From assembly GCA_028688225.1 (NCBI GenBank), contig JAQTYQ010000009.1:1-64000 (forward strand): a stretch of 64,000 nt of DNA, in the 5' to 3' direction. The notes beneath the pieces are model-generated. The model had not been told where the DNA came from. It searched no databases and worked only from the letters and a program-made list of their open reading frames with translations. A program made the position numbers and the translations under genes. Numbering within the stretch: the stretch's first letter is position 1; each line of letters opens with the position of its first letter. Of this stretch, positions 1-64,000 are shown in pieces. Origin of the DNA: Opitutaceae bacterium (GTDB lineage Bacteria > Verrucomicrobiota > Verrucomicrobiia > Opitutales > Opitutaceae).

Positions 1-65
1 ATCAGCGGCTCCAGCCGCGCCCACAGTTCGTCTGGCAGACGATAACCAAGTCTCTTTTCCCCCAT
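1..65 (-). pseudogene. N-terminal fragment of an IS5-family-like transposase, cut by the window edge
   Basis: Minus strand reads MGEKRLGYRLPDELWARLEPL..., resembling the N-terminus of IS5-type transposases; runs off the left edge. Confidence 0.45.
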
Positions 66-150
66 CCTTCGATCCTCGCTCCTTGCGCTGAAAAATCGAT
101 CGAATTATTATTCGGATAGGCTCTTAGTGTCGCCTCCGGGGATGGTGGAA

Positions 151-660
151 ACCCCTCGCCTTCAGGCGAAGAGAAAGTAGACGTGGTCGTGTGCGATTAT
201 ATCGGCTAGGCGCGCACACGAAATTTGACCTGAAGGTCCACCTGATTTGGATTCCGAAATACCGGAAGAAGACGCTGGTGGGGGCGGTGGCGCTTCGTGT
301 GCGCGACGTCATTCGGCAGATAGCGGTCGAGCATGAGTTGACGATTATCAGCGGGAAAGTGGCACGCGACCACGTCCATGTTTTTGTGTCGTACCGCCCC
401 ATCAGGACGTGAGTACGATCGTGCAGTGGTTGAAGGGGATCAGCTCGCGGGTGTTGCTCCAGGAGTTTGAGCACCTGCGCAAGCAGTGTTGGGGGAAGCA
501 CTTTTGGGCCCGTGGGTATCTGGCGGTCAGCTCGGGCAATGTGACCGACGATATGGTGAAAAGGTATATTGAGGAACAGGAGGGAGAGTCCGTGGAGCCC
601 GAAGGTCGATTTCAAATCGACAGCCACTGAACCCCTCGCCTTACAGGCGAGGGTTGTTCA
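151..660 (+). mobile_element. IS200/IS605-type element with subterminal hairpins at both ends
   Basis: Left hairpin CTCGCC-TTCA-GGCGAAG (about 155-171), right hairpin CCCTCGCC-TTACA-GGCGAGGG (633-653), flanking a Y1/HUH transposase reading. Confidence 0.7.
191..630 (+). pseudogene. tnpA: IS200/IS605-like transposase TnpA, frameshifted
   Basis: ORF 191-412 (FDLKVHLIWIPKYRKK...DHVHVFVSYRP) and ORF 409-630 (STIVQWLKGISSRVLLQEFEHLRKQCWGKHFWARGYLAVSSGNVTDDMVKRYIEEQ) are adjacent parts of one TnpA. One extra C in the C-run near 396-400 would restore YRPHQDVSTIVQ. Confidence 0.8.
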
Positions 661-1173
661 GTAGTTGCGCGCAGCTTGAGCCAACGGCTGGTTTGTTCGC
701 GGTCACTTAAAACCAGCCGCTATGGGTGGTGAGATTGCAACCCGATGCTGCCAGCGCGGTCCCAAGGGCGAGATCAACCAGCTCACGCGGAGGGTCTGCT
801 GCGCGGTCCCTCTCGAAAAACAGCGACGGGGCATCGCCGCTCCAGTTTGCAGCAACGGGCGTCACTGCTCCATCGGTTGGCGTCACGATACCCCTTGGGC
901 TCCGTAGACTTGACTTGGCGTGGGAGGCCTATCGCGTATTTTTCTGCCTACGACGTACACCCGGAGGAAGTAGTAAACGGGTTCGGCATGCGACATTCAG
1001 AAATCGACCGGCATCAGATACCGCCTGCGCATTTTTTGTCCGGCAAATAGACTTAACTACTTAGCAAGACAACTCATGTACATCGGGCGGCGGTTAACAT
1101 AAACTTTACGGCAAGCTCCCCTGCTGTTTGCGGCGGAGCAAGTTTGCGAACCCTAACCCCTAAGAAAGAACCT

Positions 1174-4100
1174 ATGAGCCGTAATACCTTCTTTACGGCG
1201 GGCGTGCTGTGCACGGCTGCCGTGATAAGCTTTGCGATTAGTCCGAGACTGCTCGGCCAAGCCGCTCCGGGTCAGTCTACGACTGACGAAAAAACGGAGA
1301 AGACAGAGAAGACCGAAGAGGTGGTGAAACTCTCACCGTTCATTGTCGAATCCGAGGAAACCGGGGACTACGCTGCCAACAGCACCTTGGCCGGCACACG
1401 GGTGCGGACGGACTTGAAAGACGTGGCCGCCTCCATCAGTGTGGTGACCAAACAGTTTCTCCAAGACACGGCAGTCAGGAACGCCCAGGATCTGCTGGTC
1501 TACACCCCGAGCACGGAAGTGGGCGGTATACGCGGCAACTTCTCCGGGATTGCCGGCCAGAAGGTTCCGAACGAGTCGAAATTGCTCGCCAACCCCAGCA
1601 CCAACAACCGCGTACGCGGGCTGGATGCGGCGGACTCCACCCGCGACTACTTCCTGACCGACATTCCGTGGGACAGCTTCAATACCGGGCGCATTGATTT
1701 GCAGCGCGGACCGAACTCGATCCTGTTCGGCGTGGGCAGCCCGGCAGGCATCATCAATGCCAGCATTAATGATGCGAGTTACAAGACTGCCTACAAGGTC
1801 GAGAACTCTATTGATGAGTATGGCTCATTACGGAATGTGGGCGATTTCAATCAGGTCCTAGTGCCCAATCAGTTGGCGGTGCGGGTCTCGCTGTTGGACG
1901 ACCGGCAAAAATTCCAGCAAAAGCCGGCTTTCCTTGATCAAAGCCGCGTCTACGCGGCCCTGCGTTACGACGCGAAACTCTTCGGCGAAGGCAACCTCAC
2001 GACCATCCGGATTAAGTACGAGGATGGCAGGGTTAATTCCAACTACCCGCGCAGCATCCCGCCGAATGATCGCATCACGCCTTGGTTCGGTGATCCCTAC
2101 AACAAGGCGACGATCGACACCAACAAGTATGGCTTCGGCTCGCTTGCGGCGAACAACCCCGCCGTTACTCTGTGGAAGCCGGGTGGCAATCTCATCTTTC
2201 AGGGTCTGGCCAGCACGGTGGATGTGCGCTCCTGGTACAACGGAGCCAACGCCGCCGGCACCCTGCCGACCTTCAGCAACAATCCAACGACGGTCATGGT
2301 GGGCATGATCAATGCCGGCATCAAAGGCTTGAATAGTCAGGCCTACCGTCCTTTCGCCATCGCGCCCTATTCGATTATGGCGAACGCCACGCTGCCGGGT
2401 GGCTCATTCTACCTGGACAAGGTGCTCACGGACAGCACGGTTTTCAACTTTTTCGACAATCTTCTCGACGGTCCGAACAAGCACGAATGGCAGGACTGGG
2501 ATGCACTTAACATCGATTTGCAACAGTCCTTCTTCAAGAACCGCCTCGCCTTCGACTTCACCTACGACAAGCAGAGCTTCTTGTTAGGTCAGGTGAGTTG
2601 GATGGCCGGCAGCGACTACGGGATCGGCATCGAAGTCAACGAGACGTTTCCGGACGGCAGCGCCAACCCCAACGTGGGCCGGCCTTACGTCACCGGAACC
2701 GACGCGTTTGGCAATGCCAACTTTAAGAGTGATCGGGAAGGCAAACGTGGGATCGTGACCGTCGACCTGAAGTCCGAAGACTACTTCGGAATGAATTGGT
2801 TCAGCTATATCCTTGGGCGTAGCGTCTTCACCGGCTTGGCCGCGGTGGATACGCGGGACACCAAGCAGGTCCAGTGGGCGCAGCACGCCACCACGCCGGA
2901 CCTGATCGACTTACTCGGCCAGGGCGCTCAAGCCTATGCCAACATCGTCGGCACCCGGCAGTATGACTGGCTCTACTACATCGGTCCGAGCCTGAAGACG
3001 GCCGCCTCCGCGCACGGGGCGAATGTCAGTCGCATTCTGTCACCCCTGACCCCGGCCAACAGCACGACCGTCAGGTATTTCAATTCCAGGTGGGCCGTGT
3101 CCACCGATCCCACACAAGCCGGCTATGTGAATCCGACCGCGTCTTACAGCTACTTTAATAATAATGACGCCAACCCCCGGAATGATGTGGGCGTGCAGAC
3201 CGACAATCCCGCCAACTACGCGGGCTGGACCAATGGCGGGGTCACCTGGCTCAGCGCCTCCAATCCGGCGGACTTCCCCAGCCTGGTCACCGGCGGACAG
3301 AGGGACACCTTCAAGGACGATTCCCGGGGCTTCACCTGGCAGGGCTACCTGCTGGGCGGCGACTTGGTTCCCACCTTCGGCTGGCGCAAGGACACCGTCA
3401 CCTATCGCGCGGCGGCCGCCCAGGTGAATTCCGCCACGGGCATCGCTCCGCTGGAATACGACCTCGATCCCGCGACCGCCCGTCAGGCGACCGGTCAGAG
3501 CCGCAATTGGAGCGGTGTTTATCACCTGCCTGCCAAGCTTACGTCCAAGCTGCCCTGGAATACGCAGCTCAGCGTCTTCTACAATGAGTCGAGCAACTTC
3601 AAGGCGGACGCGCCTCGCCGCAATTTGATCGGCGACCTCATTGCCAACCCCCAAGGCAAGACTCGCGAAAAGGGTTTCGTCATTTCCACGCTGGACGACC
3701 GGGTCACCCTGCGCGCGACCTGGTTTGAGACCAGGGTGGCCAACGCCACCCTCGCCGCCGGCGGCGGCGCCATCTTCGGCCCCAACGCCTATCAATTGCA
3801 CCGTCTCTAGGCCATGGGCCTAATAAACGCCTCCATGGTGCAGGATACGATGAACGGCAACGGGGGGTTTTTTTCCACTGGGAATATCTGGCCGGGTGAC
3901 TACTTATCGTCCGCGGGGTTTACTAACTTCGCCTACGCCGATGGCGTTCCCGGTGTCCAGCCGGGCGACGACCTCACGAACACCAGTCCGACCTCCGCCT
4001 ACCAGACCGCCCAGCAGACGATCGACATGAGAAAAATGGTCACCGCTTGGCTCAACATGCCGGCGTTCATGAACAAGCAGTATTACCAGTACTGGAACAC

Positions 4101-4905
4101 GCAAATTCCGATCGACCCCAGCCTAGCGAAAGCGAGCGGGGTGCTGCGCGACGCCTTTGGCGCCGCCGTGGGCGCCACGGACGCCACCACTTCGTTCTTA
4201 AATGCTCTGATCCCCACGCTGGGCATCCCCCCGGCCCTGCCGGTCACGACCATGGACACCTTCGCGAAAGGTCAGGAATTTGAGGTCTACATGCGCTTGA
4301 AACAGAACTGGAATGTCAGCCTGAACTACGTGCGTACCGAGGCTACCCGCGACAACATCGACGGGGCCACCGTCGCCGCGATGAACGAAATGAACACCTT
4401 CTACAGCGGCGACGCTGGCTTCATGCGCCAGTTTGGCCTGACGGGCGCGAGCAACATGTTTAAGAACATCTGGCGGGACTCCCTCTGGCTGCCCTACCAG
4501 GTGCTCTTGTCCTCGCAGGGACAGTCTGCCCCCGAGGTATCGCCGTGGAGACTCAACGGCGTCACGACCTACACCTTCGACCATGGCCGCCTGAAGGGGC
4601 TCTTCGTCGGCGGTGCGGCCCGGTTGGAGGCAGGACGCATCGAAGGCTACCGGTACAGCAGCGATTTGGGTTTCCTCGATGTCAGCAAGCCGCTGATGGG
4701 TCCGAACGACGAGCATTTCGACATGTGGGTCGGTTACCAGCGCAAGTTGACCCACAACGTCAACTGGCGCATCCAGCTCAACCTGCGCAATGTCGGCGAA
4801 AAGACCCGGCTGGTCCCGTCTTACTACGAGCCCGATGGCTCGCTGGCCTTGGCCCGCATCCAGCAGGGTATGGAGTGGCAGTTTAGCAATACATTTGAGT
4901 TCTAA
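1174..4905 (+). pseudogene. TonB-dependent receptor, interrupted by one in-frame TAG at 3808-3810
   Basis: Signal peptide, VVKLSPF motif, plug (GTRVRTDLKDVAASISVVTKQFLQDTAVRNAQDLL) and beta-barrel ending ...EWQFSNTFEF. Paralogue of 6370-10065. Reading continues in the same frame after TAG (CTC TAG GCC ATG GGC). Confidence 0.85.
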
Positions 4906-4925
4906 ATCGCAACTTGCCTGATAGC

Positions 4926-4957
4926 AGAAGTCCGATGGCAGATGCCATCGGACTTCT
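4926..4957 (+). terminator. Rho-independent-like terminator after the first TonB receptor
   Basis: 14-bp perfect stem AGAAGTCCGATGGC-AGAT-GCCATCGGACTTCT followed by CGTTTTAT. Confidence 0.75.
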
Positions 4958-5103
4958 CGTTTTATATCACTGAGATATGACATTCTCTCTGTGTTATACG
5001 TTGGGCAGGGACGATCAACCGGTAGTGTCCATCAAGGGAGCTGTTGCCCAAATCGCCGCACCGATTGGACGGAAAACAGCGCGGTGCGTCTGACACGGGC
5101 AAC

Positions 5104-5312
5104 ATGATGGGCGTTCACGAGGGACAAAAGGAATTGTTCAGTTACCAAGTGGATTTGGATCGGCGCGTGCGGCGGGACAACCCGCTGCGGGCGATCCGCG
5201 AGCAAATCGACTTCGCCTGGGTACGCGCCGAGGTCGCGCACCACTATGTGCTACAACGGCAACGAGTCGGTCGATCCGACCGTCATCCTCAAACTTGGGA
5301 TTACCCTCGATT
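5104..5312 (+). pseudogene. IS1182-like transposase N-terminal fragment, frameshifted and truncated
   Basis: MMGVHEGQKELFSYQVDLDRRVRRDNPLRAIREQIDFAWVRAEVAHHY, then GYNGNESVDPTVILKL in another frame. Confidence 0.7.
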
Positions 5313-5335
5313 TGTGGACTTGGGCGCAGTGGGTT

Positions 5336-5563
5336 TCAGTTGGTTTGGTTTTCGAAGTCAACCGGTGAGAGATGGCCGATCGAAGAATGGCGGCGGCGGA
5401 GGTTGTAGAAGGCCTCGATCCACTCGAAGGTGGTCTGGCGGGCCGCGGCGTGGTCGGCGAAGCGGTGGCGGTAGGTGTGCTCGAGTTTGAGGGTTGAGAA
5501 GAAGGACTCGGCCGGGGCGTTGGCGCTCGGTTCAAAGCGGAGCTTCCCACCCGCCGGCATGAT
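5336..5563 (-). pseudogene. IS3-family transposase (rve integrase core) C-terminal fragment
   Basis: NAPAESFFSTLKLEHTYRHRFADHAAARQTTFEWIEAFYNLRRRHSSIGHLSPVDFE. Confidence 0.75.
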
Positions 5564-5589
5564 CCGGTTCTGCGGATCGGGGTCATGGG

Positions 5590-5905
5590 ATGGGTCCGTG
5601 GCCGCCGGGGGCGGCGGGGCCGGGCTGGTCCGGTGCTTGGCGGGCGCGAGCGTAACTGACCGCCGCGTGCCGGCGCGCGTTGGCCGGCACCTTCGTGCCG
5701 TCAATGGCCACCGTGATGGCCCCGACCTGCAGCACCCGGCCGCGGGCGGCCAGTTCCAACCCCGGAGCGAAGCGGCGGCTCCGCAGTTCCCGATGCTGCC
5801 GCCGACACGAGCCGATCGGGTCGTGATCGGGGGGCGGATCGCCGCAGCGCAGCCGCCCCGCCACGTTCTCATCGGTCGTTGGTTCGAGGCGCCGACGGCC
5901 AAACA
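5590..5905 (-). pseudogene. IS1182-like transposase internal fragment
   Basis: GVFGRRRLEPTTDENVAGRLRCGDPPPDHDPI ... AITVAIDGTKVPANARRHAAVSYARA matches the DHDTI / LDGTKxHANASRHxAxSY motifs of IS1182-type transposases. Confidence 0.6.
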
Positions 5906-6369
5906 CCCCCGGCGCAGAGCGGTCGCTGAGCCGCCCGAGCATCATCGCCGGCGCTCTGCTGGCCAGCAGAACAGGCGGGCAGGCCTCCCTGACGCATCCC
6001 CGGCGCCAAAGTTCAATCCTTCCCCGCTGCATCGGAAGAAAACTCGCCGTGCTGCACCAAACGGCGTCCGCCGTTGGTTTAGGAGCCTGGAGGGCGAAGC
6101 CCGACTGGCTCCTAGGGCGCAGTCCGGGCCCAGCCGGAGGATTGGGCTCCACCTCAACGCCCCGCGGACGATGCGAGCCGGATGATAGTCAGGCCGGGCT
6201 GGCGGCGGCGCGGCGCGTGTTGTGCGTTCGGCTAATGGTTTTAATTACCAGGCAAATAAACATAAACTCATTATTGACATCAGGCATCTGGCACCGCAGG
6301 TTCATGGCCGTATCGCTCAGCCATTTTATGGTGGGCATTACACCTAACCCCCCAACCCAAGAAAAACCT

Positions 6370-9300
6370 ATGAGCCGTAAATTTTTTACGGCGGGCGTGC
6401 TGTGCACGGCTGCCGTGATGAGTTTTGCGATTGGGCCGAAGCTGTTCGGCCAGGCTGCCCCCGAGCAGCCCACAACCGACGAGAAGACCGAAGAGGTGGT
6501 GAAACTCTCGCCGTTCGTCGTCGAATCCACCGAAGGTGAGAACACCTACACCGCGGAAAGCACGCTGGCCGGCACGCGGGTGCGCACCGACCTCAAGGAT
6601 GTGGCCGCCTCCATCAGCGTGGTGACCAAGCAGTTCCTTCAAGACACGGCGGTCAGGAATGCCCAGGATCTGCTGGTCTATACGCCCAGCACCGAGGTGG
6701 CGGGCATCGGCGGTAATTTCTCCGGATCGGCTGGACTAAAGACCTATAACGAATCGAGCAAGTTGGTCAATCCGGACACGAACAACCGCGTGCGCGGCCT
6801 GGATGCGGCAGACATGACGCGCGACTACTTCCTGACGGACATTCCGTGGGACAGTTTCAACGTGGGCCGCATCGACCTGCAGCGCGGGCCGAACTCCATT
6901 CTGTTCGGCGTTGGCAGCCCGGCCGGCATCATCAATGCCAGCATCACCGGTGCGAGTTACAAAACCACTTATAAAATCGAGAATGCCATCGATCAGTATG
7001 GTTCCTTCCGCAGCATGGGCGATTTCAACTATGTTCTATTGCCCAATCAGTTAGCGATACGTGTCTCGCTGTTGAACGACCAGGCGAAGTACCAGCAAAA
7101 GCCGGCTTTCAACAATCAGAACCGCGTCTATGCCGCTCTGCGCTACGATCCGCAGCTTTTGGGTGAGCACAACCGCACGACCATTAATGTGAAGTTCGAA
7201 AATGGCACGGTCAAATCCAACAATCCGCGCATTCTGCCGCCGCTCGACTTGGTCACGCCGTGGTTCAGCAGTCCCTACGACAAACAGACGATCAACACCT
7301 ATACTCCAGGGAAGGGTTCCCTTTCAAACGATCCGGTGGTCGCCTTGTATGCGCTGGGTGGCGACTTTGCCTTCCAGGGGCGTGGAGGCGGGGTTGATGT
7401 CAAGTCTTATTACAACGGTGTCGCCTCGGGTGTGACCCCGGTGGCGAGCAATGCGCCGACCAGTGTCATCGTGGGCATGATCAACGCTGGAATTGCCGGC
7501 CTGAATAACCAGGCCTATCGCCCCCTGAGCGTGCCGGTATATGCCGCTTACGCGCTGCGGAATCTTGAGGGTGGCTCTTTCTACGTGGACAAGGTGCTGA
7601 CGGATTCGACGGTCTTCAATTTCTACGATAATCTGCTCGACGGCCCCAACAAGCGGGAATGGCAGAATTGGAACGCCTTGAATGTCGACCTCACGCAGAC
7701 CTTCTTCGACGATCGTCTGGCCATCGATTTAACCTATGATCGTCAGATTTACAACTCGGGGCAGATTTCCTGGCTCACCGGCACCTACTACGCCATCGGC
7801 GTCGAGGTTAACGAGACGATGGCAGATGGGACCGCCAACCCCAATGTGGGACGCCCCTACGTGGCCAGTTCCGATTCGTCCGGCAACAATTCCTATAACA
7901 GCGTTCGGGAGAACAAGCGGGCCATTGTCACGGCCGATCTGCGATCCGAGGATTATCTGGGCAAGAATTGGCTGAGTTACATCCTGGGCCGGAGCGTTCT
8001 CACCGGGTTGGCGAACCAGGAGAACAAGCAAACGCAGTATGTCTTCTGGGCCCAGCATGCCACGACCCCGGATATCATCAACATCTTCGGCTATGAGGGG
8101 ACGCAGGCGGCTGCGACGGTGAACGACCTCGCCACCACCCGGCAATACGAGTGGCTCTATTACCTCGGGTCCAGCCTGAGCAGCAAGAGTTCGGCGGCGG
8201 GGGCCAATCTCTCGCGGATCCAAATGAAGCTCGATCCGGGCGCCAGCACTGCTGTCAAGTATTTCAATACTACTTGGAATAAGGGCACTACGGTTGATCA
8301 AAACGCCGCGTACAGCTATGTCGATTACAACACCGGCTTGACCGTGACCGACTCCTTTCAATATGCCAACCCCGCCAACTACGTCGGTTGGACGCAAGGC
8401 GGGGTCAATTGGCTGAGTGCCGACAATCCGGCGGATTTCCCCAGCTTGGTGACAGGCGGCGAGCGGACGAAATACCAGGATCGCTCCCAAGGCTTCACCT
8501 GGCAGGGCTACCTGCTGGATGGCGATCTGGCGGTCACGTTTGGCTGGCGCAAAGACACGGTCAGCAATTACCAAAACACCGCGCCGAAAAACTCGCTCAC
8601 GGGTGTCTCCGCGCTAACTTACGATCTCAATCCGACCAGCCTCCGTGTGGCGACCGGCCAGAGCCGGAATTGGAGCGGTGTTTTCCACCTGCCCAAGAAA
8701 TTGACCTCCAAGCTGCCGTGGGGCACGACCATCAGCCTGCTCTATAACGATTCGAGCAACTTCAAGGCCGATGCACCGCGCCGCAATCTCGTGGGTGCCA
8801 TCATTCCCAATCCGCAAGGGAAAACGCGGGAAAAGGGCTTCATGATCACCACCTTGAATGACCGCCTCAGCTTGCGGGCCACTTGGTACAAGACCGTGGT
8901 GAGCAATGCGACCCTTGCCTCGGGTTCGACCGCGATTTTTGGCAGCGGTGGCTATCTCATGTATCAACTCCAGGAATTGGCCTATATCATGGCGGCCATG
9001 GTCCAGGACGCCCAGAACGGCATCTCCGACGGCGCGCAGCCCTATGGTCTTGATCAATATTTCGCCGACCAGGGGTGGACGAATTATGCCTACAAGGATA
9101 ATGTTTCCGGTGTGCACTATTATGACAATTTTACCAATACGAGCGCGAGCTCCGCATACCAGACCGCAGCGCAGACCATCAATGCGAAGAAGGCAGTGCA
9201 AGCGTGGCTGAATACACCGGCCATCATGACCAAGGACTTCTACGCCTACTGGAACAGTCCGATTCCCTTCGATCCGTCCCTGGCCAAGGCCAGCGGAAAT

Positions 9301-10065
9301 CTCCACGATGCATTTGGTACAGCCGGATTTCCTACGGCCAGCCCCTTGAGCGATTTCTATAGCTTGGTTGGCGTATTGAGTCCTTCTGGCAGCAACCTGC
9401 CGGTCACCACGGTAGATACGCTCGCGGAAGGTCAGGAGTACGAACTCGCGTTCAAGCCGCTCAAGAACTGGAACGTGTCTGTGAACTACGTCCGGACCCA
9501 CGCCACGCGGACGAATCTAGACTCTACCACGCGCGCTTATATGGAAGAGTTCAATACTTTCTACAGCGGCGACGCGGGACTATTGCGTATGTGGGGCCAA
9601 CAGTCATCGGTCTTCCTGGTAAGTAACCTATGGATGAATAACCTCTGGTTGCCCTACCAGGTTGCCCTTGCTTCCCAAGGACAGTCCGCCCCCGAGGTGT
9701 CGCCGTGGCGGCTCAACGGCGTCACGACCTACACCTTCGACCATGGCCGCCTGAAGGGGCTCTTCGTCGGCGGTGCGGCCCGGTTGGAGGCAGGACGCAT
9801 CGAAGGCTACCGGTACAGCAGCGATTTGGGTTTCCTCGATGTCAGCAAGCCGCTGATGGGTCCGAACGACGAGCATTTCGACATGTGGATCGGTTACCAG
9901 CGCAAGTTGACCCACAACGTCAACTGGCGCATCCAGCTCAACCTGCGTAATGTCGGTGAAAAAACGCGGTTGGTTCCGGCCTACTATGAGCCCGATGGCT
10001 CGCTGGCCCTCGCCCGCATCCAGCAGGGCATGGAGTGGCAGTTCACCAACACGTTTGAGTTCTGA
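6370..10065 (+). CDS. TonB-dependent receptor (full-length paralogue)
   Basis: Starts MSRKFFTAGVLCTAAVMSFAIG..., VVKLSPFVVES, plug domain, ends ...GMEWQFTNTFEF. The tracked ORF from 6049 has an artefactual N-terminal extension. Confidence 0.92.
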   Translation: MSRKFFTAGVLCTAAVMSFAIGPKLFGQAAPEQPTTDEKTEEVVKLSPFVVESTEGENTYTAESTLAGTRVRTDLKDVAASISVVTKQFLQDTAVRNAQDLLVYTPSTEVAGIGGNFSGSAGLKTYNESSKLVNPDTNNRVRGLDAADMTRDYFLTDIPWDSFNVGRIDLQRGPNSILFGVGSPAGIINASITGASYKTTYKIENAIDQYGSFRSMGDFNYVLLPNQLAIRVSLLNDQAKYQQKPAFNNQNRVYAALRYDPQLLGEHNRTTINVKFENGTVKSNNPRILPPLDLVTPWFSSPYDKQTINTYTPGKGSLSNDPVVALYALGGDFAFQGRGGGVDVKSYYNGVASGVTPVASNAPTSVIVGMINAGIAGLNNQAYRPLSVPVYAAYALRNLEGGSFYVDKVLTDSTVFNFYDNLLDGPNKREWQNWNALNVDLTQTFFDDRLAIDLTYDRQIYNSGQISWLTGTYYAIGVEVNETMADGTANPNVGRPYVASSDSSGNNSYNSVRENKRAIVTADLRSEDYLGKNWLSYILGRSVLTGLANQENKQTQYVFWAQHATTPDIINIFGYEGTQAAATVNDLATTRQYEWLYYLGSSLSSKSSAAGANLSRIQMKLDPGASTAVKYFNTTWNKGTTVDQNAAYSYVDYNTGLTVTDSFQYANPANYVGWTQGGVNWLSADNPADFPSLVTGGERTKYQDRSQGFTWQGYLLDGDLAVTFGWRKDTVSNYQNTAPKNSLTGVSALTYDLNPTSLRVATGQSRNWSGVFHLPKKLTSKLPWGTTISLLYNDSSNFKADAPRRNLVGAIIPNPQGKTREKGFMITTLNDRLSLRATWYKTVVSNATLASGSTAIFGSGGYLMYQLQELAYIMAAMVQDAQNGISDGAQPYGLDQYFADQGWTNYAYKDNVSGVHYYDNFTNTSASSAYQTAAQTINAKKAVQAWLNTPAIMTKDFYAYWNSPIPFDPSLAKASGNLHDAFGTAGFPTASPLSDFYSLVGVLSPSGSNLPVTTVDTLAEGQEYELAFKPLKNWNVSVNYVRTHATRTNLDSTTRAYMEEFNTFYSGDAGLLRMWGQQSSVFLVSNLWMNNLWLPYQVALASQGQSAPEVSPWRLNGVTTYTFDHGRLKGLFVGGAARLEAGRIEGYRYSSDLGFLDVSKPLMGPNDEHFDMWIGYQRKLTHNVNWRIQLNLRNVGEKTRLVPAYYEPDGSLALARIQQGMEWQFTNTFEF

Positions 10066-10097
10066 TCCGCAGATTGCCTGAAACAGGCCAACTTCCG

Positions 10098-10121
10098 CTC
10101 CGGCGGTGAAAGCCGCCGGAG
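10098..10121 (+). repeat. Stem-loop downstream of the second TonB receptor
   Basis: CTCCGGCGG-TGAAAG-CCGCCGGAG. Confidence 0.5.
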
Positions 10122-10147
10122 TGAAGTCGGTCGTGTGGTCTAGGTTC

Positions 10148-10180
10148 AAGCCCCTGTCCGTGCGGCAGGGGCTTCTTCTT
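10148..10180 (+). terminator. Rho-independent-like terminator
   Basis: AAGCCCCTG-TCCGTGCGG-CAGGGGCTT followed by CTTCTTT. Confidence 0.7.
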
Positions 10181-10222
10181 TGATGCGTGCGGCAGGGAGC
10201 ATCTTCTCAAGGATCGATGCGG

Positions 10223-10310
10223 TGGTAGGGCGCTCTGCTGGACAGCAGAGCTGGGCGCGCCGGATTTATCATGCGGACGGCCCCGGCGGTCCGTCCCTAC
10301 CGGCGCTGCC
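10223..10310. repeat. GTAGGG-type palindromic intergenic element
   Basis: GGTAGGGCGCTCTGCTGGACAGCAGAGCTGGGCGCGCC ... GGACGGCCCCGGCGGTCCGTCCCTACC; hairpins bounded by GGTAGGG / CCCTACC. Confidence 0.55.
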
Positions 10311-10596
10311 GCGCCGAGGGAAGATAATGGCGGGGTCCGGCCTGCGCTCCGAAGCCTTGGCGAAAGGAGGGCCGCCTTCGCCCTGCGGGCTCCGGCGAGC
10401 CAAGGCGACCCCACCCTCCAACGTCCGGAATTGCAGGGCGGCATCACCCGCCGTTGCCTGCCGGCTTTGGCGGACAAGCCGGATGCCGCCAAATAATGCA
10501 ACATCCGAAATTGCAAGGCGGGATCGATAACGTGATGGCGGCTTGCAATCGCATGAAACACCGCAAGATGTTCTTGCTGCATAACCCAAACACCCC

Positions 10597-12465
10597 ATGC
10601 GTGCCCATCGGTTGATTCCATCCCTGGCGAGATTTCTGCAGTCGAAAGTAGCAGCCGACGTCAGGAGGCTGTCGAAAGGTGAGCGACTTGCCTTCAGCCT
10701 CGTTACCTCGGCTGCTACGTGGTCCTGCAGCCAGTGCACGCTGGTGGCGCTTGCCCTGGGGATGGCCGCCGTCGGCCATGCCCAAGACCAATACGCGATC
10801 ATCTTCGAGAACAACGTCGCGATGAAGACGCGCGACGGCGTGACGCTGCGGGCGGATATTTATCGCCCCAAGGCCGATGGGAAATTCCCCGTGCTGCTCG
10901 AACGCACGCCGTACAACAAATATACGAACATCGATTCCGGGTTGAAGGCCGCGGCCCGGGGGTACGTCTGCATCATCCAGGATGTGCGGGGGCGCTTTGC
11001 CTCCGAGGGTAAGTGGTATCCCTTCAAGTACGAATCGCAGGACGGTTATGACGCCGTGGAATGGGCCGCTGCGCTGCCGTACGCAAACGGCAAGGTCGGC
11101 ACGATCGGCGGATCGTATGTAGGCACCACGCAGATGCTCCTGGCCGTCGCTGCGCCGCCCCACCTGGTGGGGATCAATCCGATGATCACGGCCTCCAATT
11201 ATCATGCCCATTGGGCCTATCAGGGCGGCACCTTCATGCAGTTGCTCGCGCAGGCCTGGAGCAGCGTTCTGTCGATCCACGAGCTTGAACGGCGGGTAGG
11301 AGGGACGGCCTTGCCGACCTACTGGGACCTGAAGCGGCCGCCGTCCGAGTATCCCTTGTTGGATCCGGGCACGTCGAAGGGTCTGGCCGATTATTATTTC
11401 GATTGGATCGCCCACCCGACCTACGACGATTATTGGAAACAGTGGTCGATCGAGGAGCGCTTCGACAAGATCACGGTGCCGGCGCTGCACATCGCCGCGT
11501 GGTACGACCTGTTTCAAGACGGCTCCATCCGGAATTACATGGGCATTAAGCGCCAGGGCGGCAGCGCGGCGGCCCGGCAGGGCCAGCGCCTGGTGATCAT
11601 TCCCGGCGGGCATGCCGGTTTCGGCCAGAAAATCGGCGAGGTCGATTTCGGCAAGGATTCGGTGCTGGACACGTGGGGGTACGGCCTGCGCTGGTACGAC
11701 CATCTGCTGAAAGGGATCGACAACGGGATCGCCCAAGAGAAGCCCGTGAAAATCTTCGTCATGGGGAGGAACGTCTGGCGCGACGAGGACGACTGGCCGC
11801 TGGCGCGGGCCAAGCCCACGCGCTACTACCTGCACTCGGAAGGGAAGGCCAATATGCTCAGCGGCGACGGCCGGCTGAGTCTGACGCCTCCCGCCAGCGA
11901 GCCGGCGGACAAATACGTCTACGATCCGAACGATCCCATGCCCACGCATGGCGGCGCGCCCTTGGGGGATTTGGTGAGATACCCGGCCGGTCCGCTTGAT
12001 CAGCGGGCGGTGGAAAGCCGGCCGGACGTGCTGGTTTACACGACGCCCGCCTTCGAACAGGACACGGAGGTGACCGGGCCGGTGAGCCTGGAGCTCTATG
12101 TCAGCTCTTCGGCGGTGGACACGGATTTCACGGGCAAGCTGGTCGATGTATGGCCGAACGGGTTTGCGCAGAACCTGACGGACGGGATTCTGCGCATGCG
12201 CTACCGGGGGTCGATGGAGAAGGTCGAGCTGATGAATCCGGGGGAGGTCTACAAAGTGACGATCGACCTGTGGTCGACGGCAAACGTCTTCCTGGCGGGT
12301 CACAAACTGCGGCTGGAAATCGCGAGCAGCAACTTTCCCCGCTTCGACCGCAATCCCAACACGGGCGACAACCCGGAGAAGGCGACCCGGCACATTCCGG
12401 CCACCAATGTGATCCATCATGACCAGGATCACCCCTCAGCCCTGATCGTGCCGGTTGCGCCCTGA
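10597..12465 (+). CDS. CocE/NonD family hydrolase (X-Pro dipeptidyl-peptidase S15-like), copy 1
   Basis: KTRDGVTLRADIYRPKADGKFPVLLERTPY, GTIGGSYVGTTQMLLAV nucleophile region, C-terminal jelly-roll-like domain. N-terminus overlaps a palindromic repeat. Confidence 0.88.
   Translation: MRAHRLIPSLARFLQSKVAADVRRLSKGERLAFSLVTSAATWSCSQCTLVALALGMAAVGHAQDQYAIIFENNVAMKTRDGVTLRADIYRPKADGKFPVLLERTPYNKYTNIDSGLKAAARGYVCIIQDVRGRFASEGKWYPFKYESQDGYDAVEWAAALPYANGKVGTIGGSYVGTTQMLLAVAAPPHLVGINPMITASNYHAHWAYQGGTFMQLLAQAWSSVLSIHELERRVGGTALPTYWDLKRPPSEYPLLDPGTSKGLADYYFDWIAHPTYDDYWKQWSIEERFDKITVPALHIAAWYDLFQDGSIRNYMGIKRQGGSAAARQGQRLVIIPGGHAGFGQKIGEVDFGKDSVLDTWGYGLRWYDHLLKGIDNGIAQEKPVKIFVMGRNVWRDEDDWPLARAKPTRYYLHSEGKANMLSGDGRLSLTPPASEPADKYVYDPNDPMPTHGGAPLGDLVRYPAGPLDQRAVESRPDVLVYTTPAFEQDTEVTGPVSLELYVSSSAVDTDFTGKLVDVWPNGFAQNLTDGILRMRYRGSMEKVELMNPGEVYKVTIDLWSTANVFLAGHKLRLEIASSNFPRFDRNPNTGDNPEKATRHIPATNVIHHDQDHPSALIVPVAP
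10637..10730. repeat. Family A MITE-like palindromic element, copy A1
   Basis: TGCAGTCGAAAGTAGCAGCCGACGTCAGGAGGCTG ... CAGCCTCGTTACCTCGGCTGCTACGTGGTCCTGCAG. Confidence 0.75.
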
Positions 12466-12511
12466 AGGACGGCGGTGCCGGTTTTTCATACTTATTGGCC
12501 AGGAGCATTCC

Positions 12512-14401
12512 ATGCATCTAAATCGACTGATTCTGCCCTTAGCGGCTATCCGGAAACACTGTTTACGCGGAATTTCATTGGGTCTTCGTAGGGGCGCGAT
12601 CTTGTCGCGCCCTCGAAAATGGGCGCAGCAAGCCTGTGCCCCTACCTTAAAACACACACTGGTTGCCGCGACCCTCGGCGTTGCCGCCGTCGGCGGCGCG
12701 CAGGACCAGTATCAGGTCGTCTTTGAAAACAACGTCGCGATGAAGACGCGCGACGGCGTGACGCTGCGGGCGGACATTTACCGACCCAAGGCTGACGGCA
12801 AATTTCCCGTTCTGCTCCAGCGCACGCCTTACGACAAATATCAGCTGGGCGGCATCAATTTTGGACTGAGGGCCGCGGCCCGGGGGTACGTCTGCATCAT
12901 CCAGGATGTGCGGGGCCGCAATGCCTCTGAGGGCGAGTGGTACCCTTTCAAGTACGAATCGCAGGACGGCTACGACGCCGTGGAATGGGCCGCCGCGCTG
13001 CCGTACGCGAACGGCAAGGTCGGCATGTTCGGACTGTCCTACATCGGGGCCACGCAGATGCTCGCCGCCATGGCGTCGCCGCCCCATCTGGCGGGGATAT
13101 TCCCGATCATCACCGCCTCCAACTATTACGGCCACTGGGTCTACCAGGGAGGGGCCTTCGAGCAGTTGTTCAATCAAGCCTGGTGCAGCGCCTTGGCGGT
13201 CCATGAGCTCGGGCGGCGGGCGGGCGGGACGGCCCTGCCGACGTACTGGGACCTGAAGCGGCCGTCGACCGAGTATCCCCTGCTGGAACCGGGCCCAGCA
13301 AAGGGCCTGGCCGGCTATTACTTCGATTGGATCGCCCATCCGGCCTACGACGACTATTGGAAACAGTGGTCGATCGAGGAGCATTTCGACAAAATCACGG
13401 TGCCGGCGCTGCATCTCGCCGCTTGGTACGACATATTTCTGGACGGCTCCCTCCGGAATTATGCGGGCATCAAGCGCCAGGGCGGCAGCGCGGCGGCCCG
13501 GCAGGGCCAGCGCCTCGTGGTCATCCCCGGCGGGCATGCCGGCGTAGGGCCCAAACTGGGCGAGATCGATTTCGGCAAGGATTCGGTGCTGGATTCATGG
13601 GAGCTGGGTCTGCGCTGGTACGACCATCTGTTGAAAGGCATCGACAACGGGATGGCCCGGGAGAAGCCCGTGAGGATCTTCGTCATGGGGAAGAACGTCT
13701 GGCGCGACGAGGACGACTGGCCGCTGGCGCGCGCCAGGCCCACCCGGTACTACCTGCACTCCGAGGGGAAGGCCAACACGCTCAGCGGCGACGGCCGGCT
13801 GAGTCTGGCGCCTCCCACCAGCTCCGCCGCCTCGGCGCGAGCCAGTGAGCCGGCAGACAAATACGTCTACGATCCTGACGATCCCACACCGACGCAGGGC
13901 GGAGCCCTCATCGGTGGTCCTCCCGGTCCCCTCGATCAACGGGCGGTGGAAAGTCGGTCGGACGTGCTGGTCTACACGACCCCGGCCTTCGAACAGGACA
14001 CAGAGGTGACCGGGCCGGTGAGCCTGGAGCTCTATGTCAGCTCTTCGGCGGTGGACACGGATTTCACGGGCAAGCTGGTCGATGTGTGGCCGAACGGATT
14101 TGCGCAGAACCTGACGGACGGGATCTTGCGCATGCGCTACCGGAATTCGATGGAGAAGGCCGAGCTGATGAATCCCGGGGAGGTCTACAAGGTGACGATC
14201 GACCTGTGGTCGACCGCCAATGTCTTTCTGGCGGGTCACAAGCTGCGACTGGAAATCGCGAGCAGCAACTTCCCCCGTTTTGACCGCAATCCCAACACCG
14301 GCGGCGGCCCGGAGAGTTCCGCCGCGCACATTCCGGCCACCAATGTGATCCATCATGACCAGGATCACCCCTCAGCCCTGATTGTGCCGATCGTGCCCTG
14401 A
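12512..14401 (+). CDS. CocE/NonD family hydrolase, copy 2
   Basis: Closely related to 10597-12465 over the mature protein. ATG preceded by GGAGC; signal-peptide region contains an inserted palindromic repeat. Confidence 0.88.
   Translation: MHLNRLILPLAAIRKHCLRGISLGLRRGAILSRPRKWAQQACAPTLKHTLVAATLGVAAVGGAQDQYQVVFENNVAMKTRDGVTLRADIYRPKADGKFPVLLQRTPYDKYQLGGINFGLRAAARGYVCIIQDVRGRNASEGEWYPFKYESQDGYDAVEWAAALPYANGKVGMFGLSYIGATQMLAAMASPPHLAGIFPIITASNYYGHWVYQGGAFEQLFNQAWCSALAVHELGRRAGGTALPTYWDLKRPSTEYPLLEPGPAKGLAGYYFDWIAHPAYDDYWKQWSIEEHFDKITVPALHLAAWYDIFLDGSLRNYAGIKRQGGSAAARQGQRLVVIPGGHAGVGPKLGEIDFGKDSVLDSWELGLRWYDHLLKGIDNGMAREKPVRIFVMGKNVWRDEDDWPLARARPTRYYLHSEGKANTLSGDGRLSLAPPTSSAASARASEPADKYVYDPDDPTPTQGGALIGGPPGPLDQRAVESRSDVLVYTTPAFEQDTEVTGPVSLELYVSSSAVDTDFTGKLVDVWPNGFAQNLTDGILRMRYRNSMEKAELMNPGEVYKVTIDLWSTANVFLAGHKLRLEIASSNFPRFDRNPNTGGGPESSAAHIPATNVIHHDQDHPSALIVPIVP
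12588..12645. repeat. Family B palindromic element inside the CocE2 leader
   Basis: GTAGGGGCGCGATCTTGTCGCGCCCTCGAAAATGGGCGCAGCAAGCCTGTGCCCCTAC. Confidence 0.7.
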
Positions 14402-14445
14402 GAGGCGCAGGGCCGTTTCCTCATGCTTATCTCCAAGATTATTCC

Positions 14446-14618
14446 ATGCACCCAAGTCGGTTGACCCGATTCCCCGGGGCGGCAGGGGCGCTGTTTCGGC
14501 AAGCTCATGGTTCCAAGCCGGGTCGAGGGACTCAGGGCGCTGAGCGGAGTCAATGGGCAAGCAAAGGTAGGGCGCCTTGTCCCAAGGCGCCGCGGCGCTC
14601 TCGGAGAGAGCGCCCTAC
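14446..14618 (+). pseudogene. Vestigial third CocE-type leader
   Basis: ATTCCATGCACCCAAGTCGGTTGACCCGATTCC resembles the CocE2 leader ATTCCATGCATCTAAATCGACTGATTCTGCCC and CocE1 CCCCATGCGTGCCCATCGGTTGATTCC; no hydrolase body follows. Confidence 0.4.
14567..14618. repeat. Family B-like palindromic element
   Basis: GTAGGGCGCCTTGTCCCAAGGCGCCGCGGCGCTCTCGGAGAGAGCGCCCTAC. Confidence 0.65.
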
Positions 14619-14699
14619 CGCCAAATCGCCATCACGTCGATGGCATGGCAATTTTGTGTCGCGAGTAGTTGATCAAACAGTGAACGCTTCCCCCTTATC

Positions 14700-16904
14700 A
14701 TGATCCGTCGCATCAATCTCGAATGGAAAGTGGGCCATGCTCCGTCGGTGGGAGTCAGCCCGGAACGCTGGGTGCCAGCCGTGGTCCCCGGAGCCGTGCA
14801 GCTCGACTGGGCGCGAGCGGAAGGGTGGCCGCCCTATTGGCACGGGAGCAATTGCGCGTCCTACCGGTGGATGGAGGACGTCTTCTGGACGTACCGCGCG
14901 CGGGTGAGCAGCGGCGCCTGCAGCGGCGGCGAAAGGCTTTTGTTCGTGTGTGGCGGCGTCGATTACCGCTTCGACGTCATTTGGGAAGGTCAGGTCGTCC
15001 ATGAGCAGGAGGGCATGTTCACCCCGTTTGAGATCGACCTCACGGACCGGGCGCAGCAGGGCGGTCTTTTGGAAATACGCCTCTATCCCGCACCCAAGGC
15101 CCCTTCCGACAAGGACGATCTGAAACAAGCCCGGCTGAGCGTGAAGCCTCCGGTCGCCTATGGATGGGACTGGCATCCTCGTCTGATTCCGCTGGGCATC
15201 TGGCAGGATACCTACGTGGAGGTCAGGCCGCCGGCGCATTTCCTGGATTGTGAGGTCACTTATTCCCTGGATTCCACGCTGCAAACGGCGCACCTGGAAA
15301 CGGCCGTGACCGCTTCACCGGGGGCGGACGGTCGCGAATGGCGTTGGACGTTGATGGCTCCGTCTGGAGGGCAGGTAGCCCGGGGACAAGGCAGGTTGGC
15401 CGGGGGGCGTGGACGGGACTCGGCGAAGCTGGAGAATCCCGAGCTTTGGTGGCCGCACGATCACGGATCTCAGCCGCTCTATGTGGCGACGTTCGAGCTC
15501 TTGGATCCGTCCGGACAGCCGGTCGAGCGGAGGAATGTGCGCATGGGCTTCCGCCGCGTGAAGCTGGTGATGCACGAAGGGGCTTGGGATTACCCGTCGG
15601 GCTTCCCCAAGTCGCGCAGCCATCCGCCGATCACGCTGGAGATCAACGGACGCGCGATCTTCGCCCGAGGAACCAATTGGGTGCCCCCCGAGATTTTCCC
15701 AGGCACGATCACCACCGAAACCTACCGTCCGCTGCTCAAGCTTGCCCACGATGCCCACCTGAATCTCCTCCGGTCGTGGGGCGGGGGGATCGTCAACAAA
15801 GAGGGGTTCTTTGACCTCTGTGATGAACTCGGCCTCCTGGTCTGGCAGGAGTTCCCCTTGGCTTGTAACCCCTACGAAGATGATCCGGCCTACCTTCGCG
15901 TCCTGGACACGGAATCCCGCTCCATCATCCAGCGGGTCCGCCGCCACCCGTGCCTCGCGATGTGGTGCGGTGGGAATGAGCTTTTCAATTCATGGTCGGG
16001 CATGACGGACCAGTCCCTTGCGCTGAGGCTGTTGAACCGCAACTGTCTCGATCTGGATCCGACCACCCCCTTTATCGCGACGTCACCCCTGGACGGCATG
16101 GGGCATGGCGACTACCGGTTCCGCGACGAGCACGGACAAGAAGTCCATCAGATCTTCTTGAAGTCCAACCATACCGCCTGCCCGGAATTTGGTTGCCCAG
16201 GCCCCTCATCGGTGGAGTACCTCAAACGCTTCATACCCGAATCCGAGTTATGGCCCCTGCGAGCGGATTCGTCCTGGGGCATCCATCACGGCTTGGGGGC
16301 GTGGGGTGGGGAAGCCACGTCGTGGCTGTGTCTCCCTGCTCTGCAGCACTATTTCGGCGAGCCGGCCGGCTTGGAGGCTCTAGTTGCGCAAGGGCAATGG
16401 CTCCAGACCGAGGGTTACAAGGTGATTTACGAGGAGATCCGCCGGAAAAAACCTGTGTGTTCCATGGCGCTCAACTGGTGCTACAACGAGCCCTGGCCAT
16501 CCGCGGCCAACAACAGCATCGTCAACTGGCCGGCCGAGCCCAAGCCGGCCTATCATGCGGTGGCGGCGTCCTGCCGACCCGTCATGGCCAGCGCCCGCAT
16601 CCCGAAGTTTTCGTGGATTGAGGGAGAGGAGTTCGAGGCTGAGCTATGGCTTCTCAATGACTCACCCGCGCCCATTCCGGCGGGCCGCATCGACGTGGTC
16701 ATCGTCGTCGGCGACCTGCAAGCGGAGGTTGGCAAATGGGAGCACCCCGCTGCCAGCCCGAACCGCCATGTGCGCGGCCCGGTCTTGCGCTGGCGCCTCC
16801 CTCGTCCCCAAGGCTCCGATCGTTTCATCCTTCGTCTGCTGGTCGACGGAATCCCGGGACGGGATTCCGCCTATACGATGCCGCTGAAGCCGGTGGACGG
16901 GTAA
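14700..16904 (+). CDS. Glycoside hydrolase family 2 / beta-mannosidase-like protein
   Basis: GTNWVPPEIFPGTITTETYRPLLKLAHDAHLNLLRSWGGGIVNKEGFFDLCDELGLLVWQEFPLACNPYEDD...MWCGGNELFNSW is characteristic of GH2 beta-mannosidases. Confidence 0.87.
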   Translation: MIRRINLEWKVGHAPSVGVSPERWVPAVVPGAVQLDWARAEGWPPYWHGSNCASYRWMEDVFWTYRARVSSGACSGGERLLFVCGGVDYRFDVIWEGQVVHEQEGMFTPFEIDLTDRAQQGGLLEIRLYPAPKAPSDKDDLKQARLSVKPPVAYGWDWHPRLIPLGIWQDTYVEVRPPAHFLDCEVTYSLDSTLQTAHLETAVTASPGADGREWRWTLMAPSGGQVARGQGRLAGGRGRDSAKLENPELWWPHDHGSQPLYVATFELLDPSGQPVERRNVRMGFRRVKLVMHEGAWDYPSGFPKSRSHPPITLEINGRAIFARGTNWVPPEIFPGTITTETYRPLLKLAHDAHLNLLRSWGGGIVNKEGFFDLCDELGLLVWQEFPLACNPYEDDPAYLRVLDTESRSIIQRVRRHPCLAMWCGGNELFNSWSGMTDQSLALRLLNRNCLDLDPTTPFIATSPLDGMGHGDYRFRDEHGQEVHQIFLKSNHTACPEFGCPGPSSVEYLKRFIPESELWPLRADSSWGIHHGLGAWGGEATSWLCLPALQHYFGEPAGLEALVAQGQWLQTEGYKVIYEEIRRKKPVCSMALNWCYNEPWPSAANNSIVNWPAEPKPAYHAVAASCRPVMASARIPKFSWIEGEEFEAELWLLNDSPAPIPAGRIDVVIVVGDLQAEVGKWEHPAASPNRHVRGPVLRWRLPRPQGSDRFILRLLVDGIPGRDSAYTMPLKPVDG

Positions 16905-17060
16905 GCACGCCGCCTACTTCTGCCCTTTACACCTTGCCGGCCGCCGTTAAAGCAGGCTCAGTCTATCGAAGCTGGGCCTGTGAAACATGAAACAATTAAT
17001 CCCGGCGCACGTCACAAAAGCGTTCCCCGGCGGTCAGATCTTTTTGTCCATTTTAAATCG

Positions 17061-20000
17061 ATGAGAACCAGCATTCAGCGCATCCGGATCGGCGGCAACG
17101 TGTGGCTTCATCCATGTTGGTCCAGTATCCTGCTTCTTTTCACCGCGACCCTCCTGCCGGCGCCGGTCCGGGGTCAGACCACCTACACGCCGTACACCTT
17201 TACCACGCTGGCGGGGCGCGCGAGCATGGGCCATGACGATGGAGCCGCGACGGGTGCGCGCTTCAATCGGGCAACTTCCGTCGCCGTGGACAGCCAGGGC
17301 AACACCTACGTGGCGGACACGGATAACAGCACGATCCGCAAGATCACGCCGGATGGCACGGTGAGCACGTTGGCCGGCTCGCCTGGCGACATCGGCAGCA
17401 CCGATGGCAGCGGCAGTCAGGCAAGGTTCTTTTTCCCCGCCGGCGTGACGGTGGATGCCGCGGACGATATTTATGTGGCCGACACCGGCAACAACACGAT
17501 TCGCAAAATCACGCCGGCGGGCGTGGTCACGACCCTGGCGGGTACGGCCGGCACCAGCGGTTTTACCGACGGAACTGGTGCTGACGCCCGTTTTGATCTG
17601 CCCACCGGTCTGACCGTAGACGACACCAACAACGTCTACGTGGCAGACACGGGCAACAATCTCATCCGTCGGATCACGCCGGCGGGCGTGGTCACCACCT
17701 ATGCCAGCGTAGGCACTCTGCAGAACCGGGGTAGTGTGGACGGGACCGGAAGTGGCGCAAATTTCAACGGTCCGTACAGCACGGTGGTGGACAGCACCGG
17801 CAATCTTTATGTGTCCGATAACGGCAACCATACGATCCGCAAGATCACGCCGGCGGGCGTGGTCACCACTCTGGCAGGCACGGCCGGCACCGCCGGCAGT
17901 GCGGACGGCACGGGCCCGGCGGCGTTGTTGCAAAATCCCACCGGCGTGGCGGTGGACGGCTCCGGTAATATTTACGTGGCCGATACCGGCAACCATACGA
18001 TCCGCAAGATCACGCCGGCGGGCGTGGTCACGACCTTGGCGGGTACGGCCGGCACCGCCGGCAGTGCGGACGGCACGGGCCCGGCGGCGTTGTTGCACAG
18101 TCCCGCCGGCGTGGCGGTGGACAGCGCGGGCAACATTTATGTGTCTGACAACGGCAATTATACGATCCGCAAGATCACGCCGGCGGGCGTGGTCACGACC
18201 CTGGCGGGTACGGCCGGCACCGCCGGCAATGCGGATGGCACCGGCAGCGCCGCGCTTTTCGCCGGTCCGATCGGAATCGGGGTCGACGGTTCGGGTAACG
18301 TCTATGTGGCAGATCCCAGCAACGCCGTGATTCGCAAGATCACGTCGGCGGGCGTGGTCACCACCTTCGCCGGTTATCCCGGCATCCCTGGCACCGTGGA
18401 TGGCACGGGCACGGGTGCGCAGTTCAATTCCCCGATCGGGCTGGCCGTGGACGGCTCCGGCAATATTTATGTGGCGGACACCGGCGGGAATACCATTCGG
18501 AAAATCACTTCGGCGGGCGTCGTCACTACGCTGGCTGGCATCGGGGGCTTGAAAGGCACCACGGATGCCCTCGGAACCGCCGCTCGTTTCAGTTCCCCGA
18601 CGGGCGTGTCCGTCGACAGTGCGGGCAATCTGTATGTCGCGGACTATTCCAACAACCTGATTCGGAAAGTAGCACCCGACGGCACCGTGAGCACGCTGGC
18701 GGGTTCACGTGGGAATGCAGGCTATGTGAATGGTGCGGGCAGTGCCGCGCGGTTCAACTCACCCGGCGGGCTGACCATCGACCATCTGGGAACCCTGTAT
18801 GTGGCGGACACCGGCAACAATACCATCCGGGAAATCAACTCCAGCGGGGTCGTGACCACCTTTGGCGGTTCGGCGGTGGATATCAGCACCCCCTACCGGG
18901 ACGGACTGACCAACATCGCGCGGTTCAACCAACCCGCCGGCGTGGCGGCGGATGATGCCGGCAACCTGTACGTGGCGGATACTGCCAACAGCGTCATCCG
19001 GAAGATCACGCGCGCCGGCGTGGTCAGCACGCTGGCGGGAACAGCCGGGGTGCTCGGCATGACCGACGGGGATGGCGATTCTGCGGTATTCAACCAGCCG
19101 GCCGGAATCGCGGTGGACGGCACCGGCACGGTTTACGTGGCCGACACCCAAAACAGTGCCATCCGTAAAATCACGGCGGCCGGAGTCGTGACCACCTTCG
19201 CTGGCGCCGGACTGGCGGGCAGCAAAGGCTCCACGGACGGCTCTGCCGCCGCTGCGCGGTTTAACGAGCCTTCCGGGATCGCGATCGATCAGGCGGGGAA
19301 TATTTATATCGCCGATACCAACAACAACATGATCCGGAAGATCGCGCCGGACGGCACTGTCACCACCCACAGCAGCAGCACCGGCGTGGGCATCGCGGCG
19401 TCCTATAAGTACCCCACCGGCGTCGTAGTCGATGGTTCCGCCAACATCTATGTCGCCAATTCCCGCAACGCCACGATCGAGAAAATCACTCCTACTCCTG
19501 ACGGGACAATCATCACGCTGGCGGGAACGGCCGCGACCACGGGGAGCGCGGACGGGACGGGCGCACTCGCCCGGTTTGCCCTCCCCCAGGCCATTGCCTT
19601 GGACAATGTCGGCAATCTCTATGTGACCGACACCAACAACCATACCATCCGCAAGGTCACCGCCGCCGGCGGTGTGGTGACGACCCTGGCCGGCACGGCC
19701 GGAACCGCCGGTAGTACGGATGGCACCGGCACGGCGGCGTTGTTCCGCAATCCCGCCGGCGTGGCGGTGGACAGCGCCGGCAATGTCTATGTAGCGGACA
19801 CCGGCAACCATACGATCCGCAAGATCACTGCTGATGGCGTGGTGACGACCCTGGCTGGCACGGCCGTAACCGCCGGTAGTACGGATGGCACCGGCACGGC
19901 GGCGTTGTTCTACAACCCTACCGGCGTGGCGGTGGACAGCGCCGGCAATGTCTATGTAGCGGACACCGGCAACCATGTCATCCGCAAGGTCACCTCTGCC

Positions 20001-21638
20001 GGGGTGGTGACAACCCTGGCCGGAATCCCGGGAACTTTTGGCAGCACGGACGGCTCGGGCAGCGAGGTTCTGTTCTATTTACCGTCGGGCATTGCGGTGG
20101 ATGCCGGCGGCAATGTCTATGTGGCGGACACCCTGAACAACACGGTGCGCAAGGGCCTGCCGACATCAGACGGATCCGGCGGCAGCGGTGGATCTGGCGG
20201 CAGTGGTGGATCCGGTGGCAGCGGCTCAGGAGGGGGCACCGGCGGGACGAGCGGATCGAGCGGCACCGGCAGTTCGGTGATCGACAATGCCGGCAGCACG
20301 GGAGGGAAAGCATTGTTCCTGTATCCCACCAGCGTCGGGATCGATGGTTCGGGCAACGCCTATGTGACGGACGCATCCTATAACACCGTCCAGAAAATCA
20401 CATCCTCGGGCTCGGTTAGCACATTTGCGGGCACCGCCGGTGTTGCCGGCATGCGTGATGGCTCGGGCAGTGGCGTCTTTTTCAATCAGCCGGGTGGCAA
20501 TGTCGTGGACGGCGCCGGCAATGTCTATGTGGCGGACACTGGCAATGCCACGATTCGCAAAATTGCTCCGGATGGCACCGTGACCACGGTTGCTGGATCG
20601 GCCTCGAACCGGGGTAACCAGGATGGCAGTGGCACGAGCGCCTCGTTTTCCTCTCCCAACGGCATCGCGCTGGACAGCGCCGGCAACGTCTATGTGGCCG
20701 ACTCCTTCAACGAGACCATCCGCAAAATCACCCCGGCCGGTGTCGTCACGACGCTGGCTGGTGCGGCTGGGAGCCGGGGCGATGCGGATGGCACTGGCAG
20801 CGCTGCCCGGTTCAATTATCCCGCGGGGGTGGCGGTGGACAGCTCTGGCAATGTTTATGTGGCCGATGCCTACAACGACACCATCCGCAAAATCACCCCG
20901 GGTGGAGTGGTCACGACGCTGGCCGGATCGGCGGGCATCAGCGGCAGCAATGATGGCACGGGGATCTACGCGCTGTTCAACCAGCCGATCGGACTGGCCA
21001 CCGACGGCTCCGGCAACGTCTATGTGGCGGACACCGGCAATGCCACGATCCGCAAGGTCATGCCGGATGGCACCGTGACCACGGTGGCAGGCATGGCCGG
21101 GATCGCCGGTATGCGCGATGGCGCCGGGAGCAGCGCGCTGTTCAACCAACCACGGAGCGTTGCCTTGGACAGCACGGGCAATCTTTATGTGGCGGACACC
21201 GGCAATGCCGCGATCCGCAAGATCGCGCTCGACGGCACGGTCTCCACCCTGGCTGCGACACCCGCCGGTGCCGAGCCCCCTGTCATCATCACCCAGCCAG
21301 CGGGCGGGACGACGGTCGTCGGTTCTTCCGGCAGTTTCGGTGTCGTTGCCAGCGGCTCACCCGCGCCGACTTACCAGTGGCGCAAGGACGGGGCTGACAT
21401 TGCCGGGGCGACCAGCGACATCTATACGATCACCAATGTCGCATTGAGCGACGCCGGCATCTACACGGTCGTGGTCACCAATTCCGCCGGTTCCGTCACG
21501 AGCAACGGCGCCATCCTCACGGTCACCACGGCCGCGGACGGCACCTCCTCGGGCAGCGGCGGCGGGTCGATGGAGGCATGGTTTGCCGGCATGCTGGCCC
21601 TGCTGGGAGTGATACGGTGGATGACGCGAAAAAGCTAG
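17061..21638 (+). CDS. NHL-repeat secreted protein with C-terminal Ig-like domain and GlyGly-CTERM-like sorting tail
   Basis: Many [39 protein letters not shown] repeats, Gly/Ser linker, Ig-like [36 protein letters not shown], and tail [30 protein letters not shown]. Confidence 0.88.
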   Translation: [1525 protein letters not shown]

Positions 21639-22219
21639 GTGGCTGCGTGGCTCGATCGTGGGCCACGCTGCTCATCGCCGTGGCGGCCGGCCTGGCCTTT
21701 GCCTGGCCGGGGTTGGCCAGCCTGTTGATCTACGAACGCGCCGGTCTGCTGGCGGGTCAGGCCTGGCGGTTGTGGACCGGTCATCTGGTGCATTTCAACT
21801 CCCGCCATCTGCTTCTGGACCTGGCTGTATTCCTGCCGGCGGGAGTGTGGCTCGAACTGATCACTCCCCGGCTGGCACGCGGATTCTACCTGCTGACGCC
21901 GCCGGCAGTGTCGGCGGCGCTGCTTTTGTTCGATTCCACCCTGATCCGCTATGCCGGGCTGTCCGGCATCGCCACCGGGTTGCTGGTGTTGCTGGCCTTG
22001 GTGCAACTGCGGCGGAAGGCGGGCGAGCCGCCATGGTTCTGGCTGGGGGTCTTGTTGCTGGTCGCGGTAAAAACGGCGGTGGAGGCGGTGGCGCCGGGTC
22101 CGCTGTTTGTGCGCTTCGATCCGGGCGTGCGGGCCGTTCCGCTGGCGCATGTGGGCGGCATTGTCTGTGCCCTGATGGCGTTTATTTCAGCGCGGCCGCG
22201 ATGCGCTCGAGCGCCGTGA
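21617..22219 (+). CDS. rrtA: Rhombosortase-like rhomboid-family intramembrane serine protease
   Basis: [22 protein letters not shown]...[17 protein letters not shown]...AVKTAVEAV...[13 protein letters not shown]: GxSG serine and AHxGG histidine motifs. Overlaps the end of the NHL gene; start codon uncertain (GTG 21617 or GTG 21644). Confidence 0.78.
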
Positions 22220-23405
22220 CGACGTTTTCCCGGCTGTTGAAGGCGCTGATGCGCACGTGACCCTCGCCGCACCGGCCAAACCCGGCGCCCGGCGTGCAAA
22301 CCACGCCGGCCCGCGTCAGGAGTTGGTCGAAGAATGCCCATGAATCGCGGCCGACGTTGGCCCAGATATAGGGGGCGTTGTCGCCGCCGACGCAGGGGAA
22401 GCCCAGCCGGGTCAGGGCCTCGCGGATGAGTTTTGCGTTACCGAGGTAGAAGTCGGCCAGGGCCCGCGTCTGCTTTTGACCGGCGTCGGTGTAGATGGCG
22501 GCGGCGGCACGTTGCACGGGATAGGAGACGCCGTTGAACTTGGTCGACTGGCGGCGGTACCAGAGGCCGTGCAGGGGATGGGCGCTGCCGGCCGCGTCGT
22601 AGGCCACGAGCGTCCGGGGCACGATGGTGTAGGCGCAGCGGGTGCCGGTGAAACCGGCCGTCTTGGAAAAACTGCGCAGCTCGATGGCCACGTCGCGCGC
22701 GCCGTCGATCTCGTAGATGGAGTGCGGAAGCTGCGGATCGCGGATGAACGTCTCGTAGGCCGAGTCGAAAAGGATGAGGGCGCGGTGGCGCCGGGCATAC
22801 TCGACCCAGGCGGCGAGCTGCGCCCGCGTGGCGACGGCGCCTGTGGGGTTGTTCGGGAAGCAGAGGTAGATCAGATCCGCCGGCTGCGCCGGCGGCTCGG
22901 GCACGTAGCGGTTGGCCGGCGTGGAATCGAGGTAGACGATGCCGTCGTAGCGACCGTCGCGGTTGGGCCCGGTGCGGCCGGCCATCACGTTGGTGTCGAG
23001 ATAGACGGGATAAACCGGATCGGGGATGGCGACGCGGATGTCGGGGGCAAAAAGCTCCTGGATGTTGGCGCAGTCGCACTTCGCGCCGTCGGAGACAAAA
23101 ATCTCATCGGGCTCGATCGCGCAGCCGCGCGCCTGGTAGTCGTGCTGCGCGATGGCCTCGCGCAGGAACGCATAGCCCTGGTCGGGGCCGTAGCCCTTGA
23201 AAGTCTCGCGCTTCGCCATCTCGTCGCTGGCGGCATGGAGGGCGGCGATGCACACGGGCGGCAGCGGCTCGGTGACATCGCCGATGCCGAGGCGGATGAT
23301 GGACCGGCCGGGGTGGGCCTGCTGGAACGCGGCGACCCGGCGGGCGATGTCGGCGAACAGGTAGGACGCCTTGAGCTTGGTGTAGTGTTCGTTGATGCGA
23401 ATCAT
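22182..23405 (-). CDS. dapL: LL-diaminopimelate aminotransferase
   Basis: [29 protein letters not shown]...[22 protein letters not shown]...[20 protein letters not shown]...[15 protein letters not shown]. Confidence 0.92.
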
Positions 23406-23640
23406 CGAAGGAGTGCGGGGAAGGGTGAAAGTGAGGGTGGGAGCGAAAGTGGTGGCGGGCGGAGCGAGCGAGGGAAGGACGCTGGGCGGAATGACCAAGG
23501 TGGGAAAACGGAAGCGCGGGTGCATCAAGCACGGCACGAAGCGCCGCACCCCGAGCAAAGGACTTGATTAAAGTTGCTCCCGCCGGGATAGTTCAAGCCC
23601 GGTCTTTCCCGCGCGCCCGGTGCGGGCCGGCACGGAGTCC

Positions 23641-24489
23641 ATGGCCATGCAAGTGATCGCATCCGTCTTCGATATGCAGTCTACCGCGGTGAATCTGCGG
23701 TCCAAGGACCGATTGATCGGCCTCGTGCCGACGATGGGTGCCCTGCACGAGGGACACCTCAGCCTCATCCGGCTGGCCAAGGAGCGGGCGGACACCGTGG
23801 TCGTGTCGATCTTCGTCAATCCCACCCAATTCGGTCCCAACGAGGACTATGCGAAATATCCGCGCGACCTGCCGCATGACCTCGAACTGTGCGAAAAAGC
23901 GGGCGCCGACATTGTTTTCGCTCCCGCGGTCGAGGAAATGTATCCCCGGGGCTACTCGACCTACCTCACCGAAGAGCTGATCTCCAAACCGCTCTGCGGT
24001 ATCTCGCGGCCGGCCCATTTCCGGGGCGTCACCACCATCGTCGCCAAGCTTTTCAACATCGTGCGGCCCGATCTCGCTGTTTTTGGGCAGAAAGACGCGC
24101 AACAGGTGGCGGTGATCAAGAAGATGGTCAACGACCTTCATTTCTGCATCGACATCGTGACCGCCCCGACCGTGCGCGAACTCGACGGCCTGGCGATGAG
24201 CTCGCGCAACCGCCATCTCACCGCGAGCGAGCGCGAGGACGCCCTCGTCATTTCCCAGGCGTTGAAGCGCGCCAAGGAGATGGTCGACAGCGGCGTGCGC
24301 AGCGCAGACCGCCTGATCGCCGAAGCCACGCACCTCATGGCCACGCGGCGCCGGGTCCGGGTCATCTACGCGTCGGTGGTGGACCGCTGCACCATGGAGG
24401 CGGTTCGCGAGGTGCTGCCGGGCAAGGCGATGATGGCCATCGCCGCCTGGGTCGACGAGGTGCGGCTGATCGACAATATGCTGCTGTAA
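23641..24489 (+). CDS. panC: Pantothenate synthetase
   Basis: LVPTMGALHEGHLSLIRLAKERADTVVVSIFVNPTQFGPNEDYAKYPRDL...AVFGQKDAQQVAVIKKMVNDL. Confidence 0.95.
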   Translation: MAMQVIASVFDMQSTAVNLRSKDRLIGLVPTMGALHEGHLSLIRLAKERADTVVVSIFVNPTQFGPNEDYAKYPRDLPHDLELCEKAGADIVFAPAVEEMYPRGYSTYLTEELISKPLCGISRPAHFRGVTTIVAKLFNIVRPDLAVFGQKDAQQVAVIKKMVNDLHFCIDIVTAPTVRELDGLAMSSRNRHLTASEREDALVISQALKRAKEMVDSGVRSADRLIAEATHLMATRRRVRVIYASVVDRCTMEAVREVLPGKAMMAIAAWVDEVRLIDNMLL

Positions 24490-24603
24490 GGATTTTTGCA
24501 GAAACAACCTCCGCCGTTGATGCCAAATCCAGCCAAATTGAACGGAGGGCGGAACTGCATGCTTGTTTTTGGACAAACGGGAGGTCGTTTCTGCACAAAT
24601 CCT
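24489..24603. repeat. Inverted-repeat element filling the panC-nadB intergenic space
   Basis: AGGATTTTTGCAGAAACAACCTCC (24489-24512) pairs with GGAGGTCGTTTCTGCACAAATCCT (24580-24603), 22/24 matches. Inner arms CCGCCGTT / AACGGAGGGCGG. Confidence 0.75.
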
Positions 24604-24604
24604 C

Positions 24605-26212
24605 ATGCCCTACAACTTTGACGTCCTTGTCGTCGGCAGCGGTATCGCCGGCCTGAGCTTTGCGTTGAAAACGGCCGCGCATGGCCACCGGATCGCCATC
24701 CTGACCAAGAAAACCAGCGCCGAGTCGAACACCAACCGGGCGCAGGGCGGCATTGCGGTGGTGATGTCGAACACCGATGACTTCGAGAGCCACGTGCACG
24801 ACACGCTGACAGCCGGTGACGGCCTGTGCGACGAGCGGGTCGTCCGGGAGATCGTGCGCGACGGGCCGGCCCGCGTGCAGGAGCTGGTCGACCTCGGCCT
24901 CCGGTTTTCGCGCGACAAAAAGGGCAACTACGACCTCGGACGGGAAGGCGGCCATTCGCGGCGGCGGATCCTGCATGTCCAGGACATGACGGGAAAGGCC
25001 ATTGAGGAGGCGCTGCTGCATGCGGTCGCCCGCGAGCCGCGCATCACGCTGTTCGAGCATTGCTTTGCCATCGATGTCATGACGGCCGCGAGGCTGGCTG
25101 GCCGGCGGAGACGAAAGTCGGGAATGCGCCCCGACCGGGTGGTCGGCCTTTATGCGCTCGATGTGCGCCGCGGACGGGTGAAGGCGTTCGCGGCGCCGGT
25201 GGTCATGCTCTCCACCGGCGGGGCGGGGCAGGTCTATCTGTACACGACCAACCCCGACATTGCCACGGGCGACGGCATCGCCATGGCCTACCGCGCGGGC
25301 GTGGAAGTGCGCGACATGGAGTTTATCCAATTCCATCCGACCACGCTCTATTCGACGACCAGCCTCCGTTTTCTCATCAGTGAGGCCGTGCGCGGCGAGG
25401 GCGCGGTGCTGCGTAACCTGCAGGGCCGGGCGTTCATGCGCGATTATCATCCCATGGCGGATCTGGCCCCGCGCGACATCGTCGCCCGCGCCATCGACAA
25501 CGAAATGAAGCAGTCGGGCGCACCGCACGTCTGGCTCGACATCACGCACCGGTCCGAGGCGTTCCTGCGCGAACGGTTTCCGCAGATCTACCGGACCTGT
25601 CGCCAGCTGGGCGTCAACTTAGCCCAGGACCTGGTTCCCGTCGTGCCCGCCGCCCATTACACCTGCGGCGGCGTGGCCACCACCTTGGCGGCCGAGACTT
25701 CACTGTCCGGCCTCTATGCCTGTGGCGAGGTGGCCTGCACCGGCCTGCATGGCGCCAACCGCCTGGCGAGCAACTCGCTCCTCGAAGCCGTCGTCATGGC
25801 CCACCGTGGGGCGGAAACGGTTGACGCCTACCTGCGCACCGCGAAACGCGAACCGGTCCGGATTCCCCCGTGGGTCGATCTCGGCGGCGGCACCGAGGAC
25901 GAGCGCGTCGTGGTCGCCCATAACTGGGATGAACTCCGCCGCGCGATGTGGGACTACGTCGGCATTATGCGCTCCACCAGGCGGCTGGAGCGCGCCCGCA
26001 CCCGCATCGCCAGCCTCAAGAAGGAGATTCATGACTACTATTGGAATTTTTCCGTGGAGCCGCGCCTGCTCGAACTCCGCAATCTCGCGCAGGTGGCGGA
26101 ATTGATCGTTGCGTGCGCCCTGCAGCGGCGGGAAAGCCGCGGCCTGCATGCCACGCTGGATTTTCCGCGCAAGCTCAAGATCGCGCGCGATTCGGTTGTG
26201 GGAAAAGACTGA
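24605..26212 (+). CDS. nadB: L-aspartate oxidase
   Basis: MPYNFDVLVVGSGIAGLSFALKTA...NTNRAQGGIAVV...ARDIVARAIDNEMK...VPAAHYTCGGVATTLAAETSLSGLYACGEVACTGLHGANRLASNSLLEAVV. Confidence 0.93.
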   Translation: MPYNFDVLVVGSGIAGLSFALKTAAHGHRIAILTKKTSAESNTNRAQGGIAVVMSNTDDFESHVHDTLTAGDGLCDERVVREIVRDGPARVQELVDLGLRFSRDKKGNYDLGREGGHSRRRILHVQDMTGKAIEEALLHAVAREPRITLFEHCFAIDVMTAARLAGRRRRKSGMRPDRVVGLYALDVRRGRVKAFAAPVVMLSTGGAGQVYLYTTNPDIATGDGIAMAYRAGVEVRDMEFIQFHPTTLYSTTSLRFLISEAVRGEGAVLRNLQGRAFMRDYHPMADLAPRDIVARAIDNEMKQSGAPHVWLDITHRSEAFLRERFPQIYRTCRQLGVNLAQDLVPVVPAAHYTCGGVATTLAAETSLSGLYACGEVACTGLHGANRLASNSLLEAVVMAHRGAETVDAYLRTAKREPVRIPPWVDLGGGTEDERVVVAHNWDELRRAMWDYVGIMRSTRRLERARTRIASLKKEIHDYYWNFSVEPRLLELRNLAQVAELIVACALQRRESRGLHATLDFPRKLKIARDSVVGKD

Positions 26213-26482
26213 TTTTGCTCTGAAAATGGCCCCGAAAAAGCCTGTGAATAACCTGTCAGCAAGCGTGTCTCCAGCGCTGCTGCGGCTTGCTGGCGCCACG
26301 ATGGAGGACGAACGTCTGCTGCCGTTGAAGACCGGCTGTCCAACGAAGGATCATGGCACCAGTTCTGCCGGTGGTTTGGTTCGGGCCCCGAGGGTGGACC
26401 TGCATGAGAGTGTCCCGGTGATGTCAGGCATCGCGGAGCGCCACGTGAAGTCGCTGAATGGATTTGTAATATATTGATTTCA

Positions 26483-26502
26483 AGATACATATATATGTAT
26501 CT
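26483..26502. repeat. 20-bp perfect AT-rich palindrome
   Basis: AGATACATATATATGTATCT. Confidence 0.7.
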
Positions 26503-26638
26503 GCATCGGGAGGAAATGCACTGACGGCTGCAGCCTGCCAGACGCCGGCAGCCGTGCCCCCGCCGCAAGGGACCGGAATCAAAACCGATCTCACTGCCAG
26601 CCGGGAAAACCTTGCGCCGGCGGAAGCAGTCGCGGTTT

Positions 26639-26926
26639 TCACTCGGGAAAGTGGCCCTTGATTCGCGTTACGATGATGTAAAATACTTTTGTGAAGAAGT
26701 CCGGATGCACGGTCTGATGATCCGGCAGCCGCCAGCCGGCGATTTTTCCCTCCAACCGGCGCGCGCCTTCGGGGCGATCTGGGAAATCGATCCGGTTGAC
26801 CTCGTGGAAATCGGCGTCAAGGCCACGGCCTACAATCAATTGCCCGGTTTGCTCCAACCGCTGCTGCATGTGCGCACCACGCTGTTCTCTGCTGTAGTAA
26901 TCTCCGCGCCGCTCCGGCAAGCTCAC
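26639..26926 (-). CDS. Hypothetical protein, possible truncated gene
   Basis: MSLPERRGDYYSREQRGAHMQQRLEQTGQLIVGRGLDADFHEVNRIDFPDRPEGARRLEGKIAGWRLPDHQTVHPDFFTKVFYIIVTRIKGHFPE looks protein-like; reading stays open upstream of the GTG. Confidence 0.4.
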   Translation of the reverse strand: MSLPERRGDYYSREQRGAHMQQRLEQTGQLIVGRGLDADFHEVNRIDFPDRPEGARRLEGKIAGWRLPDHQTVHPDFFTKVFYIIVTRIKGHFPE

Positions 26927-26986
26927 CGTCGCGCGGAAAGGCAGGTCAACCAGTAGCTGACAAATTTTGACCGAGGCGGAACCTGG

Positions 26987-28201
26987 CTACTCTGCCGGGG
27001 TGGTCGGCTGGAGGATTTCCTCCGGCCGTTGCGGATTACGGTACCCACCGATCGTGCCGTCCCACCTCTCCAGTGGCATCTCGTAAATGCGACCCGTTTC
27101 CGGATCCTTCATCCGCTCATAGCCCATCGTTTCCTCGCGCTGCGCTTTGGCAATGCGATCCTCGGAGAGGCCTTTCTGCCGCCAGCTCTCGAGCAGGGCC
27201 GTGTTATCCAGCGGATGATTTTTGGGAGTCAGCAGCGTATTGTTGCCCGCCACTTCACCGGGGTTGGTGATCGTCACACTCCGGGCGACTGGTGCGAGCC
27301 AGAGTTTCGCGGTGGCAAACTCCGGGGGCGGAGCTTGGTAGCCGAGGACGAACGCGTCGAAGACGCCGGAGACCGCTACGATCCCACAGGTCCAGATTGC
27401 GCGCACCGGCCTGCCGTTGACGGTATAGAGCATCTCCAGCTCCTGCACCTTCCAGGGGGTGCCGAATCCGGAGGGCTGATCGGGCAGATCCCTCTTGCCG
27501 AGCACCTGGAGAGCACCGTTCTCCGGAACCATGTCCAGCATCCACACGGCGAAATCGGCCGGTGTGGTCATGCCTGGCGAGCGCAACAGCAGCGCCGAGC
27601 TGACCGAGGTCAGCCCATCGGGCGCCGTCAGGGTCACGCCGTTGGTGGATTCGCTTTCCGTCCAGCCGGCGGGCGCCGCCCAGCGAAAATAACGGCCCTC
27701 ATGGACGACCAGCGGCGGCCGCGTTGCCGTGGCAACGGGGCGGGGCGCAATCACGGCCGGTTTCGCCGGAGCCGCTTCCCGTGGCGCCGCCGCCACCGGC
27801 TTCGTCGTTTCCGGTTCCGGCGCGGCACCGCCAATCCGGGCAATCGCCGCCCGCGCGAGTCCGCGGATCTCCGGCGAGGAGTCCTGGGCGGCGACCCGGC
27901 GCAGGGCGGGCAGCGCGTTTCGCGCCGGAGGGCCGATTCTTTCCAGGGTGGTCACGGCATAATCGCGGAGGATCTCCTCCGGGGCCGCGAGCAGTCCAAC
28001 CAGTGCCGAAACCGCCGGGGCGGCGGCCGGCCCCAGATCCATCAATTGCAGGCAGGCTTCGCCCTTGGCGTTGGCATCTTGGGAGGGATCGCGCAGCACG
28101 CGTACGAGCGCGTCAACATCGACCGGGGAGGCGGATAGGTTTGTGGCCAGGCCTAAGGCGACAAGCCACCGCAGCAGACGCACGGTCGGTGGAGTTTTCA
28201 T
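26987..28201 (-). CDS. HEAT-repeat domain secreted protein
   Basis: Signal peptide, then LVRVLRDPSQDANAKGEACLQLMDLGPAAAPAVSALVGLLAAPEEILRDYAVTTLERIGPPARNALPALRRVAAQDSSPEIRGLARAAIARIG. Confidence 0.7.
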   Translation of the reverse strand: MKTPPTVRLLRWLVALGLATNLSASPVDVDALVRVLRDPSQDANAKGEACLQLMDLGPAAAPAVSALVGLLAAPEEILRDYAVTTLERIGPPARNALPALRRVAAQDSSPEIRGLARAAIARIGGAAPEPETTKPVAAAPREAAPAKPAVIAPRPVATATRPPLVVHEGRYFRWAAPAGWTESESTNGVTLTAPDGLTSVSSALLLRSPGMTTPADFAVWMLDMVPENGALQVLGKRDLPDQPSGFGTPWKVQELEMLYTVNGRPVRAIWTCGIVAVSGVFDAFVLGYQAPPPEFATAKLWLAPVARSVTITNPGEVAGNNTLLTPKNHPLDNTALLESWRQKGLSEDRIAKAQREETMGYERMKDPETGRIYEMPLERWDGTIGGYRNPQRPEEILQPTTPAE

Positions 28202-28326
28202 GTTGGGGGCTCTCCCGGAGCGTGGTTTTTGGGAAGCGGCAGGGGTACTGCCGGCAAATTCACGGCCCCCAGCACAAAGCAAATCTCCGGCGGATGCAAC
28301 ACCCGGAATGAGCGTGAGCCAAACTC

Positions 28327-28363
28327 ATGCAGTTGGCCTGTAGCAGCCGACGTAAGGAGGCTG
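28327..28363. repeat. Family A element, half copy A2
   Basis: ATGCAGTTGGCCTGTAGCAGCCGACGTAAGGAGGCTG. Confidence 0.65.
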
Positions 28364-28398
28364 ATCTATACGCGACGTCATAAATTTGCGATCGTTTT

Positions 28399-28455
28399 GG
28401 AGGGCCGACCTCCGCGTCGGCCGAGCGGCCCGGGCGGAGCCGGTCCCTCCAAGGT
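28399..28455. repeat. GGAGGGCCGACC-type palindromic element
   Basis: TTGGAGGGCCGACCTCCGCGTCGGCCGAGCGGCCCGGGCGGAGCCGGTCCCTCCAA. Confidence 0.55.
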
Positions 28456-28621
28456 TGGCGGGTTTCCAATGACGTTGTGTAGATAAAGGGGTGTCGGCAG
28501 GAACAGCCTCGTCACCTTGCGGCTACCCGGCAGAGCTGTCTCCGATCTGAAATTAATTCCGGCTCAGACCGGTCCTGGCGATGTCGCCGGCCGCCCGCGG
28601 CGGAGCGGGCCGCTGTTCCGC

Positions 28622-28650
28622 CACACGTCAACTAATGGTTGACATGTTGT
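28622..28650. repeat. Family E palindrome, copy 1
   Basis: CACACGTCAACTAATGGTTGACATGTTG; its reverse complement resembles 49689-49717. Confidence 0.6.
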
Positions 28651-28676
28651 CCCGGGCGATCGGAACCGAACGATGC

Positions 28677-29198
28677 CTAATCCTTGTCGGAGTCGGTGTG
28701 CGCCCAGGCGGGCGGCGGGCCGTGGCGGAATTCGCTGTGCCGGATCTTGCCGCCCACGAAGGCGAGGAAACCGCCGAGACTCATCGCCGTCAGTGCCGCC
28801 ACCACCGTGAGGACCAGCGCCGCGCGGTGCAGCCGGGGGAACTTCCACAGTCCGATGAGCGCGGCGGCGGCCAGCGCCGCCGTGGCATAATGCGCCCAGA
28901 CGATGCGTTCGCCGAGATGCTCGTGCCAGTGGAGCCACTTTTGCGCGTCGCCGCTCGCCATCGAGGATACCCGGTCGAAGGCTTCATGCCCGTAGTGGGC
29001 CACCGGCCAGGCGGAGGCCGCGGCCAGGAGGATCAGCAGCAGGGCGATGGCCTGGCCCGCCCGGCTGCGAACGGCCAAGGCCAGTCCCAGCGACAAAACA
29101 CCCGCGGCCAATCCGTAGATCGGCAGCGGGTGCAACAGGACATGGACGTATTCCGGCTGGCCCAGGGCTTTCAGGAACTCCGTCCACAGCGGCTGCAT
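28677..29198 (-). CDS. DUF2231-like integral membrane protein
   Basis: HVLLHPLPIYGLAAGVLSLGLALAVRSR... with several predicted TM segments and conserved HEHLGERIVWAHYATA. Confidence 0.55.
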   Translation of the reverse strand: MQPLWTEFLKALGQPEYVHVLLHPLPIYGLAAGVLSLGLALAVRSRAGQAIALLLILLAAASAWPVAHYGHEAFDRVSSMASGDAQKWLHWHEHLGERIVWAHYATAALAAAALIGLWKFPRLHRAALVLTVVAALTAMSLGGFLAFVGGKIRHSEFRHGPPPAWAHTDSDKD

Positions 29199-29211
29199 GG
29201 CAGCGGGGGAT

Positions 29212-29595
29212 TTACTTCACGATCTCGATGTTCTCAAGCAAGTTTATGCCATCGCGGGAGGCCGCCTTGCCCTTCACGGTGATCGTTTTGGCCGCGTATT
29301 GCGCGAGCTCGGCGTTGGCCGGCACATGCTCGCCGATCAACAAATAGACCGTGCCGTCCGCGCCTTTGATCCCGACGGGCAGGCCGCTGCTGATGCATTT
29401 CCGGGCGCAATCGGCGTGTTTTTCGCCCTGTGCGCCGTGGTCGAGGTAGCAGGCCATATCGAGGACTTCGCCCGTGACGGTGATTTCACCGCCGCTCTTG
29501 GGCATGTCACCCGCGCGTGCGGCGAGAGGCAGGACGGCTAAGGCCGCGCCGGCGGCCAGGAAGGCGAGGAGTCGGGAGAGAGCAAGATGCTTCAT
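29212..29595 (-). CDS. Small exported protein, cysteine-containing, linked to the efflux locus
   Basis: Signal peptide followed by ITVTGEVLDMACYLDHGAQGEKHADCARKCISSGLPVGI. Confidence 0.65.
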   Translation of the reverse strand: MKHLALSRLLAFLAAGAALAVLPLAARAGDMPKSGGEITVTGEVLDMACYLDHGAQGEKHADCARKCISSGLPVGIKGADGTVYLLIGEHVPANAELAQYAAKTITVKGKAASRDGINLLENIEIVK

Positions 29596-29726
29596 GGTGG
29601 ATTGGGACTGAGGTTGATGATCAGACGGACAGGGGGGAACGCCTTTTGGATCGCGGGCGGGGGCTTACGTTCCCCGGTTTCGCGAAGAAAGCAAACGGCC
29701 GGAATCCTTTTGGGGAACGCGGTCTC

Positions 29727-29854
29727 AGCCGGAACCATGCAGTCGAACGTAACAGCCGACGTGAGGAGGCTGGTACGCAGGTGATCGGCCGCTGCCAGCC
29801 TCGTTACCTCGGCTGCTACCGCGGTGCGCCGATCTCGACTGCATGGTTCCGGCT
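29727..29854. repeat. Family A MITE-like element, copy A3, complete with 20-bp perfect TIRs
   Basis: AGCCGGAACCATGCAGTCGA (29727-29746) and TCGACTGCATGGTTCCGGCT (29835-29854) are exact reverse complements; core AACAGCCGACGTGAGGAGGCTG...CAGCCTCGTTACCTCGGCTGCTAC. Confidence 0.85.
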
Positions 29855-32800
29855 CAAGGCGCCGGCGCGGCGGGGATGGCGCCGGCGGGCGGCGGCGAAG
29901 GCGGCAGGCTGCGACGGCGCCACACATAGAAAATGGCCGGATAGACGAGCAGCTCCATGAGCGTCGAGGTCACCACGCCGCCGACCATCGGCATGGCGAT
30001 GCGCTTCATGACGTCGGCGCCGGTGCCGTGGCTCCAGAGGATCGGGAGCAGACCCGCGATGATGACCGCGGCGGTCATGGCCTTCGGGCGCACCCGTTTG
30101 ACCGCGCCGTGGTAGATGGCGTCGCGCAGATCGGCGGCGGTGTTGAGCCGGCCCCGGTTCTTCCAATCGGCGTAGGCCAGATCAAGGTAGAGCAGCATCA
30201 CCACGCCGGTCTCGGCGTCGAGGCCGGCCAGCGCGATGATGCCGACCCACACCGCCACGCTGAGGTTGTAGCCGGCCAGATGCAGCATCCAGAACGCGCC
30301 CACGAGCGAGAAGGGAACGGCGAGCAGCACGATGGCGGTCTTCGTCCACGACTGGGTGTTGAGGTAGATGATGAAGATGATGATCAGCAGCGTGAGCGGC
30401 ACGACGATCATGAGCCGCGCCTTGGCGCGCTGCATGTATTCATACTGGCCGCTCCAGAAAATACTGTAGCCGGCGGGCACCTTGATCTCGCCGTTCCGGA
30501 TCGCATCATTGATCGTGCGCTGCGCGTGCTGCACGTACGTGCCGATGTCCACACCCTGCACGTCCACGTAGATCCAGGCGTTGGGCACGGCGCCCTCGCT
30601 CTTGATGCCCATCGGCGCGGCCACCACCCGCACCTTCGCGAGCTGGCTCAACGGCACCTGCGCCATGAGGGCGGAGGCGCCGCCCGCCGCCATGCCGCCG
30701 CCGGGCGCGCCGGCGGATTTGACGGGAATGAGGATGTCGCGCAGCGCCTCGAGGTTGTCGCGGTAATCGCGGTCGTAGCGGAGGATGACGTCGTACCGTT
30801 CGAGGCCCTCGACGGTCGTCGTGAGCGGCATGCCCCCGAGCGCGACCTCCAGCACCTCCTGCACCTCGCCGAGGGTGAGCCCGTAACGGGCGATGGCGGC
30901 GCGATCGATGTCGAACTCGACGTAGTTGCCGCCCATCACGCGTTCGGCGAATACGCTGGCCGTCCCCGGCACCTGGCGGATTTTCCCCTCGATCTGGCCG
31001 GCGATGCGCTCGAGCTCGGCGAGATCGGGGCCGGCGACCTTGATGCCGACCGGCGTTTTGATGCCCGTGGCCAGCATGTCGATGCGCGTCTTGATCGGCA
31101 TCGTCCATGCGTTCGTGAGTCCGGGGACCTGCACGGCGCTGTTCAACGCCGAGGTGAGTTCGTCAATCGTGCGCCGCCGGTGGGCGATGACCTTCCCGTC
31201 CACGTCCTTGATGTCCACCTCCGGCCACTCCTCCTCGGGCTTCAACATGATCGTCGTCTCGATCATATCCATCGGCGCGGGATCGGTCGCCGACTCGGCC
31301 CGCCCGATCTTTCCGAACACGTGGTGCACTTCTTGAAACGACTTGATGATCTGGTCGGTCTGCTGGATGAGTTCCCGCGCCTTGGTCGGCGAGATGCCGG
31401 GAAACGTGGTCGGCATGTAGAGCAGGTCGCCCTCGTAGAGCGGCGGCATGAATTCGGATCCGAGGCTCTGGTACGGGAACGCCGGGTTGAGTTTCGCGAC
31501 GAAATTCTTCACCGCGCCTTCCGGAAGCGGCTTCACGATCCACGCATTCCACGGAAAGAAAACCCAGGCGATGATCCCGGCGGCCGCGGTGATCACGACC
31601 CAACGGAATTTGATCATCAGGTCGAGCACGGGATGATAAAGCCAGATGAGGAAGCGGTTGAGCGGATTCTTCTCCTCCAGCGGGATCTTGCCCCGGATGA
31701 AGAAGCCCATCAGCACCGGCGCCAGCGTGACGGACAGGATGGCGGCGGCGCCCATCGCGTAGGTCTTGGTAAAGGCGAGCGGCTTGAACAGCCGCCCTTC
31801 CTGCGCCTGCAGCGTGAACACCGGCAGGAACGAGACCGTGATGACCAGCAGCGAGTAGAACAGGGTGGGCCCGACCTCGCCGGCGGCGTCGCGGATGATG
31901 TCCCAGTGCGGCTTTTTGCCGCCGTCGCGCTCCAGGTGCTTGTGGGCGTTCTCGATCATGATGATCGCCGCGTCCACCATCGCGCCGACGGCGATGGCGA
32001 TGCCGCCCAGCGACATGATGTTCGCGCTCAGCCCCTGCCCGAACATGATCAGGAACGAGGCCAGCACGGCCACGGGCAGGATCACGATCGCCACGAGCGC
32101 GCTCCGCAGGTGCAGCAGGAACAGCAGGCACACCAGCGCCACGACGATGCTTTCCTCGACGAGCTTTTCCTCCAGCGTCCTGACCGCACGCTCGATGAGC
32201 GCCGTGCGGTCATACGCGATCGTGTAGGTCACGCCTTCCGGCAGGCTCTTCATCGCCTGGTCGAGCCGCGTCTTGACGGCCTGGATGACCTTGCGGGTGT
32301 CCACCCCGTAGCGCACGACGACGATGCCCCCCACGGTCTCACCCTCGCCGTTGAGCTCGGCGATGCCGCGGCGCATGTCGGGGCCGAGTTGCACCTCTGC
32401 CACCTCCCCGAGCAGGACGGGGGTGCCGCCGGGACCGCGCCCCACGGCGATCTTGCGCAGATCGTCGAGGCCGGTCACGTAGCCGCGCACCCGCAGGATG
32501 AACTCCTTTTCGGCCATTTCCACGGAGCGCCCGCCGACCTCGCCGTTGCTTTTCTGGACCGCCATTGCGACTTCGCTGATCGAGAGATTGTAGGCGTGCA
32601 GCCGATGCGGATCGACGGTGATCTGGTACTGCTTCACGAACCCGCCGACCGACGCCACCTCGGCGACACCTTCGACGCTGGAGAGCTGATAGCGGAGGAA
32701 CCAGTCCTGCATGGAGCGCAGTTCGGCGAGATCGTGTTGCTTCGAGTTGAGCGAATACATGAACGCCCAACCCACGCCCGTTGCGTCGGGTCCGAGCCGC

Positions 32801-33180
32801 GGTGTCACGCCGGTGGGCAGATTGCTTTGCAGGCCGTTCAGGTATTCGAGCACGCGACTCCGCGCCCAATACGGGTCGGTGCCATCCTCGAAGATCACAT
32901 AGACAAACGAAAAACCGTAGAACGAATAGCCGCGCACGACCGTGGCCTTCGGCACGGACAGCATCTTGGTCGTGATGGGATAGGTGACCTGATCCTGCAC
33001 GATCTGCGGCGCCTGTCCCGGCCACTCTGTGTAGATGATGACCTGCGTGTCCGAGAGGTCGGGGATCGCGTCGAGCGGGATTTTCCGCAGCGCGTAGATG
33101 CCGCCGAAGATCAACGCGGCGGTCCCCGCGAGGACGAGGAATTTGTTCTTCAGCGAAAAATTGATGATGGCCTTGAGCAT
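29854..33180 (-). CDS. cusA: Heavy-metal efflux RND transporter, CusA/CzcA family
   Basis: MLKAIINFSLKNKFLVLAGTAALIFGGIYALRKIPLDAIPDLSDTQVIIYTEWPGQAPQIVQDQVTYP...; 1108 aa RND permease. Confidence 0.93.
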   Translation of the reverse strand: MLKAIINFSLKNKFLVLAGTAALIFGGIYALRKIPLDAIPDLSDTQVIIYTEWPGQAPQIVQDQVTYPITTKMLSVPKATVVRGYSFYGFSFVYVIFEDGTDPYWARSRVLEYLNGLQSNLPTGVTPRLGPDATGVGWAFMYSLNSKQHDLAELRSMQDWFLRYQLSSVEGVAEVASVGGFVKQYQITVDPHRLHAYNLSISEVAMAVQKSNGEVGGRSVEMAEKEFILRVRGYVTGLDDLRKIAVGRGPGGTPVLLGEVAEVQLGPDMRRGIAELNGEGETVGGIVVVRYGVDTRKVIQAVKTRLDQAMKSLPEGVTYTIAYDRTALIERAVRTLEEKLVEESIVVALVCLLFLLHLRSALVAIVILPVAVLASFLIMFGQGLSANIMSLGGIAIAVGAMVDAAIIMIENAHKHLERDGGKKPHWDIIRDAAGEVGPTLFYSLLVITVSFLPVFTLQAQEGRLFKPLAFTKTYAMGAAAILSVTLAPVLMGFFIRGKIPLEEKNPLNRFLIWLYHPVLDLMIKFRWVVITAAAGIIAWVFFPWNAWIVKPLPEGAVKNFVAKLNPAFPYQSLGSEFMPPLYEGDLLYMPTTFPGISPTKARELIQQTDQIIKSFQEVHHVFGKIGRAESATDPAPMDMIETTIMLKPEEEWPEVDIKDVDGKVIAHRRRTIDELTSALNSAVQVPGLTNAWTMPIKTRIDMLATGIKTPVGIKVAGPDLAELERIAGQIEGKIRQVPGTASVFAERVMGGNYVEFDIDRAAIARYGLTLGEVQEVLEVALGGMPLTTTVEGLERYDVILRYDRDYRDNLEALRDILIPVKSAGAPGGGMAAGGASALMAQVPLSQLAKVRVVAAPMGIKSEGAVPNAWIYVDVQGVDIGTYVQHAQRTINDAIRNGEIKVPAGYSIFWSGQYEYMQRAKARLMIVVPLTLLIIIFIIYLNTQSWTKTAIVLLAVPFSLVGAFWMLHLAGYNLSVAVWVGIIALAGLDAETGVVMLLYLDLAYADWKNRGRLNTAADLRDAIYHGAVKRVRPKAMTAAVIIAGLLPILWSHGTGADVMKRIAMPMVGGVVTSTLMELLVYPAIFYVWRRRSLPPSPPPAGAIPAAPAP

Positions 33181-33202
33181 AGGTTTTTACTCCGTAAAAA
33201 CC

Positions 33203-35023
33203 TTAGTTTCCCGCGGAAGAGGAATTGGGTTTTTGCGAGGCAAAAACCTCGTGCGCGCAGGGCTCGCCGGCGGCCATCGCCGCCGCGCTCATCCCGCAGC
33301 TGTCGCAGGCGTCGCCGCCGGCGGCGGTTTTGTCCTGCCCGCCGGGCGCGGACTGCACGCGCGCGAAAGCGGCGAGCGTTGCCTGGTCGAGCGGCGGGTG
33401 GCCGGGCGGCAGGGCGGCGGCCATCCGGGCTTCGTCGTCGGCGAGCCTGTCGTTCGCCGCGCGGGGGGCGGGTGCCGCGTGACCGTCGGCGCCGCCGGAG
33501 GGATCCTCGTCCTCGTAAACCGGCGCCATCTCCCTGCCCATCGAATCCTTGGCCGGCGTGGGGCTCGTCTCACCCGGCATCATGGTGGACTTGTAGTATT
33601 TGACTTTGCGTTCGCCGGCCGCCGGGGACTGACCCGCGGACGCCCCTCCGCTCATGCGGTGGCCGGCGGGCATGGCCGCGGGGGCCTCCGCTCCCTTGCT
33701 CTCAGGCGCAGCGTTGCGGGACGGCTCGTCGCCGGACGACTTCAACATCTTCTGGATCGCCTCGCGGAGCTGGCTCTCGGAATCGAGCATGAACTGACCC
33801 GAGGTGACCACGCGTTCGCCCGCGCTGAGGCCGGCGAGCACCTCGTAAAGGTTGCCTTCGCTGCGCCCGCCGAGTTTTACCTCACGCGGCACGAAGAAGC
33901 CGCCGTCGAGCGCGACGAACACGGTGTTGCGTTCGCCGCTGCGCAGCACCGCCATATCGGGCACAAGCACGGCATCGTCGGCCAGCTGGGACGCGAAGCT
34001 CACCTCGACGTACATGCCGGGGCGCAGAAACCCGTCGGGGTTCGGCAGCACGATGCGGGCGGTGGCCGTGCGCGTCTGTTCCTCGACCTGCGGGAGCAGC
34101 AATTGCACCGTGCCCTCGAATTTCCGCTCGGGCCCATAGCTCGTGCGAATCATGGCGGCCTGTCCGGTGCGCAGATACGGCAGGTCCTTTTCATAAATCT
34201 GTGCCTGCACCCAGACGGAGGAGAGATCGGCCATCCGATAGATCCGTTCGCCAGGTTTCATCATTTGACCCACCACGGCCATTTTTTCGATGACGACGCC
34301 GTCCGCCGACGCGCGAAACACGAACGTGCGGCGCGCCTCGCCCGAACGCTTCAGTTCGTCGCTGATCTCGGCCGCCACATCGAACAGTTGCAGTCGCGCG
34401 AGCCCGGCGCGCGTGAGCGGGCCGCCCTTCTCGCCTTCGGCGCGCAACGCGAGCACGTAGTTGAGCTGAGCGTTGTAGAGATCGGGCGAGTAGATTTCGA
34501 AGAGCGGATCGCCGGCTTTGACGACGGCCCAGGTGGTGTTGACGTGGAGTTTTTCGATCCAGCCTTCGTATTTGGTCGTGATGTCGCGCAGACCTTGCTC
34601 GTTGTAGGCGACGGTGCCGACGGTGCGAACCTCGCGGTGCACGGGGCCGTGTCCGATGAGCGCCGTCTTGAGGTTCATCCGCTGCGTCGTGGCGGCGTCG
34701 ATCTGAATGTTGTTCTCGGCGGAGGCGTCCTCGCCTGCGTAAACCGGCACCAGGTCCATGCCCATCGAGTCCTTGCCGGGCGCAGGCCTGACCTCGCCGG
34801 GGATCATCGTGGACTTGTAGTATTTGACCTTGCGCTCGCCGCCCGCCTTCGCCGCGTTGGCGCGAATCGGCGTGAGCTTCATGCCGCAGATCGGACAGTT
34901 GCCCGGCTTGTCCTTGATGATCTGCGGATGCATGCCGCAGGTCCAAAGTTGTCCGGCCGCGGCCAAGCCCGCGCCGAGCAGGAGCGGGAGAAAGATGCAG
35001 GCGAGATAACGGAGGGCTTTCAT
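33203..35023 (-). CDS. cusB: RND efflux periplasmic adaptor (CusB-like) with N-terminal heavy-metal-binding domain
   Basis: WTCGMHPQIIKDKPGNCPICGMKLTPI, membrane-fusion core, C-terminal metal-ligand-rich extension. Confidence 0.9.
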   Translation of the reverse strand: MKALRYLACIFLPLLLGAGLAAAGQLWTCGMHPQIIKDKPGNCPICGMKLTPIRANAAKAGGERKVKYYKSTMIPGEVRPAPGKDSMGMDLVPVYAGEDASAENNIQIDAATTQRMNLKTALIGHGPVHREVRTVGTVAYNEQGLRDITTKYEGWIEKLHVNTTWAVVKAGDPLFEIYSPDLYNAQLNYVLALRAEGEKGGPLTRAGLARLQLFDVAAEISDELKRSGEARRTFVFRASADGVVIEKMAVVGQMMKPGERIYRMADLSSVWVQAQIYEKDLPYLRTGQAAMIRTSYGPERKFEGTVQLLLPQVEEQTRTATARIVLPNPDGFLRPGMYVEVSFASQLADDAVLVPDMAVLRSGERNTVFVALDGGFFVPREVKLGGRSEGNLYEVLAGLSAGERVVTSGQFMLDSESQLREAIQKMLKSSGDEPSRNAAPESKGAEAPAAMPAGHRMSGGASAGQSPAAGERKVKYYKSTMMPGETSPTPAKDSMGREMAPVYEDEDPSGGADGHAAPAPRAANDRLADDEARMAAALPPGHPPLDQATLAAFARVQSAPGGQDKTAAGGDACDSCGMSAAAMAAGEPCAHEVFASQKPNSSSAGN

Positions 35024-35037
35024 GGGTTGAAATTCGT

Positions 35038-36387
35038 TCAGGGTTGGAAAGCCGTGTCAGCAAGCAGTGGCGCGCCGGTGGGGGCGATATCGGCCGTCAG
35101 CAACATCAGTTCGGTGACGGCGTTCTCGCGTTCACGCAGCGCTTGCGCGCGCTCCAGGCGCATGAGGAGCGCCATGAGTTGCGTTTCGGGAATCATGCCG
35201 GGGCTCGTCATGCCTGACTGGTAACCCGCCGCGATCGTCTCGATCACGCGCTCGAAATTCGGCAGCGCGGTGCCGTCGATGTAGGCGATCATCCAGTCGG
35301 CCTCGCGCACCATGTAGAGCATCTGCGCCAGCTCGGCGGCGAGATCGAGCTGCTCAGCGGTGACGCGTGCCACGCTCGCATCGCGACGCGCTTCGGCGGC
35401 GGCGATGTTGGCCGCGATTTTTCCCCGCCAGATCGGCAGCGTAACCGTGGCGGTCGGCCGCAACATGAGCGGATCGGCCTTCAAGTCCGCCATGCCACCG
35501 ATCGTGAAATCGGGGGTGCGGGCCTTGCGCGCCACCTCGATGCTGGCAATCGACATGTCGACCATCGCGCGCATCCGGCCGAGTTCGGGATTGGCTGCGG
35601 ACGCACGGCGCCAGAGTTCGTCCTCGCTGGGAAGCGCTGTCGGCGCGAGCAACGCCCGTGGCCAGGCCGGGTCGCGATCCGCGGGCGCCAGCCCCAACGC
35701 GGACTTAAAACGAGTGCGAACGGCGGCGCGGCGATCCGCGAGTGTGGCGAGTTCGGTGCGAACCTTCGCGATGTCGTTCGTCACGCGAACCTGATTCGCG
35801 AGCGTGCCCATCCCGCGTCCGGTCGTGTAATCGGTGTTGGCGATCTCGAGCGATTGTTCCAGCGCACCAATCGAACGCTCGCGCAGGCGGATCGATTCGT
35901 CGATGAACGCGAGCTCGATCCACGCCTTGCGTGCATCGGACGCGACGCGAAGCACGGTTGTGACGTAGGTGCGATAGGCAACATTGCTCGTCGCTGTCAT
36001 CTCGCGACCCATCACGGCGCGTTTGCTTGGCGTCATGAAGTCAAACATCAGCCCGGGCATGAAGGTCATCACCATGTCGGCGATGTCCGCCTCAAAGGTG
36101 AATTGCGGATCGGGCAGGGCACGGGCCGGGGCGATGGCCAGGACGGCGCCGCGCCAGTCGTGATAGGCCGCCTGCACCTGCGGATGATTGAGCAGGGCGT
36201 AGCGCAGGTAGTCGGCGAGGGAGGCATCCGCCGTCAATGCCGGCAGTTCGGGCCGGCGGTTCCCGGGGTGCAGCATGGCGCCGGTCTCACGCACGCGGTC
36301 CAGCGCGAGCTGTTCCTCGCGGGGCGCGGTGACACACCCGGCGAGAAGCAGCACGAGGGTGGTGGCAATAAACCGAAGGTTGTGCAC
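35038..36387 (-). CDS. TolC-family outer-membrane efflux lipoprotein (CusC-like)
   Basis: Lipobox LLLAGC, YALLNHPQVQAAYHDWRGAVLAIAPARALPDPQFTFEAD, coiled-coil repeats. Confidence 0.85.
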   Translation of the reverse strand: MHNLRFIATTLVLLLAGCVTAPREEQLALDRVRETGAMLHPGNRRPELPALTADASLADYLRYALLNHPQVQAAYHDWRGAVLAIAPARALPDPQFTFEADIADMVMTFMPGLMFDFMTPSKRAVMGREMTATSNVAYRTYVTTVLRVASDARKAWIELAFIDESIRLRERSIGALEQSLEIANTDYTTGRGMGTLANQVRVTNDIAKVRTELATLADRRAAVRTRFKSALGLAPADRDPAWPRALLAPTALPSEDELWRRASAANPELGRMRAMVDMSIASIEVARKARTPDFTIGGMADLKADPLMLRPTATVTLPIWRGKIAANIAAAEARRDASVARVTAEQLDLAAELAQMLYMVREADWMIAYIDGTALPNFERVIETIAAGYQSGMTSPGMIPETQLMALLMRLERAQALRERENAVTELMLLTADIAPTGAPLLADTAFQP

Positions 36388-36405
36388 GGGGCAGGAGGGC
36401 AGGGG

Positions 36406-36843
36406 TCAGCCCTGTGTTTCCTCCTGTATAGTGCCGCAGGCGGGCATGTCGCTCCCGAAATAGGGGTTGGCCACCTTGCGCGTGCTCTGCACCCACTCGG
36501 CATCGGCCATAACGCAGTGCAGGATGAAGTAGCCTTTCTGTCGCCGGGCGAGCGCGACTGCCTCACGACTGAGGAGCTTGAACGCGTTGCGGGCGGTGAC
36601 GAGGTCGTCCGCTTTGGCAATGGCTTGGGCGGAGTTGGCGATGGTGGCTTGGTGCAGCCGGACCGCCTCGGCCGCCAGGCTCCGGGCGGCGGCCGAGGCG
36701 GTCACGAGATCGTCGGCACAGAGCGCGGACGAGACTTGCTCGTACTGCGGAAGCAGAGAAAGCCGGCCATCCGTGGCGCGGGCGGTGGTGGCTGCCACCC
36801 CGGTTAAGCTCAGCAACGCAAAGAATGCCCGTAAGGTTGTCAT
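36406..36843 (-). CDS. DUF3347-like exported protein
   Basis: YEQVSSALCADDLVTASAAARSLAAEA...NAFKLLSREAVALARRQKGYFILHCVMADAEWVQSTRKVANPYFGSDMPACGTIQE. Confidence 0.65.
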   Translation of the reverse strand: MTTLRAFFALLSLTGVAATTARATDGRLSLLPQYEQVSSALCADDLVTASAAARSLAAEAVRLHQATIANSAQAIAKADDLVTARNAFKLLSREAVALARRQKGYFILHCVMADAEWVQSTRKVANPYFGSDMPACGTIQEETQG

Positions 36844-37057
36844 GGTCGCTGGTAATACGCCGGTGGCGGCTGTATCCCTCGGCAAATTCTCCGCCGCGGT
36901 GGCAAAAAAATACCCGCCGGTATTTTTGAACCGGCGGGCGCACCTTGCGGGTTTGCCTGGCAGTCTCCGTAGCCCGCATATCCTCTGATGCCCGCTACGG
37001 CGGTGGTCGCCGCAAGCGGAGGCGCACCGCTTCGGCGGAAAGCGTTAAAGATGAGGG

Positions 37058-37288
37058 CTAGGTTTTTGCCTTTTTGGTGGCCATGGCCGCGCAGCCGCAT
37101 TTCTGGCTGTGCTTGCAGACCGCGGGAGTCTGTTTTTTGTCGGTGGTGTCGGCCTTGGCCGGGGCGGCGGTTTGCGCCGGCGGCCGGAGCCGGTTTATCC
37201 AGTACTCGGCGCCGGGGCCGGCGCGGAGGGCCGGAGCGGCAAGGAAGATGACCGCCGGGAGGGCGAGCAGGGCATGGAATGTCTTCAT
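37058..37288 (-). CDS. Small exported Cys/Lys-rich protein
   Basis: MKTFHALLALPAVIFLAAPALRAGPGAEYWINRLRPP...AVCKHSQKCGCAAMATKKAKT; signal peptide, same strand as the efflux operon. Confidence 0.55.
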   Translation of the reverse strand: MKTFHALLALPAVIFLAAPALRAGPGAEYWINRLRPPAQTAAPAKADTTDKKQTPAVCKHSQKCGCAAMATKKAKT

Positions 37289-37383
37289 GGTGGGGAGGGT
37301 TTAGCGGGTGAATGGAGGTTCGACTGAACAGCACCGGGTAATACGCCGCCCATGCCGCCACCCCCTCGAAAATGCAGGGCGGC

Positions 37384-37421
37384 TGCCAGATTGATGATCC
37401 GATCGGATCATCAATCTGGCA
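37384..37421. repeat. Family C 38-bp palindrome, copy C1 (perfect)
   Basis: TGCCAGATTGATGATCCGATCGGATCATCAATCTGGCA is its own reverse complement. Confidence 0.85.
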
Positions 37422-37470
37422 AAACACCGCGGCCAGCCGCAGCAACCTTGCTCGCCAAACTGGCGGCGAT

Positions 37471-38190
37471 TCACCGCGCGCCGAACTCTGTCGCCGCCCG
37501 CACGAAAGCCGTGATCAGCGGATGGTGCTCGCCGCGTAGCGCGGAGCGTTCGGGCTGGAAAAGCGTGCCGATGAAAAACGGGTGCGCCGGCAGTTCACCG
37601 GCGCGCACCTCGCCCGCCTCGTCAAAGCCGGTGAACCGCAGGCCGGCCGCCTCGAGTCGGCCGCGCCACGCCGGATTGGGACCGTAGTTGCAATGGTAGT
37701 CTTCCGTGGCCGGCTTTCCACCGAAGAGGGTGTGCAGGCGGCTGCCGGGCGTGAAGGTGATGGCACTGGTTTTTTCCACCAGCGAGCACGCCAGTCGTGT
37801 GACCACGAGTTCGGGCGCGCCGGGATTGGTCTCGGCGTGATCCGCGGTCCGCGCGCCGCAGACGTGGCGGACAAACTCGATCAGCGCGTGTTGAAATCCG
37901 CCGCAGGTGCCGAGGAAAGGGCGGCCCGTCTCGCGGGCGAAGCGGATGGCTTCAAGGGCGCCGGCCATGCTGGCATAGGGGCCGCCAGGGACCGCCCACA
38001 CCGCGTGACAGCTGGCAAGCTCGGCCGCAGCGTCGCGAATCGCGGCCGTGGGTATCCAGACTTCCTCCACCGTCACGCCAACTTCGGTGCCGGCAAGGGC
38101 AAGCGCGCGCGGAATGGCGCGATGGGCGAGGACCGCGTCGGAGCGGTCGCCCACGAGGGCCACGCGGATGGTGAAGAGGCCCGGCTTCAT
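37471..38190 (-). CDS. Class I glutamine amidotransferase-like protein related to the CTP synthase C-terminal domain
   Basis: VALVGDRSDAVLAHRAIPRAL...AVWAVPGGPYASMAGALEAIRFARETGRPFLGTCGGFQHALIEFVRHV...EDYHCNYGPNP. Confidence 0.75.
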   Translation of the reverse strand: MKPGLFTIRVALVGDRSDAVLAHRAIPRALALAGTEVGVTVEEVWIPTAAIRDAAAELASCHAVWAVPGGPYASMAGALEAIRFARETGRPFLGTCGGFQHALIEFVRHVCGARTADHAETNPGAPELVVTRLACSLVEKTSAITFTPGSRLHTLFGGKPATEDYHCNYGPNPAWRGRLEAAGLRFTGFDEAGEVRAGELPAHPFFIGTLFQPERSALRGEHHPLITAFVRAATEFGAR

Positions 38191-39143
38191 GCCCCCTCCG
38201 GCACCTTGGCCGGCTCCAGCATCAGGCGGCCTTGGGACGGCGGGGACGGACGGCTGTGCTGCGTGGTGATGATCGCCACCGAGACGACGATCACCGCCGC
38301 GGCGGCGAGCGTGCGCGTCGTGACGGGCTCGCCGAGAATGAGCCAGCCGAGAAAAACGGCGACGATGGGATTGACGTAGGCGTAGGTCGAGACGCGGGCC
38401 GGCGTGCTGTTTTTCATGAGCCAGACAAAGGTGGAGAATCCCACCAGCGAACCCACGGCGATCAGGTAGGCAAACGCCAGCCACGAGCGCCCGGAGATGG
38501 TGGCAGGAGAGAACCCGGTCAGATCGCCGTGCGCCCAGGCTGCCAGCATGAGCGCCATTCCGCCGCAGAGCATCTGCAGGGCGGAGGCCGTGAGCGGTTC
38601 GGCCGGTGCGCGCACGCGCCGGCCATAGATCGAGCCGAAAGCCCAGAACATGCACCCGGCGAGGATGGCGATCACGCCGCCCCGATTAAGCCCGCCCGCC
38701 GCGGCGTTTTCCCACGGTGCGGCCAGCCAGGCCACGCCGGCGAAGCCCAGCAGCAGGCCGACTCCGGTCAGCAGGGTGGGACGGTGCCCGCCGCGCCACG
38801 CCCACTCCGTGAGCACCATCATCAACGGCTGGGAACCGATGATGAGCGCCGTGAGCCCCGACGGGATGTATTGCTCCGCCCAGGCCACGAGGCCGTTGCC
38901 GCCGAGCAGGAGAAAGGTGCCGACGACCGCGTTGTCCCGCCACTGGCGCGCCGTGACCCGGAAGCCGCGGCTTCCGGCCAGCCAGCCGGCCAGCAGGCCG
39001 CCGGCCACAAGGAAACGCGCGCCTGCCATCAGGAACGGCGGCAGCGTCTCGACCGCGACCCGGATGCCGAGGTACGTGCTGCCCCAGACCAGATAGATGG
39101 TGGCGAAGGCAAGGACGAACGCGGTGCGGGACGGCGAGGTCAT
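38187..39143 (-). CDS. EamA/DMT-family transporter
   Basis: IYLVWGSTYLGIRVAVETLPPFLMAGARFLVAGGLL, 10-TM pattern. Its TGA overlaps the ATG of the downstream amidotransferase (ATGA). Confidence 0.87.
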   Translation of the reverse strand: MTSPSRTAFVLAFATIYLVWGSTYLGIRVAVETLPPFLMAGARFLVAGGLLAGWLAGSRGFRVTARQWRDNAVVGTFLLLGGNGLVAWAEQYIPSGLTALIIGSQPLMMVLTEWAWRGGHRPTLLTGVGLLLGFAGVAWLAAPWENAAAGGLNRGGVIAILAGCMFWAFGSIYGRRVRAPAEPLTASALQMLCGGMALMLAAWAHGDLTGFSPATISGRSWLAFAYLIAVGSLVGFSTFVWLMKNSTPARVSTYAYVNPIVAVFLGWLILGEPVTTRTLAAAAVIVVSVAIITTQHSRPSPPSQGRLMLEPAKVPEGA

Positions 39144-39230
39144 GGTCGAGGGCTTGGTCTTGAGGCAGGTCACAGAGGACACGGAGGATGCACCGGGCCT
39201 GATTCAGGCCGTCGGATTCCGAAGGACCGC

Positions 39231-39320
39231 GTAGCAGCCGAGGTAACGAGGCTGGGGGCTGGCCACCCGCTTTCCACCAGCCTCCTGACGTCGGCTGCTA
39301 CACCCGACTGCATAGATCCG
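39231..39320. repeat. Family A element, copy A4 (inverted)
   Basis: GTAGCAGCCGAGGTAACGAGGCTG ... CAGCCTCCTGACGTCGGCTGCTACACCCGACTGCATAGATCCGGCT. Confidence 0.75.
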
Positions 39321-39408
39321 GCTGGGCGCACGAAGGGCGCCGGGTTCGTCCCTTGTGATTTGGCGACCTCCATGCCGCCTCTGTGATCTCTGTGCCGAGC
39401 GGTTTTGC

Positions 39409-40008
39409 TCACGTTGGATCGGGTTGCGCGAAGCGTCCGTACTCCATGTGGCGCATGGTCTGCTCCGCCACGGCGGAACCGAGCAGGCGGGCTACTACAT
39501 GCAGCGAGCAGTCAATGCCGGCGCTGATGCCGGCGGCGGTGAGGATTTTCCCGTTGTCGTGGAAACGCTGGCTGGGGTCGATGGCGGCCACGGGCGCGAG
39601 TTCGCGCAAGAGGTCGAGCGCGCCGTGATGGGTGGTGGCGCGGAGGCCGTCGAGGAGGCCCGCCTTGGCCAGCAGCAGCGCCCCCGTGCAGACCGACATG
39701 ACGATTTCGGCCCGCTGCGCCCGGGTGCGGATCCACTCGATCAGCGCCGGGCGCTTCAGCAGCGCCCGCGTGCCGAAGCCGCCCGGCACCACCAGCACAT
39801 CGGGCGGTGGCGTCGATTCAAGGGTGTGGTCGGGCACGATCTTCAAGCCGTTGACGGCGCGCACCGTGCCGGGGCTCTCGGCGATGGTGAAGGTGTTCCA
39901 AGCCGTGTGCTCGTGCAGCTGATCGGTGACGGCGAACACTTCAAACGGCCCGGCAAAGTCGAGCACCTCGACGTCGTCGAAGATCAGGATGGCGGTGTTG
40001 CGGCGCAT
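39409..40008 (-). CDS. DJ-1/PfpI family protein
   Basis: AILIFDDVEVLDFAGPFEVFAVT...VLVVPGGFGTRALL...EIVMSVCTGALLLAKAGLLDGLRATTHHGALDLL. Confidence 0.88.
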   Translation of the reverse strand: MRRNTAILIFDDVEVLDFAGPFEVFAVTDQLHEHTAWNTFTIAESPGTVRAVNGLKIVPDHTLESTPPPDVLVVPGGFGTRALLKRPALIEWIRTRAQRAEIVMSVCTGALLLAKAGLLDGLRATTHHGALDLLRELAPVAAIDPSQRFHDNGKILTAAGISAGIDCSLHVVARLLGSAVAEQTMRHMEYGRFAQPDPT

Positions 40009-40139
40009 GGGAGGAAGAGAAAGCGAGGGTGAAGGTGTAAAGGAGTGGAAAGCGCGGAGGAAGCAAGGAGCAGGAGGTGGTCTGGCCTGCTCCTTGCTCC
40101 GCTCGGCGACCCGCCGGGAGCCGGTTCTGGCAGGAGGCG

Positions 40140-41642
40140 TCACAGTTGCGCCTTGGCCAGATCGCCCACCGTCCGGAGCGCGGCGTCGATCTCCGCGGTC
40201 CACGGGATGGCGCAGTTCATCCGCAGGCAGTTGTGGTAGCGGTCCTTGACCGAGAACAGCGGACCGGGTGCGGTGTTGATGCGGTGCTTGAGCGCGTCGG
40301 CGTGGAGCTTGAGCGTATTGACGCCGGCGGGAAATTCGACCCAGAGAATCATGCTGCCCTGCGGGCGGCTGAACCGGGTGCCGGCGGGAAAATAACGCGC
40401 GATGGCCTGCGAAAACAGATGCATCTGGTTTTGGTAGGCGCGACGGATGGAACGGAGGTGATGATCGTAGCCGCCGTCGCGCAGGAAGTCGGCGAGCACC
40501 TTTTGCAGCACCGTGGGGGTGCCGATGGTATTGGTGAATTTCAGGTGGCGCACGCGCTCGAACTGGCGGCCGGGCGCCGTCCAGCCGATGCGGAAGCCGG
40601 GCGCGAGCGTCTTGCCGAATGAGGAGCACAGCATGACGAGCCCGTCGGTGTCCCAGGCCTTGAGCGGCTTGGGGCGGCGGTCGTAAAACTGCAGGTCGCC
40701 GTAGATGTCATCCTCGATCGCCGGCACGCCATAATCGGCGAGCAGGCGGTAGAGCCGCTCCTTCTTCGCGTCCGGCATGCAGGAGCCGAGCGGATTCTGG
40801 AAACTGGGCATGACGAGGACGGCCTTGATGTCGTTCTGCTCGAAAGCGGAGCCCAGGGCATCGAGACAGATGCCTTCGCGCGGATCGGTCGGAATCTCGA
40901 GCGCCTTGAGATTGAGGCTCTGGATGATGTCGAGAAATCCGAAATAAGCGGGGGTCTCCAGCGCCACGATGTCGCCGGGCCGGGTGACGGCGCGCAGGCA
41001 GAGATTGAGGGCCTCGGTGCAGCCGATGGTGATGACCAGCTCGTGGTGATGCAAGGGGGCGCCGGCGAGCAGGTAGCGCCGGGCGATCTCGCGGGCGAGC
41101 GGTTCATACGTCCAATTCATCGCATACCGGCCGACCAGGGTCGGATCGCTCCGGGCGACGGACCCGAGCAGCCGGGCGAGCTTCCGGGTGGGGAAAAGCG
41201 AATGATGAGGGCAGGCGGTGGCGAACGGCACGTAGTTCGCGTCCAGCGCCCGCTCCCGCATCCGCGCCGTCAGGTCGTCAAGGCTCACGTAGGCGGGCCG
41301 GGCCATGGGTCGGGCCATGCGCGGCTCCGGCACGCTGAGCAACGGCCGCGGCCGCACATAGTAGCCGCTTTGGGGCCGCGCCTCGAGGTAGCCGCGGTTC
41401 TCGAGCAGGGTATAGGCCTGCAGCACGGTGGAGATGCTCACGCCGCGCTGGAGCGACATGCGCCGCACCGACGGCACGCGATGACCCGGCCGCAGGGTGT
41501 CCTGCTCGATGAGCCGTTGCAGCGACGCGGCCAGTCCGGCGTACAGCGGCTGATCCGCCGCGCTCTTGCCGGCGGGCGGAGGGGCGGCGGTGGCGCCGCG
41601 GGAAACCGGCGCGGGCGCGGAGGCGAGGAGGGGTGGGGTCAT
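40140..41642 (-). CDS. MocR/PdxR-type transcriptional regulator (GntR HTH plus class I aminotransferase domain)
   Basis: GntR-type HTH (LRPGHRVPSVRRMSLQRGVSISTVLQAYTLLENRGYLEARPQSGYYV) fused to an aminotransferase-like domain. Confidence 0.88.
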   Translation of the reverse strand: MTPPLLASAPAPVSRGATAAPPPAGKSAADQPLYAGLAASLQRLIEQDTLRPGHRVPSVRRMSLQRGVSISTVLQAYTLLENRGYLEARPQSGYYVRPRPLLSVPEPRMARPMARPAYVSLDDLTARMRERALDANYVPFATACPHHSLFPTRKLARLLGSVARSDPTLVGRYAMNWTYEPLAREIARRYLLAGAPLHHHELVITIGCTEALNLCLRAVTRPGDIVALETPAYFGFLDIIQSLNLKALEIPTDPREGICLDALGSAFEQNDIKAVLVMPSFQNPLGSCMPDAKKERLYRLLADYGVPAIEDDIYGDLQFYDRRPKPLKAWDTDGLVMLCSSFGKTLAPGFRIGWTAPGRQFERVRHLKFTNTIGTPTVLQKVLADFLRDGGYDHHLRSIRRAYQNQMHLFSQAIARYFPAGTRFSRPQGSMILWVEFPAGVNTLKLHADALKHRINTAPGPLFSVKDRYHNCLRMNCAIPWTAEIDAALRTVGDLAKAQL

Positions 41643-42090
41643 GGCATTGGCGGGAAAGAATAGCACGGTGCCGCCCCCTCGGGCAGCAACAGTGACGGAA
41701 GATTGAGGCCGGTACAGTTTCATGAAGCAGGTGCTGTGACCATCACAATTCTCGATGCTGCCACTGACGGACAACACGTGGTGGCGTTAGTCTCTGTCCA
41801 TGAGCACCAATATTTCCGAAACCCGGACCCGCCGGCGTCGGATGGGGGCACAGGGCGGCGAACCGGCGCTCTGAGCGCAGGACGACCTGGAGCATGCGGT
41901 GTCCGTTCCAGGCGCTGCTGCAGGCGCTGAGATTGCCGGAGACTTCCAGCAGATCGGAAGATTCACCGCCCGGTTGTCCGACCCCGACGAAGGCGCCCAT
42001 CGATGCCCGCGAGCTCCCGCCCTGGAGACCGTTTTCGCCGCGATTCTAGCCCGGTTATTTCACACCCACAATGAGCTCCTCGGACAGTCT

Positions 42091-42180
42091 GCAAATTGGA
42101 GCGGCGACGCCCCCGTCGCCGTTCTGCTGGGCCGCAGAACGAGGGAACGCGCGACGAGGGCGTCGCGTCCCCATGAAAAA
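42091..42180. repeat. Family D palindromic element
   Basis: CTGCAAATTGGAGCGGCGACGCCCCCGTCGCCGTTCTGCTGGGCCGCAGAACG...GCGACGAGGGCGTCGCGTC; part recurs inverted near 820-858. Confidence 0.6.
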
Positions 42181-42229
42181 TCCGGGCTAGGCCCGGCCGG
42201 CCCGCCGTTTGCGCGGCGCAACGGCGGGC

Positions 42230-43030
42230 TCAGACGTTCAATTCGCCGCGGAGATAGAGGACGGCGCGGCCGGCGATCTTCACCCGGTCGCCGGCAACGG
42301 TGCAGCACAGTCTGCCGCCGCGCGCAGAGACCTGGCGGGCCTGGAGGACGGTTTTCCCGATGCGGGCGGCCCAGTAGGGCGCAAGGGCGCAGTGCGCCGA
42401 ACCGGTGACAGGATCCTCCGGCACCCCGCTTTGCGGGGCAAAGAAGCGGGAGACGAAGTCACAATCCTCCCCGCCGGGAGCGGTCACGATCAGTCCGCGC
42501 CGCCCGGCGGCGGCGACCTGAGCCAGGTCGGGACGCACGGCGCGCACCGAGGCGGCGTCGGGCAGCACGGCAAAGAGGTCAAACTTGGAATGGCCGAGCC
42601 AACGCGGAGTCTGCCCGAGGGCGGCAGCCACGGCGCGGGTTGCGGCGGCATCGGCGCCCGGTGTGGGCGGCGTAGCAGGAAAATTGAGTTCGATCAGGCC
42701 ATCATCCATGAGTGCCACCGGCAGCGGACCGCTGCGCGAGTCGAACACCACACGGTGGCCCGCCTGCCCCAGTTGATTGAAGAGCGCAAACGCGGCGGCC
42801 AGGGTGGCATGGCCGCACAGGTCGATCTCGATGGCGGGTGTGAACCAGCGAAGATGAAAACGATCCGCGCTGGTCCGGACGAAAAAGGCGGTTTCGGCCA
42901 GCCCGTTTTCGCAGGCGATCTGCTGCATGACGTCGTCCGGCAACCAGTGCGCGAGCGGCACCACGCCGGCGGGATTGCCCGAGAACACCCGGTCGGCGAA
43001 AGTGTCGATCCAGAGAAAGGGAAGGATCAT
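42230..43030 (-). CDS. PhzF-family isomerase/epimerase
   Basis: FLWIDTFADRVFSGNPAGVVPLAHWLPDDVMQQIACENGLAETAFFV...DLCGHATLAAAFAL...DPVTGSAHCALAPYWA. Confidence 0.92.
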   Translation of the reverse strand: MILPFLWIDTFADRVFSGNPAGVVPLAHWLPDDVMQQIACENGLAETAFFVRTSADRFHLRWFTPAIEIDLCGHATLAAAFALFNQLGQAGHRVVFDSRSGPLPVALMDDGLIELNFPATPPTPGADAAATRAVAAALGQTPRWLGHSKFDLFAVLPDAASVRAVRPDLAQVAAAGRRGLIVTAPGGEDCDFVSRFFAPQSGVPEDPVTGSAHCALAPYWAARIGKTVLQARQVSARGGRLCCTVAGDRVKIAGRAVLYLRGELNV

Positions 43031-43155
43031 GGAGGGAGAGCAAGCCCGGGTGGCAGGTGGCGCAAGCCGGACCACGCTGTGCCAGTCGGATTTCTGCTAC
43101 GCTGCACCCCCGCCATGCTCCCGGGCGGGAAAACGCGACGGGCGGGCGGCCCGGA

Positions 43156-43632
43156 TCAACGGTACTGCGCGAGCGCCGGGCCGGTCAGGCGGCAGATGCG
43201 CCATGCATGCATCTCGACGGCGCCGAGCTTCCGGTAAAATCCCCTGGCCGGCTCGTTCCAGTCGAGCACGGTCCATTCCATCCGCCCGCAGCCGCGGGCG
43301 TTGGCCAGTTTCGCGCAATGCAGCAACAGCGCCTTGCCGACGCCATGGCCACGCAGCGCCGGTTCGACGAAGAGATCCTCGAGATAAAGGCCGGGTCGGG
43401 CGAGGAACGTCGAGTAGTTATGAAAAAAGACCGCAAACCCGGCGGGCCGGCCCCGCCAGTGCGCGAGCAGGCACTCGGCCGCCGGCCGGCCCTGCGCGGG
43501 AAACAGGGTGGCGCGCAACCGTTCCTCGGAGGCCTCGACCTCGGGCAACAGTTTTTCGTAGGCGGCGAGGCCGCGGATGAATTGCAGGATGACGGGAAGG
43601 TCAGCGGCAGTGGCGGAGCGGATGTCAATCAT
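43156..43632 (-). CDS. GNAT-family N-acetyltransferase
   Basis: IRSATAADLPVILQFIRGLAAYEKL...LYLEDLFVEPALRGHGVGKALLLHCAKLANARGCGRMEWTVLDWN. Confidence 0.92.
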   Translation of the reverse strand: MIDIRSATAADLPVILQFIRGLAAYEKLLPEVEASEERLRATLFPAQGRPAAECLLAHWRGRPAGFAVFFHNYSTFLARPGLYLEDLFVEPALRGHGVGKALLLHCAKLANARGCGRMEWTVLDWNEPARGFYRKLGAVEMHAWRICRLTGPALAQYR

Positions 43633-43789
43633 GGCGAGACCTGTTTCAAAGCCCGGATGCCCCTCAAGTCCATCGCGCAAAACTACGGGTCAACCGGGGC
43701 AGGCCGGAAGGGCGCCCCGGAAATCCCCTGACGCACTGGGGCCGACAGCGGGGTTGCACTGCCGGTAGCCACCGGTTATCCCGGGCAGT

Positions 43790-46700
43790 ATGCCTTCTTG
43801 GAGACGTGTGCACCAACTCGGGACAGCCTCTTGGGTCGGCGTCTTCACGGCTGCCGGCGTCGCGTCCGAGACCACCCTGCCGCGCTTTTCCCGGGAAACC
43901 GCGGCCATGGCTCCGGAAGCAGCGTGGCAACCATGGCTGGGGTTGATCGCCCTCGGCAGCCTGTGTGTCTTGGTTTTCCTTTGGTGGCTGAATCACCGGC
44001 GCAGGCGAAACCTGGCGCCGGGAATCTCCGATTTGCGCCTGGAGGAGGCGCGCTTCCGCGCCCTGTTCGACAACACGCCCGTGCAGATCCTGGAGCTGGA
44101 TTTCACGCATGTCGTTGAGGTTTTCTCCCAGTTGCGCGCCGAAGGGGTGACCAACCTTATGGCCCACGTGGGGTCACATTTGCAGCTGTGGCGCAAGTTG
44201 CAGGGTCTGATAAGACTGACGAATGCCAATCGGGCGGCGGTTGCGGCCGCCGGCCTCGCCAGCGAACAGGAGCTGAAAGCGCGATTGCCGCACCTTACCA
44301 TCGCCCCCTATCCGGAAATCTTCTACTGCCAGCTGGACCGGTTGTGGATTGGGCGCCGGCAGTTCGAAGAGGAATTTCGCTACCTCGATGCGAATGGCCG
44401 GGAGCGCGTCTGCCTGATGCAGTGCAAAGTGAGCGAACGCGAGGGGCAGCCGGACTTGTCGTGCGTGATGCTGGTGCTGCTCGATATCACGGCGACCAGG
44501 CGGACGGTCGAAGCGCAAATGGAAAATCAGGGAATGCTGAGCCAGATCCTCAGTCGCGCCAACGTCCTGCTGTGGTGGGCGAAGGTGCGGCGCGAAGGCG
44601 GCCGGTTCCGGTGGAAGATCAACGTCCCTGCGGCGGCGTCCGACAGCCCGGTCTATAAGCTGGCCACCGCGATCGAGTGGGGAGGATTGTGGGATGCCGA
44701 GTACGCCCCTGACTCCGTTGAAACGGTGCAACGGGCCGAGCAGGCCATGCTCACCGACAGTCCCGGCTATCAGCAAGAGTACCGCGTGCTTTCCCGGGAG
44801 AAGGCCCTGCACTGGTTGAGCGAAAACGTGGTCATCACCCGGTTGGGGAAGGACGAGTGGCTCCTCGTCGGCGCAACCACGGATGTGACCGCGCAGCATG
44901 AAGCAGAGGAGGCGCAAAGGGCCAGTGAGGCGCGGCTGCAACAACTCCTGAATCAGGCGAACTGCGTGCTCTGGCAGGCCACGGTTGTGCGCGAGGGCGA
45001 CCAGGTGCGGTGGGGGGCTTTCGCCATCCCCGGCTCCGCGCTTTACAAGCGCATCTTTGGGCGCGAGCAGCACACGACGGGATCGAAGCTCTGGAGCCTG
45101 GTGAACGCGCCGGACAGGTCCGAGATGCAACGGCGCAGCGATCACGCCATCCGCGCCGGTGCGCCGGGGTATGAACAGGAGTTCCGCGTGATCGGGCCCG
45201 AGAAGACGATCTGGCTGCACGAGCAGGTGTCGATCACCCCCGCCGGCCCCGACCGGTGGAACCTCGTCGGTGTGTTGATGGATGTGACCGCGCGGCATGA
45301 AGCCGAGGAGGCGCGCAGGGCCAGCGAGGCCCAGCTGCACCAGATCCTGGAACGGGCGGACTGCCTGCTGTGGCAGGCCCGGGTGCAGGAGGTCGACGGC
45401 AATTTCGACTGGCAATTCGAGATCCCCGCCTCCGGCCTCAAACGGCGGGTGTTCGGCGGGGAGAGCACCCTCCGGACCGGCGACCTGTACGGCAGTCTCA
45501 CGGTGCCGGAGCTGGCCGAGATGCGCGTGCGCAGCGCGGCGGCCCTCCGCAGCGGCGCCCCGGGTTACGAGCAGGAATTCCGCATCGTGCGGCCCGGCCG
45601 CACCTACTGGCTGCATGAACGCGTCTCCATCATCCCGCAGGAGCCGGGCCGGTGGCGGGTATTCGGCGTGATGGTCGACGTCTCGGCGCTCAAGGAGGCC
45701 GAGCAGGCCATCCGTGCGAGCGAAGCGCGCTACCGCGACCTGTTCGAAAACGCGGTGGAGGGCGTCTTCCAGTCGACTCCTGAAGGCCGCTTCCTGAGCG
45801 TGAATCCTTCGCTGGCCCTCATCTTCGGCTGCGCCACACCGGACGAGTTCATGGCCTGGAGCTCGGGCGGGGCGAAGTCGCTTTATGTCAAGCCGGGCCG
45901 GCGCGCGGAGTTTTTCCTCGAACTGGGCGCGCGCGACAGTGTGGCGGATTTTGAGTCGGAGGTGCGCTGCCGCGACGGCAGCACGAAATGGATCACGGAG
46001 AGCGTGCGCGCCGTGCGCGACGGCGCGGGCCGGCTGCTGTACCTGCAGGGCTTCTTGAGCGATGTGACCGAGCGGCGCAAGGCGCTACAGGCGGTGCGCG
46101 ATTCCGAGGCGCGGCTCCGGGCGTTTTTTGAAAACGTCCCGGTGGCGATTCTGGAGCTGGATTTCCGCGAAGTCGGCCAACGGCTGCGACAGTTGCATGC
46201 CGCCGGGGAGAAAGACCTGTCGGCGTATTTCACCAGACCGTCCGAGCAGAGTCCTCCGCTGCTGGAGCTGGTCCATATCGCCGCCGCCAACGACGCGGCC
46301 ATGCAGCTCTACCGGGCGGAGTCGAAGGAGCATCTGTGCAAAGACTTTTCCCGGGCGTACAACGCCGGCACCCGGCAGGCGATGCAGCTGGTGATCCAGC
46401 AGATCTGGGAGGGGCACAACCGTGGCGAGACGGATGTGAAAACGCAGGATTTCGCCGGCGGGCTGCACCATCTTTATGCGCACTGGTGGATGCCGCGCCC
46501 GAGAGAGTGGCTGCAGCTGCAGCATATGGTCGTCGGTCTGGTCGACCTCACGGAGTTGAAGCGCGCGGAGGCCGAGCTGGCCGCCGAGAAGGAGCGCCTG
46601 GCCGTGACGTTGCGCGCCATGTCCGAAGGCGTGATCACGATCGACACGCAGGGCGTCGTGCAGTACATGAACCGGGCGGCCGAGGCGCTGACCCAACAGG

Positions 46701-48142
46701 AGGCCGCTGCGGCCATCGGCCGGCCGCTGGCCGAAGTCTGCGTCCTGCAGGAGGCGCCATCGAACCAGATTCTGGCCCTGCCCATCGTCCGCGTGTTCGA
46801 GGAGGGAATCCTGCTCGACCTGCCGCCCTTGACCATGCTGGCAGGCCGCCAGGGCGCGTCGTGCCAGGTCGAAGGCTGCTGCGCCCCGGTGCGCGACGCC
46901 GACAGCCGGCTCATCGGCGCGGTGCTGGTCATTCGCGACGTGACGGACCGGCAGCGCTTTGAACAGGAATTACAGCGCGCGTCCCGCCTGGAGTCCATCG
47001 GCATCCTGGCCGGCGGCATCGCTCATGACTTCAACAACATCCTGACGGCGATCATGGGCAACATCACCCTGGCGTTGCTCGACGCCGGGGCGCCGGCCAG
47101 GACGGAAGGCTACCTGCGCGAAGCCGAGCGCGCCACCCTGCGGGCGCGGGACCTCACGCAGCAGCTCCTCACCTTTGCCAAGGGGGGCGATCCGGTGCGC
47201 GCCGCCGTGCTGCTGCCGGAGATCATCACCGAGGTCGCGCAGTTTGCGCTGCACGGTTCACGCGTGAAGTGCGAATTCGACCTGCCGGCCGGCCTCTGGC
47301 CGGCCGACGCGGACAAAGGCCAGCTCAGCCAGGTGGTGCAAAATCTCGTGATCAATGCCATCCAGGCGATGCCGGAGGGCGGCACCATCCGCATTGGGGC
47401 GCGCAACGAACCGGTGCGAATCGGCTCGCACCAGCCTTTCACGCCGGGCGATTACGTGCACATCTTCGTGGCCGACACCGGCACGGGCATCAAGCCGGAG
47501 CATCGGGTCAAGATCTTCGACCCCTATTTCACCACCAAGCAGTCGGGCAGCGGCCTCGGCCTCACCACGGTGTATTCCATCATCAAGAAGCACCACGGGC
47601 ACATCGAGGTGGAGTCGGAGCTCGGCCAAGGCACCACGTTCCATCTCTGGCTGCCGGCGCTGAGCGAGCATCAGCTCGATTTCGCGGAGAGCAGCCCCGC
47701 GATCATGACGCCGCTGAAGGGACGCGTGCTGTTCATGGACGACGAGGAGCCCATCGTCCAGATGGCGGACCTGCTGCTGCAACGGCTGGGCTTCGAGGTG
47801 GAGGTGGCCCGGGAAGGCCTGGAGACCGTGCGGAAATTCGCCGCGGCCCATGCGGCCGGCCGGCCGTTCGACCTCGTGGTGATGGATCTCACCGTGCCGG
47901 GCGGCATCGGCGGCCGCGAGGCGATCGCGCAGCTGCATCAGATCGACCCCGGCGTGAAGGCCATCGTGTCGAGCGGCTACTCCAGCGATCCGGTGCTGGC
48001 CAACTACCGGTCGTACGGATTCCGCGGCATGGTGGCCAAGCCCTACCAGATCGATGATCTGACCCGCGTGCTGCGCGAGGTGTTGTCCGAAAGCCGCTCG
48101 ACGATCCCAGGGACACTCTCCAGCCGACCCGAGGGCGGGTGA
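43790..48142 (+). CDS. Hybrid sensor histidine kinase with multiple PAS domains and a C-terminal receiver
   Basis: One N-terminal TM, several PAS/PAC modules, HDFNNILTAIMGNITLAL H-box, HATPase (GSGLGLTTVYSIIKKHHGHIEVESELGQGTTFHLWLP), receiver (VLFMDDEEPIVQ...VVMDLTVPGGIGG...KPYQ). Confidence 0.93.
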   Translation: MPSWRRVHQLGTASWVGVFTAAGVASETTLPRFSRETAAMAPEAAWQPWLGLIALGSLCVLVFLWWLNHRRRRNLAPGISDLRLEEARFRALFDNTPVQILELDFTHVVEVFSQLRAEGVTNLMAHVGSHLQLWRKLQGLIRLTNANRAAVAAAGLASEQELKARLPHLTIAPYPEIFYCQLDRLWIGRRQFEEEFRYLDANGRERVCLMQCKVSEREGQPDLSCVMLVLLDITATRRTVEAQMENQGMLSQILSRANVLLWWAKVRREGGRFRWKINVPAAASDSPVYKLATAIEWGGLWDAEYAPDSVETVQRAEQAMLTDSPGYQQEYRVLSREKALHWLSENVVITRLGKDEWLLVGATTDVTAQHEAEEAQRASEARLQQLLNQANCVLWQATVVREGDQVRWGAFAIPGSALYKRIFGREQHTTGSKLWSLVNAPDRSEMQRRSDHAIRAGAPGYEQEFRVIGPEKTIWLHEQVSITPAGPDRWNLVGVLMDVTARHEAEEARRASEAQLHQILERADCLLWQARVQEVDGNFDWQFEIPASGLKRRVFGGESTLRTGDLYGSLTVPELAEMRVRSAAALRSGAPGYEQEFRIVRPGRTYWLHERVSIIPQEPGRWRVFGVMVDVSALKEAEQAIRASEARYRDLFENAVEGVFQSTPEGRFLSVNPSLALIFGCATPDEFMAWSSGGAKSLYVKPGRRAEFFLELGARDSVADFESEVRCRDGSTKWITESVRAVRDGAGRLLYLQGFLSDVTERRKALQAVRDSEARLRAFFENVPVAILELDFREVGQRLRQLHAAGEKDLSAYFTRPSEQSPPLLELVHIAAANDAAMQLYRAESKEHLCKDFSRAYNAGTRQAMQLVIQQIWEGHNRGETDVKTQDFAGGLHHLYAHWWMPRPREWLQLQHMVVGLVDLTELKRAEAELAAEKERLAVTLRAMSEGVITIDTQGVVQYMNRAAEALTQQEAAAAIGRPLAEVCVLQEAPSNQILALPIVRVFEEGILLDLPPLTMLAGRQGASCQVEGCCAPVRDADSRLIGAVLVIRDVTDRQRFEQELQRASRLESIGILAGGIAHDFNNILTAIMGNITLALLDAGAPARTEGYLREAERATLRARDLTQQLLTFAKGGDPVRAAVLLPEIITEVAQFALHGSRVKCEFDLPAGLWPADADKGQLSQVVQNLVINAIQAMPEGGTIRIGARNEPVRIGSHQPFTPGDYVHIFVADTGTGIKPEHRVKIFDPYFTTKQSGSGLGLTTVYSIIKKHHGHIEVESELGQGTTFHLWLPALSEHQLDFAESSPAIMTPLKGRVLFMDDEEPIVQMADLLLQRLGFEVEVAREGLETVRKFAAAHAAGRPFDLVVMDLTVPGGIGGREAIAQLHQIDPGVKAIVSSGYSSDPVLANYRSYGFRGMVAKPYQIDDLTRVLREVLSESRSTIPGTLSSRPEGG

Positions 48143-48302
48143 GCGGTGTGCCGGCCCGGCGGGCGCGCCGAGGAACGGGCGGTCAAGCGGAATTCGTCAC
48201 TACGCCTGGTCAGTCGACGTTATCCGCTGCTCGCGCCAGCACGTCGGGTTTCACGTCACTGGAGCCTGTCCGGAAATTCTGGAAGGGTGGGATTTTATCG
48301 GG

Positions 48303-48348
48303 CCTTCGTCGCGCCCTCGGAAATCGACGCAGCCAGCCTGCGCCTTAC
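48303..48348. repeat. Truncated family B element
   Basis: CCTTCGTCGCGCCCTCGGAAATCGACGCAGCCAGCCTGCGCCTTAC resembles the 12583-12645 element and its upstream flank. Confidence 0.5.
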
Positions 48349-48509
48349 GATCCTTCGGAGATTTTCGGACCGCCTCAGCCAGTTGGGAACTTCCTCGCGC
48401 CAGCCATGCCGGCGCGCCTGACGAGGCCGTCACAATCCTTCCGGTGTCCGCCGGCCGTTTATCCCTTCGCTTTCCGGGCCCTCCGGGTTCCCACGGCTGG
48501 GCGACTCCA

Positions 48510-48547
48510 TGCCAGATTGAGGTTCCGGTCGGTATATCAATCTGGCA
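48510..48547. repeat. Family C palindrome, copy C2
   Basis: TGCCAGATTGAGGTTCCGGTCGGTATATCAATCTGGCA, 38 nt. Confidence 0.75.
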
Positions 48548-48599
48548 ATTCTGGCGCCGGTGTGGGTCTTTATTTCGGAATGAAGGTAATAGGTTTTGC

Positions 48600-48637
48600 T
48601 GCCAGATTGATAATCCGGTCGGATCATCAATCTGGCA
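48600..48637. repeat. Family C palindrome, copy C3
   Basis: TGCCAGATTGATAATCCGGTCGGATCATCAATCTGGCA, 38 nt. Confidence 0.8.
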
Positions 48638-48906
48638 GGTTGAGCCAAGACTAATTTTCTCCGGCGATGATGGCCGCGCCAGCTGCAGCCTGATCAGCCG
48701 GCCGAGCCAAGGGCCCATCTGGCGCGGAGGGACAGATCCGTTTTTACCGATAACCTCCGCCCCAGGCGGCAGGCAATCCTCGGCGGCGAAACCGACCCGC
48801 CGGCAATCGGCGGGGTCCCGGGGCATCGCGGCCACGCATCCGGAGTGCCCACCTGGCGGTCATTTTGGGGTTGGGCCGCCGGGCATTAGCCGATTCCCTC
48901 CAGGTC

Positions 48907-49578
48907 ATGCTGCCGCTTTGGGACGCCAATCCGCACCGGCGCCCGCCGGTCATGACCGCGACGCTCATCGCGGCAAATACCGCCGTGTTTGCCTACCAAG
49001 TGTGGCTGGCGCGGGCGGGGTGCCTGGAACCGTTTGTGCTGGAGCATGCGCTCGTGCCGCGGCGCCTCGTGGCCGGTTGGGACGATGGCGCGCAATGGCT
49101 GACCGTGTTCACCCACCTGTTTGTGCATGGCGGCCTGGCGCACGTGCTGGGCAACTGCTGGTTCCTCTGGATCTTTGGCCGCAATGTGGAGGACCGGCTG
49201 GGGCCGTTCAGATTCCTGTGCCTTTATCTGCTCGCGGGCGCGGCCGCGGCGACACTGCAGGTGGTCATCACCCTGGATTCACCGGTCCCGATGATCGGCG
49301 CGAGCGGAGCCATCTCCGGCGTCCTCGGGGCCTACCTGCTGCTGTTTCCGACGGCGTGGATCTACACGCTGGTGCCGTGGATCGTGCCCATCGTGCCGGT
49401 GCCCGCGTTCGTGTTTCTCATCCTCTGGTTTGTCATCCAGGCGTTCAACGGCCTCGGCGCGCTGCTCGGCGGCCGTCCGGCCGGCGGGGTGGCGTGGTGG
49501 GCGCACGCCGGCGGATTTGTGGCGGGCCTCTGGCTGGTGCGGTGGGCGAAAAATGCCGGCTGGGTGCGGCGGCGGTAG
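48907..49578 (+). CDS. Rhomboid-family intramembrane serine protease
   Basis: FTHLFVHGGLAHVLGNCWFLWIFGRNVEDRLG...MIGASGAISGVLGAYLLLFP...WWAHAGGFVAGL. Confidence 0.92.
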   Translation: MLPLWDANPHRRPPVMTATLIAANTAVFAYQVWLARAGCLEPFVLEHALVPRRLVAGWDDGAQWLTVFTHLFVHGGLAHVLGNCWFLWIFGRNVEDRLGPFRFLCLYLLAGAAAATLQVVITLDSPVPMIGASGAISGVLGAYLLLFPTAWIYTLVPWIVPIVPVPAFVFLILWFVIQAFNGLGALLGGRPAGGVAWWAHAGGFVAGLWLVRWAKNAGWVRRR

Positions 49579-49684
49579 CCCGGACCGGCGGCCGGAAGAA
49601 CGGAGACCGCGCGATGCGGGGATCCGATGCAGCCTCAGAAAGGTTTGCTTCTGACCCCTGTCGCCTTGTTTCCAGGTTTCCGCC

Positions 49685-49721
49685 CCGGCAACATGTAAAC
49701 TATTAGTTGACATATTGCCGG
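49685..49721. repeat. Family E palindrome, copy 2
   Basis: CCGGCAACATGTAAACTATTAGTTGACATATTGCCGG. Confidence 0.65.
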
Positions 49722-49988
49722 GGGCAATGCCCGGAGAACCGCCGGGAATCGTCGGGGCGGATCCGGCCGGAGCCGCCGGCCCGGTCTGGAATCGTTGATT
49801 TCTTCCGGACGCGTCCGGGGTCCCACGGTGGCCGCCGTGTCCGTGGAACCGGATGCCGCGCCTGCGGTCCATCGTGAAGTATCCTGAGCATTCACCTCGG
49901 GGGCGTGGCCGGTGGCCGGCCAGTCGTTATAATCGGTTGACCACCGGCCGCCTCCCCGAGCAAATAGGCGCTGAATCCTACAATCACC

Positions 49989-50381
49989 ATGAAAACGAAC
50001 TTGAATTTCCGGCTCGTGCTGGCGGCCGCGGTGCTGGCGCTGACGTCGCTGACGGGTTGTGTGGCCGTGGTCGCGGGCGCGGCCGGGGCGGGCACGGTGG
50101 CCTGGGTGCGCGGCGAGCTCAACGCCACGCTGGACACGAATTTCGAAAAGGCGGCCAACGCGGCCGACCTGGCCATCAAGCAGCTCCAGTTTGCCAAGGT
50201 CAGCGAGAAAAAGGATTCGCTGTCGGCGACCATCATTGCGCGCACGGCCCAGGACAAAAAGGTGGTGGTCAAGGTCACCAAGGTGAGCGACCAGGCGGCC
50301 AAGGTGCAGATTCGCGTGGGTTATTTCGGCGACGAGACGGTGTCGCTGGCCATCCTCGACAAGATCAAGACCAATCTCTGA
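49989..50381 (+). CDS. DUF3568-like small lipoprotein
   Basis: Lipobox LTSLTGC followed by VAVVAGAAGAGTVAWVRGELNATLDTNFEKAANAADLAIKQL. Confidence 0.75.
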   Translation: MKTNLNFRLVLAAAVLALTSLTGCVAVVAGAAGAGTVAWVRGELNATLDTNFEKAANAADLAIKQLQFAKVSEKKDSLSATIIARTAQDKKVVVKVTKVSDQAAKVQIRVGYFGDETVSLAILDKIKTNL

Positions 50382-50479
50382 GCGGCGGCCGCCCTCCCGG
50401 CGGAGGGGGACGGGAAACTGGAGCGTTGACCGTCGCGGGCGGACGCGGCATCGGGTAGGGAAACCCGGCCGTTCGCCCG

Positions 50480-53404
50480 ATGACTCCCCTATGCACGGAC
50501 AGCCGCGGCGCGGCCCTGGCGCGCGCCCGCGGCGGCTTTGCGCTGCTGATCGCCGTCAGCCTGCTCGCGCTCGTGGTACTGCTGCTCCTGGGCCTGGCGA
50601 CACTTACCCGCGTCGAAACCGCGATCGCGAGCAACACGCGGCAGGCGGCGCAGGCGCGCCAGCATGCGCTCCTGGCGCTGCAGCTTGCCGTCGGGCGGCT
50701 CCAGCGTTTCGCCGGGCCCGACCGGCGCGTGACCGCGCGGTCCGACCTGCAGCCGGCCGCCACCGGCAATCCCTGCTGGACCGGCGTGTGGGACGCCGCC
50801 GACTCGTCCACGCCGCTCACCTGGCTGGTCAGCGGCAACGAGGCGCAGCCGCTCGCGCTCACGCCGGCCGGCGTGCCGGTGGCCGATCCCGCGCCGGACA
50901 ATGACTCGGTGTGGCTGCTACGCTCGCCGGTGAGCGCGCCGGACCGGCGCATCAAACTGGCGTGCCAGCCCATCCGGATCCCGGATCTGCCGGGCCTGGA
51001 GGGAACGCGGGCCGTCGGGCACTTCGCCTGGTGGGTGGGCGACGAGAGCGTGAAGGCCAAGTTCAATCTGGAGAATCCCTCCGCCGGGGCCGCGCCCGGC
51101 ACCCTGGAGCACGGTCGGCAATTCCTGTCGGCCCAGCAGTTCGGCATCGAACAACTCGCGCCTGCCTTTGCCGCCTACGTCACAGCCAAGGGAGACACCG
51201 CCGCCGGCGCAGCGTTGCGCGACCGGCTCGGCCGCGTGCTGACGCCGAACCAGATTCCCTACGCCAGCGCGGACTTTGGCCTGCCCGCGCTGCGCGACCG
51301 CTTTCACGATCTCACCACGTTCTCTTTCGGCGTGCTGGCTAATGTGCGCGACGGCGGTCTGCAGCAGGACCTGACCCGGGGGCTTGAGGCGGGGGCATCC
51401 CGGCCGGCGGGTCCAGTGTTTTCCGGCGGCCCCGCCTGGGATCTGGTGCGCTCCTACTACCACCTGCGCCCTGAGCTTGTCGACGGCCGCCGGCAGATCG
51501 CTCCGCGGGCGCAGGTGCCGCCGCAGCACGGCGTGCATCCGGTGGTGCTGCTCGTTCAGGTCGTGTGGGGCGGTGACTTGGTCGGCGGAAAATTCCGGCT
51601 GCTGCTCCGGCCGATGATCGTGCTGGGTAATCCGTACGGCGTCGCGCTGGCGCCGACGGACTACCGGCTGGTCTGGCGGCAGGCGGGGACCATCGAACTG
51701 CAGAGTCCGCCGGCCGGCGCGGAGGCGGTGTCCGCGGCCGGCACGCCCGTACAACTGCTGGGCGAGAATCCGCAGTTTCGGATTCCGCAGGCCGCTTTTC
51801 TGCCGGGCGAGGCCAAGGTCTTCACCCTGCCGGCGGCGGGCGCGGACGCCGTTCCCTACGAGCCGGGCTCCGGGCTCGTTTTGGCGGAGGGCTACACAGC
51901 TGACCGTCACGCCTGGCACGACCTCGCCGCAATCGCGCCGGCCGACGCCGCGGGAATGGCCGTGCGCGTGTCTGCCGGCGACGCCGGGTTCGTGCTTTCC
52001 CTCGACGGCGGCGGGACGCTGCAGGAGACGGCCGGCTGCGCTGCAAATGCGCCCGCGTGTTCGGGAACGCTCCCGTTGTTGGGGGCACCGGTGCGCGTCG
52101 GGTTGCGCATGGCGCACGATACCGGCAACGCGCCTGGCGACGACAGCGGCCTCCGCTGGCTGGCGGACTTCAACGTACGGGCGTCGGTCGTCGGTCCGCT
52201 CCCGGCCTGGGGCCGCAATCCGCAGTACAGCGCCGCCACGCCGCGCGATGGCGACGATTGCACCGTGCTCGACGACCGTTACGCCTGCTGGGGCCCCGCC
52301 AACCGCGCGGGCGACGGCGGGCAGCGGTTCGTCACCCTCTTCCACCTGCCGGATGCCGATCTGCATGCGCTCGCGCAGCTGCAGCATGCGAATCTCCTGC
52401 CAGTTGGCACCGGACCGGGATACACGGTCGGTCTGGCCTATGCCGATCCGCACACGCCCGATGGCACGGCTGATTTCAATCATCGTCTGAACGAGGCGTT
52501 GTGGGACCGGTTTTTCTTTTCCACGCTGCCGGCGGGGACGGGAACCCTGCCTGCGATGCTGCCCAACGGGCGGATCGTTTATCACCGGCGCGGCGGCGTC
52601 CCGTCCGCACTGGAAGCCGTGCGGAACTTCGACACCGCGGCCGCCCATCTGCTCATCGATGGACCCTTCAACATTCATTCCACCTCGGTGGAGGCATGGC
52701 AGGCGCTGTTGGCCTCGTTCAACGGTCAGCGGCTCGAGGTGGAGGATCCGGCGACCGGGGCGACCAGCGCGGCGACCGTGGGCGGTGCGTTTTTGCGCGG
52801 TGGAACCGTGTACGGCGGTGCGGACGACGGCTGGCGCGGTTTCCGCACGCTCACCGAAGCGGAGCTGCACCGGCTGGCTGTGGCGATCGTGGACCGGGTG
52901 CGGGCGCACGGTCCCTTCCGTTCGCTGGCCGAGTTTGTCAACCGGCCGCTGCAGGCCCCGACGGAGGCGGAACGCCTCGCCGGTCTGCTGCAGTCGGCGC
53001 TCGACGCCGTCGTCAATCCTCCGTCCTCGCTTGCGCCCGCCGCCGGCCTGCCCGCGACCGTGGGTCCGGCCCCCGGGCTGGCCTGGCCCGCGGCATCGCA
53101 GGGCCATCCCGCCACGCTGGCGCCCGGCTGGCTGTCGCAGGCGGATGTGCTCAGCGCCATCGGACCGGTGCTGCGCGTGCGCTCCGACACGTTTCTGGTG
53201 CGCGCCTACGGCGATGCCGTGAACCCGGCGACGGGCATCCTCGAAGGCCGGGCCTGGTGCGAGGCGGTGGTGCAGCGCTTCCCGGAATATGTCGATCCGG
53301 CAAACGCGCCGGAGGAGAACGCGGGCCTCACGGCGGCCAACCAGATCTACGGGCGGCGCTTTGAGATCGTCCATTTCCGCTGGCTCTCGCCGGACGACGT
53401 GTGA
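50480..53404 (+). CDS. Large TM-anchored protein with pilin-like N-terminus (Verru_Chthon cassette protein A-like)
   Basis: ARGGFALLIAVSLLALVVLLLLGLATLTRVETAIASNTRQAAQARQHALLALQLAVGRLQ; 974 aa. Confidence 0.6.
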   Translation: MTPLCTDSRGAALARARGGFALLIAVSLLALVVLLLLGLATLTRVETAIASNTRQAAQARQHALLALQLAVGRLQRFAGPDRRVTARSDLQPAATGNPCWTGVWDAADSSTPLTWLVSGNEAQPLALTPAGVPVADPAPDNDSVWLLRSPVSAPDRRIKLACQPIRIPDLPGLEGTRAVGHFAWWVGDESVKAKFNLENPSAGAAPGTLEHGRQFLSAQQFGIEQLAPAFAAYVTAKGDTAAGAALRDRLGRVLTPNQIPYASADFGLPALRDRFHDLTTFSFGVLANVRDGGLQQDLTRGLEAGASRPAGPVFSGGPAWDLVRSYYHLRPELVDGRRQIAPRAQVPPQHGVHPVVLLVQVVWGGDLVGGKFRLLLRPMIVLGNPYGVALAPTDYRLVWRQAGTIELQSPPAGAEAVSAAGTPVQLLGENPQFRIPQAAFLPGEAKVFTLPAAGADAVPYEPGSGLVLAEGYTADRHAWHDLAAIAPADAAGMAVRVSAGDAGFVLSLDGGGTLQETAGCAANAPACSGTLPLLGAPVRVGLRMAHDTGNAPGDDSGLRWLADFNVRASVVGPLPAWGRNPQYSAATPRDGDDCTVLDDRYACWGPANRAGDGGQRFVTLFHLPDADLHALAQLQHANLLPVGTGPGYTVGLAYADPHTPDGTADFNHRLNEALWDRFFFSTLPAGTGTLPAMLPNGRIVYHRRGGVPSALEAVRNFDTAAAHLLIDGPFNIHSTSVEAWQALLASFNGQRLEVEDPATGATSAATVGGAFLRGGTVYGGADDGWRGFRTLTEAELHRLAVAIVDRVRAHGPFRSLAEFVNRPLQAPTEAERLAGLLQSALDAVVNPPSSLAPAAGLPATVGPAPGLAWPAASQGHPATLAPGWLSQADVLSAIGPVLRVRSDTFLVRAYGDAVNPATGILEGRAWCEAVVQRFPEYVDPANAPEENAGLTAANQIYGRRFEIVHFRWLSPDDV

Positions 53405-53470
53405 GCACAGTTTCCACGCGGGCCGGCCCTTGCCAAGGATGCCGCCGGCCGCCAGAGTCGGAGTTTTCTC

Positions 53471-55681
53471 GTGAACGCCCCCGCCCCCGCCGCCGTTGCT
53501 CCCGCCGGATCATCCGCCGGGGCGTCGTGGCGTACGCTGGCGTTGCTCGGTCTGGTGCTCGGCCTCCTCACGCTGCTCGCCTACGGCAACTCGTTCGCGG
53601 CCGGTCTCACGCTCGACAACAAGGTCGTCCTGGGGCTGGACCCGCGCATCCGTGAATGGAGCGCGCAGAACCTGAAACTCATCTTCACGCAGAACTACTG
53701 GTGGCCAATCAGCGTCAGCGATCTGTACCGGCCGCTCACCACGCTGAGCTATCTCGTCAACTACGCCGTGCTCGGGAACGGCAGCCGGGTGGCCGGCTAT
53801 CACGGGGTGAATCTCCTGCTGCACTGGGCCAACGCCTGGCTCGTGCTGGTCATTCTCCACCGCCTCACCGGGCGGCTGAAGCTGGCGTTGCTGGCGGCGG
53901 CGCTCTTTGCCGTGCATCCGGTCAACGTCGAATCGGTCACCAACCTCGTTGGCCGCGCCGATCTGCTGGCCACGCTCACGATCCTCCTCGGCGGCTGGTG
54001 CTATCTGCGCGCGGCCGAGGTGCCGGGGCCGCGCCGGCTGCCCTGGCTGGCCGGGCTCGGCCTGCTGGCCTGCGCCGGGGTCCTCATGAAGGAAAGCGCG
54101 GTGATGATCGTCGCGTTCGTGCTGCTGTACGACTGGCTGTGGCGCTGGCCCGCGCTGCCGGGCGTGTCCGGGCGGGAACGCCTGCAGGCGGCGGCCTTCG
54201 CGTTCGGCCTCAACGGCTGGATCGTGCTCGTGCCCGCCGTCGTCCTGCTGTTCTGGGTGCGTCACCGGCTGCTCTACGCCTCGCCGGTTTTCGCCCACCC
54301 GTTTGTCGACAATCCCATCGCCTACGCCGGGGCGGGGCAGGGGTTCATGACCGCGGTGAAGGTCATCGGCCGCTACCTTGGCCTGCTGGTGCTGCCGTCC
54401 ACGCTCTCCTGCGACTATTCCTACAACCAGATTCCGCTGTTCGGCGAGGCGGCGCATTGGTGGGAGGACGCCTATGCCTGGGTATCGCTGGTCGTGGTGG
54501 CGGCCCTGGTGGGGGCGGCGGTGCGCTGGCGGCGGGTGCATGTGCCGTTCGCCTGGGGGACGCTGCTTTTCTTCCTCATGCTGCTGCCGACCTCCAATCT
54601 GCTGGTGCCCATCGGCAGCATCATGGGGGAGCGCTTCCTCTACCTGCCGTCCATCGGTTTCTGTCTGGTGGCGGCGCTGGCGCTGCGGCCTTTGGGGACG
54701 GCGCTGGCCCGCCGGTGCGTGCCGGATCCGCGCTGGCAGCCCCGGGCCGCGCTGGTGCTGCCGGCGCTGGTCGTGGCGGTGTTCGCGCTGCGCACCCACG
54801 TGCGCAACGCCGACTGGCGCGACGATCTTTCCCTGTGGAAAAGCGCCGTGGCCGTCGCGCCCGACAGCTTCAAAACCCACAAGGGCTATTCCAACGCGCT
54901 CTGGGATGCCGGTCGCGACGAGCCCGCCATCGACGCCGCCATCGCGCGCGCCGGGACCGGCCTGGCCGTGCTCGACCAGAAGCCGCTGGCGGCAGAGCGC
55001 CGCGATGACACGCTCTTTTACGATCTGGGCCTCTATTACCGCCTCAAGGGCGAATTTCTGGACCAGCGCAGCCAGCCGGCCGAGGCGAAGCGGTTCTATC
55101 AGAAGTCCGTCGACATCCTGCAGCGGGCCCGGGAGGTCGACCGCTGGATCAACCAGGCGTCGCGTCAGGCTTCCCTGCGCCGGGGCCGTCCGGGCGCCGA
55201 GCTGGCCGATGTGGGCAACTACCGGATTTACCTGCAGCTCGGCCAGACCCGCCTGCGGCTGGGCGACTGGGCCGAGGCGGAGGCGGCCGGGCGCTACGCG
55301 CAGCGGCTGGCTCCCGACGACCTGGGCGGATACCTGCTTGCCGGGGTGGCCTTGTTCAACGCCGGCCGGCCCGACCAGGCCGCCGTCCAGATCCTCGCGG
55401 TCCTCGTGCTCCAGCCCGAAAACGCCGAGGCCTGGGACAAGCTCGCCACGTGTTACGAGGCGCTCGGCGTCCGGCCGGTCCCCATCGTCACGCAGGACTC
55501 CCGCCGGATCCTCGACGACGGCAGTCCCGTCGTGCGGCGGCAGCTCACCGAGGCTTGCGTGGCCATCGTCCGCAATTTCGAGGCGGCCCGCAATCATCGG
55601 GCGGCGCAGCTGTTTCGCGAACGGGCGATTGCACGCTACCACGTGCCCGCCACCGCCTTTGCCGCCGCGGAGAAGCCCTGA
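53471..55681 (+). CDS. TMTC-like multipass membrane protein with TPR repeats
   Basis: LTLDNKVVLGLDPRIREWSAQNLKLIFTQNYWWPISVSDLYRPLTTLSYLVNYAVLG...AVHPVNVESVTNLVGRADLLATL; C-terminal TPR-like region. Confidence 0.78.
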   Translation: MNAPAPAAVAPAGSSAGASWRTLALLGLVLGLLTLLAYGNSFAAGLTLDNKVVLGLDPRIREWSAQNLKLIFTQNYWWPISVSDLYRPLTTLSYLVNYAVLGNGSRVAGYHGVNLLLHWANAWLVLVILHRLTGRLKLALLAAALFAVHPVNVESVTNLVGRADLLATLTILLGGWCYLRAAEVPGPRRLPWLAGLGLLACAGVLMKESAVMIVAFVLLYDWLWRWPALPGVSGRERLQAAAFAFGLNGWIVLVPAVVLLFWVRHRLLYASPVFAHPFVDNPIAYAGAGQGFMTAVKVIGRYLGLLVLPSTLSCDYSYNQIPLFGEAAHWWEDAYAWVSLVVVAALVGAAVRWRRVHVPFAWGTLLFFLMLLPTSNLLVPIGSIMGERFLYLPSIGFCLVAALALRPLGTALARRCVPDPRWQPRAALVLPALVVAVFALRTHVRNADWRDDLSLWKSAVAVAPDSFKTHKGYSNALWDAGRDEPAIDAAIARAGTGLAVLDQKPLAAERRDDTLFYDLGLYYRLKGEFLDQRSQPAEAKRFYQKSVDILQRAREVDRWINQASRQASLRRGRPGAELADVGNYRIYLQLGQTRLRLGDWAEAEAAGRYAQRLAPDDLGGYLLAGVALFNAGRPDQAAVQILAVLVLQPENAEAWDKLATCYEALGVRPVPIVTQDSRRILDDGSPVVRRQLTEACVAIVRNFEAARNHRAAQLFRERAIARYHVPATAFAAAEKP

Positions 55682-55756
55682 AGGCGCCGGGGGCATCTGA
55701 AGCCAGACGCGCCGGACTCGACAAGTCTGGCCGGGCGGCGTTTAACTTTCCGAATC

Positions 55757-56203
55757 ATGAAGTCCGCCGCCCGCATTTCCCGCCCCGCCCGCCGCATGGT
55801 CCGGGCCTTCACCCTCCTCGAGATCCTTGTCGTGCTCGCCATCATCGGCCTGCTGGTCAGCCTCGCGGTCACCAATGTGGGCAATCTTTTCAGCGGCAGC
55901 CAGAAGGATATCACCCGGCTCTTTGTGACTCAGAGCATGCAGGCGCCGTTGAACGCCTATAAAATCCACCTGGGGGACTACCCGACAACCGCCGAGGGCC
56001 TGCAGGCGCTCGTCACGCCGTCCGCCAACAAGGCCGATCGCTGGCGGGGGCCGTATCTGCAGGACAGCAAGCTGCCGGTCGATCCCTGGGGTGAGTCCTA
56101 CCAATATCGCTACCCCGGGGTGAAAAACAAAAACGGCTACGACCTGTGGTCCAAGGGTCCCGACAAGACCGACGGCACGCAAGACGACATCGGGAACTGG
56201 TGA
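55757..56203 (+). CDS. gspG: Type II secretion major pseudopilin GspG
   Basis: RAFTLLEILVVLAIIGLLVSLAV...YPTTAEGLQALV...WRGPYLQDSKLPVDPWGESYQYRYPG...DLWSKGPDKTDGTQDDIGNW. Confidence 0.95.
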   Translation: MKSAARISRPARRMVRAFTLLEILVVLAIIGLLVSLAVTNVGNLFSGSQKDITRLFVTQSMQAPLNAYKIHLGDYPTTAEGLQALVTPSANKADRWRGPYLQDSKLPVDPWGESYQYRYPGVKNKNGYDLWSKGPDKTDGTQDDIGNW

Positions 56204-56240
56204 CGCAGGCCGTGCCTGCGAGTGAAAGTGAGAGGGAAAA

Positions 56241-56831
56241 GTGAAAGGTGACACGCCGACTTTGTCATCGGTGATCGCCGGGGGTGATATTTCTCCCGCT
56301 CACCCTCACCTGCACTTTTACTCTCCACTTTGCCGATCCCGGCGAAACGCCTTCACTTTGCTGGAGATTCTGCTCGTTCTGGCGCTCGTCGGGCTGATCG
56401 GCGCGCTGCTGGCGGCGGGGGTGACGCGCGTGTTCAGCGACGACCATCCCACGCCGGAGGACGTGTTCTGGCAGGCCTGCCGCTCGGCCCAGCGACTGGC
56501 CTCGCTGAGCGAACGCGAGGTGAGTCTGGGCTTCGACCCAAAGGAGAAGAAGCTGGTCTGGAGCAACGGAGCCGAGACCGGCACGGCGTCGTTCGACCCG
56601 GCGGGCGGCGAGGTCACGGTGCAGTTTTTGCAGGCCCAGAAAGGCGGCAGCCTGATCCTCATCGCCGGCCAGGTGGTCGAGACCCAGGAGGTGCCGCGCG
56701 TCCTGTTCTACCCCGACGGCACCTGCACGGCGTTTCGCGTGCAGTTCCGGACCGGGGCGCACGCCTGGCAGCTCGCCATCGATCCGTGGACCTGCGCCCC
56801 CATGCTGGAGAAAACGCAGGAGGCCAAGTGA
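56241..56831 (+). CDS. gspH: Pseudopilin GspH-like
   Basis: RRNAFTLLEILLVLALVGLIGALLAAGVTRVF...; prepilin motif, gene order. Confidence 0.75.
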   Translation: MKGDTPTLSSVIAGGDISPAHPHLHFYSPLCRSRRNAFTLLEILLVLALVGLIGALLAAGVTRVFSDDHPTPEDVFWQACRSAQRLASLSEREVSLGFDPKEKKLVWSNGAETGTASFDPAGGEVTVQFLQAQKGGSLILIAGQVVETQEVPRVLFYPDGTCTAFRVQFRTGAHAWQLAIDPWTCAPMLEKTQEAK

Positions 56832-57439
56832 GACCGGAGAAAGCATGGGGGAGGCTGGAGGCGGGAAGCCGGAGGCCGGGACTCGGAAACCGGATACCGA
56901 CGGTCTGTGCTCGGGAGACCGAGAAGTGCGGAAAATTTCCATGCGCCCTCAAGGCGCCTGCGCCTGATGTTCCAGTCTCCGGTCTCCGGTCTCCGGCTTC
57001 CGCCTTTACGTTGCTGGAGGTCCTGGTCGCCCTGGCCATCTTCGCCCTCGCGGCCGTCGTGCTCGGCGCCACGTATGTGAACGCGCTCAACGCCTACGAG
57101 GCGGCCACCCGGCGCAACGAGTACGGTGAAGACCTGCGGTTTGTGCGGGCTGCGCTGCTCACCGAGACCGACCGCGAAAAGGCCGAGGCCGGCGTCGAGC
57201 TGGACCTCGGCGGCGGCAAACGGGCGCGCTGGCAGGCCGACATCGCACCTACCAGCACCGTCGATCTTTTCTCGGTCAGCTGGACATGCGCGATCACCGA
57301 TCCCGCCCGGCGTGAACCCCATCGCGTGACCCAGACATTTCTGCTGTTGCGGCCCACCTGGTCTGATCCGGTCGAGCGCAGCGTGCTGCTGGAGGAGGTG
57401 CGGGAGCGCATCCAGCAGATCCGGGAGAGGGCGCCATGA
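56828..57439 (+). CDS. gspI: Pseudopilin GspI-like
   Basis: ASAFTLLEVLVALAIFALAAVVLGATYVNALNAYEA. Likely GTG start at 56828 overlaps the gspH stop (GTGA); no ATG lies nearer the prepilin motif. Confidence 0.72.
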   Translation: MRPEKAWGRLEAGSRRPGLGNRIPTVCARETEKCGKFPCALKAPAPDVPVSGLRSPASAFTLLEVLVALAIFALAAVVLGATYVNALNAYEAATRRNEYGEDLRFVRAALLTETDREKAEAGVELDLGGGKRARWQADIAPTSTVDLFSVSWTCAITDPARREPHRVTQTFLLLRPTWSDPVERSVLLEEVRERIQQIRERAP

Positions 57440-58218
57440 ATCTCGCAGGCCGCATAGCGGAAGCCGAATCCGGGAGACCGGAGACCGGAGGCTGGAGACC
57501 GGAACGCCTGGTCGCCCGGTCGCGGAGCTGCAAGAGCGTCGGTTTTACTCCTCCCGTCTCCCGTCTCCCGTCTCCGGTTTCCGTCACCACCGCCGGTTTC
57601 ACCCTGCTGGAGCTCCTGCTCTCGCTGGCCCTCGTCGGCCTGCTGCTGGTGGCGATGAACCAGTTCATCTTCTCGATGGGCGAGCTCTGGGGCCGCGGCG
57701 CCGACGTGCGCCTGTTCGACCGGCATGCGCGCGCCGTCACGCGCTTTGTCGAAAAGACGCTGCATGCGACCGCGCTGCCCGCGGCCAAGGGCACCCAGGC
57801 GCTCTCCATCCAGGATACCCGGCTGCCCGACGGGCTCACCGTCCCTCTCCTGACCTTCGAGCTGCCGGAAGGCAGCCGCGTGCTGCCGTGGCCGGGCGCC
57901 CCGCTGCCCGATGTCGTCTGCGCGCTGGGCCTGCAGCCGGGGCAGGGGCTCATGCTCTACTGGCATTCGCAGCTCGAGACGCATTTCGCCGACGAGCCGC
58001 CGCGCGCCACGGTCCTTTCGCCGTTCGTCACGGCGGTCAGCTACGATTACTACAACGCCGGTTTCAAGAGCTGGCAGAACTACTCCGCGCTGCAGCGCGA
58101 CCACAACAACCGCTGGCAGCTGCCGACGCGGCTGCGGCTGCGCTTCACCTACGGCACGCTGACCCGGGAGACGGTGGTCACCCTGCCCGCGGCGAGCCAG
58201 GGGCTGCCGCTCTTCTGA
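57436..58218 (+). CDS. gspJ: Pseudopilin GspJ-like
   Basis: TTAGFTLLELLLSLALVGLLLVAMNQFIFSMGELWGRGADVRLF; ATG overlaps the gspI stop (ATGA). Confidence 0.75.
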   Translation: MNLAGRIAEAESGRPETGGWRPERLVARSRSCKSVGFTPPVSRLPSPVSVTTAGFTLLELLLSLALVGLLLVAMNQFIFSMGELWGRGADVRLFDRHARAVTRFVEKTLHATALPAAKGTQALSIQDTRLPDGLTVPLLTFELPEGSRVLPWPGAPLPDVVCALGLQPGQGLMLYWHSQLETHFADEPPRATVLSPFVTAVSYDYYNAGFKSWQNYSALQRDHNNRWQLPTRLRLRFTYGTLTRETVVTLPAASQGLPLF

Positions 58219-58220
58219 CC

Positions 58221-59420
58221 ATGCCGCCGGAAAATTCCAGCACCAGCCGCGACCCCGCCCGGCGGAACCGGGATCGGGCCGGGTCGGTCATCCTCCTTGT
58301 GCTGATGACGCTGCTCCTGACTGCATTTGCGCTGACGAAGTACCTGGAAAAGACGGCCATCGACCTGCTGGCGGATGCCCGCGAGGTCCGGGCCGAGCGG
58401 CTGCGGGTCGAGGCCTATTCGGCGCTGGAGACGGTGCTCGCCGTGCTGCAGGAGTTCCGCGCCGTCGACGGCGCCCTGCACAGCCCGGCGGAAGGCTGGG
58501 GCGCGCCGCTGGAGTTTGCCGGCTATGCGCCGCCCGAGGGCCTGACGGTCGAGGCCGCGCTGGAGGATGAGAGCGGCAAGATCCCGCTGCCGCAGGCCGA
58601 CTTCCAGACCTTGCGCGATCTCTTCCTGCTCCTGGGGCAGAAACAATCCGATGCCGAGCGCCTGGCGGACGCGCTGCTGGTCTGGATGCAGGCGGACTAT
58701 GAGCCGGTCGACTCCTTCAGCGCGCGGGCGACCGACTATGAGCGCGATACCCTCCCGCACGATCCACCCCTGCGCTCCCTGCACTCGTTCGCCGAGCTCG
58801 CCTCCATCCGGTACGTGCGCGACCTGCTCTTTGACGAGCAGGGCCGGCCCAATGAGCTGTGGCAGCGTTTTGTCGACAGCGTGTCGCTGTACGACTTCGA
58901 GCGACCCAACCTCAACGGCGCTTCGGCGACGACCCTGGGCGCGCTGGGTGGCTACGACGCCGCCGGCGTCCGGGTCCTCACCGACTATCTGGGCGGGGCC
59001 GGCGCCTACACGCAGCAGGGGCCGGACTATTTCCGGACGACGCAGGAGGTGACGGCGCTGGTGGGCCAGACGGCGACGTCGGCGCGGCTCGACACGCAGG
59101 TGCACTGCCTGCGGATCAACGTCACGGTGCGCGAGGGGCGGACGGCGTTCCGCCTGACCGCCGTCGTGGCGCCGCCCGGCGAGGCCGCACTGCCTCCGGC
59201 CGCCCCGCCGGCTGCTGCCGGCAGCAACACCACCGGGCAGGATGCCACCGATTCCACCAGCAGCGCGGCGGCCTCCACCGCCACCCCGCCGGCCGCCCCC
59301 GCCGCCGACACCGCCAGCGGGACCCAGACCGCGTTGAATTATCCCTTTACCCTGCTCGAGATTCGCGAGAATGATGAGATCACCGGCAGCTTCCCTTCCG
59401 CCCAACCCGCGCCTGAATGA
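58221..59420 (+). CDS. gspK: General secretion pathway protein GspK-like
   Basis: GSVILLVLMTLLLTAFALTKYLEKTAIDLLADAREVRAERLRVEAYSALE...DESGKIPLPQADFQTLRDLF. Confidence 0.8.
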   Translation: MPPENSSTSRDPARRNRDRAGSVILLVLMTLLLTAFALTKYLEKTAIDLLADAREVRAERLRVEAYSALETVLAVLQEFRAVDGALHSPAEGWGAPLEFAGYAPPEGLTVEAALEDESGKIPLPQADFQTLRDLFLLLGQKQSDAERLADALLVWMQADYEPVDSFSARATDYERDTLPHDPPLRSLHSFAELASIRYVRDLLFDEQGRPNELWQRFVDSVSLYDFERPNLNGASATTLGALGGYDAAGVRVLTDYLGGAGAYTQQGPDYFRTTQEVTALVGQTATSARLDTQVHCLRINVTVREGRTAFRLTAVVAPPGEAALPPAAPPAAAGSNTTGQDATDSTSSAAASTATPPAAPAADTASGTQTALNYPFTLLEIRENDEITGSFPSAQPAPE

Positions 59421-60559
59421 GCGTCCTGCAGAAATTCAAACTGTCCGCCCCCACCGGAAAAAAGGTCGTGCTGCTGCCGGATCACGCCTTTTTCGTCCGG
59501 GTCGTGCCGCTGGCGCCGGGTCTGCCGCCGGAGGAAATCCCGGCGCAGGTCGAGCTGGCGCTGGAGGGATTGTCGCCGTTCCCGGTCCCCCAGCTTTGCT
59601 ACGGCTATTTTCATCCGCCCGGCGCCGACCGCCTGCTGGTCTATGCCGCCTACCGGCGGCGCTTCACCGTGGAGGACGCGGCGGCCTGGGCCGACGCCGA
59701 CGCGGTGCTGCCGGCGTTTGCGGCCTGGCTGGGGCTGGCGCCGGCCGGTCCGCTGGCGCTGCTGGTGACCGGCGCGGATTTCATCACCGCGCTCGGGTGG
59801 GACGGGCGCGACGCCGTGCCCGCCGTCGTGGCGGCGCAGCCGGTTGCAACCGACGCGTCGCCCGAAACGCGGGCGGCGGCCCGGGCGGCGCTGGTCGCGC
59901 AGTTGCAGCATCTGCCTCCGCCGGTCGAGGTGGCGGCGCCAGCCGGCACCGCCTCCCGCGAGGGTGACGACGAGGTGAAGTTCACCGCCGGGCCGCATAT
60001 CTCCCGCCTCGCCGCCGCGCAGCTGGACCGGCTCGATGTGCGCGACAAGGACGAGCTGGCCGGCCGCCGCCACGACCGGGCGCGCGATCAGCTCCTCTGG
60101 CGGACCTTTCTCGGTTGCGTCGCCGCCATCGTGCTCGCCGGCGCGCTCCAACTCGGCCTCAAGGGCGGCCGGCTGTGGCTCGCCGCCCGTGCCGTCGTGG
60201 CCGCCGCGCAGGCGCCGGCCGTGCGGAGCATCGAGACCAGGCACACCCTCGCCACCCGCATCGAGGAGCTTTCCACGCGCCGGCTCATGCCGATCCGGAT
60301 GCTCGAGATCGTAAATGAGAAGCGTCCGCGGACGATCCAGTTTCTGCGCGTGGCGACCAAGGGGCTCTACGCCCTCGAGATCGAGGGGCAGACCGGCGCG
60401 ACGCCCGATGTCTTCAATTACGAGGCCGCCCTCAAGGAGCTGCCCGCCTGCGCGCAGGTCGATCTCGGCCAGACCGCCGACCGGGGCGGCGTCACGCGCT
60501 TCACCCTCACGGTCACCTTCAAGCCGGAGGCGCTCCGCCCCGCGCCCGCGTCGTCATGA
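59417..60559 (+). CDS. GspL-like inner-membrane protein
   Basis: Position between gspK and gspM-like genes; cytoplasmic domain then one TM (CVAAIVLAGALQLGLKGGRLWLAA). Confidence 0.6.
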   Translation: MSVLQKFKLSAPTGKKVVLLPDHAFFVRVVPLAPGLPPEEIPAQVELALEGLSPFPVPQLCYGYFHPPGADRLLVYAAYRRRFTVEDAAAWADADAVLPAFAAWLGLAPAGPLALLVTGADFITALGWDGRDAVPAVVAAQPVATDASPETRAAARAALVAQLQHLPPPVEVAAPAGTASREGDDEVKFTAGPHISRLAAAQLDRLDVRDKDELAGRRHDRARDQLLWRTFLGCVAAIVLAGALQLGLKGGRLWLAARAVVAAAQAPAVRSIETRHTLATRIEELSTRRLMPIRMLEIVNEKRPRTIQFLRVATKGLYALEIEGQTGATPDVFNYEAALKELPACAQVDLGQTADRGGVTRFTLTVTFKPEALRPAPASS

Positions 60560-61083
60560 AAGCCTTCTTCTTCAGCCGTCATCTGCGGGAAAAAATGCTG
60601 CTGACCGCGCTGCTGGCCCTGGTCGCCCTCACATGGCTAACCCGGGTCGCGCGGGGCGGCCGCGAATTCTGGCGGGACTGGCGGGCCACGGCGACCACGC
60701 TGGCGACGCAGCAGCAGTGGCTCGACCACCGGGCGGACATCGAGGCGGCGGCCACCCGGGCCGTCGCGCACCTGGACCCGTCGCGCACGTTCAGCAGTGC
60801 GCGGCTGCTGGGCGAGCTCAGCACGATCGCCGACCAGGTCGGCGTGCGCAGCAACACCGCGAGCGAAATCCTCGGCACCGAGCGCACGAGCGAGTTTGCC
60901 GTCAACACGGTGCAGTTTGCCATCCGCAACGCCGACCTCGCCGCCATCCTCCGCCTCTGCGGCGGGCTCGACCAGCGCGCGCCCTACCTCGGCCTCGAAC
61001 AGTTCTCGCTCACCGTCAACCCGGCCAACCCAGCCCTGCTCAACGTCACCCTGCGCGTCTCGTCGGTCGAGATCGCACGCTAG
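60556..61083 (+). CDS. GspM-like inner-membrane protein
   Basis: Short N-terminus with TM (KMLLTALLALVALTWLTRVA), position in the T2SS cluster. Confidence 0.55.
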   Translation: MKAFFFSRHLREKMLLTALLALVALTWLTRVARGGREFWRDWRATATTLATQQQWLDHRADIEAAATRAVAHLDPSRTFSSARLLGELSTIADQVGVRSNTASEILGTERTSEFAVNTVQFAIRNADLAAILRLCGGLDQRAPYLGLEQFSLTVNPANPALLNVTLRVSSVEIAR

Positions 61084-61110
61084 GGAATCCGGCTGCGCCG
61101 GATTCCCTAG
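61080..61110. terminator. 31-nt perfect palindrome between convergent gspM and gspF (candidate bidirectional terminator)
   Basis: CTAGGGAATCCGG-CTGCG-CCGGATTCCCTAG; contains both stop codons. Confidence 0.6.
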
Positions 61111-62375
61111 AACTTGAAGCTCGCGCTGAGCGAGAACACCGCGGAGAAGATCGCGTAGCCGAGGAAGCCCACGAAGCTGAAGGCGAAGAGCAGCACGCCG
61201 GTGGAGACGACGCCGGTGAAGACCTGCAGGCGGTGGCTCAGGTCCTTGCGGTAGGTGCGGGCGATCTCCTTGAGGCTGGGCACCACGTTGCCGGTGTTCT
61301 CGCCCACCGCGAGGCGGTCGAGCACGAGGTGGGGGAAGCAGCCGGTGCGGGCGAGCGCGACCGAGAGGCTCTCGCCCTCGAGCACGCGGGCGGTGGCCTC
61401 GGCGAAGGCGCGCCGGTGCGTGCGGTTGGCGATGACGCGCTCGGTCATGCGCAGGGCCTCGGCCGTGGTGATGCCGTTCTCGATCAGCACCGCCAGCGTC
61501 TGGCTGAAGTTCATGACCGTGGCCGTGGTGACGAAATCGCCGGCGAAGGGCAGGCGCAGCACCCACGCGTCGGTGCGCTCGCGGCCGGCGGCGGTGTGCC
61601 GCCAGCGCCAGAAGGAGACGACCGCCAGCCCCAGGGCCAGGAGGACGAACACGCCGTAGCTGATGAAGAAATGGGAGGTGTCGATGAGCAACCGCGTGGC
61701 CAGCGGCAGCCGGCCGCCCAGCGCCGAGAGCAGCGACTCGATCTTCGGCAGCAGGACGAAGAAGAAAAAGATGATCACGCCGATCGCGAGCAGGCAGATG
61801 AACGCCGGATAGGCCATGGCGGTGGCCAGCTTCTGGCGCAGTTCCCGCTGCTCGGTGAAGTGCTGGATGAGGCGCTGGAGCACGTCATTGAGGCTGCCGG
61901 TGGCCTCGCCGGCCTGGATGAGGTTCACCGTCGAGGTGTCGAAGACGCCGGGATATTCCTCCATGGCGCGCGAGAGCGGCCGGCCCTCGCTGAGGTTCTC
62001 CCACAAGCCCCGGCAGAGCGCCCGCAAGGCCGGCTCCTGGATGCGCTGGCTGAGCAGCCGCACGGCCTCGCCGGCGGAAAGTCCACTCCCAGTCAGGTCG
62101 GAAAGCGCCTGCAGGAACGGCAGCCGCTGCCGGCGCGAGACCGCCGCCGATCTCGGATGCCGGATGCCGGGTTTCGGCGAAGGAGTCGGCGCGGAGGCCC
62201 GTTTTCCGCTTTCCGGTCTCCGGTTTCCGGTATCGGTTCCGGCCTCGGCAACGCTCACCGGCGCCAGTCCGCGGGCGGCCAGCACCCGCAGCGCGTCTTT
62301 GCGCGTGGGCGCCTCCAGCTCGGCCGCGACGGAGCGGCCGGCGCGGTCGCGGGCGGTGTAGCTAAAACGGGGCAT
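61107..62375 (-). CDS. gspF: Type II secretion inner-membrane protein GspF
   Basis: MPRFSYTARDRAGRSVAAELEAPTRKDALRVLAARGLAPVSV...LIQAGEATGSLNDVLQRLIQHFTEQRELRQKLATAMAYPAFI. Confidence 0.93.
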   Translation of the reverse strand: MPRFSYTARDRAGRSVAAELEAPTRKDALRVLAARGLAPVSVAEAGTDTGNRRPESGKRASAPTPSPKPGIRHPRSAAVSRRQRLPFLQALSDLTGSGLSAGEAVRLLSQRIQEPALRALCRGLWENLSEGRPLSRAMEEYPGVFDTSTVNLIQAGEATGSLNDVLQRLIQHFTEQRELRQKLATAMAYPAFICLLAIGVIIFFFFVLLPKIESLLSALGGRLPLATRLLIDTSHFFISYGVFVLLALGLAVVSFWRWRHTAAGRERTDAWVLRLPFAGDFVTTATVMNFSQTLAVLIENGITTAEALRMTERVIANRTHRRAFAEATARVLEGESLSVALARTGCFPHLVLDRLAVGENTGNVVPSLKEIARTYRKDLSHRLQVFTGVVSTGVLLFAFSFVGFLGYAIFSAVFSLSASFKF

Positions 62376-62477
62376 ATGGTGGGAGGGCGGAGGCAGGAGG
62401 CGGGAGGCGGGAGGGCCGCCATGGCCGCAATTCGTGTCCGCGGTCCTGCCCCACACCGGTTTCTGGCCCCTGGCGCC

Positions 62478-64000
<1,523 letters not shown>

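Follow-up and report, generated by a model that had tools for sequence, protein, structure and literature searches.

Unrelated REPIN-bearing elements at one in-frame point in the putative signal peptides of tandem CocE-type hydrolase genes

Introduction

How could two neighbouring paralogous genes each come to carry, within the short stretch that encodes their signal peptide, a palindromic element of a different family, and still remain open from end to end? The question is raised by two hydrolase genes, here CocE1 and CocE2, that stand in tandem in a draft genome of an Opitutaceae bacterium (assembly GCA_028688225.1, here G000; contig JAQTYQ010000009.1). We analysed the first 64,000 nucleotides of this contig, called the window in what follows, together with the rest of the genome and its relatives. 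Our reading, to which we give a probability of about 0.8, is that two unrelated elements would have inserted independently at the same signal-peptide point of the two paralogues and that they are translated through, export of the products being probably kept.

That REPs may lie in frame within genes is already known. GTAG REPs inside open reading frames have been listed, the largest number being that of Opitutus terrae, and different REPs occupy about one site of the recB genes of Xanthomonas; the same authors note that many N-terminal cases may reflect misannotated starts (Di Nocera et al. 2013, PMC3733652). The novelty of the present case lies in two sister genes that were both hit at one codon of the signal peptide, accompanied by the evidence of uninterrupted paralogues.

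Results

The tandem genes and their leaders

Both reading frames are intact and full-length, and Pfam detects Peptidase_S15 and PepX_C in each product, which places both in the CocE/NonD hydrolase class. The two genes are under purifying selection, with a dN/dS of 0.21 between them and values of 0.19-0.22 across all the CocE pairs compared. Three uninterrupted CocE paralogues are found elsewhere in the genome; the leader of the nearest, CocE3 (contig C42), begins MHPNRFILLLVAGALGIVARGYAQDQY. Upstream of the tandem lies another one, made of duplicated TonB-dependent receptor genes (window 1189-4764 and 6382-9924).

The leader of CocE1 reads MRAHRLIPS-[39 aa]-LVALALGMAAVGHAQDQY and that of CocE2 MHLNRLILP-[40 aa]-LVAATLGVAAVGGAQDQY. 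Once the inserts are taken out in silico, the leaders of CocE1, CocE2 and CocE3 are each 27 residues long and align without a gap, so that, to judge from this alignment, the insertion point is common to the two genes and falls directly after codon 9, give or take about one codon. The initial annotation had proposed that each of the tandem genes harbours a different in-frame palindrome in its signal-peptide region, flanked by sequence similar between the paralogues, and that unrelated repeats landed at nearly the same site without breaking the frame. All of this is borne out by the intact frames, the folds and dispersed copies of the elements, and the gap-free leaders. The full non-native stretches, outer arms included, are longer than the extents that it had given, 10637-10730 and 12588-12645 (Table 1).

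Table 1. Predicted features of the two CocE genes, and further copies of the elements in the window
Feature	Position	Strand	Basis
CocE1, CocE/NonD-type hydrolase, REPIN A in leader	10597..12465	+	ORF; Peptidase_S15 and PepX_C, Pfam E 2e-55 and 1e-56
CocE1 native signal-peptide start MRAHRLIPS (left half)	10597..10623	+	aligns with CocE3 MHPNRFILL
CocE1 in-frame insert, 117 nt = 39 codons, putative composite element A, right arm shortened	10624..10740	+	gap-free leader once removed; family alignment
Degenerate left outer arm (inverted repeat) of element A	10625..10647	+	16/23 positions as in family form TAGCGGGATCCATGCAGTCGAGT, counted by eye
REPIN A, GTAGCAGCCGACGTCAGGAGGCTG ... CAGCCTCGTTACCTCGGCTGCTAC, two inverted GTAG-tagged REPs	10648..10718	+	fold; family alignment
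CocE1 native h- and c-region LVALALGMAAVGHAQ (signal-peptide right half)	10741..10785	+	leader alignment
CocE2 Shine-Dalgarno AGGAG, counterpart of GAGGA before CocE3 start	12501..12505	+	sequence
CocE2, CocE/NonD-type hydrolase, REPIN B in leader	12512..14401	+	ORF from ATG 12512; Peptidase_S15 and PepX_C
CocE2 native signal-peptide start MHLNRLILP (left half)	12512..12538	+	aligns with CocE3 MHPNRFILL
CocE2 in-frame insert, 120 nt = 40 codons, putative composite element B, right arm shortened	12539..12658	+	left arm TTAGCGGCTATCCGG... matches C105 copy
REPIN B, GTAGGGGCGCGATCTTGTCGCGCC ... GGGCGCAGCAAGCCTGTGCCCCTAC	12588..12645	+	fold; same REP class flanks RAYT genes
CocE2 native h- and c-region LVAATLGVAAVGGAQ (signal-peptide right half)	12659..12703	+	leader alignment
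Further REPIN A copy, full outer inverted repeats, TCA/TCA target duplication	29749..29819	+	family alignment
Further REPIN A copy	39231..39301	-	
Element B copy with internal deletion	48304..48344	+	

The orthologues of other genomes, wherever their leaders were readable, have ordinary short signal peptides, none with a comparable insert; the best Opitutaceae matches among them are 67-69% identical, and most of the close orthologues with a name come from this family. The annotation had suggested aligning such leaders and had named repeat-free orthologues with the same N-terminal residues as the finding that would count against it; neither insert occurs in any leader read, and no such orthologue was seen. 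As for traces of target duplication, CTGG at 10624-10627 recurs at 10741-10744 on the far border of the CocE1 insert, a possible duplication, and the corresponding motifs at CocE2 are TTAG and CTGG. The exact ends of the inserts are uncertain by about one codon, because CTGG differs from the TNA found at other A copies and because both right arms are shortened.

Two families of elements

Each insert is best described, from its sequence and predicted fold, as a pair of GTAG-tagged REPs, that is a REPIN, inside a longer MITE-like element with outer inverted repeats. The REP of family A has the form GTAG+CAGCC...GGCTG and that of family B GTAG+GGGCGCGA-TCTTG-TCGCGCCC. In both families a tagged imperfect hairpin is paired with its inverted partner in one larger fold (z = -5.4 for REPIN A and -5.2 for REPIN B, with 0 of 200 dinucleotide shuffles as good) and many copies are dispersed in the genome. 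Counted from search output and retrieved regions, family A occupies about 45 places and family B about 25 (53 and 25 matches when overlaps are included); a pattern search located 32 REPIN intervals of the former and 12 of the latter in this genome. In the window, a further A copy or half copy lies at 28340-28363.

In family A the REPIN core stands between the outer inverted repeats GCSGGATCCATGCAGTCGAGT ... TCGACTGCATGGATCCSGC. Duplications of 3 bp, of the form TNA, border several copies, including that at 29749-29819, and these, with the outer repeats GCSGGATCCATGCAGTCGA, the absence of a transposase gene and a TCA duplication matched by an empty site in congeners, are features of a MITE. A consensus put together by eye from the copies is 129 nt long and has a single open frame on either strand; together with a 3-bp duplication it keeps the frame. 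The 117-nt insert of CocE1 corresponds to this 129-nt plus 3-bp unit less 15 nt of its right arm. Family B is built differently from copy to copy, some having outer arms CTAG-AAGCTATCCGAAAACC / GGTTTTCGGATAGCTT-CTAG and others consisting of the REPIN alone. The copy on contig C105 is 88% identical to the CocE2 insert over 101 nt, left arm included. The C105-type unit measures 130 nt, a length that would shift the frame, and this is why the shortening of the right arm in CocE2 probably restored it.

Family B REPs flank two RAYT (Y1_Tnp) genes, on contigs C98 and C84, with GTAG+GGGCGC..TCTTG..GCGCCC hairpins on both sides. None of the Y1_Tnp genes found in the genome has an A-type REP beside it, so that the name REPIN-like is given to family A on structural grounds only. 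Family A was not found in ten relatives (five congeners and five other members of the family), the search of its own genome serving as positive control. Family B is present in congeners, with 33 matches in one of them (G005).

The same families inside other genes

Besides CocE1 and CocE2, six genes or more, on several contigs, hold a member of family A or B in frame; such entry into protein genes is also the manner of the Rickettsia palindromic elements. Intragenic cases were accepted by Pfam or homology, because a codon-usage score separated true from spurious frames poorly. Family A was found in this position in genes for a CcoI-type copper ATPase, a CcoG protein, a hybrid sensor kinase and a spermidine-synthase-like protein. 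Two signal peptides are interrupted by family B: one belongs to a GH28 protein and reads MKTSVN-[insert]-RILLSLFTGACLLSLVTVVLAQD, the other to a glycosidase-like protein. In the congener G005 a further B copy lies in frame in a signal peptide at locus L266, as MTRLSCPTIRESI-[insert]-WILAGAIFAGAVARAADPA. Empty sites could be read in congeners for CcoI, CcoG and the sensor kinase. The insert of the last, 77 residues long, corresponds to zero bases between the flanking residues in congeners G002 and G004, and its TCA duplication can be read directly from the sequences; that of CcoI is a bare REPIN of 72 nt.

Many long open frames that overlap other copies were discarded as shadow frames. Three further candidates, the BatA-like L111, the Sua5-like L087 and L264 of congener G005, were not accepted as intragenic cases since a normal start follows the REPIN; at L264 the family B copy lies directly before or within the leader of a secreted protein. 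L087 has on its minus strand, close to the REPIN at 1525-1583, an outer repeat of element A (ACTGCATGGATCC or ACTGCATGGTTCC) with an ATG which may be the start codon of the Sua5-like gene. The gene at L074 had no relative among 19 genomes and no Pfam match.

In-frame positions within signal peptides account for 4 of the roughly 44 located REPIN intervals in this genome and for 1 of 25 in congeners. On the assumption that about 1% of the genome encodes signal peptides, the Poisson probability of four in 44 is near 0.001; this excess is to be taken as a lead only, because it was counted post hoc and on surviving readable cases alone. Tolerance probably explains it, as the n-region can lengthen and is then cleaved off.

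Discussion

Where translation starts, and whether the hits were independent

A natural objection is that the repeats belong to the 5' untranslated region and that translation begins downstream of both inserts, as has been argued for N-terminal REPs of P. putida, C. koseri and S. maltophilia (PMC3733652). The in-frame TTG codons 12578 and 12602 of CocE2 are possible alternative starts, from which a charged leader followed by the hydrophobic core would result, and CocE1 has an in-frame ATG at 10762. However, the start, the Shine-Dalgarno sequence and the first nine codons of CocE2, all upstream of the insert, match those of the uninterrupted CocE3. No clear Shine-Dalgarno precedes the start of CocE1; here it is the downstream candidates that fail, GTG 10744 and ATG 10762 lying inside the hydrophobic core or past its beginning, so that only the upstream ATG yields a complete signal peptide. 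Between the insert and the core of CocE1 there is no in-frame ATG, GTG or TTG, and both inserts, with the segments upstream of them, are free of stops in the correct frame. We consider downstream starts unlikely.

Independent entry can be questioned in another way, if a single insertion had preceded the duplication of CocE1 and CocE2 and had then been replaced by, or recombined with, a member of the other family. The shared insertion point lends itself to this scenario, as does the threonine codon (ACG in one gene, ACA in the other) that adjoins the right end of both inserts. Yet the two inserts have no recognisable sequence in common, each fits its own family with its left outer arm included, and no mixed A/B copy was seen; such a replacement strikes us as improbable. 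A last possibility is decay or misassembly of the CocE genes, in which case the in-frame inserts would be meaningless. The genome is a 4.3-Mb draft in 129 contigs with an estimated contamination of 6%, and the contig was used as deposited. Against this, the CocE frames are full-length with a dN/dS of about 0.2, and several further conserved genes, spread over different contigs, hold the same families in frame at sites that are empty in congeners. We regard this last explanation as very improbable indeed.

A possible course of events

Two independent insertions thus being preferred, we may sketch how they would have come about and what they would entail. Each insert would be a small non-autonomous mobile element, with a REPIN within a longer unit bounded by outer inverted repeats, and families A and B would have entered the leaders of CocE1 and CocE2 independently, at one point. 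The spread of element B is probably due to RAYT transposases, whose genes have the same REPs at their borders. That the same point was hit twice could reflect how few sites of a dense gene tolerate an insert of 40 residues, a target preference having possibly helped. Translation would start at the native ATG and read through the palindrome, giving a product that includes insert peptides such as LAFSLVTSAATWSCSQCTLVALALGMAAVGHAQ. The n-region of the pre-protein would grow from about 9 to about 48 residues and keep a net positive charge: the lengthened regions count 8 basic and 2 acidic residues (+6) in CocE1, 10 basic and no acidic ones (+10) in CocE2. The Kyte-Doolittle value of the hydrophobic core over 12 residues is 2.34 for CocE1, where it is unchanged, and 2.16 for CocE2, where it is slightly lower. 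As this core and the AQ cleavage site remain, export is predicted to be probably kept and the insert shed with the signal peptide.

One might go further and suppose that mobile palindromes which leave the frame unchanged repeatedly find refuge in signal-peptide n-regions, element A being perhaps selected for intragenic survival. This is a speculative extension that we hold to be rather doubtful; were it true, cleaved leaders would take up inserts while the mature protein stays unaltered.

Relation to known systems

The closest parallel is found in Opitutus terrae, of the same bacterial family as far as we can judge, where inverted GTAG pairs lie in frames of known function and encode 20-30 residues. 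In contrast to those cases, the native start of CocE2 is backed by an uninterrupted paralogue, the insert splits a signal peptide, and the elements also have outer inverted repeats. The likeness to Rickettsia palindromic elements, put forward in the initial annotation, is right as an analogy of behaviour rather than as membership. Those palindromes of about 100-150 bp also lie in frame in many unrelated protein genes whose products are apparently functional (PMC2229807, PMC10969869), whereas the present ones occur in a different phylum and have the structure of GTAG-tagged REPs, the comparison being one of behaviour and not of sequence. With the REPINs and RAYTs of Bertels and Rainey (2011, PMC3116915) they share two inverted GTAG REPs per unit, and also RAYT genes that stand between B-type REPs of inverted orientation. 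Typical REPINs are extragenic, while those of CocE1 and CocE2 lie within genes, and many copies add outer inverted repeats and 3-bp target duplications; family A further departs from REPIN/RAYT systems in that no RAYT was found for it in this genome. The single case of an in-frame MITE in a signal peptide that we found in the literature is Yersinia YPO1552 (Delihas, in PMC2229807), in which a small mobile element is likewise translated as part of the signal peptide. There, the element helps to build a new exported protein; here, an existing signal peptide is interrupted.

Comparison makes this locus a clear example of REP-type elements that seem to be translated within signal peptides and not to lie in misannotated 5' regions. 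Paired sites and an uninterrupted paralogue in one genome make a testbed for the tolerance of long n-regions, and the empty sites of congeners allow a direct measure of how REPINs spread in frame through dense genomes. It is also an unusual example of tightly packed genomes that tolerate mobile DNA.

Other observations

Other repeats share this genome with the two families. Palindromes of other kinds are nested in REPIN copies at L080, L103 and L106, the last still in frame within its open reading frame. In the window, a separate palindromic family (CTGCCAGATTGATGATCC...), unconnected with A and B, occurs at 37383-37421, 48508-48547 and 48598-48638. An IS200-like Y1_Tnp transposase reading at 128-630, split over two frames and containing stops, is probably a decayed copy, and a large NHL-repeat protein encoded at 17279-21295 is made of 165-bp units.
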